Positions 1-64,000 of a stretch of 64,000 bases of DNA are shown piece after piece. A model generated the notes under the pieces. That model was not told the DNA's origin and did not search any database. It saw only the letters and a list, made by a program, of their open reading frames with translations. Source of the stretch: Gracilariopsis chorda (taxonomy: Eukaryota > Rhodophyta > Florideophyceae > Gracilariales > Gracilariaceae); assembly GCA_003194525.1 (NCBI GenBank), contig NBIV01000198.1:1-64000 (forward strand). The letters are read 5' to 3'. The number at the start of each line of letters is the position of its first letter. The stretch's first letter is position 1. The position numbers were made by a program, and so were the translations under genes.

Positions 1-620
1 TCAATGCCGTGACTGTTAGGGACACGTACCCCATCCCTCGTATGACGAGTGCATTGACTCCCTTGGAGACGCCACCGTGTTCACAGCCCTTGATGCCAAT
101 TGGGGATATTGGCAAGTACCTGTCAGACAGGAGGATCGCGACAAAACCGCATTCACCTGCCATGCAGGAACGTACCGCTTCAAGCGGATGCCATTTGGGT
201 TAACCAATGCCCCCGCCACCTTTCAGCGTGCAGTAGATATTCTACTCAACCGCTTTTTAAGTGGCGGAGTTGTTCTGGTCTACCTTGATGATATCATCAT
301 CTTCTCCAACTCGTTGGACGACCATCTCACTCACGTCCGAGACGTGCTGACCGTACTCCGCGATGCGGGAATTACCCTCAAGTTGAGGAAATGCGAGTTT
401 TTTCACAGATACTGTGAAGTATCTGGGTCACATTATCCGTCCGGGACGGTAGCGATCGAGAAAGCTCGAGTCAAATCCCTCGTTGAGGCGAAGAACCCCG
501 TACTCCAAACGGAACTGCGCTCCTTTCTGGGACTGGTCAACGTCTATCGACTGTTTATCCCGAACTTTTCGGATACTGCAGCGCCCTGAACGCGTTGTTG
601 CGAAAGGGGACCCCCCAAAA
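1..620 (+). pseudogene. G1 reverse transcriptase domain, frameshifted
   Basis: The conceptual RT reads DTYPIPR near base 30, TALDANWGYWQV near 90, the palm motif YLDDII near 283-300 and FLGLVNVYR near 525. It needs frame changes at about 42 (one base missing after the PIPRM codons), about 402 and 445 (an out-of-frame stretch between two single-base lesions), and about 590 (one C missing after the AAP codons). The enzyme would copy element RNA into cDNA. Because the palm motif is preserved while the frame is lost, I call it a recently decayed copy. Homopolymer sequencing errors could explain one or two of the lesions but hardly all. Confidence 0.85.
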
Positions 621-1640
621 CTGGGAATATTTACGCCCGAGCAATCGGAAGCCTTCAACTCCTTAAAGGAGGCTGTCACATCAGCACCAATCCTACATCT
701 CCCAAAACTTGGGTTGCCATACTCCGTAGATACGGACTCGAGCGACTACCAAGTCGGGTGTGCTCTCTTTCAAACCACCCCCGAGGGGGAACGGCATCCA
801 ATTGGTTATTGGTCACGTTCGCTCAATGTTCATGAGCGGAACTACTCCGTATCGGAGAAAGAGTGCCTCGCCGTCGTATGGGCGATGACCACTCTGCGCC
901 CCTACCTTATGGGAATTCACTTCACCGTGTACACGGATCATTCCTCATTGAGGTGGTTGATGAATATCTCCGACCCGTCGGGACGCCTCATGCGCTGGAG
1001 ACTCCGCCTCGCGGAATATAACTTTCAAGTCATTTATAAAAAGGGTGCGCAGAACACTCAGGCCGACGCTTTATCGCGGTTACCCACAAGTGGGGAAGCA
1101 CTCCCAACGGAGGATGATGAAGTCTCATGCTTCATGGCTATAGACCCGGATGATCCGGAACATGCCGTCGAGGCTAGGCCAGAAACCTGGGACGAGGATG
1201 CTGATTTTGACGAACTACTCGCATCGCGAGATAAATCTGAGAACCCGTTACCGGGAAACTTTGTACCGGTATCACCGGAAGAAATGATCCGAGAACAATT
1301 CGGCGACCCATTCTGTACGAGAATTCGTGCCCGTATCAACGGTGGTGAAGATCTCCCTTTCGGGGTAAACGACAAAGGCTACCTCGTAAGAAAGGTCGAA
1401 GCCCGCCCACAGATTGTGGTACCACATTCCCTGCAATCGCGGGTGTTACATCTATCACACTACGCCCCCATTGGAGGTCACCCAGGTAAGAGGAAACTCT
1501 ACCTAACCCTGCGAAGGGATTTCTATTGGCCCGCAATGGCGGTGGATTGCTACGCAACTGTGCGGTTTTGTAGCGAATGCGCGAAGAATCGCGTCAAACT
1601 CCGCAAAAATGCGAAGAAGATGAAACTATTCCCGCAAGGG
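621..1640 (+). pseudogene. G1 RNase H and integrase zinc-binding region
   Basis: In frame 3 this stretch encodes an RNase H of the gypsy type (TDSSDYQVG with the first catalytic Asp, YSVSEKECLAVVWA with the Glu, YTDHSSLRWL with the next Asp, and QADALSRLP near the end). After a short acidic spacer comes the integrase HHCC-type finger (HYAPIGGHPG, then CSECAKN). The frame changes near 1633: the sequence around the LFP codons lacks one base relative to the intact homologue at 61957-63957, and the integrase core continues in frame 2. The two frames overlap between about 1577 and 1769. Confidence 0.85.
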
Positions 1641-4123
1641 CGCCGCTCGAGTTTATTGCGATCGATATTCTCGGACCATTACTCACCACGAAACGTGGAA
1701 ACAAGTTTCTACTTGTCATTACCGACCGCTTTTCTAAGCTGGTACGTACTGTCCCTCTTCGGAGGATAACCGCTCTCACGGTGGCCCAGGCTCTGGTGAC
1801 GCACTGGATTTTTGTCTACGGTCCCCCTGTAGAGGTGCTCTCTGACAACGGGAGGCAGTTCGTGAGCAAGTTCTTCCAGGATGTTTGTCGCATCCTGGAT
1901 GTCAAGAACTTGTTCACGACTACCTACCACCCCCAATGTAATGGGCAAGTTGAACGGTTTAACCGGACGTTACTCGCGGCGTTACGTTCCTACGTCGCTG
2001 ACCACCCAACGAATTGGGATCTCTACGCTGATGCGGTAACCTACGCGTACAATACGCAGGTACACCGGACTACCGGAGTTTCGCCATTCGAGTTAGTTCT
2101 ATCTAGAACACCCCCGCCTGTGGCGCTGGAACCCCAAGCTACCTTGGACAATTTCCCATCTGTGGGTATCTACCGGCAGCAATGGAAGCAATGGCTTTCC
2201 AAGCTGGTCCCCGCGGCGCGGAAGTCTATGGCACGGGCCCAAGCCGCTTACAAGCGGGATTTTGACGCTCGCTTGCGAGGAAAACCGTCCCCGATTCGGG
2301 CAAATAACTACGTCTTCATCAGGAAGGAATACTACAACCCGGAACGGGAGAAGCGTCACAAACTCTCGCCTGTGGCGGATGGACTCTTCAAGGTGATCTC
2401 TGTTAACACCGACACTGTCGTGGTAGAGATGGGGGACACGCACGAACGGATTTCCCGTGATCGTGTTGTCCTTGCCCCTCCTCCCTCATCAGAGGTAGTC
2501 CTGGATCCAGGCAACCCCGTTTCTACGGACTCCGCTACACCGGAACAATCCGGGAGTACTAGACCTACGGTACTACCACACCCCAGCCGGGGACTCTCAG
2601 ACCTACCGACTCTGTCGGACTCACCGGCTCAGCCGGGTAATTCGGGCCCCTCAGCGCCCGCCCCTACCACATCTGCCCCACTGGCGCGCATTTATACCCG
2701 CCAGGCGGGGAATTTTATCCCTTATCCCGCCGCTCCGTCTAAGGAGGGGGAGGAGAACACTCGTTTTCGAGGAACGATATCACCGTCGCAACGGGAAACA
2801 CACCGTAACATACGGAACACTGACCGTGGAGCACGGAGTATGTCACGCGACACTAATCCCCCGTTCCCGGGCAGTGCTGTGCAACAGGAACCAGACGCGC
2901 AGGCCCCGCAAAAGCGGCAAATACACCGTTTGTCACGGGAAAACGAGAAGCCTCACTCCAAGACCGCAGCAGCGGAAAGGCAATCGCCCGATGCCTCGAA
3001 GCCGCCGTTGGCGGAAGTCCCCGCGGAAGCGGTTCAATCAGGTCGATCAGACCCGCGCCCTGCGGAGAAGGGGCGCCCAGATACGCCGGCCTCACAGGGG
3101 AATACCCACACCCCTCTTGGGGAAAAAGGCGGCCAAGCTGCAGTCGAAGCTTTAAGCCCTGGCTTGCAAGCACCGGAAACGCCTCCCATCGTTGACGGAA
3201 TCAAAGCCCCCGCTACGGGGAATAATTTGCGCCAACCCCCGCATCGCTGCGGCGAAGAACCGAGAAACTCGGGAATAACGCGCGCCATCGCACGCTCGAA
3301 ACCGGTCGTACCGGACGCTGCTCCTCCTCACGGAGATGGTGCACTGCGCTCAGCGGTAATTCCCCTGAAAAGGGTGTCATCGGCACCTGCCCAGAACCCC
3401 CCAAAGGGGAATTTTGACCAAAATACCGGTGTACCGGAGTTAGCCCCAGGCAACCCGTCAGTAGCCGGGGACACCACGGCGTCGCCGGAACGTATGGTGC
3501 AGAGCGCTCGTGCGCCTGGCAGGGAGGCGGTTTGCCACCCAATCACCGTGTCGCACGGGACCCCCCAGGGGATTGTGGAAATGACGATCCCGCAGGAGCG
3601 GTCATCTTCCCGCAAACTCGCGGTTCGTGAGCTCAACCGCGAAGGCGGAGCCCAAGTCCCCCGCCGACTGGCGGTTCGCCCGGCCTACCGTGAAGACGGG
3701 AACAACGACACCCCAATTGGGAATGACTTGCCGGGGAAAACTGTGACACCACACACCCTCTTGAGGGATATTTTCCCGCATGAGCAGCGGCCACTAGGAC
3801 AGCGCACGGCAACGTCGGAGTTATCGCCGAACACCCTGCTAAGGGACATTATACCGCACAGCGGGCAGTCCTCGCAAGGGAGTACAACCACCACCCGGCA
3901 CGGCCGGCAGGTCTACGAACGAGAGTTCGTAGTAGACCGACTTGTCGGACACACCTGGAACCAGGATGGTATTCTACAATACCGCGTCCGCTGGTACGGG
4001 TACGACCCCAGTGGGGATACGTGGGAGCCAATTGAACACCTCCCACGCTCGCAGGTTCTGCGATACCACCGTCAAACGGGAACTGCAGCCCCAGCCACGC
4101 TGGTTAATGCCCAAGTTGGGTAA
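1634..4123 (+). CDS. G1 integrase core, long Pro/Ser-rich linker and C-terminal chromodomain
   Basis: The open frame is 1577-4123, but integrase homology starts near 1634. The core has the D,D-35-E triad: Asp in FIAIDILG, Asp in LSDNGRQF, Glu in NGQVERFNR, with 35 residues between the last two. A GPY/F-like segment (KRHKLSPVADGLFKV) follows near 2360. Then come roughly 460 residues rich in Pro, Ser, Thr and Arg with no recognisable fold. The end carries a chromodomain (FVVDRLVGHTW, QYRVRWYGY, DTWEPIEHLP), known in chromoviruses to steer integration to marked chromatin. The spacing between integrase and chromodomain is unusually large. No ATG is assigned because this is part of a polyprotein whose upstream frame is broken. 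Confidence 0.85.
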   Translation, partial: ARAPLEFIAIDILGPLLTTKRGNKFLLVITDRFSKLVRTVPLRRITALTVAQALVTHWIFVYGPPVEVLSDNGRQFVSKFFQDVCRILDVKNLFTTTYHPQCNGQVERFNRTLLAALRSYVADHPTNWDLYADAVTYAYNTQVHRTTGVSPFELVLSRTPPPVALEPQATLDNFPSVGIYRQQWKQWLSKLVPAARKSMARAQAAYKRDFDARLRGKPSPIRANNYVFIRKEYYNPEREKRHKLSPVADGLFKVISVNTDTVVVEMGDTHERISRDRVVLAPPPSSEVVLDPGNPVSTDSATPEQSGSTRPTVLPHPSRGLSDLPTLSDSPAQPGNSGPSAPAPTTSAPLARIYTRQAGNFIPYPAAPSKEGEENTRFRGTISPSQRETHRNIRNTDRGARSMSRDTNPPFPGSAVQQEPDAQAPQKRQIHRLSRENEKPHSKTAAAERQSPDASKPPLAEVPAEAVQSGRSDPRPAEKGRPDTPASQGNTHTPLGEKGGQAAVEALSPGLQAPETPPIVDGIKAPATGNNLRQPPHRCGEEPRNSGITRAIARSKPVVPDAAPPHGDGALRSAVIPLKRVSSAPAQNPPKGNFDQNTGVPELAPGNPSVAGDTTASPERMVQSARAPGREAVCHPITVSHGTPQGIVEMTIPQERSSSRKLAVRELNREGGAQVPRRLAVRPAYREDGNNDTPIGNDLPGKTVTPHTLLRDIFPHEQRPLGQRTATSELSPNTLLRDIIPHSGQSSQGSTTTTRHGRQVYEREFVVDRLVGHTWNQDGILQYRVRWYGYDPSGDTWEPIEHLPRSQVLRYHRQTGTAAPATLVNAQVG

Positions 4124-4459
4124 CGTTGCCGCGCGAGCGGAGAGCGAAAGGAAAGGATAACAAGGCAAAGTCCGTCGAAGACGGGGAACTCAACCGAGAA
4201 GCACCGTTCTAAACGGGAAGGTTTATTCAAGGGAGCAGCTAGCTCCCCACAATACTACACTACACTAACTGGCATAGCCAGGGAAAGAAGAACCAGGAAA
4301 CTGGACCAGAGGTTTCACTCACCCCCATCGTGCGGGGCGTAACCACCAGCGAGGCGGTAGGCCAACGCGTCCGCCATGGTGGTGACATCCCCGATACCTC
4401 GGCAGCGCTAAGACCGGCACCCCGGAGGAAACGTGCGATGATTTCGTTTTTATTCGCCG
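4124..4459. other. Spacer between convergent stops of G1 pol and G1 antisense ORF
   Basis: About 336 bp lie between the pol stop and the stop of the minus-strand relic ORF. I see no coding potential. The equivalent spacer in G2 (60646-61171) is about 526 bp. Short GC-rich inverted repeats typical of the family are present. Confidence 0.5.
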
Positions 4460-5019
4460 TCACCCCGCTGGGGATTGAAGGTCCGGCACTTGCCGCCGAA
4501 GGGTCAGCAGCCGGCTCGGCCGGAGATGCCCCTCTGGGAAAGCTTCCGCGCTAGCGCCGGTTTCCTCTACGTCCATCTCCCCGGGTTCTTCCGGTTCGTT
4601 ATCGACCATTGGGTCATCCCCGCCGTATGCGCGGTAGTAGTCGTCGGAATCGACGTACCCCACCAGGTGGTCTTCCGGCACATGCCGGGGCGTATCGCGA
4701 AGCTCGCGCGCCTCCTCGGAGGATCCCACCGAAGGTGGTAATGCGAAGGGATGGTCGGCTTCAGCAGCCGTATTTCCCGGTTGTACCGGAGGTTGATCGC
4801 CCTGAGGCAGGGGAACCGACCGGAAACTGGTGGTATATCGCCAGAGAGACCTCGGAGGTTGGCTGTGGTGGTGGATGTTGTTTGTCGGAGTGCGCTCGGT
4901 GACGAGGAAGCGCGAAGGCGAGGCGAGGAAATGACAGCTGCAGTAGCAGGAGGTATTGACTCTGGTGCAGAGGGATTTACCAGAGAACCGGAGACGGCGC
5001 ACGCGCTTTTATCACCCAT
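4460..5019 (-). pseudogene. G1 antisense accessory ORF, internally deleted relic
   Basis: On the strand opposite to pol, an ATG at 5019 opens a Ser/Pro/Ala-rich N-terminal stretch. After a frame change, the segment ending at 4460 matches the C-terminal part of the G2 accessory ORF: RELRDTPRHVP and DDPMVDNEPEE here against ALRDVPRSVP and DDPMVDDDPDE there. The central part of the 466-codon G2 frame is missing, so this is a deleted derivative. Its start lies about 55 bp inside the 3' LTR boundary, as in G2. The function is unknown; an acidic C-terminal tail is the only clear property. Confidence 0.7.
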
Positions 5020-5061
5020 TTTCGTCTGGGAATCCTCCGCGTCCGCGGTCGTTTTCCCGTC

Positions 5062-5074
5062 TTAGGGGGGGATA
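5062..5074 (+). other. Polypurine tract of G1
   Basis: A purine run (AGGGGGGGATA) lies directly before TGAAGTGCAAC, which matches the start of the G2 LTR (TGTGTAGTGCAA). This is the expected plus-strand primer site and marks the start of the 3' LTR. Confidence 0.6.
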
Positions 5075-5888
5075 TGAAGTGCAACGCCCTCAGGGAGGGA
5101 TTCTGGGTACTTGAACGCTTTCCCGATATTATCGGTTGTGTAGTGTGTATATGAACTACGCCCCACAATGGTGGGTATGGACACGTGGGACACGGTTTTG
5201 GGTCAATTGGCGGTTGGCCACAGTAGTGGATGTTGCCACGGAATGTGGAGTATTTTAGTTAATTTTATTTATTATTTTCACACCCATTTCTGGGAAGCTA
5301 GTACTTAGTGCGACAGCGCACTGCCGTCGCACCAGTAAACCTTCCCCAACAAGGGACCCCAACCTGGGGAATTGGCTCTGAGCTTTACCGCCTCCGCGTG
5401 TTCTCAACTCCTCCTTGGAGGGAAGCACCGTAGTGTACGGAAGTTCACCCCCCTTGCACATCTAAAGGAGACCCATCATTGGGAGTACTAATTGTTCCAA
5501 TCATATTGGTGTTTCGCCCTGTATATGGAGTTCTGTCCACCGGCATTGCCGTATCTACTCGTCGCTCTCGCGACCCACTTCGTCCTTCCTCTTTCCCCTT
5601 TTTAGGGTAGCACCTCCCGCTATCCGCGGCCCTCGTGTGCGCATCCGCTCACACACCCCCACTTACGTGGAAACATACCTCTACTGAGGATCACACCCCG
5701 CTCACGCGGATACCGATTCTTCGCCTTCACCTCCCTGCGCGAGTCGCGACAGGTGTCCCTGGTCTTACAAACCGGCTTCGCCGTGACACCTCTGGGAGGG
5801 CTCTACCCAACTGGGTTCACCTCGTGAGAGGAAGATCCCGGACGTCTTTCGGTGTTTTTCCCCTTTGGGGCATTGCACCACAGATGCG
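5075..5888 (+). repeat. G1 3' LTR, truncated on the right
   Basis: It starts TGAAGTGCAAC after the purine tract. It is alignable by eye, with gaps, to the reverse complement of 58944 down to about 58050: shared words include GGACACGTGG, GCTAGTACTT, GGGCTCTACCCA and ATTGCACCACA. Similarity stops near 5886-5890, where gypsy GB coding sequence begins. The LTR is rich in short perfect hairpins, for example arms 5123-5128/5130-5135, 5428-5432/5436-5440 and 5497-5501/5505-5509. Confidence 0.7.
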
Positions 5889-8601
5889 TTCGAATATGAG
5901 CTGGAAAATCCAGGCGAACCGCGTTCCTTCCAATTAGTTCAAGTTTGCGAAATGGACCAAACCGTCGGGCAGACAACTTTGACGAAGATTGAGCTTTGCT
6001 GTAGGCATCGATAAAGAGTTTGCGAGAAACCCATACTTGGTCACCTACTTGATAGGTGGGTACCTTGAAATGCACGCTTGCTTCTGCAGTTTGACGAGCC
6101 TTGGCCAGCCGGTGCGCATACTGTGCGTCAGACATCACGGAACTCAAACGATCTCGGAAATCGCGGAGCGTCTCGATCGGTGTTCGTGCTTGGAAAATGG
6201 TGTCAAGAGGGGCTTTTGGCGCCCAGCCAAGGTCAACCTGAAATGGGGAAAGACCAAGATCCTCAGATACAGCTGAATTGTAAGCGAATTCGGCACTGGG
6301 AAGCAACAAATCCCAATCGTTTCGCTCGAAAGTACAAAAGCAGCGAATGTAGTTTTCTACCATGCGATTCATTACCTCCGAAGCACCGTCGGTTTGCGGG
6401 TGGCGCGAGGAGGCCATACGAAGCCTCACACCGCATAAAGACATCAAGCTTTGCCATAAATTGGAAATAAAACGTGGGTCGCAATCGGATATAATGGAAT
6501 CCGGTAGTCCATGATGTGGAAAGATGTGCACAAAGAAAAGACGAGCAAAGTCGTGAGCCTGATCCGTTTCTTTGCATGGCACAAAGCGCACTCGTCGAGA
6601 GAGGCGGTGCACCCACGTCGAGATAGAATCGAAGCCACGATCAGTGCGCGGTAGTTTCACAATGAAATCCGTTGCTACAAGACCCCAACGGCGCGTCGGA
6701 ACCGGTAAGGCGGTCAGATCATTCAATGTCTGCACATGAAAGTTCTTTTGCTGCTGGCATGTGCTGCAACCAGCACAATAACGTAAAACATCTCTGGTTT
6801 TGTGCTTCCAGTGAAAATCTGCCAAACGTGCCAATGTCTTAGCGAAGGCAAAATGACCGCCTGCGGGAGAGTCGTGCGCAAGCTCCAGAACATTGCGACG
6901 GGCCTGTGAAGGGATACAGAGGCGCCCTTCGTACAACAAACGCCAATCATCTAGACGAAAAGACGGTAAAAGAGTGTCGATCCGCTTACGTTTTTTGGCA
7001 TCTTGCGGCCAGACGCCATTCAGGGCATCAAAGATAGGTCCGAACTGCTGGTCGGCGGCATAATCTCCAATCTCCTTTTGTAGAAGGGAGAGCGGTTGTG
7101 TGGTGGACATCAAATTCGACAACTCAACACGATGTGGGATGCGCGACAAGGCGTCGCCAAGGACATGGATCCGACCCTTCTGAAGATTCACTTCCCGAAT
7201 GTTAAAAGAGGCGAGCATGTCCAGCCAACGAGCTTCCCGGCGGTTGAGGGTCTTCTTTGTCAAGAAGTTCTGAACAACCTGATTGTCCGTAATAACATCG
7301 AAGGAGGAACCCTCAAGGTAACAGCGAAATCGCATGAGAGCAAAGACGAGTCCAAGAAGCTCGCGTTCGTTGGCAGTATAATTTTGCTCGGCCGCCGTCA
7401 GCTTGCGCGAAATGTACGCGATAACCCGATCCCCGCCAGAATCGTCAAGTTGGGTCAGGGTAGCGCCCACTCCAGTTTGCGAGGCATCGATGTGAACACG
7501 AAACGGTCTGTTCCAATCCGGAGGCATGAGCACAGGAGCGGTGACCAATGCGGACTTTAAATCGCGAAAGGCTGCAGATGCGGCGTCATCCCAGGCTCGA
7601 ATGCCAATGCCCTTCTGTGTGAGACGAGTCAATGGGGCTGCTCGGGAAGAAAAGCGAGGAATGAAGCGGCGGAAGAACTGCACCAGGCCAACGAAACTGC
7701 GCAGCTCCGTTAGCGTCTGAGGGGTAGGCCAGTTTGTAATAACCTCCGTCTTGCCGGGATGAACGCAAATCCCAGCGCGACTGACAATCAGTCCCAGGAA
7801 CTCGGTTTCGGATTTCAAGAAATCACATTTCTTCGGAGACGCATAAAGCTTATGTTGTCGAAGCCGCTGCAGGACCGCACGGACATGGTCAAGATGCTCC
7901 TCTCGTGTACGACTGTAGATCAGGATATCATCGATGTAAACCACTAGAAAGCGATCAATGTAGTCATGAAAAACTCTGTTCATGAGTCCCTGGAACGTGG
8001 CTGGAGATTTGCAAAGGCCCATCGGCATCACCAGATACTCAAATTGACCGTACTTGGTGTTGAATGCCGTCTTCTCGATGTCACTGGGACGAAGGCGAAT
8101 CTGATGAAAACCAGTCTTCAGATCCAGCTTCGAAAAGTACGAGGCCTGGCCGAGCCTGTCAAACATCTCGTCACATCGGGGAATCGGTGCGCGGTTCCGT
8201 TTAGTGATACGGTTAAGCGCGCGGTAGTCAACGACCCCACGAAGCCCGTCGCTACTCTTCACAAAAAACAAAGGAGCCCCATACGGCGATTGGCTCGGGC
8301 GGATCTTACCCGATTTCAACAGTTTGTCCACATAGTCACGAGCTGCAACCAGCTCTGCAGGAGACAGCTGATAGAGTGTACGGTACGGCGGTTTGGACCC
8401 CGGCTGAATGTCAATGCTATGCTCGATATCGCGCTCAGGTGGCAGCCTTGCAGGTAGCTCGGATTGAAAAAACGTCCTCAAACTTGTGCAAGATAGAGCG
8501 AAGATCCTCATCAGATGGAGAAAGAAGGGTTTGTTTCGGCTTGCGGGAAGCAGGGTCATTGGAAAGGCTGTTACAAGATGAGGCGCGGCGAGAAACAGCA
8601 T
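5803..8601 (-). CDS. GB pol: reverse transcriptase, RNase H, integrase (fused at its end to G1 LTR)
   Basis: This is one open frame of 932 codons. The RT has LDLKTGFHQIRL near residue 160 and the palm YIDD at 222-225. RNase H follows (HIDASQTGVGA, NERELLGLVFAL, ITDNQVVQNFL, LGDALSRIPHR, about residues 370-495). The integrase has an HHCC finger (HDSPAGGHF, then CAGCSTC) and D,D,E residues in VATDFIVKL, ISDCDPRFI and GASEVMNR. Its last roughly 25 residues are translated G1 LTR, so the natural C-terminus is lost. The first residues are not a true start: the frame is entered from the protease frame near 8465 at a run of six T, needing a +1 shift or reflecting one extra base. The catalytic motifs I can see are intact. 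Confidence 0.88.
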   Translation of the reverse strand: MLFLAAPHLVTAFPMTLLPASRNKPFFLHLMRIFALSCTSLRTFFQSELPARLPPERDIEHSIDIQPGSKPPYRTLYQLSPAELVAARDYVDKLLKSGKIRPSQSPYGAPLFFVKSSDGLRGVVDYRALNRITKRNRAPIPRCDEMFDRLGQASYFSKLDLKTGFHQIRLRPSDIEKTAFNTKYGQFEYLVMPMGLCKSPATFQGLMNRVFHDYIDRFLVVYIDDILIYSRTREEHLDHVRAVLQRLRQHKLYASPKKCDFLKSETEFLGLIVSRAGICVHPGKTEVITNWPTPQTLTELRSFVGLVQFFRRFIPRFSSRAAPLTRLTQKGIGIRAWDDAASAAFRDLKSALVTAPVLMPPDWNRPFRVHIDASQTGVGATLTQLDDSGGDRVIAYISRKLTAAEQNYTANERELLGLVFALMRFRCYLEGSSFDVITDNQVVQNFLTKKTLNRREARWLDMLASFNIREVNLQKGRIHVLGDALSRIPHRVELSNLMSTTQPLSLLQKEIGDYAADQQFGPIFDALNGVWPQDAKKRKRIDTLLPSFRLDDWRLLYEGRLCIPSQARRNVLELAHDSPAGGHFAFAKTLARLADFHWKHKTRDVLRYCAGCSTCQQQKNFHVQTLNDLTALPVPTRRWGLVATDFIVKLPRTDRGFDSISTWVHRLSRRVRFVPCKETDQAHDFARLFFVHIFPHHGLPDSIISDCDPRFISNLWQSLMSLCGVRLRMASSRHPQTDGASEVMNRMVENYIRCFCTFERNDWDLLLPSAEFAYNSAVSEDLGLSPFQVDLGWAPKAPLDTIFQARTPIETLRDFRDRLSSVMSDAQYAHRLAKARQTAEASVHFKVPTYQVGDQVWVSRKLFIDAYSKAQSSSKLSARRFGPFRKLELIGRNAVRLDFPAHIRTHLWCNAPKGKNTERRPGSSSHEVNPVG

Positions 8602-9159
8602 GGAATATCTTTGTGTCGCTTGGACACTTGCGGAGAAGCTTCCGGAACCGTTTCACGCCAAGCGATGTTACAAGCAGCGGCTGTAAGCGGGCAACAACCC
8701 TTGCCTTCAAAGCGTATCCACCAACTGAGATGAGTCGCTTCGCGTATTCAGTGTCGGGGTTTTCCATGGCGTGCCAGGGCATGCCTAACAAGACGTCGTA
8801 ACGGCAATCGGCAACCAGCCAAGTCCCCGTAAACACGTAATCGCCGACTTGAACAGTCCCGCTGGCAAGTTCTGTGGCGATCTCATTGGAACCGCGTTTA
8901 GAATGATTGACGTCCCTCAAGGTAGGCGTAAATTGAAGGGAGTCTCTGTACCGCTCCGCAAAACTGTGCGAAAGGACATTTGTAGTACAGCCATCATCCT
9001 TCAAGATCGAAACTGGGATGGAATTAAACGTTCCGTCCATAACAAGAAGCGGAACACACGGAGCACTAACGAGACCACTAGGTAGCTGCTCAGCAAACGG
9101 CACGTTTGAGACAAGGGGTCCTTCCGACGTGCAATACTTTGGTTGGGAAGGACCGTTTA
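8435..9159 (-). CDS. GB aspartic protease region
   Basis: The frame overlaps the end of gag (-1 relative to gag) and the start of pol. Near its N-terminus it has PVSILKDDGCTTNVLS, where a retroviral-type protease normally has D-S/T-G-A; here the triad reads D-D-G-C. VLLGMPWH later is the usual hydrophobic C-terminal motif. There is no ATG near its 5' end (the first candidate is GTG at 9103), so expression by frameshift from gag is likely. It ends in DEDLRSILHKFEDVF, the link to RT. The enzyme would process the polyprotein. Confidence 0.75.
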
Positions 9160-9981
9160 GTTTTCCTCGCTATCAGACCCTATGGTTTCGGCTTCAGCTA
9201 AGGCCGCAACCACGTTTGCAACGGCGGCGGAAGAGTGCGTATTCCTTGAGCGATGTTTATACGGACGACATCCAGGTTTGTGGCACGTGAAACAGGCGTT
9301 GTTTCTGATGTCTTCCAGGCGTTGCTTGGAGCGCACACTGTGACGAACGTTAGTGTTCCCAATGTCTATTGGTTCGGGAGCTCCATTGTTTGAAGAGCCG
9401 CTGGCATTACTGCTACTGGATGAGCCACCAACACTAAGACCCTCAAAGGCAGCTTCAACGCGCATGGCAATTTTTGTGGCTTCTTCGAAGTCGAAACAGT
9501 TTGCCTTACGAACTTCGAATTGAATTTTAGGGTTCAGCCCACGTACAAACTTGTCCCATTTCTCACTGGAAGTCATGTCCGGCACCGTCAAAACAATGTT
9601 CCGAAAGCGTGAAAGATAGTCTGCAACACTTCCGGTTTGTTTACCGGATCGAAGAGAGTCTCTTGCTCGGCGTTCATGATCCTCTGGCACAAATTCACGT
9701 CTGATAGCTTCGGTAAACTCCGTCCACGTCTGAGGCACAGTATTAGCCTTCAAGACTGTGTACCACCAAATTGCGGCCGTGTCTGTGAGCAAAGTAGTCG
9801 CAAAAGATATTCGATTCTCGTCACTCAGTACAACGTTTCCATTAGCAAGCTGAACGAGATTGAAATATTGATATACTTTGTACAGCCAAGTGTTAACAAT
9901 GAGAAAATCTCTGTTGCCACTGAACACTTCCGGCTTATTCGGTTTCAGATTGATCGGCCCAGCGTTGGTTGCAGCGGCCAT
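9157..9981 (-). CDS. GB gag (capsid/nucleocapsid)
   Basis: A 274-residue frame starts at ATG 9981, 17 bp beyond the primer-binding site region. Residues 15-170 fit the retrotransposon gag fold (TWLYKVYQYF, AAIWWYTVL, FTEAIRREFVP, DYLSRFRNIV). A Ser/Asn stretch follows near 185-195. A Cys/His cluster (CFTCHKPGCRPYKH) is present but does not match the classic CCHC spacing. It ends in an acidic tail. It is the structural protein of the particle. Confidence 0.8.
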   Translation of the reverse strand: MAAATNAGPINLKPNKPEVFSGNRDFLIVNTWLYKVYQYFNLVQLANGNVVLSDENRISFATTLLTDTAAIWWYTVLKANTVPQTWTEFTEAIRREFVPEDHERRARDSLRSGKQTGSVADYLSRFRNIVLTVPDMTSSEKWDKFVRGLNPKIQFEVRKANCFDFEEATKIAMRVEAAFEGLSVGGSSSSSNASGSSNNGAPEPIDIGNTNVRHSVRSKQRLEDIRNNACFTCHKPGCRPYKHRSRNTHSSAAVANVVAALAEAETIGSDSEEN

Positions 9982-9995
9982 ATTGACAAATGCAC

Positions 9996-10009
9996 AGCGA
10001 TTGCTACCA
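9996..10009 (-). other. GB primer-binding site
   Basis: Read on the minus strand the sequence begins TGGTAGCAATCGC, which fits pairing with the 3' end of a tRNA ending TGCTACCA. The same TGGTAGCA octamer follows the 5' LTR of copia C1, so both elements probably use the same primer tRNA (initiator Met is the usual choice). Confidence 0.6.
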
Positions 10010-10140
10010 GTTCAACAAGGGATGTAAGGTAATGGCAACTGGGTCGATGGCCCTTTTTACTGAGCCTCTACTGCTCTGCTGTGGGCTCTTAAATACGCCC
10101 CCATACCTATCCCTTCGCGCTCGTTCGCATATCGTCAACA
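10010..10140 (-). repeat. Possible short 5' LTR of GB
   Basis: Minus-strand sequence from 10140 begins TGTTGACG, contains a TATTTAAG box near 10090 and runs to the primer-binding site. No second copy exists in the window to confirm it, and the inner end does not read CA, so the boundary is uncertain. Confidence 0.4.
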
Positions 10141-10944
10141 CAGTCCTAATTACGCGACCGTTTTCATCACTGTTTCAGCGCCCCTTTGGAGGCATTCAAA
10201 GTGCTCTGTTGCACATATCAGTTAAATTCGGCATACACGTTGTCCAGTCCAAATATCAGAGGGAGAGCACTTTCCATTCGTTTACGTACTGACGACAGAA
10301 CTTGGACGCTTCTCAATACCAAACCCTAAATATAACACCGCGATACGACAGCCCAACCGATAAGAACTCCTCACGAGTTCTCGGATTCTGCCACAATTCG
10401 CTGCTACTAATTTGTCAACGGGGCTGACATTGCTGATATCCGATATCTGCCCTACAGGAAGGGCAAATATCGGATATCAACACTGCACGATCACATTTAT
10501 ATTCTACTTCGCGTGAACTGCCAGCATGTTTGAATAGGGAGTCATACATTGCGTAACAGCCGGCATGACACCCAGTCATCATCTCGGTTGCTCGGGCTGA
10601 TATCCCGGCCTCGCAGATCCCGGCCTCGCATATCATGCCCTCACAACCGGGTGATAAAGTATACTTATACCACTGCGAGTTCTTGCACGGGAACCTTAGA
10701 AACTTGCTTGTGCGACGACACACGCATAGAATTGTACAACAAAGCTTTGGAAATGCAGAGACAAAACCTCACAGAAATAGAAAGTTTTTGATTTCGTTCT
10801 TACTAGACACGTACTCAAAGAGCATCCATTGGCATTTGGTGTACAAATGCTAATCTTTCTCCTTTTCTCGAGAGCTCGATCCGAGATAACCAACAGTTCT
10901 CGTGATCCGTTGGTATACTGCCAGAAGATGGGAAGGCTAGCCTT
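10141..10944. other. Gene-free stretch between GB and copia C1
   Basis: I see no convincing gene. It holds the 19-bp-arm hairpin at 10435-10478 and a small direct repeat of GATCCCGGCCTCGCA-like words near 10600-10635. A perfect 16-bp palindrome (GGAAGGCTAGCCTTCC, 10931-10946) adjoins the C1 target site. Confidence 0.5.
10435..10478. repeat. Inverted repeat, 19-bp arms
   Basis: Arms 10435-10453 and 10460-10478 pair at 18 of 19 positions around a 6-nt loop. The arms contain GATATCCGATATC, itself nearly palindromic. The function is unknown. Confidence 0.85.
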
Positions 10945-10949
10945 CCTAC
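10945..10949. repeat. C1 target site duplication, left copy
   Basis: CCTAC immediately left of the LTR, repeated at 16367-16371. Confidence 0.95.
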
Positions 10950-11163
10950 TGTGAAAGGTTGTGGAGGGTGTTGATTCCTCCGGCCGGTGGTGCTCGGGTC
11001 AGCGCCGCCGGCCGCTCTTTATAGTCCTACAATTCTAATTAAAATGTACGTAATTAGGAGAGGTCTGCATTTGTAATCAAGAGAGTTGGACAAGATTACA
11101 AATGCAACTGACACTAAATTACAACAGCCGATAGTGCAGCCGTACAAATTGCGTGTCCTCACA
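10950..11163 (-). repeat. C1 3' LTR
   Basis: Its termini are TGTGAGGACA...CTTTCACA on the minus strand. A TATAAAGAG box lies near 11016-11024 (minus strand). By eye it is identical to 16153-16366. A purine-rich GCGAGGGACAG lies just inside the element at about 11164-11174. Confidence 0.97.
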
Positions 11164-11398
11164 CTGTCCCTCGCAAACAACTCTAAAGCTATTTGCGCAT
11201 CATTAATGCCACCGTTAAAAACCTAAATATCAGCAAAAACCATATAGGATAAAAAGCTGCATAGTTAGGAAAAGGTATAGCAATGTAATACTTATCTAAG
11301 TCCAAAATAGTGTTTTCAAGAACAGATAATCTGGATAAAACGCATAAAAACAAAACAAGAAACAAACAAAAAAAGATTGGTCAATAAATGTTCAACAG

Positions 11399-14300
11399 TT
11401 ATTGTAGTCCGCACAAAACAGAAAGTTGGTATAAGCTTTCTCGGTTAGCAGCTTTTGTCATTATGTCAGCCGGCTGGGAATCAGTTCTGATCTCAAGTAT
11501 TTTCAGCATTCCAGACTTCACAAGGTCTTTGACATGATGGTATTTCAGAGAAATATGTTTGTTTCTCTCAGACGTTTTCGAAGTCTTCGCAATAGAGTTT
11601 GCCGTAGAACTGTCTGTATAGATACAGACGGGATACATTCCGATAGGCTCTTCTTGCAGAATTTGGCAATGATGAAGCTCCCAAAATAGTCTTCGGATCC
11701 AAGTCACTAACTTAGCGCAATACGATAAAGCAACGTATTCAGCTTCTCCCGAAGACAAAGCCACGATTGTCTGTTTCTTGCTAGTCCATAGGATTGGAGC
11801 ATCGTTGACTTTGATCAGTACTCCCGTCGTTGACTTCCTTGTTTCTCGGCATCCTGCCCAGTCCGCATCGCAAAAACCTTCCAAAGGTGATACACTGGTT
11901 GCGGGAAAGTGCATACAAAGGTTCTTTGTTCCCTTTAAATATCTAAGCACTCGCTTTGCCAAAGCTAAGTGCCTTAAACAAGGTTTATGAACCTGTCTCG
12001 CCAGCATTGAAGCTGCAAACATGACGTCTGGTCTAGAAGCCACGGCTAGATACATCAGTTGTCCTACCAGTTTCCGATATTTCCGGTGGAGTGGAGGAGG
12101 CAGCTTCTGTTCCTGTTCGCTTGTACCCATGATAGAGTAGCCATGGTGCAACGGTGTTTGCACAGGGTTTGCGTTTCCGAGGTTATATTCTCGTAGCAGC
12201 TTATCCACATACGTTTCCTGACTAACCTTGATGCCATATCTGTCCCGACTGAGATGAAGTCCGACGAATGATTTGGCTTCTCCCAATAGTTTCACTTGAA
12301 AACGTCTCTTCATTTCGGCTTTAAAGTCGTCCAGAAGAGACCTCGAGTCAGACGACATCAATATGTCGTCCACAACGATGACGAGGATCAGTATCCCACT
12401 GCTTGATCGATATATATAGAGACGGTAGTCCGTTTTCGATTGACGGAATTGCAGTGTGATCAACGTCGTGTGTAGAAACGATCCCCAGATCTGTCCAGCC
12501 TGCTTTGCCCCGTATAATGATTTCAGCAGTAGACATACTTTTCCCGGAACGTATGAAGTTCCAGACGAGTTCTGGGGTTGTTCCATGATCAATGGTTCAT
12601 CGAGGTCGCCGTACAGGTAGGCGTTGCTGATATCCATTGTTTCCAGCAAAAGGTCTTGCGCAGCAGCCTTTGCCAATGCCAACCTTATTGTCTCAAGTCT
12701 TGCGACTGGGGCATAAAGGTTTTCAGGGTCGTAATCGATGTACGGTTTCTGCATGTCCCCTCGCGCTACACAACGTGCCTTAGGAAGGATATCCAAAGGT
12801 TTTGCGCTGAGTTGTTTTGCCGTAAATGTCCAAAGGAATGGGATTGGATTCATTCCTGGTTTTCGGTCAATGAGCTTCCATGTTTTGCGTTCGATGAGAG
12901 CGTCATACTCTCGGTCGATTGCGTCTGCCCATTCTGGTATTGTCCTTGCTTGGGAAAATGTCTTTGGTACTTTGTCCAGCTCACTGTTATTTGTTGAACG
13001 AGTGTGTGCCACTAGACAATGTTCCAAAGCTGAGTCCAAGTGTTCTTCATCCACTTCGTCATTACGTTCTTCTGCTTCTGTCCTGCCCAAGGACGAGAAG
13101 TCGAGAAGCTCGTTGATGGAAGGCAGTATTTTCTTGGCCATCTTAAAGTCCCTTTGCCTCACCATGATTACTTTCTTTTGGGAAGGTATGTATACCCGAT
13201 ACAGTGTTTGGAAGCTCTCCATTCCAACGAAGTGGCCGTAGATGGCGCGTGGGAGTATTTTCTTGTTGGGAATGGTTTCCGACCTGTATATAAAGGCGTG
13301 GCCATCTTGTCCAAACTTCAGTAATGTATCGAACGATGGATTTTGTCCAAACCACTCTTTGTAGGGGATTCTCATGTCGAGTCGTGAGTTTGGAAGGCGG
13401 TTTCGCAGCCAGTTTGCATGCGATATCGCTTCTTCCCATAATTCGAGTGGTAATTTTGATGCAAAGAGCAGAGTTCTGGCCGTTTTCCATAAGTCTTGGA
13501 TAATTTTCTCCGCTGCGCCGTTAGACTCATGTGCATGCGGAGGAGTGTACTCCAAGAGGATCCCGTTATCTAATGCGTAATGGATGAACTCATTAGACCT
13601 ATTCTCACCAGCTCCGTCGAGGCGAACGCGGTACAAACGGTTTTGGGGTTGTTCGTTTTCTGCGAGAGCCTTGTACCAACGTATTGATTGCGTGAATTGG
13701 TCTTTCTTAGTCAGGAAGTATATTGATGATGCCCTTGTATTGTCGTCAAGTAGTACCTGCATGTACTTTGATCCTTGTAACGAAGGTGGGGATATTGGGC
13801 CTGTGAGGTCTGTGTGTGTCAAAGCTAAGGGGTGGTTTGCCACTGAATGCAAGCGTTGGGTTGGAGATCGCCTCGATTTTGCCTCAATGCATGGACTGCA
13901 ATGTATGTTTTCGATTTCCGTCGGTGGCAGGTTAGGAATTCCTGAAGATTGCGGGATTGTGCGAAGCAACCTGTCCTTGCCGGGGTGTCCGAGTTTTTCA
14001 TGCCAGTCAATTGCTGTGTTTCCGGGCATGACTTGTGCGGTTTGGGCTGTCGATGGAGCGATCGGCTTTGGTAGTGGGTACAAACCGTTTTTAGCTTTGC
14101 AGCGATGAAGTTCTTTCCCGTTTTTGACGTCACTTAGGACAAATCCATGAAAGGAGTCTTCGTTGGAAAAGGAAACGTTTGTGTGCTGTGATAAGACGTA
14201 TAATGAAATAAGGTTTGAGTCAAACGAAGGTGTGTGCTTCGCAGGTAACCTTATTCCGTCTCCTACTGGCAGCATAATTGTCCCTGCTCCAACTATTTCC

Positions 14301-15379
14301 GATTGTCTGTCGCATGTTCGGACGGACTCATTTTCCACAGGCTCATAATCCCAGAAGAGGTTTCTGTCGTTTACAAACACATGAGTCGCTCCACAATCCA
14401 GCCAGGTTGTAGTTCCATTGTTCACTGAACAATATTTAGCTTCGGCAATAGCTACGAAACCTCGGGGCTGGGGGTTGCGGTTGTAGTGAATTGAGGGTTT
14501 GTTTGATCCTCCGTTGGAGTCCCAGTTCCTGTTTCCAGTACTAGATGGTTGGTGTTTGTGTTTGTTGGCTTGGGGACCCCTGCGATGGTTTTGGTTGGGG
14601 TTGTTTTCTTTTCTCAACCGGCATTCGGAACGAATGTGACCTAGTTTTCCACAATGCCAACATCTAATGGATTTAGACTTCCTTTTCTTCACGGAGGAAA
14701 TTAAGGATGTCTTTCTCGCAGCCATGTAGGGGTGCTGTGTATTTGGTGGTGGAGGTGCGGGGCTTGTTTGGTTTCTCGAGTCCCTGTGTTTGCGTCTGTC
14801 CATTTCTGATCTTATCAAAGAAGCAACTTGGTCATGTTCCATATCGTTGGCGTCTGCAAGTAGTGTGATAGCCATAAGAGAGTCTGGTAGAGTTCTGAGT
14901 AAGCAAGCAGTTCTCTCCTTATCGTTGAGAGCATCTCCTAGGCGTGCCAGTTCTAGAAAGATTGTTTCCATTTCGTGGAGATGTTCAAGGATATTTCCAT
15001 CGTCCTTGAAAACGAGATTGTTCAGGCGCTGTCGAAGGTTCATCTTGGTTTGGATGTTATCCTTCTTGTACGTACCCTCCAGTTTCCTCCAGACGTCCAA
15101 CGCAGAACATTGTTCGCGTTCCAGTAATTCAGAAACGGCAACTACTGGTTGTGTTCCAAGGTTTTGAACAATAATCGAACGAGCTTTTCGATCCGCATCA
15201 TCCCATCGGCGGCGGGCTTGGGCTGAGCTCTCGCCTTCCAATGGTCTGGGTTCGGTTAAGACGAAGAGAACTTGGTCAACATTCATCAAGTCCCTTATGT
15301 AGATCCTCCATGTGTAATAGTCCGAGGATCCTTTAAGGCGGGGAATAGTGCGCTTGCCTTCTTCTCTGTTCTCACTCAT
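11399..15379 (-). CDS. C1 gag-pol polyprotein (copia type)
   Basis: A single 1,326-residue frame starts at ATG 15379. Residues 1-200 are the copia gag domain, and 240-253 a CCHC zinc knuckle (CWHCGKLGHIRSEC). The protease active site reads LDCGATH at 327-333, Cys replacing the usual Ser/Thr. The integrase has an HHCC finger (HEKLGHPGK, CSPCIEAKS) and D,D,E in THTDLTGP, RLDGAGENRS and ESNGAAEKI. The RT has MDISNAYLYGDLDE and the palm VVDD. RNase H has FCDADWAG and SSGEAEYVAL near the C-terminus. The order PR-INT-RT-RNH defines the Ty1/copia superfamily. No frameshift separates gag and pol. Confidence 0.96.
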   Translation of the reverse strand: MSENREEGKRTIPRLKGSSDYYTWRIYIRDLMNVDQVLFVLTEPRPLEGESSAQARRRWDDADRKARSIIVQNLGTQPVVAVSELLEREQCSALDVWRKLEGTYKKDNIQTKMNLRQRLNNLVFKDDGNILEHLHEMETIFLELARLGDALNDKERTACLLRTLPDSLMAITLLADANDMEHDQVASLIRSEMDRRKHRDSRNQTSPAPPPPNTQHPYMAARKTSLISSVKKRKSKSIRCWHCGKLGHIRSECRLRKENNPNQNHRRGPQANKHKHQPSSTGNRNWDSNGGSNKPSIHYNRNPQPRGFVAIAEAKYCSVNNGTTTWLDCGATHVFVNDRNLFWDYEPVENESVRTCDRQSEIVGAGTIMLPVGDGIRLPAKHTPSFDSNLISLYVLSQHTNVSFSNEDSFHGFVLSDVKNGKELHRCKAKNGLYPLPKPIAPSTAQTAQVMPGNTAIDWHEKLGHPGKDRLLRTIPQSSGIPNLPPTEIENIHCSPCIEAKSRRSPTQRLHSVANHPLALTHTDLTGPISPPSLQGSKYMQVLLDDNTRASSIYFLTKKDQFTQSIRWYKALAENEQPQNRLYRVRLDGAGENRSNEFIHYALDNGILLEYTPPHAHESNGAAEKIIQDLWKTARTLLFASKLPLELWEEAISHANWLRNRLPNSRLDMRIPYKEWFGQNPSFDTLLKFGQDGHAFIYRSETIPNKKILPRAIYGHFVGMESFQTLYRVYIPSQKKVIMVRQRDFKMAKKILPSINELLDFSSLGRTEAEERNDEVDEEHLDSALEHCLVAHTRSTNNSELDKVPKTFSQARTIPEWADAIDREYDALIERKTWKLIDRKPGMNPIPFLWTFTAKQLSAKPLDILPKARCVARGDMQKPYIDYDPENLYAPVARLETIRLALAKAAAQDLLLETMDISNAYLYGDLDEPLIMEQPQNSSGTSYVPGKVCLLLKSLYGAKQAGQIWGSFLHTTLITLQFRQSKTDYRLYIYRSSSGILILVIVVDDILMSSDSRSLLDDFKAEMKRRFQVKLLGEAKSFVGLHLSRDRYGIKVSQETYVDKLLREYNLGNANPVQTPLHHGYSIMGTSEQEQKLPPPLHRKYRKLVGQLMYLAVASRPDVMFAASMLARQVHKPCLRHLALAKRVLRYLKGTKNLCMHFPATSVSPLEGFCDADWAGCRETRKSTTGVLIKVNDAPILWTSKKQTIVALSSGEAEYVALSYCAKLVTWIRRLFWELHHCQILQEEPIGMYPVCIYTDSSTANSIAKTSKTSERNKHISLKYHHVKDLVKSGMLKILEIRTDSQPADIMTKAANRESLYQLSVLCGLQ

Positions 15380-16152
15380 GTTGATGCCTTGTGAGTAGAG
15401 AAAGAGTGAATTGACCTCTGGTTATCGAGGTACCTTTTGTTAGTCTGCTTGACCTCTGGCTAGCGAGGTACCTTTTATTAGTCTTCCTTCGAGCGGGCGC
15501 ACTGACAGGAGAAACTACCTCCGCTACCCTAAGGGTTCAACCCCTGGAACCGGGTCACACTCTCCCGGTGAGTCGCTTTGATCTGCCTGCTAAGCTTCTC
15601 GCGAAAAGAAGCAAAGTGCCTTGAATCCTTACGAAGCTTCCAAGGGAGGTTACTAACTGAAGATAAGTTTTCACCAGTTGACCCCTTCTGGCCTCTTGCA
15701 GGAATGCTGCGCGGCGTTCTGCGGAGCGATAGGTTGAAGGAGATAGTACAAAACTCCACCGGCGTATGCGGTAGCTTGGGCCAAACGACGACACACCGTG
15801 TCACCACTAGCAGACAGAGCCTCCCCCAGCAGAGCCGGTTATCCGGAAGGAATGTCAAATCTAGCAGATTACTTCAAGTGCCCAATCGATTCCCGTACCG
15901 GTGCTCAGCTTGCAAGCTACCACGCCTTTATCCGTTCGACGAAAAGAGATGAAAAAAAGAAGAAAAACAAATACCACAAAGATACAAGATGAAAAAAAAA
16001 GCCGTTTATCAGCGAGAAGAGAAAGGTTGTATGTTGATGCTTCCGTGGGTCCAAGGAATGGTTCGGTACAGAGCGTTGCGGAGCGCCGGTTGAAGGTTGG
16101 TCAGCGGTTGTCGAGGGGAGAGGCGGCGGGGAGGGTTGAGCGAGTGCTACCA
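15380..16152 (-). other. C1 5' leader with tandem repeat and primer-binding site
   Basis: A 773-bp untranslated leader lies between the 5' LTR and the gag ATG. Directly after the LTR the minus strand reads TGGTAGCACTCGC (16140-16152), the primer-binding site. Two 38-bp near-identical tandem units (15411-15448 and 15449-15486) with the core TTGACCTCTGG...GAGGTACCTTTT lie just upstream of the ATG. They may act in packaging or translation, but that is a guess. Confidence 0.8.
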
Positions 16153-16366
16153 TGTGAAAGGTTGTGGAGGGTGTTGATTCCTCCGGCCGGTGGTGCTCGG
16201 GTCAGCGCCGCCGGCCGCTCTTTATAGTCCTACAATTCTAATTAAAATGTACGTAATTAGGAGAGGTCTGCATTTGTAATCAAGAGAGTTGGACAAGATT
16301 ACAAATGCAACTGACACTAAATTACAACAGCCGATAGTGCAGCCGTACAAATTGCGTGTCCTCACA
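16153..16366 (-). repeat. C1 5' LTR
   Basis: The 214-bp LTR matches 10950-11163 with no difference seen. It carries the TATAAAGAG promoter box on the minus strand and is followed on the right by the target duplication. Confidence 0.97.
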
Positions 16367-16371
16367 CCTAC
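16367..16371. repeat. C1 target site duplication, right copy
   Basis: CCTAC, matching 10945-10949. Confidence 0.95.
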
Positions 16372-17474
16372 GGCAGGAATAACGTTCAGTAGGAATCCTA
16401 ATAGGAATCTTACCCCTGTAGCCGTCGACCTTTGCTGCAAATTGATTGCACTGACGATAGAGCCTTGGCACTCAGAAGTTACGAATTATTCCTATCTTCT
16501 TCCAGAGGTGTTCAGAAAGCGGGCGTGTGCAGGTATACGCACTGCGAATTTGCGATAGATAGTCTCGAGTCATATTCAATGTTCTATTTTCGAACACATT
16601 ATATATCACAATGAAGAAGTAAGTTCCAACTGTGGCGGAAGTGGGCTTGTTGTGGGTGTGATCAAGTTTAAACCCATCTCGTGACCGTAGAGTTTGCCAC
16701 CGCATGAGGATGATCATTCTCTCATAAAATCATCACTAACTCTCATTCTGCATATGTAGTACGGACGCGAAATCTGGTTCGCTAACGACAAAAGTACGAC
16801 TACGAACGTTTTTGCGTTTATGCAGCACAGGAAGGAAGAAATGCCAAATGCACAGTAACTATCAATCCCCTGAGAACAACGATTGCTTCCAAAGTCTTGC
16901 AATCGAGTTTTTAAACTCGAAAATATAGGTTTAAAACTCCGGAGTTTTAGGCAACCTCTGCTGAGAAGTTGTCCGTTCTCGTGCTGATATTGGTAGTGAG
17001 AATTTCCATCCCGATCCCATACTCCGATAAAAGACGCTTTTTTTCTTCTAACGAGATTGGCAGTACACAACAGCAGACAGAGAGTTGGGCATTTGGAACC
17101 GGTGGTCAAGGAACGTAGGTAAAACTACAAAATAAGCCTATGTTTTGACCACTGCCTAGGAAGCCACCCCTGTGAGTGTCTCTATGCGGAAGTGATCCTG
17201 CGAGTCGTAGTATCCCTATACCCTTGTAAGTGGCGCTAGAAGTTGCTGTAGTAAACCATTCTATCAAGGGTAGCTATCACGGTGTAGATGTAATGAGAGA
17301 CCTCGCGTTATTTAAACACGGATCGCCCTGATTACAGGTGCGTACATGTTTTAGGCACCTTAAGCAGTCGAAAGTGACATGTTCTCAAATTGCTTTCATG
17401 GCAACTGTTTCTTCAAACAACAAACAGTATTTTGAACCCAATCAATATGCTACTACTAGCACTTGACTCCTGAA

Positions 17475-17560
17475 TAACATGGGGTAGTGCCTGGCGGCTT
17501 GGCCCACACACGAGGTCAGCCAGAGCCGCCGGCGGTGCTTTATTGATAATCTGACTGTCA
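17475..17560 (-). repeat. Possible diverged copia LTR remnant
   Basis: The stretch with GAGGTCAGCC, GCCGCCGGCGG and TGCTTTATTG resembles the C1 LTR segment GGGTCAGC, GCCGCCGGCCG, CTCTTTATAG in the same order and spacing. The outer ends could not be fixed and no target duplication was found. Confidence 0.35.
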
Positions 17561-17600
17561 GGTTCAATGAAACGTGTACGTCTACACGTTTCACTGAACC
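17561..17600. repeat. Inverted repeat, 18-bp arms
   Basis: Arms 17561-17578 and 17583-17600 pair with one mismatch around a 4-nt loop (GGTTCAATGAAACGTGTA and its complement). Confidence 0.85.
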
Positions 17601-19914
17601 GCTGGCACAGCCATTCACAACTCTGTTCAAGCATAGTTTGAACTTTTCTCGTTTACCAATCCCTCTATCCAAAACACAGTGTGACTCTATCGACTCTCCT
17701 AGGCCTAAATTACTACATGCATTACTACCTAGCAACCCATGACGTGGAAGCTGGGTCGATGTAATGATCGGTTCCCATCTCTTTGATGAGATAAGGTTAA
17801 CCGGTATTGAAAGTGCGACCCCAAATTAAAAGCATCTTCTTCAATCTTACAATTTACGGTCCATCATATGCTTTATTTCTTTTCTTTATCGATAAGAAGC
17901 AGCTATTGCAGATGCGAGACCTGGACGGGGCTTGAAGAAAATCACATCCCGTGAATGGATGTATTTTCAATGGCTACCAATAGAAGACTTTAAGACCTCC
18001 TTTAAGACCTGTCCGGTTGCTCAATGGCACGGGAGTATGGAATAGTTGTTGATAGTTCTAAAGAAAACAGACAAGCCCCAGGATTTAAAGAGAAGGATTT
18101 CTCTCCAAGATTATGTTTTTCGCACAAAGCGCAAGTACCATGGCGTCAGCATTCTTCGTATGTCTTATAGCGGTGCCGAGTATGTTTTTGTGGATCGTGA
18201 GGCGAAGAATATTGATCGTGATTTAATGCAGCCGGTATCCCACCTCTCCTCGTAGTTTTGCTACTGGTGATCATGAGATTTGTGCGATATTAGACGTAAC
18301 GAGCACACGACAGAAAAGCCCTTGCTCTTTCAGGATTATTGCTTACTACTTTCATTTTATTGTATTGTGAGTGGTGGTCTCAAGACACCCTATTCCTGTC
18401 CGTGTCTGGGTAGAACTAACAGGGCTTCTTTCTCTAAGATATACCCTCTTCATATCAAGGTCGGCATATCTGAAGCGCTTGAGATGCTGGCCTTCGAAGA
18501 TTTCAAATAAAGGCGCGCTGTGCTATGTGTCTTGGAAACTGGACAACTATAATTTCTTTCTTTCAAATACAGGAGTAAATACTTTCATGTGTGTGCTAAG
18601 AAAGGGTTTTGGATGTGTTTATATGATAAAGGCCCCGGTATCTGCGCTCTTGTGTTCCAGTTTTCTTGTAGGCTCCGTCAGTGGCACGTTTTGCACTAGA
18701 AGTTTAGAGGAAACTGAGAAAGGTGCGCCAAATGCGAGAAGCCTAATTCTGTTTATCACAGATGAACACGTGATTACTGCGACACACAATAGATTAGAAG
18801 CAATTTGGAAGTGCAAAACAGTTGGGCGTGGAAAGCGCACCCAGGCTCCACCACAAGTTGGATAGTAGGATTCGTCGTTTTCTAGGTGGAGGGGCGGCAA
18901 TTGGATAATTAGAATGATGTCTGATCCCGAATCTTTATGGGTAAAGCGAATGACTTGAAGGATAATGGCATTGGACTGTCTTCACGATGGTTTTAGAGTT
19001 CTGCGTAAAGTTGGAATTTGAAGTTGGCGACCAAGTCTTTTAAGAGATTTCGGTTGCAAAGTGTAGCCATTGTTACCCACGGTAACACTTGAAAAGTTCA
19101 CCGTCTTGTGTTGGATTTTTGTTTTGCAGTTGAGAGAATGAGGGACAAAGTTCTTGGTTGAACGCATATATTTGAATACTCTTCCTTCCACCATCGGTGA
19201 GAACAGAAAGGTTTAAGATGCCTTTTTCTAAAAGAAATTCGAGACGGATTCTTCTGAAGACCCCCATATGAGCGAGGAACGTGATGATCTTGTTGTCACG
19301 GGGTTTATTGTTTTCATTGTTTAACCTGCGTATGATACCTTCTGGAACGAAGACGGAGAGCATAAAGCAAGAAATCGGGAGAAATATAGATGGGGGGACG
19401 GGGGTATTTGGGAGCGGGAGCGTTTCTCTCGATATTTCTTTTGTGAGAGTACAGAGGGATGTAGCATCGTCTACTATAAAGAACACGAGGCGGGAAGCGT
19501 TATTTTCCTGTTTTTGACATGAAGGGATAGCGGTTGATTGTCTGTGTGATTAGATGTCGGGGTCTGAAGAGATTGGACGATTGGAGAAGGATAGGGTTTT
19601 CAGTTTGTCGTAGCTGTACGGTGGCCGGTAAAACTTTTATCTAAAAGGGTACTAGTGGTACGTACTTGGTGCTGTCGTCTACACACGTGAAGGAGAAGAT
19701 TTTTGAGACAATATTAACCTGTGGTTCACATAACGGGAGACAGAAACTGGCGCAGTGTGCAAAGGTACCCAAAGGGTTAACTCTGCTGGATGTTGTGAGT
19801 GGCGATGTGGAACTAGGCTGTTGGTGAGATCAGTGGCGGTGTGCAGCCGAACGTTTAGGTGGTTTGGAAAAGACGCGCGCGCTTTTTTTAAAGCAATATT
19901 TGAGCCCTTTGGAG

Positions 19915-19965
19915 TGCTTCCTCAGCTCACTAGTCCAAAGTTTGGACTAGTGAGCTGAGGAAGCA
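19915..19965. repeat. Perfect 25-bp palindrome with 1-nt loop
   Basis: Arms 19915-19939 and 19941-19965 are exact complements around a single G. No coding gene adjoins it. Perfect palindromes of this size are usually unstable and so are notable. Confidence 0.95.
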
Positions 19966-21437
19966 AATAGTTCTTTCGATGGCGTGGGTGTGCTTGTGTG
20001 GCATACAGGCGCAAGATTAGGTGACGGGCCTTGTCGGAAGGAACGACGGGAGCCCTTTTAACCTGGATCTGTATAGTATCGGGTGAGTAGATGTGACGGT
20101 TTTATCTTTTGTTGTGTATCAAATGTACTGTTCAACGGTTGAACTTCAACCCTACTCTTTCGGCGTGGACTAAAAGCTTTTTGAAGCAGAGGTGCTTTTT
20201 TGGGGGCCCCTGTTTAATGTCTGATGTGTAATGAGTCTATCTACGTGTGGGACGCAGCGTGGGACGTTCGCGGGTAAGTCGCGGTGAGCCACGTTGGGGA
20301 GGCGAACAGCACTATTCCATATGGCACGGAGCACGAGTGTATCTACTCGGGTGTGGCATGCAGCAGAATTACCAGTACCTGACAACTGATAGTGTATGCC
20401 GCGTTCCTCGTGGTATGGAGGTACACTCGCATGACGCGTTGATAAATCGCGTCGAAAAAGGCGTTGACTAACCTACCAGGGTTAACCAGCCTCTGGTAAA
20501 GTTCTCTATTACAAGGAGAGATGCAACAGAACAAGCGGTTTGTATGTCAGTTGTTATGAATGCTGAGTGCCTTACGTACAACCTAAGCGAAATGAAAAGA
20601 AGCGAAAAATAGGTATGAGAGCGAGTACATTTTCACGAATATCAGTGGACACCTTATGGACGAACGGCACAAATCTCTCAAACCGGCAAGTGGAAGAGTT
20701 TGGGTGTGTTTATGCGCGCAAAAAAAGTCTATAGCAACATGTCATAGACTAATGCAGCCCTCATAGGCGCTCAAACGATGTGGAGAAGGCACTAGCCACG
20801 ACCTGTGGAAACGCACGCAATGCAGCGTTTTCAAGCGCATGAAATGTTGTTGGCAAAATGAGGGCGGCTCGTGAGGTAAAACGTTTGGCTGGGCGTTGTG
20901 GGAATGTTGTGGACAGAGATTGTGAGATGGTTGTGTGAAGAACAACTTGTGCAGGCTGTCAAGGTCGTGCAAGTCACCTCGTGTGACACCGCCGTCGCTT
21001 TAGGGAAGGCCTTGTGGCTTTTCTGCGCTGCGTCCTTTGAGTGGAACAGCGAAGAGAGAGCAAAACGAACGCGTGTCTCCGCGCCAGGCACGTCGCTGCG
21101 CGTTGGTGATCGGTGGCAAGTGTGTGGAGTTACACGCTTATATGCAGGTGGTGCCTTTAATAAAAAAAAGCACTATGAAACTTGCGCGTGCTACGGACAT
21201 TCTCTGCGGTGCCATGCGGCGGGCCTTTTAAGAAGCGTCGCTGCAAGTCTCGAGATTGCACGCCGAGAAAGAACATCGGCTTGAGAGAGATGCGTGAGAG
21301 AGGGAGAGAGAGAGCAAAGGACAGAGAGGCAGAGAAATAAGACGAGGGTTTGTGGGAGAAGAGCATATAAAAAGGGCATTGGTGGTTGAGAGAGCCCGTG
21401 CTCTGTGGCGTTATCGACTCCTTGCGAGCGTAGATAG

Positions 21438-23237
21438 ATGATGCTGACGTCGAGGTATATGATCGTGAATGTGAAACAGCAACAGCAAGAGCAGCGGCAA
21501 CAGCAGTGCAATCAAAAAGTGAGGAATGGAATGAAGATGTACGGCAAAAAGCGCAAGAGAGATGAACCAGCCGATGAGTGTGGTCTTCTTGGACTACCCA
21601 GTGATGTGGTGTGCGTGCTATGGCAAGCAGTTCGACGGGTAGCTGCGGACACAAGCAGTGGAGATGACCGCGTGGCTCGATACTGTTGGCTACAGGGCAT
21701 GCACAAGCTTCTGCACGCAGCAGTAAGCTTTGAGGTGTTTCTCAACACATACGCGCAAGGTGTTCGTGAATTAGACGGACTGTATCCTGCGCAAAGGTGG
21801 AACCAGGGCTATTATGATGACGAAAGCAAGTATTCGCCAGTGCTGATACGCACTGTGATTCGCAGTGGTGGGACGCAACTGAAGGCTGTTCGACTGCCAT
21901 TTTACGGGAACGGTGTGGGTGGGGAGATGATTTTGCCCACTCTGTTTGATGAATGTAAGTCGATTGAACGTATTGGATTTGATGATGGAGGTCGGGTTGA
22001 CTCGGAGGTTATGGGTAAACTGGCGCTGAGCCGGTTGAAAGAGGTGAGCGTGAATCGGGCCGGAGAGCACGTGGTACAGGCTATGCGAATCGGGCTGAGC
22101 AATGTGCGCAACGTACGGCTGCTGCAGGTGGAGCGGCTGGAGGTGGTGAGGGTGCTGTTGGATGCAGTGCGGGATGGGGCACTGCAGGTAGTTCGGGAGT
22201 TTGAGATAGAGTTCTCGGGAGGGTGTGGAAAATTGGTATGCGATGCTAGTGGGGGAGGATCAGATGCGCATGGAGATGAGGGAACCCTATGGGCGGCAGA
22301 GTTGTTGGAGGAGGTGGAAACCAAGATGCCGCAGGCGCAGCGGGTGGCGGTGGGTCTGGTGCGCTGGACAGAGGCGGAGGCCGGGGAGACGGTGGATGAG
22401 ATGCCACTACGGAAGATGGCGGAAGTGGACGCGCTGGTGGCGGGGCTGCAACGCGCGGGAGGAGGATCAGGCGGGCGGGCGACTGCGCTACGTCAAGTGC
22501 ACGTGTGGGGTCGTGACGGGCGACAAGTCCGCAAAGTGGAGTGTGGGCTTCGAGCGGCTGTTGCGACGGGCGCCGAGGTGGAGCTGACGGCCGGTGGCTT
22601 CGCAATGCTCGTGCGTGATGGAGCGCGCCGTTGGACGCGACTGCGCCTCGGCGGGGCGCAACTTTCGCGCCTTTTCGTCGGCGGAGCGGCGCGAGCGCGG
22701 TCCGCTGTGACACATGTGCAGTCGCTACAACTGCACCTAGCCGACGAGGTGTTACTACGTCAGCGTCGCGCCGTAGACGCGTTGCTACGCCAGTGTCGGC
22801 CTGGACTTGTTGCGCTGACGTTGCGCGGTTGCGGGGGTGCGGAGTTGCTGGATGAGGCGTGTGGTGTGCGGGAGCTTACGTTATGTGCTTGTGCTTTGGT
22901 GGGGGTTTCTGTACCGTCTTTACCGGCACTTTTTCAAGTGGTTGTTACACCCTGTGCTGCTGCTTGTAGTCGCTTTGCGGCGGCTGCGGCAGTTGTGGTT
23001 GAATCTGTTGCCATGGCTGCGCCTCGGCTGCGGCGGTTCACTGTATGTAGAGGAGGTGAGGTTGAAGTGGATGTGGAGAAGACGATGGCTTCTTTGGAGG
23101 CGTTGCGCGACCTGAGACACCGTCGTCCTGCACTGTGCGTGGACGGAGTGGAGCGTGCTCTGCGTCATTGGCTGCTGCTCGCACAACGGGGGATACAGCA
23201 CGAAAACGTCGCGATCAGTTGCAAGAAGCGCAGATGA
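21438..23237 (+). CDS. Unknown 599-residue protein, weakly F-box/LRR-like
   Basis: ATG 21438 starts MMLTSRY (a second ATG follows at once). A Gln-rich stretch (about residues 14-24) and a basic KKRKRDE at about 37-43, a possible nuclear signal, come first. LLGLPSDVVCVLWQAV (about 50-65) has the spacing of an F-box start, but the match is weak. The rest has irregular Leu-rich segments (LKEVSVNRAG, LVALTLRGCGG, VRELTLCACAL) suggestive of leucine-rich repeats, with Ala/Arg-rich connectors. It is open over 1.8 kb at high GC with no frame break. I do not recognise a family; an F-box/LRR adaptor is only a possibility. A tRNA gene on the other strand begins 49 bp downstream. Confidence 0.7.
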   Translation: MMLTSRYMIVNVKQQQQEQRQQQCNQKVRNGMKMYGKKRKRDEPADECGLLGLPSDVVCVLWQAVRRVAADTSSGDDRVARYCWLQGMHKLLHAAVSFEVFLNTYAQGVRELDGLYPAQRWNQGYYDDESKYSPVLIRTVIRSGGTQLKAVRLPFYGNGVGGEMILPTLFDECKSIERIGFDDGGRVDSEVMGKLALSRLKEVSVNRAGEHVVQAMRIGLSNVRNVRLLQVERLEVVRVLLDAVRDGALQVVREFEIEFSGGCGKLVCDASGGGSDAHGDEGTLWAAELLEEVETKMPQAQRVAVGLVRWTEAEAGETVDEMPLRKMAEVDALVAGLQRAGGGSGGRATALRQVHVWGRDGRQVRKVECGLRAAVATGAEVELTAGGFAMLVRDGARRWTRLRLGGAQLSRLFVGGAARARSAVTHVQSLQLHLADEVLLRQRRAVDALLRQCRPGLVALTLRGCGGAELLDEACGVRELTLCACALVGVSVPSLPALFQVVVTPCAAACSRFAAAAAVVVESVAMAAPRLRRFTVCRGGEVEVDVEKTMASLEALRDLRHRRPALCVDGVERALRHWLLLAQRGIQHENVAISCKKRR

Positions 23238-23285
23238 CTACGATGACGATAAACTTTCTACAAGAAAAAAAAGCGAAGTCCTGTA

Positions 23286-23359
23286 TACCCCCAGCAGGGC
23301 TCGAACCTGCGACCCTGGCGTTATTAGCACCATGCTCTAACCGACTGAGCTATGGAGGC
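23286..23359 (-). tRNA. tRNA-Ile (anticodon AAT)
   Basis: The minus strand gives a 74-nt cloverleaf: acceptor GCCTCCA/TGGGGGT with discriminator A, D-arm AGCTCAGTCGGTTAGAGC, anticodon loop CTAATAA with anticodon AAT, and T-arm GCAGGTTCGAGCCCTGC. Boxes A and B are canonical, there is no intron and no encoded CCA. A run of eight T follows the gene a few bases downstream (+ strand A run near 23266-23273), a normal Pol III stop. Confidence 0.95.
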
Positions 23360-23497
23360 TGCCAGGGCTCCGTGCGCAACGGTGCGGAAGAGCGCGTCGA
23401 AGTAGGGTGGATGGCGCGCTGCGTCGTGCGATCGTGCGATCGTGGGCGGCGTACCGACCACGGCCGGCCTCCGTCCTTGTCTTCGTCTCCGCCTGGG

Positions 23498-23542
23498 CCT
23501 CCGCCTCCGCCTCCGCCTCCGCCTCCGCCTCCGCCTCCGCCT
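23498..23542. repeat. (CCTCCG)n microsatellite
   Basis: About seven hexamer units of CCTCCG lie in the intergenic DNA between the tRNA and the zinc-finger gene. Confidence 0.9.
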
Positions 23543-23990
23543 AAGCTAGACAGACGGCCGCCTCCGTCGCTCAACGTGCTCTGCGCGCAGCACTGTGCGC
23601 CTCGCGCACTGAGCCGCGCGCAAGACGCATTGCGTAAGCGCCTCCGCTCACCCGCCTTCCGCGCACAAATGCGCCCACCATCGCCGTCATACCACAAGTT
23701 CCCGTGCGGCCATCGTTGATTCGCTCCCCCCACCCCATCGCCCCTGCACCCATGGACACCACTCTGCGTACCTCAGCCGACATGCCCAGCGTCACCGGTA
23801 CCGCATCTAATCAATGCACCGTAAGCACCAGTGCCGGTGCCAGTGTTCACCGTGACAGCCGCCGGTCACCGGTCACCCGTGCTGCGTCCACCGGCACTTA
23901 AAGCCCGCCTCCCCCCCCCCCAATGTTCCTCTCCTCGTCCGCACTCAGTTCTCCCGCATCTCTTCATCCGCCTCCACCCCTCCCACCTTT

Positions 23991-25073
23991 ATGTCATTCC
24001 AAACTTTCAATACTCAAACCACCATGATTCCCCAACCACTCACTGCCACTAACACAACCGCAACTACAACCACCGCCGCCTTAACCAAACCGCAACGCCC
24101 AAAGAGCAAGTCGCTCCAGCCCTGTCGCTGTCCCCATCCCACCTGCGGCAAGATCTTCAGCAAACGTTCCAATCTCAAAGCACATTCCCGCGTCCACAGT
24201 GGCGTTCTCCCCTACCCCTGCAACTTCCCGGGATGCACCAAGCGTTTCCGCTGGAAGTCTTCCCTCAAACCGCACATCAAGGTGCACCAATCCCAACCGC
24301 CGCCCTCCTCCTCCGCCTCATCTTCCTCCTCCTCTTCCACCTCCCCCGTTCCACTCAATGCCTCTAACGCCAACAACCCCGCATCCACCCTCGTCTCTGA
24401 CCGCCAGCCGCCCCAGTCCTCCCCCACTGCCATCACGCAGTCTTCCATGCTCCATCAAGCTTCCACATGGCTCCCGCATAACCCCAACCTTGACAATCGC
24501 CGATACAACTGTACTTACCCGCCCTGCCCCGCCACATTCAACCGTCTCGCCGCCCTTCTGGATCATGAGAACAGCGCCGTGCACAACAACATCAAGCCCG
24601 CCGCTGCCACTTCCGCGCCGATCGCCCGCACTCTATTCTCAGCGCAACAACAAGCGCAGTCTATGCCGATCGACCTTCGTGCAAACTCGGTTCTCAGTGA
24701 TTCGTCTGACGACACTGACGTGTTCTCGTCGTTCAACCTCACCAACAACTCACCTCGTAACAATCCGATTCACCCGGCCGCGGCGGATCTATCTATCCCG
24801 GATCTCACAGAAAGCTTGTGGAAGAACGATCTGCACCTGGATGATCCGTTTGCTGACTTCTCGCTCATCAACATTCATCCCCCCCGCGATGGCGATCTAC
24901 TGTCTATAGCAGACGCTACCATCAGCGCAATCGCCACTCCCTCCGCTTCTGTGGACATGTACAACAGTCCTGCTCCACAGCCATCCAACTCGCTCATCAA
25001 TTGTACAGCAGTTCAAGGCGCACAGCCTGTTGCTGTGGACTACGCAGTTAACTTAGCTTCATTTTGCCTGTAA
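23991..25073 (+). CDS. C2H2 zinc-finger protein, probable transcription factor
   Basis: A 360-residue frame starts at ATG 23991 (an in-frame ATG at codon 12 is an alternative). After a Thr-rich N-terminus come two tandem fingers of C-X4-C-X12-H-X3-H type: C47/C52/H65/H69 and C77/C82/H95/H99, joined by a short linker (HSGVLPYPC). A third, isolated finger-like unit is at C174/C179/H192/H198 with wider His spacing. Ser- and Pro-rich stretches (100-160) separate them. The C-terminal half is acidic and Ser/Asn-rich (SDSSDDTDVFSSF, DDPFADF), resembling an activation region. It is expected to bind DNA in the nucleus; the target is unknown. Confidence 0.88.
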   Translation: MSFQTFNTQTTMIPQPLTATNTTATTTTAALTKPQRPKSKSLQPCRCPHPTCGKIFSKRSNLKAHSRVHSGVLPYPCNFPGCTKRFRWKSSLKPHIKVHQSQPPPSSSASSSSSSSTSPVPLNASNANNPASTLVSDRQPPQSSPTAITQSSMLHQASTWLPHNPNLDNRRYNCTYPPCPATFNRLAALLDHENSAVHNNIKPAAATSAPIARTLFSAQQQAQSMPIDLRANSVLSDSSDDTDVFSSFNLTNNSPRNNPIHPAAADLSIPDLTESLWKNDLHLDDPFADFSLINIHPPRDGDLLSIADATISAIATPSASVDMYNSPAPQPSNSLINCTAVQGAQPVAVDYAVNLASFCL

Positions 25074-26438
25074 CTTTTTTGAAACCTCACTACGGTACTG
25101 GCTCTTCACGAGCGCTTCGCTAACAACACTATCTTCAGTACGTACTTTGTATAACAATCGCACAAAAATTTTTAAAGCCAAACGACATTGTTACAATTCA
25201 ATCGCTGTTGTGTTTTCTCTTTCTCCATCGCTATAGTATATATATGAATGAGCACTTCGCTGCCATCGCCCTCCGTGACTCCTATGTGCACTGCACTGAC
25301 AAAACAACAAACTATAAGAAATAAATAATAATATAGTGCTTCCTTGTGCTGTGCTACATGCATACCTTGACAACAGCCGAAGGCGCACAGTGAATCGATG
25401 TACACCTTCGGTTGATTGTTGTTGGTCAGCTGCACTTTGCGCGGCACCTATGCTTGGGTGTGTGGTCACGCCAAAGTGTGCGTGATACGCTTGTTTTTGC
25501 TACTATCATAAGATATTGCAAGTGACAAGCGAGCACAAGCTACGCCTGACAAAAATGTGCTCTCTACGGGAGGCAAATCGGGACAGTTTGCAGTATACAG
25601 GGTAGTACGTTTGGGTCTGACGGAGAGATGGACGCGGTGCGAGCCATTCCGCGAAGAATCGGAAAACGGAACAAGCGGCGCGACGGGGCAACGGTACTAA
25701 CCAATACAAAGTTAATCGCCAAGTGCACGGCCGCATCTCTGCGGCGCTCAGATAGAGCGGCGGGGGGGGTGAACAAGCGGGGACATGAACGTACGCCGAA
25801 ATCCGTCAACGACCCACGTTGAGGCACGCGCGAATGGCATCGCGGCACCAGTGCAGAGGAGCACAAAGTGCCATCACGGCAGCTGCCCCCTAAAATAATT
25901 ATGGCCAAAGTTGGTTAGCGCACGCCAGTAGCGTAACCCTCCACCACGTGCCGCACACACGTGACGGCTGTAAAGATGGGGCGTGTCCCACTCGCTGTGC
26001 GCGAGTACGTGATCCGCCGATCGCATCGCTGCACTCGTCGCGGTGTGGCGCTGCGCTCTCTGCGCGCTCATGCTGTTGTTGTGCCGTTCTGCCTGGGCGC
26101 GATTCGCAATGCGCATCGAGGCGGCCTCCGCCTGGCCGTGTTCGCTTTCCGCACTTGCGTGAGTTCGCACGTCATACAGCCGGAGCGCCGCAAGAAAGCT
26201 GCCCCCCTCTCCGCAACGGGTCCTTCTTGCCACGCTTTTGCACTTCCGCCCCTTCGCCTTTGCCGCGCACTTGGGGTTGCATTACCTACCGAACGCACCA
26301 CCTACGCGCGCCAATACATTCTGATATGTGCGTATTGGTGGCGTCATATGGCGGCCGCGTACGTACCCGGAGTGGCACGTAGTCCGCACTCTGCGCGAGC
26401 GCGGAATCGGCGGACTCACACGGCTCATATCGCTTTCG

Positions 26439-26470
26439 CTTGCACTCGCTTTCACTTGCACTCGCTTTCA
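26439..26470. repeat. Tandem 16-bp repeat
   Basis: CTTGCACTCGCTTTCA occurs twice in tandem, followed by a degenerate third copy. Confidence 0.9.
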
Positions 26471-27446
26471 CTTTCACTCGCTTCTCGAACAATCCATCAC
26501 TCCCTGTATGCTGCGTTTCGATTCAAAATGTGTCAAATCGCAAGTTGGTATAGTTGCGCCTTGGCTCGCCTATGCCTTTACGCATCTCGACATGTAAAAA
26601 AGGCGCAAAAGTTTTACAGCGTATACAAAGGTTGCTTGCATCGTAGCTTTATGTTGTCCGCACTGGAGAGACGCAGAGAGGCGTTCATCGTTTGGCGGTG
26701 GCAGCGATGTTGTGACAAACGTGACAGAGAGGGTTTGCGTCCGCTGTTGCAACACGAGCACCACTCACGTGCATGCTGCTTGCGTTTATTTGCATCATTG
26801 TGCGCTGGTTTTGCAAACCTCTTCGCCTGCGTGCCTGGGGAATGATGCATTTTTATCTGTCGCCAAGCGCAAGCGCACAATGCAGGGAGGCGGATCGTTT
26901 GGGCGTGTTCGCTGATATGATTGCGCTCGCTCCTCTGCTGCGAGGAAACAAGTGAGCGAGGTTGACAGTTCAGCCAGCGAGGCTGAGGAAACGCCTTAGA
27001 ATATGAAGGCCAGAACGGTGCGTGGAGAGTGGCGCCGAACGTGTAATGGCCCGCATGAAAAATAGCACGCGTGGGGCTGACTAAGTGCGGCTGTTTTGAA
27101 CGCAACGGTGGTGCGGCGGAAGTAACGGTGCTGAGAGCATCGGCGTTGGCATCAGCGACTGTTGGGCAAGTGAACAGGCGTAAGCTTACATTTGGCGCCA
27201 CATGCCATTTTCGCAAATAAGCGCCAAATGGGCGACATGCAGTGCGTCTCCAAGTGGCAGCGATGGGTTTTAACAGAAAAATAGGAGTGGCTGTTGCGGA
27301 TGGCGAAACGACACTCGCTTACACGGCGAGCTGCAGCGGCCAACACGTCGTTCGTTTGTACCGCCTGATTGCGCTGACAAAACATACAGGCGCGCGCCGT
27401 CATGAGCGCGAGCAAAAACGGGAAAATGTGTGATAAGTTAGATACA

Positions 27447-27475
27447 CCGAAAAAAGTGTTTTGAGTCTGTCCGTC
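27447..27475. repeat. 29-bp direct repeat, copy 1
   Basis: The unit begins CCGAAAAAAGTGTTTTGAG and recurs exactly at 27596-27624, 149 bp further on. Confidence 0.9.
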
Positions 27476-27595
27476 GTGGCTACAAAAGCGGCAGTACTGT
27501 TGTGAGTATGCCAAAGGTGGCATAGTATCGATAAGTTACAGCAAGGTTGAGCACAAGCACGCGAACAGCAACACAGTGCGAGTTTGGGCGCACAG

Positions 27596-27624
27596 CCGAA
27601 AAAAGTGTTTTGAGTCTGTCCGTC
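27596..27624. repeat. 29-bp direct repeat, copy 2
   Basis: Exact copy of 27447-27475. The flanks differ, so only this core is duplicated. Confidence 0.9.
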
Positions 27625-28547
27625 TTGTCTCACTTGAAAGAAGCGCATGCGACAAGTGGACATAACGTTGGTACTTGCGTTGAACGTGAGATACAGCATC
27701 TATTGGCGCGTTGTAACGGTTCAACGCGTGAAGCGATAAGGAATATAGCGCCGAGTATGGCACGTGACGGCGCACCGGTGACGATTCGCAGTCCAACCGT
27801 CGCACCGCTCACAAATATCTGCTAGCGCGCTTGACGCAGCGTATCACTTGGCGGTATCGAAGCGCGTGGCTACGCGCCCGTTTTTCGCCGCCGTACGTCA
27901 ACACTGTTCCGGAACGATATGATGGCGTGGCAAGCGCGGCAGCAAGCACAGCTGACGCAACGTCACGTACGCACAGCGCATATGGCACCCTCTCCCTCCC
28001 CACCCTCACAGCGTCTAGTGACGCGAGACCAAAGCGAAGAGCCGATTCCGAAAGAGAGTGTTGTCGCTGCGCGCCACGCAAGCGTAGGTATCGTTTTCCG
28101 AGCCAGAAGCAAACGCCGCAGAACCGTTTGTGCCGCCAAACCGTTCTGTGCTATTGCGAGAAGCGTGCGGCAGCAAGTGGCACTGCACGTGCTGAGTGCT
28201 CGCTCTAGGCGGTGCCCATCGCGGACGGAAAGAAGAGCGCATTGTGAGGTGCGGATGGGGGCGGTTGGGCGTAACAAACGGTGTGCGCAGCACGTGCAGC
28301 GTGCGCAATGGCCAACGCCTTATCACTTGTTTCTCCCCGCCGCACAACAATCTGCCGAAGCAAGCACGTAGTCTACCCGCCGCGCACGGCCCACAGTATC
28401 TTCGTTTTGGAGGCAGAATAGCGTGTTGGACGGACAGCCGCGCACCAGATATTTTGTCAACCAGCACCACCGTGGATGCAATGCGCGTCGCCGCTTCGCG
28501 CTGTCAGCCGCTGTAATGCGCGCCGCCATCATTCTGCGCGCTTGCGT

Positions 28548-28586
28548 TTGGCTTTTGCTTTTGGCTTTTGCTTTTGGCTTTTGCTT
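28548..28586. repeat. Three 13-bp tandem units
   Basis: TTGGCTTTTGCTT is repeated three times without mismatch, then a degenerate pyrimidine-rich tail. Confidence 0.95.
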
Positions 28587-28783
28587 TTCGCCTTTTCTTT
28601 TGCGTTTGCCAAGCGCACCAGCGGTTGCCACCTTCGTTGTTCGATACGGGCCGTGACCAGCAGTGCGCGTAGCCACGCCCCCTTTCGCTTGGCGCGCCGC
28701 GATATCTACAACTTGTGTTGCTCAGCGCCGCGCCCGCGCTTCCGTTGGCACGCGCAGTCGGCAGTGCTCCCGCCCCCTCCGCC

Positions 28784-29536
28784 ATGGCACACCAGTCGGC
28801 CAAGCCGCAGCAGGTGTCCCAGTTTCCCCTCCCCCCCCGTCGCTACTACCAATCCATTTCTACGCAACCTCTGCACCCGCCTCCCCCCCCCCCCGCAAAC
28901 CACTCCTACTCCATGTTCGGCCGCGTGTACACCACCGATGACGTGCTGCCCACGCTCGAGCACGCCGGGCGCAAGCGCCTCTACGACCCCGCCGGCTCGC
29001 CCTGCAGCGAGCTGCGAACGCTCAACAACAGCCTGCTTGAGCTCTTTCTCAACTTGGTCGACCAGCTGTGTGACCCGCTCACACACGAGTCGCCCTCCGA
29101 CCCCCACAAGCAAATCATTGACCGCATCGAAGATACTTTCATCAACATGCAGCATCTCATCAACACCATGCGACCGGCGCAGGCCGCCATGGACCTCAAA
29201 GCGCTGCTGGACAACCAAACCGCCTCCAGAAAACAAATCACTGACAACCTCAAGGACAGCGTCAAGACAGCCTGGGATCTCATCGCTGACGCTGCGGATA
29301 AGCTTTCGCAACCTAGCTATCAGCTGTCGGAAACCGCCACCACCTACATGCAGCGCTTGCAGAACCCCAACCAACAGCCTCCCATGGAAACGCATCATCA
29401 ACCCAACAAAGTCCACAACGGAACCGCCAGCACGCTCTTTGATGATTTGATGCCTGCCTCGCCTGCCCCGCCAAAACCCCCCGCCACAGAGCTGCTTCAA
29501 AACATCACTCACATTATGAATCACCCCACCTTGTAG
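28784..29536 (+). CDS. MED7: Mediator complex subunit 7
   Basis: A 250-residue protein starting at ATG 28784 (CCGCCATGG context). The frame is open further upstream, but homology begins here. Residues 9-20 read QQVSQFPLPPRR, like the conserved QVS-PPPP start of MED7. HPPPPPPANHSYSMFG fits the proline-then-S-Y-x-M-F-G box. ELRTLNNSLLELFLNLVDQL and INMQHLINTMRPAQAAMDL match the two conserved helices that pair with MED21 in the Mediator middle module. The C-terminus is Pro/Asn-rich and not conserved. The role is to bridge transcription factors and RNA polymerase II. It is convergent with the yqgF-like gene. Confidence 0.9.
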   Translation: MAHQSAKPQQVSQFPLPPRRYYQSISTQPLHPPPPPPANHSYSMFGRVYTTDDVLPTLEHAGRKRLYDPAGSPCSELRTLNNSLLELFLNLVDQLCDPLTHESPSDPHKQIIDRIEDTFINMQHLINTMRPAQAAMDLKALLDNQTASRKQITDNLKDSVKTAWDLIADAADKLSQPSYQLSETATTYMQRLQNPNQQPPMETHHQPNKVHNGTASTLFDDLMPASPAPPKPPATELLQNITHIMNHPTL

Positions 29537-30793
29537 AGCGTCTACGCACCCCGGTTACAACCCATGTATACGACGCACATTCTATATTCCGCATTGGGAC
29601 TTGCGCTCCTCTTGTCACGGATCATTAAAATTCTGCGGTCAAACTCTCGTCAGCCACATGTGCTCGCGTCGCCCCGAATCTTCGGCAACGTCTTGTTCAC
29701 TTTTCGTCTCTTGGAACGCACAATGCACACCAGCGCTACACGTCCGTGTCGAATCGCTTCCATGTTGTTTTTAGGGGGAAAACACGGGACAACTGCCTTC
29801 CATTTCTGATGTTGCACACTGCAGCTAGACGGAACCACGTACGTGTGCAGCTTCTGTCCGAGAGCACGACATTGCTTGCGCCGCAATCGGTGCTTTTCTA
29901 AATCGGTAACACAAATATCTTCACCTCACATCCATCCACAATCGAGCGCCAACCAGCTGCAAAAACATTCCGTCCCCAATCATCAAGTCCTGCTCAGTAC
30001 TTGGCCCAGTCCGTTCATGTCTGAAGCTCGATCACGTCAATGCCGTGCAACAATCTCGCTGTCATTACATCACTTTTGTTCTCCGCTTGCGCCATCTTCA
30101 CATTCTCATAGTGGGAGGCCGCTATCTGCTCGGCGCCTGGCACCACCGCATATCTAGATTTTCTTAACAGTATCTTGCAAACTGGCATTGTCCTTGTTTA
30201 TCTCGAGCTCAAACGCGAGACCTCACCAATCTTGTGCAAGCTGCGATTGTCAGGGGCTGGCGATATGTGCGTCAAAAGAATACTTTACAGGGTACTATAA
30301 TACGTATGGCAAGTCAAAGGGTTACGACTGGTCGTATGGGACAAAGCTTTGCACAAGCTGAGATGTGCATCTTTGCTTCGCTTCTCATCCGTCCGTCCTC
30401 ATCGATACTGTTTCTCACCTTGCACGCATCCGACAAGAAGGCGCGTGTAGGTGATTTATCAGCCACCAGCGCTCAGTTATCTTAAAATGCATAATGCATT
30501 CATGTTACGAAGACGAGCCTCAGTTAGACAGATTTCAAATAGGTACACTATCTGTAACAATATAGCCATCGGAGTGTTCAGTCACAAACATTCGTCGCAT
30601 TGCTAAGTATGGCATGGCGTACGACACTTCATTCCGGCCTTTCAGTAGAACAATCTTCGCAGAAGATTCCTCCACTGGAAATCCTTCTTGTTTCCACTCG
30701 GCTCCTGGCAGTAACAGCCCGAAGTCCGGCACAGGTCGCAACGGCGCGCTGCACGTGCGCGTTCGGTAGTTCTTTTCATTCTCTTATCTCACA
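29537..30793. other. Convergent intergenic region of 1.26 kb
   Basis: It lies between the 3' ends of MED7 and the YqgF-like gene. I see no coding frame with recognisable features and no RNA gene. Confidence 0.5.
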
Positions 30794-31453
30794 TTATTTC
30801 TTCTTTGGCTGCTTTCCAGTCTGAGATCCTTGGGCTGCGCGGTCCATGATCTGTTTTCGCCATTCAGCAAACGTAATGCGTTCATTACCGGAGCGACGCT
30901 CCTCTTCTCCTGCAGGCTGTGGAGTATGTATCACTTCTGCTTTGTAATCATCATTATCTGAGAAGTATCTTTGTAGTAACATGACGGCTGACGTGCTGTC
31001 TATGTAAGTCTTCACGTCCTTTCCCGTTATTCCCATATCGTAGAGTTGCGTCCTAGCGTCCATTGACGTAAAGGTTTCGTTCAGCGTAAAGATCTTAGCC
31101 CAAGGCGCAGAGGAAACTAATTCTTCAATGAAACGGCGTGTGGCCAAGGCTTGCTCTCCTTCAGCGCCCACCAGAAGGAAAGGCATCCCTACTACGATGG
31201 CATCAGCGAGGTTACTGTTAGCCACTCGCGCGACATCTAATGCCGCTCGCCGCGGGTCATTGCGATGCTCAACACGTTGAAGAGGCCGTGGTGCTACGCC
31301 GACCGACACAGCGAGACCGACGCGGCGCAAACCATAGTCAACTCCTAGCGTACGTTCTCCGATTCGAGCTACAAGGTTTACCCTGCTGCGCGGTGCCTTG
31401 GTATTACTTGTTGAAAACACGGGGATGAACCCCGCAAATGCAGCAGTTTCCAT
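30794..31453 (-). CDS. YqgF/RuvX-family nuclease, probably plastid-targeted
   Basis: A 219-residue protein from ATG 31453. The first ~33 residues are Ser/Thr/Arg-rich with few acids, like a transit peptide. Then come LGVDYGLRRVGLAVS (first catalytic Asp of the RNase H-like fold), AIVVGMPFLLVGAEGEQ, NETFTSMDART (acidic residue in strand 4) and IDSTSAVMLLQRYF with the last Asp, all in family order. A charged C-terminal tail of ~45 residues ends in PKKK. Bacterial members (YqgF/RuvX) mature the 16S rRNA 5' end. An equivalent job on plastid 16S rRNA is inferred. It is divergent from dapF with 711 bp between the starts. Confidence 0.88.
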   Translation of the reverse strand: METAAFAGFIPVFSTSNTKAPRSRVNLVARIGERTLGVDYGLRRVGLAVSVGVAPRPLQRVEHRNDPRRAALDVARVANSNLADAIVVGMPFLLVGAEGEQALATRRFIEELVSSAPWAKIFTLNETFTSMDARTQLYDMGITGKDVKTYIDSTSAVMLLQRYFSDNDDYKAEVIHTPQPAGEEERRSGNERITFAEWRKQIMDRAAQGSQTGKQPKKK

Positions 31454-32164
31454 GGCTGCTTAAGCAGCTTCGGCGGAGAGTAATGAACGTCTTATGCTGT
31501 TTTGTTCTGGTGTTTTCGTTGCATTTGGTAGCCAGGATACCTGAGAACGCTGTTTCCTCGCTGACCTTGCGGGAAGGAGAATCCGAAAACGAGTTTCAAG
31601 CTGTTTGGCAGACGGTAAGATCATGCAGCTGCGTTGCTCAACTGTTCTCAATTGCGTTATCAAATAGAATCACTCTCCCATATACTAGCCCTCCTTGGCA
31701 ATTGTGATGCCTTGAGGTCTAACGATTCTGCACGCAGGGGGCCAGCACACCTTCGCCCGCTCACTGAGTTGGCATCGTTTTGTTCCATACATTTTGCGGC
31801 ATGGATTTCAAGTGTTTTTGGAGCTAATCTAGATGCCAGATGTACAACGGTACCCGCTCAGACCCAGAATTCTGTGATTGAAGACACTCTCGTTCCAACC
31901 TCCTCCTGGACATTCGGCATCTGAACTGTTTTCACTAATCCCTCAGATCTCACGCGGACTTGTTTCTCCTTTTTGTTCTGTTCTGCTTAGTGCAATATCA
32001 CTAGGCGGCCATTGCCAACGTGATCTTTGGACTGACACAAGTCGACCCCTAAAAAAGGTTGCCACTCCTTTTTTCCCGAACCTTGGCTACGGCTTCGAAT
32101 GAACTGAATTCAGTATTGCCGAGAGTGTAGTTGCAGCGAAGTATCACGTTGATCTCAACCCACC
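31454..32164. other. Divergent promoter region, yqgF-like/dapF
   Basis: The 711 bp between two start codons on opposite strands should hold both promoters. I see no clear TATA box near either start and no coding frame of note. Confidence 0.5.
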
Positions 32165-33213
32165 ATGTACTCAAGGAGTGCGTTAACTCCGCCAACATCT
32201 CAAATTCTGGGCTTTGCTTCAGCTGCTGCAATCCACAATCGCTCACACTTCCTCTCAAACGCTTCTTGCTCTTTTCAAAGACCTAGAGTGGTATCTACAC
32301 GAAGTCGCAATCGAAACTTCGTTCATGCTAACATTGCATCCATGACCGCATTCCGCAAGTACCATGGGCTCGGAAACGATTTTGTTCTCATTGACAACAG
32401 GCATGATGCAGCCCCGGTGCTAACGCCTGTTGAGGCAGAAAAAGTGTGCAATCGTAACACCGGCGTTGGTGCAGATGGTGTCATTTTCCTGCTGCCGCCT
32501 TCAAATCCCTCTTCAGACTTTGGCATGCGATTGTATAACTCAGATGGAACAGAACCAGAAATGTGCGGAAACGGTATTCGTTGCCTTGCACGTTTCGCAG
32601 CAGATCTGGGCCTTCACGGAAAAACTCCTGGCAAGTATGTTGTCGATACAGGAGCTGGTGAAATTGTCCCAGAGATGGAACCTGGATCTGAGGAAGTAAG
32701 GGTAGATATGGGCACACCAATTCTTGAACCACAGAATGTACCTACCAAGCTTAATACTACGGAAGCCAATGGCTATCAAGACGTTTTAAAGGGAGTTGCA
32801 GGACGAGACTGGACTTTTGTTTGTGTCAGCATGGGAAATCCGCATGCCATCACTTTCGTTACAAAAAAGGAATACGACGATATGGATTCCCGTCTCGAGG
32901 CTGTAGGTCCAGATTTTGAGAACCACTCTGTATTCCCACAAAGGACGAACACGGAATTTGTATTCGAGCGGAGCAAAACAGAGTTTGATATGCTAGTTTG
33001 GGAGCGGGGAGCGGGTCGCACAATGGCTTGCGGTACAGGTGCTTGCGCTGTTCTCGTGGCCGCTGTTCTGACTGGTCGCGCGGATAAGGACGTACCTGTT
33101 ATTATTCATTTGCCGGGGGTGACCTGACAATCGAATGGGTATCGAGCACAAATCATATTCTAATGACGGGACCAGCTGAGCTCGTGTTCGAAGGGAAACT
33201 GACAAGCTTTTAA
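32165..33213 (+). CDS. dapF: Diaminopimelate epimerase, plastid-targeted, frameshift near the C-terminus
   Basis: ATG 32165 in CACCATG context opens a ~59-residue Ser/Arg-rich transit-like extension, then [15 protein letters not shown], the usual DapF start. The two catalytic Cys are present: C134 in EMCGNGIRC and C289 in ACGTGACA. The enzyme interconverts LL- and meso-diaminopimelate in lysine synthesis in the plastid. The uninterrupted frame stops at 33127, but the next frame from the G run at 33115-33119 continues with conserved C-terminal sequence ([19 protein letters not shown]) to a stop at 33211-33213. One G appears to be missing, by sequencing or assembly error or a real lesion. Confidence 0.9.
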
Positions 33214-33682
33214 CATAACAGCACTGAAGTGCACGCTATTGTCCTCCATAGACCGTGCTATCTTGTGGTGCAACACGGGAGCCAGCAGTAAAAGAAGTCG
33301 AAAGTGGCCAAAACATACACGTTGCCGAAGAAAGTTGGTTCGCGTGGATTCGTGTTTCGACAGCCGAAAGCGTGGTACTAACTCAATAGGCTGATCTTCG
33401 CGTCGATGAGGCTAGTTTGTATAGAGTAGCAATCGTTGATCCATTCAGATTTCCTCCGCTTAGCCTCAACAAACATCACGAAAGGCGGAATAGTTTGTTG
33501 TACCCTGTCCTGTCCGTGAACGTTTATGTCCTGCGATTGTTCCCTGACTGGAGCAGTAATCCAACTGAAGGGCGACCTAGTCTCACCAATTCCAGCGGGT
33601 CGGGAATCTGGGAACCGCTTTCTTAAAGGTTTTGCCCATATCCGAATGGGCCAATGGTAGAAAAGGCCTATACACTATTAGT
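33214..33682. other. Convergent intergenic region, dapF/obg
   Basis: 469 bp between the two 3' ends; no gene seen. Confidence 0.5.
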
Positions 33683-35215
33683 TCAGTCATAATATCCGTC
33701 TAGAGCAGCAGCTGCGCTGTAGATGTTCTCATTCTTGTAGTAATCGAACTCTCGACCAAAGCAAGAAACAACGTCTCCGTCCTTTGCGCCGGCTCTCACA
33801 AGCATTTCATTCACGCCAAGGGCACTGAGTATTCTCTGGAATCGATCAATGGCCTCAACGTAGTCCCAGTTGGTCATTTCAAAGGCTCGTTCCACTTTGT
33901 AACCACTGACTATGAACCCTCCCTCGGCATTACATTCTACGATCGCAGGTGGCCTTCCCAAGCCTTCCTCATCTTCATCTCCCAAAATAACGATATTGTC
34001 TTCTTTCTGAACGCTGTCAACCAAAGCTTTGAGCTTGGGCAGGACTTTGGAAAGACCCAGTTTTGATTTCGCACTGATCAGTGCAATTCTCTTATGGGTT
34101 CCTACTGCCTCTACGAGACGCTTCTTAAGCCCATTGTTCCATTTCTCTTGCACGCCAGGTATATCAGCCTTGTTGAGAAGCACAACCTCTTTCTTCCGCG
34201 CCAGATGTACATCAAAAAGTTCCATTTCGAGGCGTATAGCATTATATCTTTCTATAACATCGTCCGCAGTTCCATCAAGGATATGAACGACAACCTTGCT
34301 TCGCTCTACATGACGCAAGAACGAGACACCCATACCCACACCGCGATGGGCGCCCTCAATTAAACCAGGAACATCAGCAATAACGAGCCCATTACCGCCA
34401 TTTACACTATCGACAACTCCAAGATTCGGAACGATTGTAGTGAACGGATAGTCGGCGATTTTCGGACGTGCGTTGGAAATGGAATCAAGCAACGTACTCT
34501 TCCCTGCGTTTGGGAAACCGACGAGAGCGACATCAGCGACAAGCTTGAGTTCCAAACGAAGTCTACGCTGTACACCGGGTTCACCATTCTCTGCAATTCT
34601 CGGTGCGCGATTTCTTTGTGTCTTAAATGATTGGTTCCCTCTGCCACCTCGTCCACCCCTGGCAGCACAAAACGTCTGACCATCTCTAGACAAATCAGCA
34701 AGTATTCTTCCATCATCAGAGCGAACAACTGTTCCCAGGGGGACTGAAACGTGAACATCTCGGGCTGCTTCTCCGTGGCGACTCTTGCCCTGTCCGTTGG
34801 CGCCGTCTTCGGCTCTGAAGGCGGCACCGGTGCGAAACTTGGACAAGGTATTGGCGCCTGCTTTGGCAGAAAATATGATGGATCCCCCCCGGCCACCAGA
34901 ACCACCAGCGGGCCCGCCGCGGGGAACACCCTTTTCGCGACGGAATGCGACGCAGCCGTCGCCACCACGCCCCGCTTTGACTAGGACGCGTGCCACATCG
35001 AAGAACATCCAGTCGGAGTTGGTTGTGGTCGGGGTCTGGTAACGTGGTCTTGTGTGTTCAGTGGGGCTGGATTTTTGCGGAGTAGAGATGACTGCGCGCG
35101 CACGGGATGACAGAGGCGCCTGAGTGGGAGGTGCATTTGTGCGGGGGCGTCGAGAGGCAGGACTGTTTTTGTTTATAAAACGAAGAGGCGTAGGATTAAC
35201 GAAAGCGAGTGCCAT
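33683..35215 (-). CDS. Obg-family GTPase, plastid type
   Basis: The first ATG is at 35215 (the frame is open further but without ATG), giving 510 residues. Residues 1-65 are Pro/Ser/Thr/Arg-rich, a probable transit peptide. The Gly-rich Obg fold spans about 70-225 (FFDVARVLVKAGRGGDG, GGRGGRGN). The G domain has GFPNAGKST (about 233-241), DVPGL (281-285), NKAD (348-351) and SAK (381-383). A C-terminal OCT-type domain ends the protein (FEMTNWDYVEAIDRFQRIL, AKDGDVVSCFGREFDY), which marks it as full-length Obg rather than a truncated relative. Obg proteins act in large-subunit ribosome assembly; plastid members affect chloroplast ribosomes and membranes. Confidence 0.93.
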   Translation of the reverse strand: MALAFVNPTPLRFINKNSPASRRPRTNAPPTQAPLSSRARAVISTPQKSSPTEHTRPRYQTPTTTNSDWMFFDVARVLVKAGRGGDGCVAFRREKGVPRGGPAGGSGGRGGSIIFSAKAGANTLSKFRTGAAFRAEDGANGQGKSRHGEAARDVHVSVPLGTVVRSDDGRILADLSRDGQTFCAARGGRGGRGNQSFKTQRNRAPRIAENGEPGVQRRLRLELKLVADVALVGFPNAGKSTLLDSISNARPKIADYPFTTIVPNLGVVDSVNGGNGLVIADVPGLIEGAHRGVGMGVSFLRHVERSKVVVHILDGTADDVIERYNAIRLEMELFDVHLARKKEVVLLNKADIPGVQEKWNNGLKKRLVEAVGTHKRIALISAKSKLGLSKVLPKLKALVDSVQKEDNIVILGDEDEEGLGRPPAIVECNAEGGFIVSGYKVERAFEMTNWDYVEAIDRFQRILSALGVNEMLVRAGAKDGDVVSCFGREFDYYKNENIYSAAAALDGYYD

Positions 35216-35913
35216 TGTAAGGAGAGATGATTGCAATTGGTGTGAAGAGCAAGAAGTAGCTTCGCAGCTTTGTACAAGAGGAGAGTAGAGTTATCTCACT
35301 TCGGCGGAGGAACAGGGGGCAATGGCGATGAGCTGATCAATTTGAGATTGAAATGGGTTAGGAATGCTACTTTAGAATCTGCAAAGTTGATGATAGCCTA
35401 ACGTAGCCACGTAATACAGCACTCCTTATGCCTCGGCAGTCCCCGCTGATGTGGCCTCTTGTAGCGTCTAACTTCTTGTAGTACAAACCCAAGATTCATG
35501 CAGCGTGACGTTTTGTATTGTAACGAGTCGAGTCGTGTCCTACGGAAACGCGCGCACCATAGGAGAAACTTCACGCCACCAAGCGTAAAGTTAGCTACTA
35601 GATGAGTGATATCAGTGTGAATCACATTCGTAGTAGGGAGATTCACCCCCTACGAGTTTGTTAGGGTGCCCGTGAAGAAGCCCTGGTGAGTGCTAATCTC
35701 ACATTCTCTGCAATGGTGCAAGCTACTCGAAGCCAAAGAGCTCAGTCATTTAACATGGATGGTCCGCTAGTACTGATAGCAGAGAGGGGTCCTAAAGTTT
35801 TGGATTCGGAATCAAGGATCGAGAACACGTTTTGAGAGATGTTCCAGCGATTATGTGTGCTTCAGAAGCAGCAGACCGCTAGCGGCCAAGTGCGGCAGAA
35901 ATTGTAGAACCTG
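35216..35913. other. Intergenic stretch before WD40-type relics
   Basis: No gene is recognised. Scattered codons from 35700 on may be more of the following STAND-type relic but are full of stops. Confidence 0.4.
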
Positions 35914-36900
35914 GACGACTTGCAGAGTACTCGAAAGATTGCTGAGTTGTTTGACAGCGTAAAACCCATAAGGATGGGAAGGAGAACAGGACCTACGTTT
36001 TTAGTTCGGGTTCACGATTTGATGTTAGACATTGCACAAGATATGGCGGCGGAGGACGAAAGGATTAACTGGTCTAAAACGCTGCTGAGTAGCTATATTC
36101 CCAGGGAATACACTGCAACTTTTGGGGCATAAATCAACGCAGCCAAAGTACAGACGGTGTTGTTCACAACATGGTGGTCCGCCGAAGATGGTGGATTTAT
36201 ACACAACTTATGTCAAGTCATGCAAGAAGCTGATGAAACGAAAGAACCTCTCTGGCTGTTGGCGAGGGCGCAAAGGGTTGTGATGCATCTTCAGAAGAGT
36301 GGCATCAGCGAAGTAGAACGGGACCTGAAAATAGGAATTCAAGTGGTAATGAAGGATAGGAGTGATGAGGGGTGCAGGGATGGTAAGATATTTGAAGCTT
36401 GTCGAAGCTTTGTTAACAACCACAAGTATGAGGGCTGGTTTCAGATTTAAGGGCGAATTGTTTGGTACGCAAAACGTTGTGAACGGACAAGAGAGCTCAC
36501 GTTTGAGATCCAAGAGCATGCGCCTCGAACGTGTGTGAAACCCGCAATTGGGTTTCTCGAGGAAGCTGGAGGGGCGGTATCGGAAACTCTACGCATTGAT
36601 GGCAATGTAGCGTTCAGTGGGGATGGCAGACGGATTGCTTCCGGATCATGGGACCGCACAGCTCGTGTATGGGATGTTGCCACAGGAGAAGCGGTCGGGG
36701 ATCTGCTTGTTCACGACAACAGATTGGTTCATGTGAAAGCAAACATGGACGGTTCGAAGGATGAGTTGTACGACGAACGAGGTCATGGAAAACTGTGGGA
36801 CTTGAGGCGCGGGCAGTTCATGCTGATGTCTAGTGACGCCGAATGGACCTCATCTCTCTATAACCTCGGACTTGCTCGGTATTGTTGGACTCTTGAATAA
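35914..36900 (+). pseudogene. STAND/NB-ARC-WD40-type gene relic A
   Basis: Three broken frames in a row. The first holds FLVRVHDLMLDIAQDMAAED, like the helical RVHDL region after an NB-ARC NTPase. The second holds WWSAEDGGFIHNLCQVM. The third, from 36535, holds a WD40 repeat (GNVAFSGDGRRIASGSWDRTARVWDVATGE). Stops at 36130-36132 and 36448-36450 interrupt. Such proteins couple a nucleotide switch to a WD40 sensor; many red algal copies are known to me in general terms, but the identity of this one is inferred. Confidence 0.6.
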
Positions 36901-37689
36901 TTATAAAGGCGTTCGCACTGAATCAGAGCAGGTATTGGCATCGACGGACAGAAGCGTCGTTCGAGTTGGATACGCTCACTTTTCGATTGCTCACAGGTCA
37001 GCGTTCTGACCCTTTGGTTGGGTTATAGCATGAACTGCGACTTTTACCCTCAGATTAAGATGAATGTGCTGCACAGCCATCGTTTTTTCTCAGGCATGCT
37101 TGCATAATGTGCACGTGGACATTATCACAAAGAGGGCGACTGTGGTATAGATTTGGCAGGAATGCTTCCTTAGCATTCATCTGTTGTTGTTGTTGTTCTT
37201 TATGGGCGGGCGCACATTGTCTAATTGTGACGCTGTGGTAGAACTTATCATAATTCCTTCTCAATCTCTCAACTAAGGTTAACCGCTAGCTACTCCTCGT
37301 GAATGACAAGTTCTCTCTACCCCGTTACACCATTCTTAACTTCCGACTCAAAATATTGTTGAAGCTGTTGCGTGCCCCCACCCTGCAGCAGCCGTGTTAC
37401 GCTCACCAACTGGTATTCCAAGACGTAGTAGAATGGTGCAAAACTTCTACGGGGAGACCCGAATGTATAATCCATTTCGTTCTGGCGCGTTTCGCCTCTT
37501 CCAGACTTTGCTCTGCTAATCCTTCCCCAACTCGAGAGAACGCCAGGTAAGGGGTACACCACGACAAGGCGGATTCCATGTACCACGTTCGCGCCACCCA
37601 GAAGATCTGGTCACATCTTACCCTCCCTTTTCTCTTTATCCTTGGCGATAAAGGGCGGTAAGATCGGGTTGGGGCCCGTGTGTGCTGTC

Positions 37690-38290
37690 GATCTCAGAGT
37701 GTTTAACGTTGAGAACATGAACGCTTCGCTACGTCCGGAGCGCTACACAGGGTGAGTTCTCTGTACTGCTTTTTCGGTCACGGCACGAGAACTGCTACCG
37801 GGTGTCTTCACGGGCGTGTTCGTATGTGGGACACTGAGAGTGGCGAGAGGATTGGGTAGCCTCTGGAAGGTCACGAGAAAGCGGCGTCTTGTACTGCGGT
37901 TAGCGCTGGCGGTGCCAGGGGTACTCTCAATACTCGCATTGCGTCCGGGTCTCGGTACGGTGGTTTTAGAATGTGGAACGCGAACAGTGTAGAACCTGTT
38001 GGACACCCTATGTCACACTCAGAATGAGAACGACTCATATACATTCAATCCTTGGCAGTCAATAACGATGGTACGTGAATTGTGTTTTATTCTTCAGGAG
38101 GTTGTTTATGTGTGGGACGCTGAGAGCGATTGAGTACCAAATGTTACGCATCACGCACTCTCGGACACGCGTGTGGCAATGAGCGCGGATGGAACCCGAA
38201 TTGCGTTGCCACTTCATACCGCAAGGTGACTGTGTGGGGTGTGGATAGCCGGAGACCCGTAGGATCGTCTGGTAGGCACCCCTCTCACAA
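37690..38290 (+). pseudogene. WD40 repeat relic B
   Basis: Fragments in several frames: VRMWDTESGERIG then a stop and PLEGHE near 37820-37880; VYVWDAESD near 38106-38133; VAMSADGTRIA near 38170-38205. The first part is a diverged duplicate of relic D (about 39560-39745). Confidence 0.65.
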
Positions 38291-38377
38291 AGCCCCCTCC
38301 TAACATCCGACACTTTCATACATTCCCGGACAATCCCAGTTGCCGAGCTCATGTCCCGTAACCGTCCGTAATCTCAG

Positions 38378-39010
38378 TCATCGTAGGACATAACCCGCGA
38401 ACCGCCTTCGACAAATTCCACATATGACACTCTGCAGTCTTGAAAAAAAAAGGGTACGGGGTTGCTTTTCCGCTGACGACATCCATACGCGGGTTGTACG
38501 GTCACATGATCCGGAAACCTTTTGTCTTCCATCGCCACTCAAAGCCATGCCCAGTATGATCTGGGCGTGTCCTTGCAGAGGCGTTCCCATTGCCCGTCGT
38601 CTGTTCACATGCTCCTCGTTTACTATGTTTGATGAAGTGAACGGAACTCCAGCTCCATCAGCGCGCACCGCCACACTCGTCTCCCTTTCTGCGTCACGAG
38701 TGACGGCCAGTACTCCACCGCTCTGGACATTCCACACATAAACCCCGATCTCCGAACAAAACACCTGCGTTCCGCTATGGTAGATAGCGAAGGACTTCAC
38801 GTAGCCGAGCCCTTTTCTTGGACGAGTGACAGAGGCTGACTAACCTCGCCACTTTTCGTATCCCATATTCGAACAGTCCGTCCCGTGACGTTAAAGCCAT
38901 GCGACGACCGTCCGGGCTAACTGCAACACACTTTACCCCGTTACTGTGCCCTTTCAGATGCTCTCCAACCCCTTCCCGCTTCCCCGTCACACACACGGAC
39001 TCACCCATCT
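38378..39010 (-). pseudogene. WD40 repeat relic C, opposite strand
   Basis: Minus-strand frames encode GEHLKGHSNGVKCVAVSPDG, then VYVWNVQSGGV and GHAQIILGMALSGDGR followed by VSGSCDRTTRVW. These are three WD40 blades in order but in two frames, so the gene is broken. Confidence 0.7.
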
Positions 39011-39159
39011 TCCGACGCGGTAAATACCCTCATACCGTGACTACAGTACGCTCGAATCGTATCCTTAGCAATCCCGATCACAACCTCCGTTCCTTCTGCA
39101 CTTGTCGCAACTCCCATAATGTGCTCTTCGTCGAAAAGCTGTCCATAGGCAAATCGGTG

Positions 39160-40060
39160 GCATTATAGCGGTGCCAAGTGTGTCACAGAATGACAACGCG
39201 AGATGTGTGGCAATCAACAGAGACGGAAGATGGGTGGTAAGCGGATCAAGGAACAGTACGATCGGAGTTTGGCTCGTCGACAGTTTTGTGGGGGGACGTG
39301 CAAATGATACAGGTTCACACACAGATTAAATTTGCGGGTTTCTTCTTCGCACGATCGGTATCCTCGGTATGCTTGTCTAAGTGGTGCCGGAAGAAGGTGT
39401 TTGTATCTTTCGGATGGCAAGAAAAGCCATGGATCGGACCTCCCAAAGAGGCGGAACAATCGGAAAGGCACTGGAAGTGAAGATCAGCCCGTTGATTAAG
39501 AACTTTGAAGTAAGCCCAGATGTGAACCAAGTATTGAGCGGCGTTCTGATGGATACAATTTGTGAATCTGGCGTTGAGAGGGTGAACGCTTCGATCCATC
39601 CGAAGCGAATTACAAAAGTAGTGCTGTGTGTTGCGTACTGCGGCCACGGCAGAAGAATAGGTACCGGGTTTGATAATGAATGTGTTCGTGTGTGGGACGC
39701 TGAGAGTGGCGAAAGGATTGGAGAGCCACTGGAAGGTCACGAGGGCGTCATGGCGGGTGTTGCGGTTAACACGGACGGAGGTCGCGTGGGGTCCGGGTCC
39801 AGTACCAGGGGTACCGGTGGGAGAAGAACACAATCAGAGGAAGTGTCGCTACGCAGCTTCTCTCCGAATGCTTATTAAGCATCCCTTATATAGGTTACCA
39901 GGGTGGAGCTTTCGAGCAGTTGGCACTTTTGGGGATATCTGATTGGCTTATTAAGCCCGCGGCAATCAACAACGACGGCGGCACATGAGTGGTTGTTGTG
40001 TGGGGCGTTGAGGGCGGGTGCGCTTTTTGGGCTTTTTTCACCACACACGGACGCAACGTG
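39160..40060 (+). pseudogene. WD40 repeat relic D
   Basis: Plus-strand blades: ARCVAINRDGRWVVSGSRNS with IGVWLVDSF near 39205-39290, CVRVWDAESGERIGEPLEGHE with VAVNTDGGRVGSGSS near 39680-39800, and a last VVVVWG near 39990. Frame changes and stops lie between blades. It is a partial duplicate of relic B. Confidence 0.65.
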
Positions 40061-41045
40061 TCAACACTTGGGTGCCAATGGCAAAAATTACACAGCGCTT
40101 CGAACGGTATCATATCCAACGTTAGGTGCACAGTAGACTGCGTCCTGGCGCCGGTCTAAACAGATTCAATCAAGGTCTTGGCTTTTTGGCGCCAAACCGA
40201 AACACCCAGTCACCGCCACCCAAACCCGTACGGTTTCCGGCGCGAAAAACGACGCAAAAGAAAACAACCCGATAACGGTGCAAGTGCAGATGCTGACGCA
40301 ACGGCAGCAACAGTGCGTACGCGCGTAGGAAGCGGTGGAAGCAAGGAGGCACCAAGGCCGGCACAGAAAGGGGCCAACAGCGGCAGGCAGCGGTATCCAA
40401 TGATAAAAGTTGCCGGTGTGTGCGCTTGGCAACTTATGTTGTACGTTCCAAGCGCAAGGGACCAAAGTGCCGGGCGGAGGCCAGCGCTGCGCCCAGAGAT
40501 GGCGCACGACGCGCCCAGAGATGGCGCACGACGCGCCCAGAGAGGGCGAGCGACGCGCCGAGAAGCGCACACGCCGCCGCCGAACAAATGATGAGGCGGT
40601 GTCTAAACAAGCGTGATGTGCACGCTCTAGCCATAATGCGCACTGTGCATCCTCCCACACATTTGTCTACCCTTGCTAGACCACCAACTGTACACGGTAA
40701 CAAGGGTAATTAGTTATCTTGTTGGATATTGAATTGAATGCAATTCGCGTGCCTTCAGCGTTCATGGCAGGACACGTGTCCTCGTGCATTACAGTCAAGC
40801 CCTTCCACACACACACCAGAACACTTCGCTTCGCATGTGTCTGCGCAAATCACATTCGGTTGGGTTTACAGTACCGTGCAGGGGTAGATTGCTACGTGTG
40901 ATTCATAGTGTGTATTTTACACGCTGTGCAGTTGTCTGTCGCAGAAGAGATGTACTGTTATCGGTTGGACCTCTTTCAAGTGTGAGAAGTCCATCACGTA
41001 TCTTATACGCAGTGTGGGGGGGTTCTCCCGTGAACAACTTGAGGA
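40061..41045. other. Intergenic stretch left of copia C2
   Basis: No gene is recognised. It contains the 22-bp tandem repeat at 40489-40565. Its last ~180 bp resemble a dispersed repeat also seen near 53340-53440. Confidence 0.5.
40489..40565. repeat. 22-bp tandem repeat, about 3.5 copies
   Basis: The unit GCGCCCAGAGATGGCGCACGAC is present at 40489-40510 and 40511-40532 (exact), 40533-40554 (diverged) and in part after that. Confidence 0.9.
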
Positions 41046-41050
41046 GTGGT
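41046..41050. repeat. C2 target site duplication, left copy
   Basis: GTGGT, repeated at 47929-47933 on the other side of the element. Confidence 0.95.
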
Positions 41051-41316
41051 TGGGGTAGAGTTGGACATGGTCGCGCTCGAGGACTTCTTCGTCAGCGCAC
41101 AGAAAGGGGAACGAGGAGCGATTGAATCTCTTCTTGGGCTTCTTGCCTTCGCTTCCCCGGGCCGGTTGGTCCGGCCCAATTTATTGAGTAGTCCAAGCCA
41201 AAAATGCTCCGAGTATCCTCCTCAGCAGCGCGAGCAGCGCCCGAGCTCACTGAACTACATCTGGGTAGTGATAGTGATCTTAGTGATAGGACTGTCTAGT
41301 AGGACAGGCTGTTACA
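41051..41316 (-). repeat. C2 3' LTR
   Basis: 266 bp, no difference seen from 47663-47928. It contains a strong hairpin, GGGCCGG-TTGGT-CCGGCCC, at 41159-41177. It also contains the MSNSTP start codons of gag near its inner end, as in the 5' copy. Confidence 0.96.
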
Positions 41317-41493
41317 CCCCCCTCCTTTGTGCGGAACGGGGCAGAACTTTGCGGACAATAACGGACGGAACGATATGCAGTTCGCACACAAAAAAAAACT
41401 TCTTAGTAGAACAAAGCGATTTGAAACAGTAGAACCGACAGGAAAATTTGAACAGCGGTCGGCTTTGACCGACACGGCGCGGTAGTGTAGACA

Positions 41494-41502
41494 ATATATA
41501 AG
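41494..41502 (+). promoter_or_regulatory. TATA-like box of the C2 convergent gene
   Basis: ATATATAAG on the plus strand lies about 200 bp before the first in-frame ATG (41691) and 178 bp inside the 3' LTR. It is the only clear AT-rich box in this part of the element, which suggests the gene has its own promoter rather than using the LTR. Confidence 0.45.
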
Positions 41503-41690
41503 AAGCCACCGCCGCCGCCGTCGAGTCGTGTGCTTGTCTCGGTAGCAACGCCAGTGAATAGCCCACTAGTTGAGTAACTAGGAGGGGCTTGGAGGCATTG
41601 CCGTGCATCTCTTTGTGGATACCAAAGCGAAACAAGGGCGGCGTAGCGAAGCAGTGCGATAACCAAACAACAGAAGTAGGCAGAGCCAGA

Positions 41691-41864
41691 ATGAAACGCA
41701 TGATAAAGAAACGGGGAGCAAGGGACGATGCGCGACTCGGCGCGCTTGGAGAATCACGAAGTGTTCGAACGTTCATGGCCAAAGCTGCAGGAGACCACAG
41801 CGGGGTGGTGCTATATGAGCATGGTGACAATAGCCAGTCGAGGCTTACGTGTACACGATCGTAG
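41691..41864 (+). CDS. Short in-frame ORF before the C2 convergent gene
   Basis: ATG 41691 opens 57 codons ending in TAG at 41862-41864. The next large frame is in the same phase and starts (ATG) only 15 bp later. The stretch is basic (MKRMIKKRGARDDARLG). It may be an upstream ORF, or the N-terminus of one longer protein interrupted by a stop mutation or read through. Confidence 0.4.
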   Translation: MKRMIKKRGARDDARLGALGESRSVRTFMAKAAGDHSGVVLYEHGDNSQSRLTCTRS

Positions 41865-41879
41865 GATGTGAAATGGGTC

Positions 41880-42989
41880 ATGGAAGAAGTAATTAGGATT
41901 GCGAGACGGGACTGCAATGGACGTGAGCGGTACATGCTGGAGCATTTGTGTGGCGACCATCGTCTGGTCAGAAGAGAAGAAATGAAGAAAATTGCAGGGA
42001 GTGCCATAACCCAGTGGTGCTTCGAGCGGCCAGGAAAATACTTGCACCATGATCTTGCATTCCGCATGGGGTTGTATGAACAGGAGAAGAGTGCAGAAGA
42101 GTGGGGTGTGGACACGGTTATGTTCATCCCGCACAGTACGGTGCTGCGAACTTCAGTAGGTGTACAGCGAGTAGTTGGTCCCCGGTACTATGGTAGAAAT
42201 CATGATGAACCGCGTTATGGTTGGCATGAAGTGAACTTGTATACCCTTAGTGGAGTTGGACTGGTGAATGTATTGGCACATCAGGGTATTTGGAATGGGG
42301 GCATACCCTTCAGTACTGAGCACGATTACTTGACGGACTCCACCACAATACATCCCACCAATTGTGTGGATGCAGTTGAATGCCTTGACTACTACTGCGT
42401 CCGTAATCCGTTTGTGCCGATTCGGGTCTCTAGTTGCGGAGCGCGACCTGTGACTGAAGAATCAAAAAGGTTCGCACTTAAGGAGGAGCGTATGGAGATT
42501 TGCCGAACAAGGGAACTATGCTTGCAGGCATCATTGGTTAATGGAATTGCGAGGGCAATCGGTCACGAATACGCTCGGGAAGTGATGCTCAACGGAACGA
42601 TCCCGGTCATGATCTCATTTACCAGTGCAAGTAAATGGATCAACAACAACGCGAAAAGGGTGGCGCTGAACAGGGTATGCATCAGCAAGGAGCGGTCGGT
42701 AGACAGAATTGGTTGGTTGTTAGGACAAACCGACGGGGTCTTCCTTGTTCGACTGCGAGGAAGGAATGTGGATCACGTTGTCTGTGTTGACGCGAAGTTG
42801 AGACAGATCTTGGATGCTGTCGAACAATATCCGCTTCAGCTGAGCGAAGAATCGTTGAGGTGTTGTTTGGGAGATACCAATAATTTCGAGAAAGTACTCG
42901 AGATACGCATGATAGTGGAGCGAATGGTCTCGCACCGGAAGAGTAGAAATGGTTCGTCGAAGCGAATGCGAAAGAGAGCTAGGAGCTAG
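41880..42989 (+). CDS. C2 convergent accessory protein, unknown, possible Cys-His-Asp enzyme
   Basis: A 369-residue open frame from ATG 41880, opposite to pol. It stops 25 bp before the pol-side stop, tail to tail. No transposon domain is recognised. Counting from the GTG four codons upstream, CLQASLVNGIA (C218) and DHVVCVDAKLRQILD (H303, D308) give a Cys, then His-x4-Asp pattern seen in papain-fold peptidases. This is resemblance only. The C-terminus KSRNGSSKRMRKRARS is basic and could be a nuclear signal. The frame is free of stops in an element with identical LTRs. Possible roles are silencing countermeasure or processing factor, but nothing in the sequence decides. It might also be a captured host gene. 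Confidence 0.8.
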   Translation: MEEVIRIARRDCNGRERYMLEHLCGDHRLVRREEMKKIAGSAITQWCFERPGKYLHHDLAFRMGLYEQEKSAEEWGVDTVMFIPHSTVLRTSVGVQRVVGPRYYGRNHDEPRYGWHEVNLYTLSGVGLVNVLAHQGIWNGGIPFSTEHDYLTDSTTIHPTNCVDAVECLDYYCVRNPFVPIRVSSCGARPVTEESKRFALKEERMEICRTRELCLQASLVNGIARAIGHEYAREVMLNGTIPVMISFTSASKWINNNAKRVALNRVCISKERSVDRIGWLLGQTDGVFLVRLRGRNVDHVVCVDAKLRQILDAVEQYPLQLSEESLRCCLGDTNNFEKVLEIRMIVERMVSHRKSRNGSSKRMRKRARS

Positions 42990-43014
42990 CGATAGAACGT
43001 AGAAGAAAGACAAC

Positions 43015-43397
43015 CTAGGAAGCGTTGAGAAACTTTTGCAATGATTCCGGAATGAGTCCCTCCGTCATCGATTGGTTCAAGTACTTGAAGGCGTGAGGGT
43101 TGATCTTTGTCAATGCGTCAGCTAGGTTCAAGGGTCCCGGTATCCAAATCAACTTGTTGATCTCGTTCGATTCAAAAGAATCACGTAGTCGAGCGACCGT
43201 GGGTCTCAATCGAAAGTCCTTTTGCTCGTGGAGAGTCGAAATGGTGGTGAAAAGACCATTTGAGTCGACCAGGAGTGTCAGACGAGGGCGTGGTCGATTC
43301 CCATTCATTGACATAATGTAGGCAAGGGTTTCAGACATGTGGATTGCTCGATCAGCTGTGTACGCAGCTGCCAGGACTTCTGCGCCAGCCGATGAGA
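43015..43397 (-). pseudogene. C2 pol C-terminus (RNase H end), out of frame with the rest of pol
   Basis: In a frame shifted -1 from the main pol frame, homology continues from SAGAEVLAAAY through RAIHMSETLAYIM, LLVDSNGLFTTI and NLADALTKINP, the usual copia RNase H end, to a stop at 43015-43017. The shift lies near 43395 at the AAAACCGTGTTTC stretch. Either this copy is defective or a frameshift is used. Confidence 0.75.
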
Positions 43398-46300
43398 ATG
43401 AAACACGGTTTTGCTTTGAAGTGGTTCTTGCGGAGATTTGAAGTAAAGGTGAGGTTTCAGGGAACGAATGTGTGTCAGGGCAGCGTTAAGTTGACGAATG
43501 TTTGACACTTTGAGTTTCGACACATATTGCTGCATCTTGCTAGCGACAAGAGAAGCTTGCGGGAGTATGCCATGTCCCAGGAAATTCAGTTTGCCAGTTA
43601 GTCTCTGATATTCCCCGATTTCCTGTAGCGTGCAAGGTTCATCGTTTTGTTTCTTGCGCGAAGGGGTGAGATCAATACGGGTAATTGAGCTCAGGAATTC
43701 ATCCATGTTGATGGATACGGAGAAGTCTGGGTGTTGTCGAATGAAAAGACGATTGAACACGATGTCTGACTCAGAGCTGAATCTTCCAACATCAAACTTC
43801 GCAGATATGGACTTCTGGAATTGTTGGATAGCTTCAGGCTCTCCAGCGAAGATCATGTCGTCGACAACTTTGGCAAGGATAAGCGTGAGCTTACTTCTCT
43901 TCCACAGAAGAAAGAACTGAGGAACACCAGGAAGATCGACGAATCCCTGCTCAAAGAGCCAGTTCTCAACACAGAGTTGCCAAAGCCGGCCTGACTCTAC
44001 GAGGCCGTAGGCTGGGGCTAGGAGTTTCCATACCTCATCGACAAATTTCGTCCATCCTCGTGGAGGTTTCATGTAAATGTCCCTATTCAGTTTTCCAGCT
44101 TGAAGATATGCGGATTTTACATCAAGGGAGGCGAGAGTGAAATGAAACACTGTCGCAAGAGATAGAAGCAATCTAAGAGTAGGAAACTGGGCCGTTGAGG
44201 AATCAGAGCGCAAATCGTGCTTCTGCTTGTCTTTGTTACCATGAGGAACAAGACGACACTTCAGTTTCAACTGGTTGCTTTCCCCATCGTGCTTGATTAC
44301 GAAGAAGTGATGTGACGAAATCAAGTTGGCATTACGAGGAAGAGAGCGTATGGAAACAGGTACATAGGCCTTCCGTTCGGCATATGACTTCTTTTCCTTT
44401 TCAATAGCCTCATCTAGCAACCAACGTGGGGCACATTGAAGTTTATGCTCCGACAAAGGTTCGTTGCCGAGACATTGATAGAGGTTTCGGAGTATTGTCT
44501 GCTTTGCGGAGGTCAAGGTCGTGGATTTAGGCACGGTGCTCTTGACTGAGGCGTACTGACCAATATCCTTTGACGGGTGGTTGACTGGTGTGACCAGTGC
44601 GCTTTGAGCAAGGTAAGCAACGCTAGAGGGATGATCATTCCAATCGGCATAGTCGGATTGGTTGAAGTCAGTGTCGAATGGAAAAAGAGTTGGTAGGTCA
44701 TCTGACACTGTCACTAACTCGTTGTTTTGTGTGTTGTCAACGGGTGGTGAAATTGGACTTTCCGAGGTTGGATTTGTGGCCCGGTCAAGGACAAGTTCAT
44801 TCCATCCAAGTTCTATTTCTTCCACTTCGCGAAGTAGGTTAGACTTGGGTTGGAGGCGTAAGTCTTCATACGCTACCGTATGGCTGTATCCTTTGAGATT
44901 CTTTGTCGAGGATACGATTACATAGTGTTCACTCACTTCCTTGACGAATCCGGAATACCATTTTCCTCGTTTGGTTCCCTTTTTGAAGAAGTACACAGGG
45001 GTGCTAGGTTTAAGGAGAGTTCGGTGGAGGCAGTTCACATTCCTCGAACGAATGAAGCGATGGAGAGCATGGCGAGCAGTTTTCTCGTAATATGCGGAGA
45101 GAAGCTGCTTGCTGACGGGGGTCTGATCGAGTCCTGACAATGCGGGACGGTATCCACGCGCAAGTTCAAAACTTGACATGAATCTTGAGCCTGTGAGACT
45201 GTTCTTAAGAAAGACCGCTCGAGCGACAATCTCTTGATCAGAGTGAACTGGAAGTCCGTTAGCGGCAGCGAAGCCTCTTTCCTCAATGAGCTTTTGGGCA
45301 AAATATCGAATAGCTTCATGAGATGATTCTGCAATGCCTAACTTGTTGTGGCGTCGTGCAGGCCGAGGTTTGTATTGGATGTTGTGTGAGGCGCACATGG
45401 TTAAGAAGTCGCCCTTGAAGAACTCAGGGTCCGCTGATAGTTCAACGGGTGGTCCGTTGATGCTAATCCAGTGGGTATTGAGACACTTCGACGCTTCTTT
45501 CATTGTGCGTGAGAAACACAGGGCCGCTGCAGAAAAACCCGTTGCAGCGTCCTTCATGTGTAAAATTGGAAGGTTTCCAAGTTCCGCGATGAACATGAAA
45601 TCCAACTGCACATGTTCGTTGAACTCTTTCAACAACCGAGAAAACGAAACCTTGCGAGATGCAAGTGGCCTTCCTGTTGAGGCACAGGTCTTGCAAGATG
45701 AGTACGCCTCACTTAGCAGTGACTCTAAGGTTCTGGTTAGTACTCCTGCACGGCTACAAATCCTTTTCATGTCCCTTGGATTGAAGTGTGTGTAGAGGTG
45801 GAAACGCTTCGCGAATCGTTCCTCATTTTCGATTAGTTTCTTGGCAGAGCGTCCTTTCCTGGGTTGAGCCAACATCGATCTTACGGAAGTTGTGCATGAA
45901 GGAACGAGCAGGATATGAATTCTTTTATTCGAGTCACTTCCTGTGTGGTAAGTTGGTATAACAACCGGGACAGAGTTCGAGACAGTTCCTGTTGGGGCTT
46001 TGATCTGGCTTTGTTCGCCGAGAATGTCGCATTGTGAAAGAACGTCAAGTCCAATGAGCAAAGGGCAGGTTCCTTCAACGACGTAGAAATGGATGGAAAA
46101 CGAATTTTCTCTCTCATCACTGCTGTGGAGAGTCCATTTGGCGAACGTTGGTTTGGCATCTACACAGTCTTTGCCAAAACCATGGAGGAAAGGCGAGCAG
46201 TCAAGATCTTCCAGAACTATTTCTATCCCCATTGACGTGCAAAGTTGGGCAATAGAGTCGAGTCCACCAACACTTTTTGGACAACCAGGGTCGATAATGG

Positions 46301-46400
46301 GGTTCGGATCAGTTGAAAAGCTTATGATGTCCGAATTGGCTCCTTCCCCCGCAGTTAAAGATGACTGCGTTGAGAGGGGTTGGAGCCCTGACGAAAAGAC
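43305..46400 (-). CDS. C2 pol: protease, integrase, reverse transcriptase, start of RNase H
   Basis: A long open frame that overlaps the end of gag in the -1 phase (first in-frame ATG at 46232 is internal). The protease site reads PIIDPGCPKSVGG near 46300, with D-P-G-C in place of D-S/T-G-A, followed by LLIGLDVLSQ. The integrase region is diverged: a CKTC pair, QLDFMFI with the first Asp, SADPEFF with the second and GIAESSHEAI with the Glu. The RT has SLDVKSAYLQAGKL and the palm VVDD. RNase H is cut at 43305 by the frameshift. The order confirms the copia superfamily. Red algae and diatoms have copia lineages with such divergent proteases, as far as I recall. Confidence 0.88.
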   Translation of the reverse strand, partial: VFSSGLQPLSTQSSLTAGEGANSDIISFSTDPNPIIDPGCPKSVGGLDSIAQLCTSMGIEIVLEDLDCSPFLHGFGKDCVDAKPTFAKWTLHSSDERENSFSIHFYVVEGTCPLLIGLDVLSQCDILGEQSQIKAPTGTVSNSVPVVIPTYHTGSDSNKRIHILLVPSCTTSVRSMLAQPRKGRSAKKLIENEERFAKRFHLYTHFNPRDMKRICSRAGVLTRTLESLLSEAYSSCKTCASTGRPLASRKVSFSRLLKEFNEHVQLDFMFIAELGNLPILHMKDAATGFSAAALCFSRTMKEASKCLNTHWISINGPPVELSADPEFFKGDFLTMCASHNIQYKPRPARRHNKLGIAESSHEAIRYFAQKLIEERGFAAANGLPVHSDQEIVARAVFLKNSLTGSRFMSSFELARGYRPALSGLDQTPVSKQLLSAYYEKTARHALHRFIRSRNVNCLHRTLLKPSTPVYFFKKGTKRGKWYSGFVKEVSEHYVIVSSTKNLKGYSHTVAYEDLRLQPKSNLLREVEEIELGWNELVLDRATNPTSESPISPPVDNTQNNELVTVSDDLPTLFPFDTDFNQSDYADWNDHPSSVAYLAQSALVTPVNHPSKDIGQYASVKSTVPKSTTLTSAKQTILRNLYQCLGNEPLSEHKLQCAPRWLLDEAIEKEKKSYAERKAYVPVSIRSLPRNANLISSHHFFVIKHDGESNQLKLKCRLVPHGNKDKQKHDLRSDSSTAQFPTLRLLLSLATVFHFTLASLDVKSAYLQAGKLNRDIYMKPPRGWTKFVDEVWKLLAPAYGLVESGRLWQLCVENWLFEQGFVDLPGVPQFFLLWKRSKLTLILAKVVDDMIFAGEPEAIQQFQKSISAKFDVGRFSSESDIVFNRLFIRQHPDFSVSINMDEFLSSITRIDLTPSRKKQNDEPCTLQEIGEYQRLTGKLNFLGHGILPQASLVASKMQQYVSKLKVSNIRQLNAALTHIRSLKPHLYFKSPQEPLQSKTVFHSHRLAQKSWQLRTQLIEQSTCLKPLPTLCQ

Positions 46401-47680
46401 TTGTCGTTGGTGTCAGGTGGCTTTTGATGAGCGTATTTTTCCTTTCGAAGACGTTTGGTCTGGAAACTCGGTTCTTTGCATTGCGAGTCGCCTCTGATGT
46501 GGTCCCTCTTCCCACAATCGTAGCAGTACGTATCCTTGATGTCCGTTCTGCGCTTCTTGTTCGAACCTTGTTTACCTTTCGACAAGCGATTACGAGAACT
46601 GAGATCGGATGGTCTGCGAGACGAGGCTGAACCAGGGTTATCGGAATGCTTTTGGAAGGCAGCGAGAGCTCTTTGGATACGGTTCTCAACCAGGTTGTCG
46701 ACGCGCTGAGTAGCAATGTTCTCGATGTCGTTCTTGGTGTACTGCTTTTCCATCTTCTTCGAAGTGAAAGCAAGGTTTCGTATCACCGTGACTGCGTCAT
46801 CGAGATTCAAGCGACGTCGAGGAGTTGTCGAGAACATATCGTCGTTAGTATGCGTTTCGTTGCTTCCAGTTTTAAGATGATCGATCTGCTCCCTGTTCGA
46901 GTCCAGGAGTTGACTAACACCTTGTACCATGTCAGTAGCTTTGCTACGAACGGTATTAGCGTTGTCGGTAGGTTGTGGTACTGTTTCGTCATTTTCCACA
47001 AGATCGGATAACCTATCGAACATTTGGAGCAGAGCCTGATGCGTTGAGGAGTTGATCGACATTTTAAGATCAGCGTCCACCTTTTTGCGAGATTCAGCTA
47101 AAGCAACCAACTGAAGAATCGCATTCGTCAATGTTTCTTCACTCAGCATGGCATTATTGAGGAGTGTAATGGCCAATACTTCGCTAACCTGTGACGAAGT
47201 CGAGACACCCACATGCATCAAATGATCGGCAGCAAGACTTCGGAAACGAGCGACGAAAGCCTTCAAATCTTCACTACGGCGACGCTTGCACTGCATGACC
47301 TGTGTAAAAGAGGTGATGAGGCGAGTGACTACTGCAATAGGAGGGTCGACAGCAATCAGCTGAACGATTTCCTTGACAGCCTGAAGTTGATCATCTTGTT
47401 TGTAATCGATGAGCTTACTTCTTTGTGCTTCGTCAACAACACGTTTCTGCTCTCTGGACAAACCGCGGTCGTATAGTTGGCGACCAATTGTAGCGTACAC
47501 GGTTTTGTAAATTTTGTCCTCTCCAAGGTTTGCAGCTGCCTGAATAGTTTCGACCCATCGCGTAACATCCTTCCTGTACTCTTGGAAGTCGCCTTGCGGG
47601 TCAAACATTGGCGGGTCGCTGGGAGCGAGCGACTTTGGGAGTGTTGGAGCTGGGCCCATAACTGGGGTAGAGTTGGACAT
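46355..47680 (-). CDS. C2 gag, starting inside the 5' LTR
   Basis: The first ATG is at 47680, 18 bp inside the LTR edge (47663), and the frame reads MSNSTPVMGPAP across the LTR end with no stop. 441 residues. The middle is helical and charged, and residues about 350-420 are Arg/Lys-rich. Near the C-terminus is a Cys/His cluster CYDCGKRDHIRGDSQC, a knuckle with wider than usual final spacing. Gag starting in the LTR is known from yeast Ty1. It ends at 46355 overlapping pol. Confidence 0.85.
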   Translation of the reverse strand: MSNSTPVMGPAPTLPKSLAPSDPPMFDPQGDFQEYRKDVTRWVETIQAAANLGEDKIYKTVYATIGRQLYDRGLSREQKRVVDEAQRSKLIDYKQDDQLQAVKEIVQLIAVDPPIAVVTRLITSFTQVMQCKRRRSEDLKAFVARFRSLAADHLMHVGVSTSSQVSEVLAITLLNNAMLSEETLTNAILQLVALAESRKKVDADLKMSINSSTHQALLQMFDRLSDLVENDETVPQPTDNANTVRSKATDMVQGVSQLLDSNREQIDHLKTGSNETHTNDDMFSTTPRRRLNLDDAVTVIRNLAFTSKKMEKQYTKNDIENIATQRVDNLVENRIQRALAAFQKHSDNPGSASSRRPSDLSSRNRLSKGKQGSNKKRRTDIKDTYCYDCGKRDHIRGDSQCKEPSFQTKRLRKEKYAHQKPPDTNDKSFRQGSNPSQRSHL

Positions 47681-47928
47681 GGTCGCGCTCGAGGACTTCT
47701 TCGTCAGCGCACAGAAAGGGGAACGAGGAGCGATTGAATCTCTTCTTGGGCTTCTTGCCTTCGCTTCCCCGGGCCGGTTGGTCCGGCCCAATTTATTGAG
47801 TAGTCCAAGCCAAAAATGCTCCGAGTATCCTCCTCAGCAGCGCGAGCAGCGCCCGAGCTCACTGAACTACATCTGGGTAGTGATAGTGATCTTAGTGATA
47901 GGACTGTCTAGTAGGACAGGCTGTTACA
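47663..47928 (-). repeat. C2 5' LTR
   Basis: 266 bp, matching 41051-41316. Minus-strand termini are TGTAACAG and TACCCCA. Confidence 0.96.
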
Positions 47929-47933
47929 GTGGT
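47929..47933. repeat. C2 target site duplication, right copy
   Basis: GTGGT, identical to 41046-41050. Confidence 0.95.
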
Positions 47934-48200
47934 ATAGTCTGAGTTGGCACAAGACCTTGCCGGGAGTCTTCCTCTTGAGTCTCCTGTGGGTAGGCTTTAC
48001 TTAAGTAGGGATACTAGGCGACCTATCGGCTATTGGGATCGACTAAACATGTACTCTAAACTCCCACGACGCTTGTCAGTTGTACGTCATCGGCTTGCGT
48101 CGTGTGCTTCTTGTACGTGTTGTCACAACTGTACCAAGGTACCACAGGTAGATATACTGCGTGACGGAAACGAAGGGAAAGCATATATATATTATATATA
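47934..48200 (+). repeat. Dispersed repeat, right half of the C2 target
   Basis: Shared words in the same order with 53460-53610 (GGTTTACTTAA-TAGGGAT, CGCGACCT or GGCGACCT, CTTGTACGTGTT-TCACAAC). Together with 40860-41045 it forms one repeat copy split by C2. It may be an old coding remnant. Confidence 0.6.
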
Positions 48201-48939
48201 GTGAGACATATATGATTGAGATCTGTCCCACACTTCAGTTTGCTGCGTGCGCTCGTTCAACGTGCCCTGGCGTCAGCTCTCGTCGTTGAAGTCTCAAACT
48301 CACAGATCCCATAGTATCCTAATACCTTCGTACCTGCGTAGCTCCAGAAGCAACTTCCGTCCACTTTTCTGGAGCTTGGCATGGAGGTGGCAAGGCGAAC
48401 GCATCCACATGCACATCACGGGCACGATGACGATGGTTGTTGCGCCGCACAACCGGATCGCTGAATCGTTGAATCCATGAACACGGGAGCAAAGCTTCAC
48501 ACAAGCATGAGCCGGGGGCGGCGAAGGAGAAAGCTGTCCGCAATTTGCACCAATTGATTGCTGTTGACCACTTTTCTGCGAATACTGTCTGCTGGACGAA
48601 GACCATGTCTGAAGTGTGCGCCGGATATGTGACGTGGCACGAGCGTGTCACGGAACGAGAGAAGTGCCCTACTGGTAAGCTCACTTATGGCACTGGCGAT
48701 TCAGAGTGTTTCACGCTGGGATCTGCTAGTGCGGCTGTGAGCTTCAACGATCTACTCGAATTGAGCGCCAGAATGGAGCTGGAGGATGCGTCCGAATGAT
48801 GGCGAATATATAACTTGGCATACTACTGCTACTATGGTTAGACAGGAAAAGGGTAGCTGAAGCGACCATCGCCAATAGTTGCAGTGATTGCTAGCGCCTG
48901 CCTTTCTCGGCCTCGCCATACAAGAGAATATCGAGAATC
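48201..48939 (+). other. Gene-poor stretch with one short frame
   Basis: An ATG-started frame of 64 codons lies at 48605-48799 (MSEVCAGYVTWHERV...). I do not recognise it. It could belong to the decayed gene whose end lies at 48940-49230. Confidence 0.3.
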
Positions 48940-49230
48940 ATGGAATACCATGTAGTCGGTTTGCAAGGTGATGAAATCCAGAACACTTTGGAGTGTCCTG
49001 GAGCTGTATGGGATTCAATCGTGAGCTATCCATGTGGAAATCTAGACCTCTTCAATTACCCTAGAGCTCTAAGAGATCTTGCACCAACCGATGAATTCCG
49101 GCTGGCCTTGCCAGATCATGTGGACCTTGCTTCACTTGATCTTTACAGGGACCGCGAACGTGACGTGCGAAACTACAATGATTCCCGTCGGGCTTTGCGT
49201 ATGGAGCCGTTTCAAATATTCGTGATCTGA
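48940..49230 (+). pseudogene. C-terminal fragment of an animal-type haem peroxidase-like protein
   Basis: A 96-codon frame from ATG 48940. Residues about 60-92 read LPDHVDLASLDLYRDRERD then YNDSRRALRM, which resembles the conserved DLAALxIxRxRDxGxxxYNxxRxxLGL block near the end of animal-type haem peroxidases. The rest of the enzyme (haem-binding His, catalytic site) is not found upstream, so this is a fragment at best. It lies just beyond the 3' end of the minus-strand membrane protein gene. Confidence 0.5.
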
Positions 49231-49336
49231 CTGGGTCCAGCAATAGATACAGTGATGCTTTGACTTTGAATTCAAAACACGTACTGTAAAAAGATACCTG
49301 TGTTGGGTTCCTTCTCCGCGTTCTTTCGCGCGCTTC

Positions 49337-50840
49337 TCAACATCGACCCTCGTCATCCAAACCGCCATGATCCGTGACGTACCCTTGGCAATCCTCGCTT
49401 GCATCGGGCTGCACTGCATCGTACATGAACCGTTCTTTTCCGTCACAGATGTACCTCTTCAACCGTAAGGAAATTGGCCCATTCTTCTTAGAAGACAAAT
49501 CCCACCATGTTCTGCTCTGCGTCATCGCCCAGATATGAGACAGCCCTTCCACTGTGTTCGCTCTTTGCATATCATCCCATTTGTACCGCGAAATAACTGC
49601 CAACGTCAACCCGAGTACAAGCACCACGATCACCTCCATTGCACCAACGACAATTACGACCACATCCAGCTCCACAGAACGGGTTTTCTCGTCTCCTGGG
49701 ACTTCCACCGTTACGTTACTGGCCCTCGAGTACAGAATTGCCCGTATCATTAGCAAGAACTGGAATCTGGTTGTGGGTGGAAAGCGAAATTGATGTCGAC
49801 TAAGATGTCCGGCGTTAATTATGATCTCATTCTTGTACTCCAGACTTCCGATAAACTCGAATGTCGTTGAAACTATGGATTGCTTCGAAACGAGATTTCC
49901 GCCTTGCTCCAAGATCCTGGTATTGCTTTCGTTGGCCAAATCTTGTACAGAAGTGAAATAGAAATCCACAAAGTTTCCTGTAACATTCTGACAAACAAAT
50001 GAATCCAACACATATTCGTATATCCGATCCTCCCGGTCAAAAGCGTGCCCCTCCGCTACTGGTGCACGCCAAAAAAAGCATTGAAAGTCTTTCGTATCCA
50101 ATACTGTGACGTTCTTCACTTGAAGATATTGCCGGTTTGGGTCGTCATCTTCTACACTAGGCCATGGTGAAAATCTCTTAAAGGGGCCTTCGTCTCTCCA
50201 CACCTCCAGCGTGAGATTTGGTTGATAGACGAAAGTTTTTTCTTTAGATTGGTCATTCACAACAACTGAGGATTCGACAAAATGAGGAGTTTTTTCCACC
50301 GTTCGATAGACGGCCTGTTCAGTCCCTTTCACGCAATGAATTAGATCTCGGTCTTTCCCGACAAGTGTGACATTTGCTATCTTTGCGATGACCCATCCGT
50401 CGTCATCTCTTGCAGCACATCGATGGAACACCTCCTCTGGTAGCAACACAACATTGCGAGGATCTCGCTGTTCAGACCATAATGGGTGTACGTCATGGTA
50501 ATTCGGTTGCGAGACATATGCGTTCCGTATGAGTTTCTTAACGGGGATCGGATTGGAGTGCGATATGAAGCGGGTCTCAAGGTAAACTGGAATGACAATG
50601 CACGCGATTCGAATGAGAAAAAGCAGTAAATGAGATGGCTGACGATGGAAGAGGCCTTCATTCCAAAGAGGATAGGGGATGCTTCGGACCCGAATTGACT
50701 TTCCCATGACAGCTCGTCTGAAGACGAAAAATGAGGCGAGTGCGGACGTAGCATACATCAACACGGGAAAGACGAGTAGCTCAGAGATTAGGAAAAAAAA
50801 ACGCAGCAACCACACCTGCGCCGAATGGAATCGTGAGCAT
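49337..50840 (-). CDS. Membrane protein, three predicted TM segments, paralogue M1
   Basis: The open frame of 492 codons begins at a GTG at 50815. However, an ATG at 50840 followed by LTIPFGAGVVAAFFF matches the start of the paralogue (VVVPFSSGVVSALLF). The two frames are separated by the nine-base A run at 50793-50801, where eight bases would join them. Hydrophobic segments: near the N-terminus, at RIACIVIPVYLET, and at DVVVIVVGAMEVIVVLVLGLT near residue 400. The large middle part has several N-x-S/T sites and Cys, as for an outer domain. Family signatures shared with M2: PLWNEGL, ILYSRASNVTV, NTVEGLSHIWA. The function is unknown. Confidence 0.8.
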
Positions 50841-51547
50841 CTTGAGAGAGGCTAGCTGAGACGTCTGTGGCGCGGCAAAGGATTGAAGAGAGCAAGGTCG
50901 GGGGGCAGTGTTGAAGACATTCGATGAGCTGTGTTGCGAGGTAAGAATTCACAACGCAAATGAGAGTGCTTTTGCGCTGTGAGACAGCTGCACTATGAAG
51001 TTGTCCGGCCAGACTACGTTTGCTACGCCCATCTTGTGGCTGGCTTGCAAACAGAATTATGAGCTCCCACGCATGTCACGCGCGTTTGGCGAGGGTAACG
51101 ACCTTGGATGCACTTGGAGCTGAGCACGGCTGCTGCGTGATGTAACCTTGTTGACCTTGTCGTTGATATCCATAATGTGTTTGTGGGAGCTCACAAGTAT
51201 CGCCTGACACGCTCGCGTCAGTGTCTGGCCGGACACTTTTGTAGCCCAGCCTTCTCACAGACTTGTGCAAAACATTCGCGTCCCTCAGCTGTGTGGATAT
51301 CGTCAGCTTTTGAGGCAGAAGCCCAACAACAGCCGCCTCAAAGACTTGAAAAACAGTTCTAAAAATAGTTCGCCAGCACGTCAAACGCGAGGCGCAGAGA
51401 GAAAAGAGCTTCAGAAAGCTCGCTTACCCTTGTAAATAGATAGATAAGTGTTAAAGGGTTATAGGGATAACCGCTAACCCTTTAACCGCTAACTCTCTAC
51501 CAGCATGTGCACTGCTCCCATGCTTCCGCACCTGTTCATGTCGAACC
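50841..51547. other. Divergent promoter region between membrane protein paralogues
   Basis: About 0.7 kb between two start codons on opposite strands. It contains an 11-bp perfect inverted repeat (51451-51461 and 51475-51485) and the repeated word CCGCTAAC upstream of M2. Confidence 0.6.
51451..51485. repeat. Inverted repeat upstream of M2
   Basis: TTAAAGGGTTA and TAACCCTTTAA pair perfectly around a 13-nt loop, ending 62 bp before the M2 start codon. It could be an operator-like site or a 5' UTR hairpin. Confidence 0.7.
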
Positions 51548-53014
51548 ATGGTCGTTGTTCCGTTTTCCAGTGGAGTCGTGTCCGCTTTACTTTTCCTGGC
51601 TTTCGAAATCATCGTGTTTCCTCTTCTGTTTTACTCCACCTCCATACTCGCATCGCTCTTCCTGTACCGCAACGCGCGGAAGGGCAACGATGTCGTTATT
51701 GACAAAATGAAATTTCCTCTCTGGAGTGAAGGCCTCAGTCGTCACCAAACCTCACATTATTCTCTTCTCGCAATTCGAATCGTTCTCATTGCCATTCCGG
51801 TGTATCTGGAGACAACGCTTGAATCCCGCGAGGAACCTGAGATGGTTTCAAGAACAGTTACGCATGCATTTGTTCCACAACCTACAGACGATTGGTACAC
51901 CTACCAAATTCGCTCCGGGGAACACATTGATTCACTTCGACGTACAGGGTTAAACACATTCCTTGCATGCACGTCCGTGGATGAAAAAGGATGGGTATGG
52001 GCAAAAGTGGCGAACTTCACCTACATACAAGAACACGATGCACATCAGATACGATGCGTGAGTAACACTGAACAACCGATCTATAGTCTGACGGAAGCGA
52101 CGGTTAAATACGGACCTGGAAATGTGCAACTCCTGAAAATGAGCGTTTCTTGGACTGAGGGGCGTGTTGCAGACTTCCCTCAGGCTCTTGTGCTGAAAGA
52201 CAGGTTTGGCAGGGAGGCACCGCCAGGCGAAACTGCATTTCGTGTACACAACGCCGTCGCCTTGAACGACACAGCCGTGAAATGTTACTTTCCACAAACC
52301 GTGAGGACGCGCTTTTCAAAGTCTCGGAATGGTCACCCGCATACGGCATGGCGGGGATGGTGTCAGAAGGAAGAGCCAATCGGAGTCGCATTCTATTCGC
52401 TACTAGTTAATATGGATCAGCTTCCTATGCATAATCTCTCGTACGAAACACGCGAAAGAGGACGCTGCGGCAGCTCGTGCAAATTGCGTAGTAGAAACGC
52501 CACCACTGTGCTCGAGATTGTTTATCGAGGGAGTTTTCAGTTCAAAGACAAGGTTCTTCTGGGTGCGAAGCATTTGGCAAATTACATACCGGACTACGAT
52601 AGTTCACTTAGAGCGTCAGATATTGCTCAATGTATCTTGTACTCAAAAGCCAGTAATGTAACAGTTCTGACGCTATCTGGGCGTACACTACCTAGAACCG
52701 AGATAGAAGGAAGAGCCATAATCATTGCAATTTCTGAGATCGTGGTCGTGTTGCTTTTTGCGTTGATGCTATCTTGTGCTAGGCTGTCGAAATGGGGACA
52801 CATTCAACAACCTAATACCGTCAGTGGTCTCTCAAACTGTTGGGCAGAATCTCAAAAGGCCTTGTCGCATCAAAGGACAAAAGAGGGCAAATGGATCAAA
52901 TTGAGACTGCGCAGAACTGGTTCCGAAGGTGAGGGTCCGTTACGATTCACAACCTCCGAAACCATGAGAAACGAACAGAAATTGGAGAATGTTAGAGCGT
53001 TTGAGGAATTTTGA
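51548..53014 (+). CDS. Membrane protein, three predicted TM segments, paralogue M2
   Basis: 488 residues from ATG 51548 in ACCATGG context. TM1 is about 9-38 (SALLFLAFEIIVFPLLFYS), TM2 about 72-88 (LLAIRIVLIAIPVYLET), and TM3 about 389-411 (AIIIAISEIVVVLLFALML). The ~300-residue middle domain has Cys and several N-x-S/T sites and probably lies outside the cell or in a lumen. The ~75-residue tail is basic. It shares with M1 the motifs PLWSEGL, IPVYLET, ILYSKASNVTV and NTVSGLSNCWA, so the two arose by inverted duplication. I do not recognise the family. Confidence 0.85.
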   Translation: MVVVPFSSGVVSALLFLAFEIIVFPLLFYSTSILASLFLYRNARKGNDVVIDKMKFPLWSEGLSRHQTSHYSLLAIRIVLIAIPVYLETTLESREEPEMVSRTVTHAFVPQPTDDWYTYQIRSGEHIDSLRRTGLNTFLACTSVDEKGWVWAKVANFTYIQEHDAHQIRCVSNTEQPIYSLTEATVKYGPGNVQLLKMSVSWTEGRVADFPQALVLKDRFGREAPPGETAFRVHNAVALNDTAVKCYFPQTVRTRFSKSRNGHPHTAWRGWCQKEEPIGVAFYSLLVNMDQLPMHNLSYETRERGRCGSSCKLRSRNATTVLEIVYRGSFQFKDKVLLGAKHLANYIPDYDSSLRASDIAQCILYSKASNVTVLTLSGRTLPRTEIEGRAIIIAISEIVVVLLFALMLSCARLSKWGHIQQPNTVSGLSNCWAESQKALSHQRTKEGKWIKLRLRRTGSEGEGPLRFTTSETMRNEQKLENVRAFEEF

Positions 53015-53023
53015 CCTTTGGGG

Positions 53024-53080
53024 GTGAAGACGGTGTCCGTGTGTGGGATCTCCGTCTGGCACTCTGAAAATCTGGCGAAC
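53024..53080 (+). pseudogene. WD40 blade remnant E
   Basis: The stretch encodes GEDGVRVWDLRLAL then a stop, the end of a WD40 blade, directly after the M2 stop codon. It matches the relic field at 35.9-40 kb in type. Confidence 0.45.
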
Positions 53081-53339
53081 CGTGAAAGAGACTGACGTGT
53101 TTTATGCACTAAGACAGCGGAATAGAGCCGTCAGTAATAGGCATGAAGTGCTTAGTACGTTTCTACGCGGTGGATGACAATTGAACGTTTGCATTGTCAA
53201 GTTGGGAACTGCAGCGGTTTTAAGAACCTCTCAACCCGGCTGTGTACGACTCGAGGCGCGAGAATAGGAAGGGTTTGCCGAAAGGTCTTGACGAAGGTGT
53301 CGAAATTGCGCAAAGATATTACGCAACGCGTAACATGGA

Positions 53340-53640
53340 ATGTATGATACTGTTGTCGCATGGGCTTCTGCTAAGTGTGAGAAGTTCATGGTAGCGCAGT
53401 GTGGGGGGACCTCTATCACGAGCAAACACAGTCAGCACAGGAATCTGACACGCGCCTGCCTAGGGCTCCAGGAGGATTTGGGTTTACTTAAATAGGGATT
53501 CTACGCGACCTTTGGGGATACTAAAGTCTGTCAGTGGAGGTATTGTCAGCGCAAAGCAGTACGTCAATCCTCCGTTCTTCGTGACGGACTTGTACGTGTT
53601 CTCACAACTCTTCAGAGAGCGAAGCAGCCCACGGTGACAA
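53340..53640 (+). repeat. Second copy of the dispersed repeat
   Basis: Shared words with the sequence flanking C2 (40930-41040 and 47960-48120): GTGTGAGAAG-TCAT, GCAGTGTGGGGGG, GGTTTACTTAA-TAGGGAT, CTTGTACGTGTT-TCACAACT. It is diverged and not coding now. Confidence 0.6.
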
Positions 53641-53971
53641 TGGGAGGATCCAGGAATTGACAGAATGATAAACTCGGCAGGGGACATAGCTTTGCCGGTT
53701 TTTGGCCACTTACCACCGTCAGAAAATAAACGTTAAGCAGTTAACGCAACGTACAAGGCCATGCTCCAACAAAGAAGAATAGCCGTTTGTACTAAGTTCC
53801 AGCATGGAGTTTCGTTCGCGCTTCTTGTCCAATTCAACTTCTTTTGAAGCATACACCTTCTTCGTTTGGTTTTCTACCTTACTTCATCTATTGCTTTACA
53901 AATACAAGAACAACCGTCTACTCTATACTATGAGCGAGGTAAAGAAATGGTCTGAGAAAAGATCAGGCGTT

Positions 53972-56042
53972 CACTGCCATTAGTATGGCCCACACTAAAT
54001 CAATGTGCCTTCTTTCCAGCAACATCACAGGAAATAATGTGGGCCACACTATCCAGCAAGTACACTATATAGTAGTGAGAAGAACTAGTGTGGGCTGCAA
54101 AAAGGACTATACTCAAATATAATGCGGGTAGCAGATGCTATTTTTGCGACTCTCTGCTTCCATCACCGCTCGTAGTTCCAACCAACTCTCCATCAAAATT
54201 GGCTCTATACTTTTGTATAATTCTTCGTAACTCTGGAAACAGTTGTTCCTCCTATCACACACCATTTTCTTTCAATGCTAGTCCGCCCCTGATCATAGCC
54301 TTGCAAACAAACGTCACTCCGTCGGTATCTCGCTGCATTCAAATTGCTCTAACAGCCTTTGACGCAATCTGCGAAAAGAGCAGCTTACGAGGATTCTTAA
54401 GTCTACCGGAACTGTTCCCACCTTTCAACTGCATACCAATGCCAATCATTTCAAGTTTCTTCTCATTTTACAACTTATGCCAATACGTCTTTACTTTTTG
54501 GATGATGAAAATGTCAGCAGATTGAATTAAATGCGTAGCGTTGGCAGCGGAAAACCTGATTTCGGTGTTGATATCTGATAATGCTTCCGGAACAGCATTA
54601 GTTATATTGTAGCTGCTGCAATTATCTATTTACATAACCCCCTTCCTCATGTTTGGAAATGATGATAGTGCTCTCCTTTTCTTGATGTATTCTAAAAATA
54701 CTCTCGCATCCATCCATTTTTTGGGATCAATTCTGTAACATAGACCCATAACATCATCCAAAAGTCCACTAGTAGGGTGGTTGCTGTTTATGTTCTTGAA
54801 TATGATTATCAGAGATTCTAAAAATGCTTTACAACCCCCACATATTGTTAGCATCATGGTCATTCCTTCATCACCGGATACAGCATTTGTGTACTTAACA
54901 TGGGTGTCAACGATAAAAGCAAGTTTCTTGTGATTGTAGAAATTGATACACAAGTGAGGTTTGTCTGCATTACATACGTATTCTTCGCACAACTGTCCGG
55001 AATCAAATTCTCTTCTCAGCACTTCAAGATAATATGCTACCATTCTCTCAATTTGCTCTTGCTTTTTTGGCAAAACCATAGGTTTCCCTCACTGCGCGCG
55101 CCTAACAACTCCATTGGGTTGCATAACATTTTGTATCCACCTTGGATTCACAATGTTTTTGAAAGAATATGAGGTTCGAGGGTCTAAAATCGTCGCGAAA
55201 TATGGTTTGCTTTGGGCGTTGGAAATCAGAGTGTGTGCGAGCCGCAGTAGTAGGGTGCGTTGACTTTGACTCTCATCTTTCGTATTCTGTTGAGTTCATT
55301 TAACAAATCACCGTGCAATTCTGCCATCCAAAGGGCAGGACGTAGACCTCTACCTTTTCTGCCTTTCACATAATTTTTGGTAGCTCCGTTGCTATTCGCC
55401 TTGACAAAAGATGATTTGTTTGCCCTGTGCTGCTCTCATCCTATGATATGCTCTTTTTCTCGCCAGTATATACTGGCCCTCTGGAGTTTTGCTTTACTGT
55501 TTCCTCGAAACAGAGATGAGATCCTTTTGAAAGTTTACGCACATAATGCTTTTGATCCGTGTTTGTCGTTTTCCGCGATCATCCAACGAACAATGTTTGC
55601 TTTCTGGGATAAGGTTAAAACTTGCTGGGGAGAGCACTTGGATTTATTTTTGGGGATAAGATTGGTCATGGTAGCAGTGCTAGGTGTGGTAGAATTATTG
55701 CAATCAATCAAAGAAGTTAACGGCTGTGAAAGAGGATTTGCCCGTTGCGGCCGCTGAAAGGCACCCAAAATTGTAGAGGAATAGAACTCCATCTTGAGAC
55801 CACAGTCTTGAGCAAATGACTTCAATGCTGGGCCTTGGCGCCAAGAGACAAGATTGCTATCAGAGAATCAAGATGTGCACTTGTTGACCGTTACTCTTTC
55901 TGGTCTAAGCACTCTTGGCGCCATTTCTTGTCTCCACACGTAAGCTAATTTACTGTAGGGTGAAGAATGGGTCACATAAAGTACTGTAGGCTACACTATT
56001 TGCAGCAACCACACTAATTCTTCACCCACACTAATGGCAGTG
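53972..56042 (-). mobile_element. Pogo-like (Tc1/mariner superfamily) DNA transposon, inactive
   Basis: Ends are inverted repeats starting CACTGCCATTAGT-TGG (53972-53988 and, inverted, 56026-56042). The first ~13 bases match exactly, then the ends diverge. The interior carries a broken transposase on the minus strand. A TA target duplication was not evident at the ends as I placed them. About 2.07 kb. Confidence 0.65.
54120..55800 (-). pseudogene. Pogo-like DDE transposase, many frame breaks
   Basis: Minus-strand homology runs from an N-terminal part near 55800 through GRKGRGLRPALWMAELHGDLL (about 55350-55290). It continues through the catalytic region VCNADKPHL, VSGDEGMTMMLTICGG, LIIIFKNINSNHP and CYRIDPKKWMDA (55000-54690), then NATHLIQSAD and KNPRKLLFSQIA in other frames down to about 54200. 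The first acidic residue reads NADK where an active enzyme has NxDE/T, and stops occur throughout. It is dead. Confidence 0.75.
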
Positions 56043-57229
56043 ATTGTCTGTACTGACATGCGTTGCGCTAGTCTCAATAAACATGCAAAACATATGCAGC
56101 AGCTCCTTGAATTGGTGGCGGACATTGAATTGCTTGGTAAAACCGTTAGGTAAAAAATGCAGAAAATTTCGTGCAGTGGGCTGAGAAGAACAATCCATCG
56201 CAAAGAACAGGAGGCAGTCTAAAGAATAAGTTTAATCATCTGCCGTACACGAAAAACCAACCAAAGATCCACATATTCTGCCCAAAATGCGTCTCACAGA
56301 AACAAATTTATCGTGGTATTTAATCCAAATCACAGGTAACCGGGCTTTGAAATCACGATAAGAACCTTGCACTTTACAAGAAGAATAAGAGAAATGCAAG
56401 AAAAACATCTACTGTTGTCAGTGAAAGTAGAAAAGGAAGATTACCAGATAAATCCATGCTCAAATTGGCAAAACGGTTTGCCCGTAGATATTGTAAAGCA
56501 AATGGGAACAATGACAACAAACATGTTAGAAATTGTTAAATCTATCAAAAACTCTGGTCAGAAAAAGGCGTTTTGTATTTATTCCCTCTATTCAAGAATA
56601 TTTTGGAAATACACGAAAACAGCAATGCGTAAAGTTCTTAAACAGCTTGTTATTTGAAAGATTAATCATCCAGGTCAGGCAAGTGCGTCATCAGTGCTGC
56701 TTAGAGTAGGATAGATATTCCAATACTCTTTTAAACTAGAACAGTGCTTAACAAAATCTGAGAATGAGATGTAGATGCGATGGATTTTGATTAGGGTTAG
56801 TATGGAAGAAGACTCTATGATTATGAATGAGTAGGAACGTACCAAGATACTTACAGAATCATCGTGATGATACATCTACTTTTATGCCATATAATTTGAC
56901 GGGTAAAGGCATACTATACGTGAGCGAGTGTAACGTTCGGTTAACTTTGTGAAACTTCGGTTCGGTTGACTGCCATGATCACTACATGAGAGATAGCGGT
57001 TTTATTCGCACGTTCATAATTACGTCCCAACTTTAACGGCGTTTCTCGCGTCAAGGCAATGTTTTGTTTACGTGAGTTGTCGTAGCCAAAATCATGAGAA
57101 AGGTATGAAACACCCGGTATGGTATCCAAAGTGATTTGCATACGCATCTCCGCCGATCTTGACTCGTCGATTGTCCAAAAATTCTTAAAGATCACGCCCT
57201 CTGAGAGGGGTTTTATTGCAGTGGAGAGC
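56043..57229. other. AT-richer stretch without a recognised gene
   Basis: Only short frames (under 100 codons) occur, none recognised. It probably includes flanks of the DNA transposon and the unresolved outer boundary of the G2 LTR. Confidence 0.4.
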
Positions 57230-58944
57230 GCTCATATCGGGGCATAGTAGAGTTAGTAGTAGTGTAGTAGGCGGAGTACTCCCAAGCTAGTCACGTGTAC
57301 TGTTGTGCGTAGAAGAGGTGCACTCCCAGCTGAGCCCCTTGGTAGGTAGACAGTGGATTATGTTCGACGCGTAGGTCCCGCTGCTGGAGGTGCACTGAAG
57401 CTTCAGGCTTCCCCGCTTCACCGTGGTAAACCTTAAGCACCCACTAGAGTTTTGTGCCATGCTTTGATTCCTTTATTCCAGTTCTTCCGTAGCAGGGTCG
57501 ACCTACGCCGCTACCAGTGATCCCGTGACTATCGCACAGCCTGTTGTTTCCGCCCGTTGTGTGCCTCTTTGTCCCTCTTGTGTGCTGAGCAGTATATTTT
57601 TAATAGGATGCACGACCCTTGCTTCTCACTCTGAGTGCACTTCAGGGGTATTGGGGGACTTGTTAGTTTCCCGGATCAATCCGGTTTGTTGCACTTATGT
57701 GTATGTACGATAAATGGTTGACCCGAACTAAGGGTGGTACACGTGGGTAACGGATGTTTGTGTAATGCTGATCACCATTGGTGGGTAGATAGGAAATCCC
57801 TATCTATTTATTATTTTATTTATTTTACCTTGTTTTACTAGATGTATAGTAGTTAAATGCGCCGGCGTCGCCACCGCCGCAACATTTAATGCCCAACCAA
57901 GAACTTGGCTATAAACACTATGCCTACAACGGATTTCAACTCCTCTTTGAGGAGTGCCCCGTAGCCATCGGTACAGTAGTTTATCTGCCCTGCTCATCCA
58001 AAAGAACCAACTCTTGGGAGCATGATTGTGGTGCAATCCCGGTGTGGGAAAGGCACCCAAGGCAGCTCGAAGCCTTGCTCTCTTGGAGAGGTAGGCCCAG
58101 CTGGGTAGAGCCCTTCGTGTCCCGTATGACGGGTGTAACTCCGTCGGGAGCCTGGATGTACCTCGGAGGTTTAGGGGTTAGAACGGGTCGGAACCACGGC
58201 TGGTACGGAAGTAGCCTGCAAGCAGGGGAACAAAAGAGGGAAAGGGACCACCCGATGGGGGCGTGCGGAAAGCGGGAACAGACCCCAGAAGGGGGTGCCG
58301 ATACACACACACGAACACGCACCACGCGGCGGTTAGGGGATATGAGGGGAAGAGATGGTCTCACGATCTCACGACACACGTCGGTAATATCAATACCCAA
58401 AACTGGGGCGGAGATAGGGCCTGTACGGGCGGTCACACGACAACAATGAATACCACGAGTGGTCACAACCCACTGGGTACGACGAGCACGGTCTCCTCGG
58501 TGGTGCGAGTCGGGTGAAACTATCGGGCAAGCAGTGTACCTCCGCGAGGAGTTAGACACTTCGTATGGCGAATAGAGTCAGAGCCGAACTCCCCTTTTTA
58601 CTTTTCTTGGTGAGCTCGCCGTCGTGCGGCCGACGCTAAAGTACTAGCTCAGTGCAGTACAGTAGGTAGTGCACTAGCCTAAGTAAAATTAACCCCTAAA
58701 CTACACTAAAATAAGTAGCCATTTTGGGCCTCCTGGCCGGGGCTGTAGCCACGTGTCCACCACCCTTGCCAGGCAAGTACCACAAAATATGAATGTTCCC
58801 ATAACCACCCTGGGTAACCCGACCGCTAATTATCCCGGTAAACTGGGGCTAAAATTCATGCATCCCGCTTCATCGCTCGCAACGAGTACACTTCAGATAT
58901 GAGTTTCACCATTGCCCGTACGCGGGAATGTATTGCACTACACA
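57230..58944 (-). repeat. G2 3' LTR (outer end uncertain)
   Basis: The inner boundary is clear: on the minus strand a purine tract AAGGAAGGGGA precedes TGTGTAGTGCAATAC at 58944. Matching words to the G1 LTR extend for at least 0.9 kb. The outer end near 57230 is a guess from the end of low-complexity TAGTAGTAG sequence; no target duplication was found. Short hairpins are dense, e.g. 58121-58125/58129-58133. Confidence 0.6.
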
Positions 58945-58955
58945 TCCCCTTCCTT
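58945..58955 (-). other. Polypurine tract of G2
   Basis: AAGGAAGGGGA on the minus strand, directly before the LTR start TGTGTAG. Confidence 0.6.
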
Positions 58956-58992
58956 AAGGGCCGAAAACGAACGTGAGTATAGGCGTGAGGAG

Positions 58993-60645
58993 ATGAGGCG
59001 CGAGGGTATAAATAGTCCCGACAAGGGAATCGCCGAGATACCGGTCCCCGGTATCAACACGGTTACAACTGATCAACCCTCAGTACCTTCTTCAACAGAC
59101 TCTGCGCCCCGCTCTGCTATGACCAACACTCCGTTTTAGAACAACCCGCCTGCGGGCGCCCCGCAGGGTACTCTCGCGAGCGGACAACCTTCCTCCGCGA
59201 CGCCGGGGTTGCGGGTTCGTCACTGAACCTTCGGGTTCCTCTCCTTGCCTCTGCCTGGAGGATCGTCTCATGTTCCAAACTTGGATGCCTCGGATGCCGC
59301 GAGTATTGCCGCCTGGAATTCCGCTCAAGCGATACCGATCACTGCGACCGCCGCCGGCTGGGTGTCACCATCGACACTTTGGGCCTGCAATCCCCGGGAA
59401 GACGCTCTCCTCTTTTCGCGTGCGCCCTGGTTCCTCCCCACATGGGTTTCCGACTTGGACCTCATTTACTCCTATGTGGAGGAGGGCGAGCTCCCAGGGG
59501 GACTAGGCCGGGATTTGGTCGACTCCTTCGACTGGAGGACGCGTATCGCGGTAGAGCCACAGTTCCTCGCACGGAAGCGCACCAGATATGGTTTCGAGAC
59601 GCTGAATGAAGCCCGTGCCGGGATGGCCAAGGTCGCCTACGACCGTCTCGCCCGCGCGAGTTATCCGGATGAGCTGATACCAATGGAATACAGCTTTGAC
59701 CTCTCGCGGTACCGTACCTACGGTGAAGTCTCATACTGCGAGAACCTTGCTGCCTACCAGCCATCTACACCGTTCCGGTCCACTCCAATAGAAGCCGGGA
59801 TGCTCCTCTGGAGGCGCCCAATTCTGCGTGCAGAGTTCCGATATCTTCGTCGTCCGAATCATCGCGGATGCTTCTTCGACCGACTCCGGTTTGAGCGAAA
59901 GGCGCGCTCCCGCTTCGGGTTCCTGGTACCATACCAAAATCTCGAGGTCGAGAGGCTCCGTCCATCCGCGATGCGCGGCCGGTATGCACCTCTTCCCCAT
60001 TGGTGGAGCAGGTTCGAAGTCCCGAGGGGATGCTTTGCGGAGATGCCTCCGTGCCTCAGCTACATCGGTTCACGATTAATCAACAATCCGGATTCCGGTT
60101 ACTGGACTCTCTTCCTCGCCGAATGGGCTGCTCGCGTTGCCGCGTTTCTCCTCTGGGAGGTGTACGACAAGAACCGTCTGTGGTACATTCCTCCTCACCT
60201 ACGCCAGTTTATCCGCCGATTGGATCTCTATATCCCTCTGGGATCCGAAGCCAATGTGGATGAGCTTCAGTGCCTTCTGAACACCATCGATATGGTTAAC
60301 TGGGATACAGTCCCAGCCTCCAACGTCCCTGACGGTGAGCCTTCCAGGCATGATCGCTCTCCAGGCCGGAGAAATCCAAACGCTGGCAACTTCGTCTTCT
60401 ATGACCCTTGGGAGGTATCCGTGACTTCACGGGCTCACGCGCTAGCGTTACGCGATGTACCACGCTCCGTTCCGCGAGGCCACCCGGTTGGGTTCATATT
60501 TTTCGATGACTGGCACGGTTCCTACGAGGATGATCCAATGGTGGATGACGACCCCGATGAGGTGGAGGAGGCCGTAGCCCCGGGAGTGGCGATGGTCGAC
60601 GATCTCGATGGATCCGGCCAGCATGTGGCTGCTCCAGATGGCTAG
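58993..60645 (+). pseudogene. G2 convergent accessory ORF, unknown, with two stops near the 5' end
   Basis: A 466-codon stretch (59245-60645) is open but has no ATG near its start. The same phase continues upstream to ATG 58993, broken only by TAG (59137-59139) and TGA (59224-59226), so I infer one gene of about 550 codons decayed by point changes. It lies on the strand opposite to pol, 49 bp inside the LTR boundary. The body is rich in Arg, Trp, Tyr and Pro (FLPTWVSDLDLIYSYVEEGE, WWSRFEVPRGCF, FLAEWAARVAAFLLWEVYD). The tail is acidic (DDPMVDDDPDEVEEAVAPG) and is shared with the G1 relic. No known domain is recognised. The envelope alternative is unlikely: no signal peptide is seen. Confidence 0.75.
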
Positions 60646-61171
60646 AATATGGCCGCCAGTGCGGCTGCTTCTCCTTCTACCGCATCTCCGGTCCCCGTGG
60701 ACCCTCAGGCCGTTGCCCATCAGGGCTCACCTCCAGTCCATTGGAGTGGTTGCGCCTTCCAACCTCACCAGCGTGAGCGAGTTATTAGCTTTCGCGTCTG
60801 CGAACTACCAACCGCCAACGAGCGGCTCATCGTAAGTCAGGATCCTGGACCGTGGCACACACACCTGATATAGGTTAGCGCTTAACGCTCCATAGCTTGT
60901 GGTAAACGACTTCCTTCTTCTATATCCGTATGTCCGGACTCTTCTTTTTCTTCTTCATAGCATCTTCATGCTGGACCGCTAGGCGGTATTCTTCATTAAA
61001 CCGTTACTTCGGTCGGACCGCTAGGCGGTGTGACGTCCAATGACCATTGGTTTCCCTATTCAGTCCATTACTTCGTGTAACCTTCTGTAGCCAGATCTCT
61101 TCCTGTGTCCTCTTCTCTTCGGATACTTCTCTTCCGTCTTCGGAATCTTCTGCATAGTGCAGTGTATCGTC
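60646..61171. other. Spacer between convergent stops in G2
   Basis: About 0.5 kb, no coding frame. It contains the duplicated word GGACCGCTAGGCGGT (60976 and 61015 areas) and TC-rich runs. Confidence 0.5.
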
Positions 61172-61516
61172 CTACCCAACCTGGGCCATGTCCAAAGTGG
61201 ATGGGAGTGGGAACCGCGTCCGGCGGTGGTAGGTTATCACCTTGGAACGAGGAAAGTGCTGAATGGGCTCCCATGTGTCCTCTTCCGGGGGGTATCCGTA
61301 CCATCGGACTTGGTAAAACCACACTCCTTTGGAGTCCAGAACATGATCCACGATGTGGTCAACGACAAACTCCTGGTCGTACGTAGCCGGCTCCTGACCC
61401 GTCATGGCAGGGCTTAAGGGGAGAACCCTGTGAGGGGACTTGCCTGAAATTGGCGCGACCCTGCGGGCAAAGTCAGTTTTCCTCGACGCTGCGAGTGCTG
61501 GGACTTGATACCGCAT
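61172..61516 (-). CDS. G2 chromodomain, end of pol
   Basis: The frame encodes FVVDHIVDHVLDSKGVW, YQVRWYGYPPEEDTWEPIQH and FPRSKVITYHRR, a chromodomain closely matching the end of G1 pol, followed by a short tail ending in AQVG in both copies. It is out of frame with the integrase part, so the linker holds at least one lesion. Confidence 0.85.
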   Translation of the reverse strand: MRYQVPALAASRKTDFARRVAPISGKSPHRVLPLSPAMTGQEPATYDQEFVVDHIVDHVLDSKGVWFYQVRWYGYPPEEDTWEPIQHFPRSKVITYHRRTRFPLPSTLDMAQVG

Positions 61517-61956
61517 TGCGGTCTTTCCGCTTCCTAATCCTCTCCTTGTGGGGGGGGGCCTTCCGTTCTAACCGGATTCCCCTATTGACTCACAGCTCGC
61601 GAGCTCTTCTCCCACGCGACCCGTGCAACTCTGGTGAGTTTGACCGTTCACGGTGAGGGAGGCGGTTCACTACGGTTCCGACGCCAGGAGGCGGATTGCC
61701 ATGCGTCACACACTGTGATTGGCTGGCCGCTGGTGGCAAGTGTCGCGCGCGGTCTTTCCACGACGCGGGTCTTGACTGTACTCCTGACGCCGGCTGGCGA
61801 TATGTACGTGTACACCTTTCCACGGTTTGGAATTTCGGGCTTCGTCCGCGTGAGAGTGGCGTCACAGTGTCCATTTGTGGGGCTCTGCGGTAACGCACGC
61901 AGTGTCAACCACACTCTCCGTGTCCGCGGTTGCTTTTCAGCTCACCACGAAACTGG
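61517..61956 (-). pseudogene. G2 linker between integrase and chromodomain, frame broken
   Basis: Continuation of the Pro/Ser/Arg-rich linker in mixed frames. It corresponds to the last part of the G1 linker, which is open. Confidence 0.55.
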
Positions 61957-64000
61957 TTATGACCGAGGTTGTATGTGCTCCGTGCTCGGAGATATCATTC
62001 GCCACATTAGTGACCACACCGAGTCCGGTTCACTACTTCCTCCTTCGCTACCCAGCGACTCGCTCGACAGGGGTGCATCCGGGTCCGCGGAGACGGCCTT
62101 CTCGCTTCGTGATGCGTTCAACTCCTCCCTGCTCCGGGGGTGCTCATCCGACGATGCCGTATTCCAGATGCGGGCTCGTCCACTGTTCCCAACCTTCTCC
62201 CGTGCCGGGCTTACCACGCGTTCCGTGACGGCAGTACCCTTGCTCTGAAGGGCCTCGGTTAGCGCAGAGTGCGGCGCGAGGGAACTCGCTCGCGAAGCCG
62301 TATGAAACGGGACACCGTCCGACGCCGGAGCTTCCTTCCGCGATGGCGCGATCGATTCCCGTTCCTCCCCCTCCTTAGGTGAGAGGGCGGTGGGTTCAGG
62401 CTGAAGGACCTCCGTGGGCGGAGTAACGGTTAGGCGTTTGGGGTCAAGCGTGCGTTGCACGATACGCGCGGCGCGCTCAACCGGTTGATCGGCAATCGGA
62501 AGATCCGAGAGTCCCCGTTCCGGGTGCGGTAAGACGGGTGGGCGGGACAGAAGCAGATTATCCGTTGGCAGAGTTACGAGGTCATCCTCCGGGATTGTCA
62601 CGAGCGGTGATGAGCCCTCAGGGGGCGCAGGCGCGTGGGCTACGCGGTCGCGTGAGACGCGTTCGAACTGGTTATCGATGTCCAGTACGACTGTGTCGTC
62701 GGCGACGGAAACCACCCGATAGGGTCCATTCACTATCGGTGACAACTTGTGGCGCTTCTCCTTTTCGGGATTATAATATTCCTTTCGCAGGAAGACAGAA
62801 TCCCCTTCCGAGACCTGGGGTATCGGGGTACGAATCTTCGCGTCGAAGTTCTGTTTGTATGCCTCCTGGGCTTTTCCCATAGCCTTTCGGGCGGTAGGGA
62901 CCATGTTCTTCAACCATTCCTTCCAGGAATCTCGATATAACCTTGGTGAAGGGTACCCCGAGACGTTCGGTTGCGCTTCAATAGCCATGGGTGGCGGAAT
63001 CCGAGACAGGACCAGCTCAAATGGAGCGAGGGTCGTGACCCGGTGTACCTGGGTGTTATACGCGTACGTAATAGCGTCCGTGTACAAGTCCCATTCCATG
63101 GGGTGATCCGCGACATACGCGCGCAGTGCGTTGAGCATAGTACGATTGAATCGTTCCACTTGTCCGTTACACTGCGGGTGATAGGTGGTAGTAAACATAT
63201 TCTTGATTCCCAAGATTCTACATACGTCCTGAAAGAACTTTGAAGTAAATTGAGATCCGTTGTCGGAGAGTAGATGTACCGGCGGGCCGTGAGTAAAGAC
63301 CCAGTGGGTTACGAACGCACGCGCAACCACGTCCGCGGTAATCCGTTTAAGCGGTACTGTTCTCACTAACTTTGAGAAGCGGTCAGTAATGACGAGAAGA
63401 TACTTGTAACCACGTTTGGTTTTGACAAGCTCGCCCAAGATATCAATAGCGACATATTCGAGTGGCGCCCGTGCCGGGAATAGTGTTAACTTCTTCGAGT
63501 ACTTCCGAAGTTTCACATTATTCTTCGCACATTCCACGCACGAGCGGCGAACTGCATAGCAGTCAAATGCCATAGCAGGCCAATAGAAGTCCCTGCGAAG
63601 GGTCAGGTATAGTTTCCTCCCGCCGGGATGTGCACCCAACTTCGCGTAATGCGATAGATGCAAGACGCGCTGCTGCAGCATGTGAGGTACAACGATCTGT
63701 GGGGCCCGTGTCAGCAACCTGACTAGGTAGCCTCGATCGTTCACCGCAAAGGGTATCTGTGCACCCCCGTTAAGACGGGCACGAATCTGGGCACAGAAAG
63801 AATCCTGCTGTTGTTCACGGATCATTTCCTCAGAGGATATGGGAACAACCTGGCCATCCGGAGGATCCGTAGGGCTTGCAGCCAGAATATCATCACAGAT
63901 GTCATCCCCATTCACGTCTGGGTCGTCTTCTTCCGTTCCCTCCAGGGATTGTGCCATGAAACATGGTATTTCCAGATCGTCGACCGGTTCGGTTTCCGCT
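61957..64000 (-). CDS. G2 integrase and first part of the linker
   Basis: Open from at least 63957 to 61957. HHCC finger: LSHYAKLGAHPG and CVECAKN (residues ~103-143 from the Met at 63957). Core triad: D172 (AIDILG), D232 (SDNGSQF) and E268 (NGQVERF), a D,D-35-E pattern. A GPY module follows (KRHKLSPIVNGPYRVV). Then comes the linker with VLPHPERGLSDLP, a motif also in G1. The protein joins cDNA to chromosomal DNA. The upstream part is outside the window. Confidence 0.88.
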   Translation of the reverse strand, partial: AETEPVDDLEIPCFMAQSLEGTEEDDPDVNGDDICDDILAASPTDPPDGQVVPISSEEMIREQQQDSFCAQIRARLNGGAQIPFAVNDRGYLVRLLTRAPQIVVPHMLQQRVLHLSHYAKLGAHPGGRKLYLTLRRDFYWPAMAFDCYAVRRSCVECAKNNVKLRKYSKKLTLFPARAPLEYVAIDILGELVKTKRGYKYLLVITDRFSKLVRTVPLKRITADVVARAFVTHWVFTHGPPVHLLSDNGSQFTSKFFQDVCRILGIKNMFTTTYHPQCNGQVERFNRTMLNALRAYVADHPMEWDLYTDAITYAYNTQVHRVTTLAPFELVLSRIPPPMAIEAQPNVSGYPSPRLYRDSWKEWLKNMVPTARKAMGKAQEAYKQNFDAKIRTPIPQVSEGDSVFLRKEYYNPEKEKRHKLSPIVNGPYRVVSVADDTVVLDIDNQFERVSRDRVAHAPAPPEGSSPLVTIPEDDLVTLPTDNLLLSRPPVLPHPERGLSDLPIADQPVERAARIVQRTLDPKRLTVTPPTEVLQPEPTALSPKEGEERESIAPSRKEAPASDGVPFHTASRASSLAPHSALTEALQSKGTAVTERVVSPAREKVGNSGRARIWNTASSDEHPRSREELNASRSEKAVSADPDAPLSSESLGSEGGSSEPDSVWSLMWRMISPSTEHIQPRS

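Follow-up and report, generated by a model that had tools for sequence, protein, structure and literature searches.

Amongst the closest described counterparts of the locus presented here are Grande and RIRE2, two gypsy elements of plants. Antisense extra open reading frames (ORFs) are known from LTR retrotransposons and are described without a known function (PMC7264820); the roles proposed for them are regulatory or DNA-binding (PMC7264820; PMC11963269), and antisense-RNA roles have been discussed for other elements (PMC7264820). The ORFs of Retand, likewise a plant gypsy element, carry TRP28 (PF04195) (PMC7264820; PMC11963269). A survey of plant elements defines reverse-oriented extra ORFs as one class, reports extra ORFs of at least 250 codons, in any orientation, in 582 copia elements, and distinguishes by mutual similarity 45 copia and 314 gypsy groups, which were read as independent acquisitions (PMC6317226). 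LTR retrotransposons of bdelloid rotifers carry extra ORFs, called ORF3, of the GDSL, DEDDy and env types, which are common to diverse retroelements (PMC5408684), and the cysteine protease domains Ulp1 and OTU occur in Ginger transposases and in Mutator and Helitron proteins (PMC2836005). Among the titles and abstract openings listed from the open-access literature, none describes an antisense gene family that is common to copia and gypsy elements or that has a cysteine protease-like signature.

In the red alga Gracilariopsis chorda we find that copia and gypsy elements alike carry one protein family, reversed and at the same place in the element, with a selection signal and candidate active-site residues. 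The organisation is that of Grande, RIRE2 and Retand: the ORF lies between pol and the 3' LTR on the opposite strand, it is present in most copies and conserved across families, and, as far as the accounts cited go, the genes on both sides are kept in many copies with no function assigned (PMC7264820; PMC11963269). Unlike the proteins described for Retand, the red-algal one has no Pfam match (no TRP28), has a Cys-His-Asp set and occurs in copia as well as gypsy elements. Whereas the plant survey (PMC6317226) reports separate groups for copia and gypsy, a single red-algal family spans both superfamilies. The first-pass annotation, which was aware of no well-described copia case in algae, had considered the gene possibly new; this needs qualification, as antisense extra ORFs are a known class whose reverse orientation is defined in that survey. 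As in the bdelloid rotifers, types of accessory protein are common to very different retroelements of one genome, but there the sharing extends to Penelope-like elements (PMC5408684), whereas in the red alga it is between Ty1/copia and Ty3/gypsy and antisense in 53 of 53 copies for which pol was found. Like Ginger, Mutator and Helitron, these elements carry a candidate cysteine protease-type domain; in those DNA transposons the domains are recognised ones (PMC2836005), whereas the red-algal candidate is a separate antisense gene without a family match. The best overall explanation, to which we assign a probability of roughly 60%, would be an accessory protein encoded antisense to pol, which may be a cysteine protease and which was exchanged between the superfamilies. 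That the ORF is a real accessory-protein gene we hold to be highly probable.

The window, by which we mean the whole stretch of 64,000 nucleotides that was analysed, contains a copia element on the minus strand at 41051-47928, with the following features.

41051..41316, minus strand: 3' LTR, 266 bp, 100% identical to 47663-47928; GTGGT at 41046-41050
41317..41328, minus strand: presumed polypurine tract AAAGGAGGGGGG, adjoining the 3' LTR
41495..41502, plus strand: TATATAAG, possible core promoter between the 3' LTR and the ORF; weak, absent from most families
41574..41867, plus strand: upstream stretch of 98 codons, in frame and open in 6 of 10 near copies (ATG at 41691) and partly open in 3 more
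41868..42989, plus strand: convergent (antisense) ORF, 374 codons from stop to stop, 373 codons plus stop from GTG
43015..46412, minus strand: pol (protease region, RVT_2 reverse transcriptase, RNase H); upper limit approximate, frame broken near 43414
46355..47680, minus strand: gag-like ORF, named gag by position, no convincing Pfam match
47649..47662, minus strand: presumed primer binding site GTTATGGGCCCAGC, adjoining the 5' LTR
47663..47928, minus strand: 5' LTR, 266 bp; GTGGT repeat at 47929-47933

The identical LTRs with their target-site duplication, together with a copia-type reverse transcriptase (RVT_2, PF07727, E 4.6e-23 in the Pfam search), place the element in Ty1/copia (Pseudoviridae), and we take GTTATGGGCCCAGC to resemble a match to the inside of the initiator tRNA-Met. 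The coordinates agree with the first-pass annotation in three respects: the LTRs differ at no position, the GTGGT duplication is perfect, and an opposite-strand frame, of 369 codons if counted from the first ATG at 41880, lies between the 3' LTR and the pol stop (43015-43017 on the minus strand, as read from the translation), ending 25 bp from the latter. The element is young. Its description as complete does not hold, however. Pol lacks 145 bp at about 43414, the sole such case among 8 aligned copies, and RNase H consequently lies in another frame; in the sister sequence a repeat of about 10 bases flanks the deleted stretch, which fits template slippage. The antisense frame is also cut relative to its sisters, since a TAG at 41862-41864 closes the upstream stretch: the A at 41863 occurs only in the window copy as against 7 sister copies, in which the codon is TCG, and the other nine of ten near copies read through this site, their frames ranging from 406 to 471 codons and reaching 471 in six of them. 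With its extra gene cut by a stop and 145 bp of pol missing, the window copy is not fully working.

An open frame arising by chance was considered and rejected, as only 1 of 2000 dinucleotide shuffles of 41317-43014 gave 374 open codons and the comparisons between families show selection. TATA-like sites, as possible promoters, lie upstream of the ORF in 6 of the 16 regions scanned, one family accounting for two of the six; this is no better than the chance estimate of about 4.

Seven matches to the phycobilisome linker domain, each on a different contig, agree with a red-algal genome. The 1.7-kb segment that holds the ORF has 43 DNA matches in the 91.3-Mb genome, of which 16, the window included, are full-length at 99-100% identity; therefore it is no single late insertion into the window copy. 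All 373 codons are open in 10 of these 16, the remaining 6 being broken and lying on the short contigs C677, C678, C1008 and C1064, and the comparison with sister copies that had been proposed for the ORF has accordingly found it present and, in those ten, fully open. A protein search of the genome listed 114 matches, counted as pieces rather than loci, with identities as low as 29%; amongst them are three stop-free full-length matches at about 50% identity, with frames of 389-478 codons, while many listed copies of the ORF contain stops. Used as queries, the public protein P0001 listed 106 matches, two gypsy versions 105 and 104, and the protein encoded on contig C439 64, in lists that overlap and are counted unmerged. 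P0001, the one public protein found to match the family, is 99% identical to locus L051 of the same genome. Two further protein searches gave no relative outside this genome among the candidates listed, one of these negatives being weak, as that search missed P0001 even though it was in its query alignment; a scan of viral contigs was likewise negative.

The first-pass annotation had described an extra gene, convergent with pol, in a copia element. It is indeed present there, but to speak of copia alone says too little, since homologues occur in Ty3/gypsy elements of this genome as well: relatives of the antisense ORF occur in diverged copia lineages and in three Ty3/gypsy subfamilies. Opposite to the ORF, L063 and L070 encode Ty3/gypsy polyproteins that combine integrase domains with RT_RNaseH (E 5e-39 and 1.5e-37), and integrase domains are likewise found on the opposite strand of L064. 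LTR pairs surround both gypsy examples checked (C25, 97.8% identity over 268 bp; C154, 94.7% over 171 bp). The P0001-type element is a copia element (RVT_2, E 3.5e-18 in L055), whose pol is 27% identical to that of the window over 312 residues. Context was scored by tblastn (E 1e-5) in the 57 distinct ORF copies examined, after overlapping loci had been merged by hand, a count of ORF-bearing copies. Convergent pol lies downstream of the antisense ORF in 53 of the 57 (40 copia, 13 gypsy), and pol on the same strand in none. The other four are C46, in which the ORF is interrupted and its last part matches 11.5 kb further on, C33 and C23, each with less than 210 bp of flank covered, and C439.

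By comparison of listed coordinates, no match to the antisense ORF lies within 5 kb of any of the best 150 of 2239 RVT_2 candidates; the copia families among these 150 have no antisense gene at the search sensitivity used, and it is therefore not needed for copia transposition in general. The related gypsy loci L064, L066, L067 and L071 have a second antisense ORF of about 200-240 amino acids between the first one and the gypsy pol, with SGDEITGFDCLCPEL in L064 and split over two frames in L067.

The antisense protein is about 270-470 amino acids long. Its N-terminal part varies, whereas about 170 amino acids at the C-terminal end form a conserved domain. Cys, His, Asp, Asp, Glu and Leu are invariant in all 15 cores, which were chosen as open or nearly open, and conserved residues hold over families with less than 30% identity. 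In the window, the central ones are encoded as follows.

42519..42521, plus strand: codon of Cys218, the proposed nucleophile; invariant in 6 of 6, 11 of 11 and 15 of 15 chosen sequences
42774..42776, plus strand: codon of His303; invariant in the same three alignments (6, 11 and 15 sequences)
42813..42815, plus strand: codon of Asp316, the proposed third triad residue; invariant in the same three alignments, as is Asp308

Cys and His are separated by 82-94 residues, and the distance from His to Asp is 13 in 16 of 17 sequences, this distance having been part of the search pattern. Broken copies show replacements, of Cys by Phe in L049 and by Arg in L053 and of His by Gln in L034; these three were left out of the alignments A2, A3 and A6, while L047 and L048, also from broken copies, were kept in the core alignment A6, which is without L067 (truncated) and L054 (motif not found). 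The order Cys-His-Asp fits papain-like cysteine proteases and differs from the order in Ulp1, which is His-Asp-Cys. In the chosen sequences both the papain-like (clan CA) order Cys-His-Asp/Asn and its invariance are present, and placement of the Cys at a helix start is seen only in structure models whose pLDDT of 32 (window protein) and 34 (P0001) is too low to show the fold.

Searches of Pfam, NCBIfam and PDB sequences matched no known domain or family to the antisense protein and detected no homology to a known peptidase family. PF04195 (TRP28) had no match in the window protein, in 11 members of A3 or in the 15 cores of A6, and the Pfam families of OTU (PF02338) and Ulp1 type (C48) had none up to E 1 with 11 sequences and up to E 5 with the 15 cores. 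Matches at noise level were discarded: Colipase-like (E 0.76-0.77), beta-lactamases (E 0.048 and 0.13), PRK10167 (E 0.094), thiolase (E 0.16), lipovitellin (E 0.022), a designed protein (E 0.17) and Fur (E 0.99). A resemblance of the N-terminal part to a chromodomain was considered, and Pfam gave it no support. Taken by itself, the proposal that the protein is a cysteine protease stands at about an even chance, and the Cys, His, Asp, Asp and Glu set could also form a metal site or another active site.

One alternative is an accessory protein that is no enzyme and acts as a nucleic-acid- or chromatin-binding regulator, similar to the role proposed for TRP28 in Retand, in which case the conserved residues would bind metal or hold the fold. 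We consider this unlikely, although the Arg- and Lys-rich C-terminus of the window protein would suit it, regulatory or DNA-binding roles have been proposed for antisense extra ORFs (PMC7264820; PMC11963269), and no protease family was recognised. Pfam likewise recognised no DNA-binding domain, and the way in which Cys, His and Asp are ordered, spaced and kept unchanged resembles an active site.

Under the preferred reading, the gene would be an accessory-protein gene of LTR retrotransposons, situated downstream of pol and before the 3' LTR; lying on the other strand, it would need its own promoter near that LTR, and its product would be made separately from gag-pol. This product would most likely be a papain-like (clan CA style) cysteine protease or a deubiquitinase-like enzyme. 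We speculate that its target might be a host restriction or processing step, both substrate and benefit being conjecture. The fuller version, which we offer tentatively, is a mobile antisense module encoding a new cysteine protease-like family of red-algal copia and gypsy elements, which would be transcribed antisense to the element, starting at its 3' end, would counter host defence or carry out processing, would have been traded between element types and would have given rise to, or been taken from, the host gene on C439.

The protease region of the elements themselves bears on a related idea. In the copia clade of the window the aspartic protease motif is not D[TS]G and reads DPG (window, ~46280-46320, and L044), DPS (L039), DIG (L041) or DIR (L043); by contig, the five copia elements have DPG in the window and C153, DPS in C369, DIG in C99 and DIR in C71. 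The antisense protein might be thought to substitute for a decayed aspartic protease, but both gypsy elements checked (L074 and L076) keep the motif DSG, and protease substitution is therefore no general explanation.

The exchange between superfamilies is suggested by comparison of the proteins. When the six-row copia alignment was compared by hhalign with gypsy alignments of two, three and two rows, the probabilities were 95.6%, 98.0% and 98.5%, with E 1e-8, 2e-13 and 4e-15, respectively, the last over 308 columns and thus most of the protein; single-sequence searches also cross the boundary between copia and gypsy (E 8e-11 and 1e-11). Judged from these profiles and searches, the copia and gypsy antisense proteins are homologous. 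The tree, which has 17 rows, intermixes copia and gypsy: a branch with support 91/92 separates a group made up of six gypsy rows, the C439 row and two copia rows (P0001 and L057) from the gypsy rows L069 and L070, which stand with the copia clade of the window. An ancestor of both superfamilies may have had the gene, which other lineages would then have lost. Such vertical inheritance would agree with the result for copia as one clade, which is not rejected (p-AU 0.088), and with the mere two changes between superfamilies that the tree requires; gypsy as one clade is, however, rejected (p-AU 0.007), and the gene was found only in G. chorda, given that P0001 is nearly identical to a locus of this genome and no others were among the candidates listed. 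We regard vertical inheritance as improbable and hold it likeliest that the gene crossed between the superfamilies at least once. Because long branches meet in this tree, the claim is held to at least one transfer, and no number is given.

The protein appears to have been under selection over the longer of the distances compared. Amongst near copies, change looks neutral: ten open ones have 13 variable codons (9 nonsynonymous and 4 synonymous changes), three close copies of the L031 subfamily give dN/dS 0.9-1.4, and the close pair L069/L070 gives 0.82 without an excess at third positions. Between gypsy versions purifying selection is shown, with dN/dS of 0.12-0.41 in six more divergent pairs, five of which lie within L064, L066, L067 and L071 and so are not independent. 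The window compared with L031, the sole copia pair tested at such depth, has dN 0.45 and saturated dS. In all seven divergent pairs, this one included, third positions have changed more than first and second ones (Fisher p 0.008 to 8e-29). Together, selection between families and neutrality among near copies form the pattern of a gene on which the replicating lineage depends but which may decay once a copy has inserted; since young copies are neutral, a dN/dS near 1 in sister copies alone would mislead if taken as refutation. Maintenance had earlier been suggested from an intact frame in a fresh element, with dN/dS below 1 as the check. That ground gives way, as the frame is cut, pol is broken and near copies are neutral, with a ratio of about 1; the conclusion survives on other evidence, for the ratio is below 1 in the six gypsy pairs, and the between-family comparisons and invariant residues make the gene appear maintained.

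These results also bear on the proposal that the antisense transcript matters and not the protein, convergent transcription giving double-stranded RNA that limits copy number while the frame is incidental. The fixed tail-to-tail layout would accommodate this, and antisense-RNA roles are under discussion for other elements (PMC7264820), but an incidental frame is hard to bring together with low dN/dS between gypsy versions, with the excess at third positions, with residues invariant over families of such low identity, or with frames that stay free of stops over 389-478 codons while identity is about 50%. The proposal is strongly disfavoured.

One homologue lies outside any recognised element. 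It is a 424-codon open frame at C439:5221-6492 (L068 2122-3393), 32% identical to its nearest relative, with no long direct repeats within the 4.4 kb searched and no DNA similarity to the element loci compared; its coding part is unique in the genome at the DNA level, and an RNB-domain match (L082) lies about 1 kb away. In the tree it joins the gypsy rows L063 and L065 (support 96/95, long branch). We see it as a candidate for either a domesticated copy or the host source, such that the elements may have taken the gene or given it. Although this single-copy homologue might suggest a host gene captured once as a passenger by one insertion or family, that notion is very improbable, and as a single-copy event refuted, in view of the 16 near-identical full-length copies and the further families, open at about 50% identity, in both superfamilies.

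With an antisense accessory protein as the preferred reading, the family suggests that accessory genes pass between the two superfamilies within a single host, much as they do among viruses, and the C439 gene offers a candidate case of host domestication or capture. Selection appears to keep the antisense gene, which suggests a benefit to these genomic parasites, and the candidate active-site residues make the function of antisense genes directly testable by mutating a single residue.

Further observations concern arrangement. The window element also occurs in head-to-tail tandem copies on C678, C677, C1008, C1064 and C51, with a period of 6740-6767 bp, close to what one LTR and the internal region add up to in an undeleted copy (6612 + 145). 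The gypsy family of L069 has four matches about 6.72 kb apart in C43:285745-306275, and C383:36202-50459 contains six RVT_2 matches at a spacing of about 2.7-2.8 kb, possibly an array of truncated copia copies. Beyond the 5' LTR of the window element, two divergent ORFs of 492 and 488 amino acids (49337-50815, minus strand, and 51548-53014, plus strand) are alike by eye and are perhaps duplicated membrane-protein genes.
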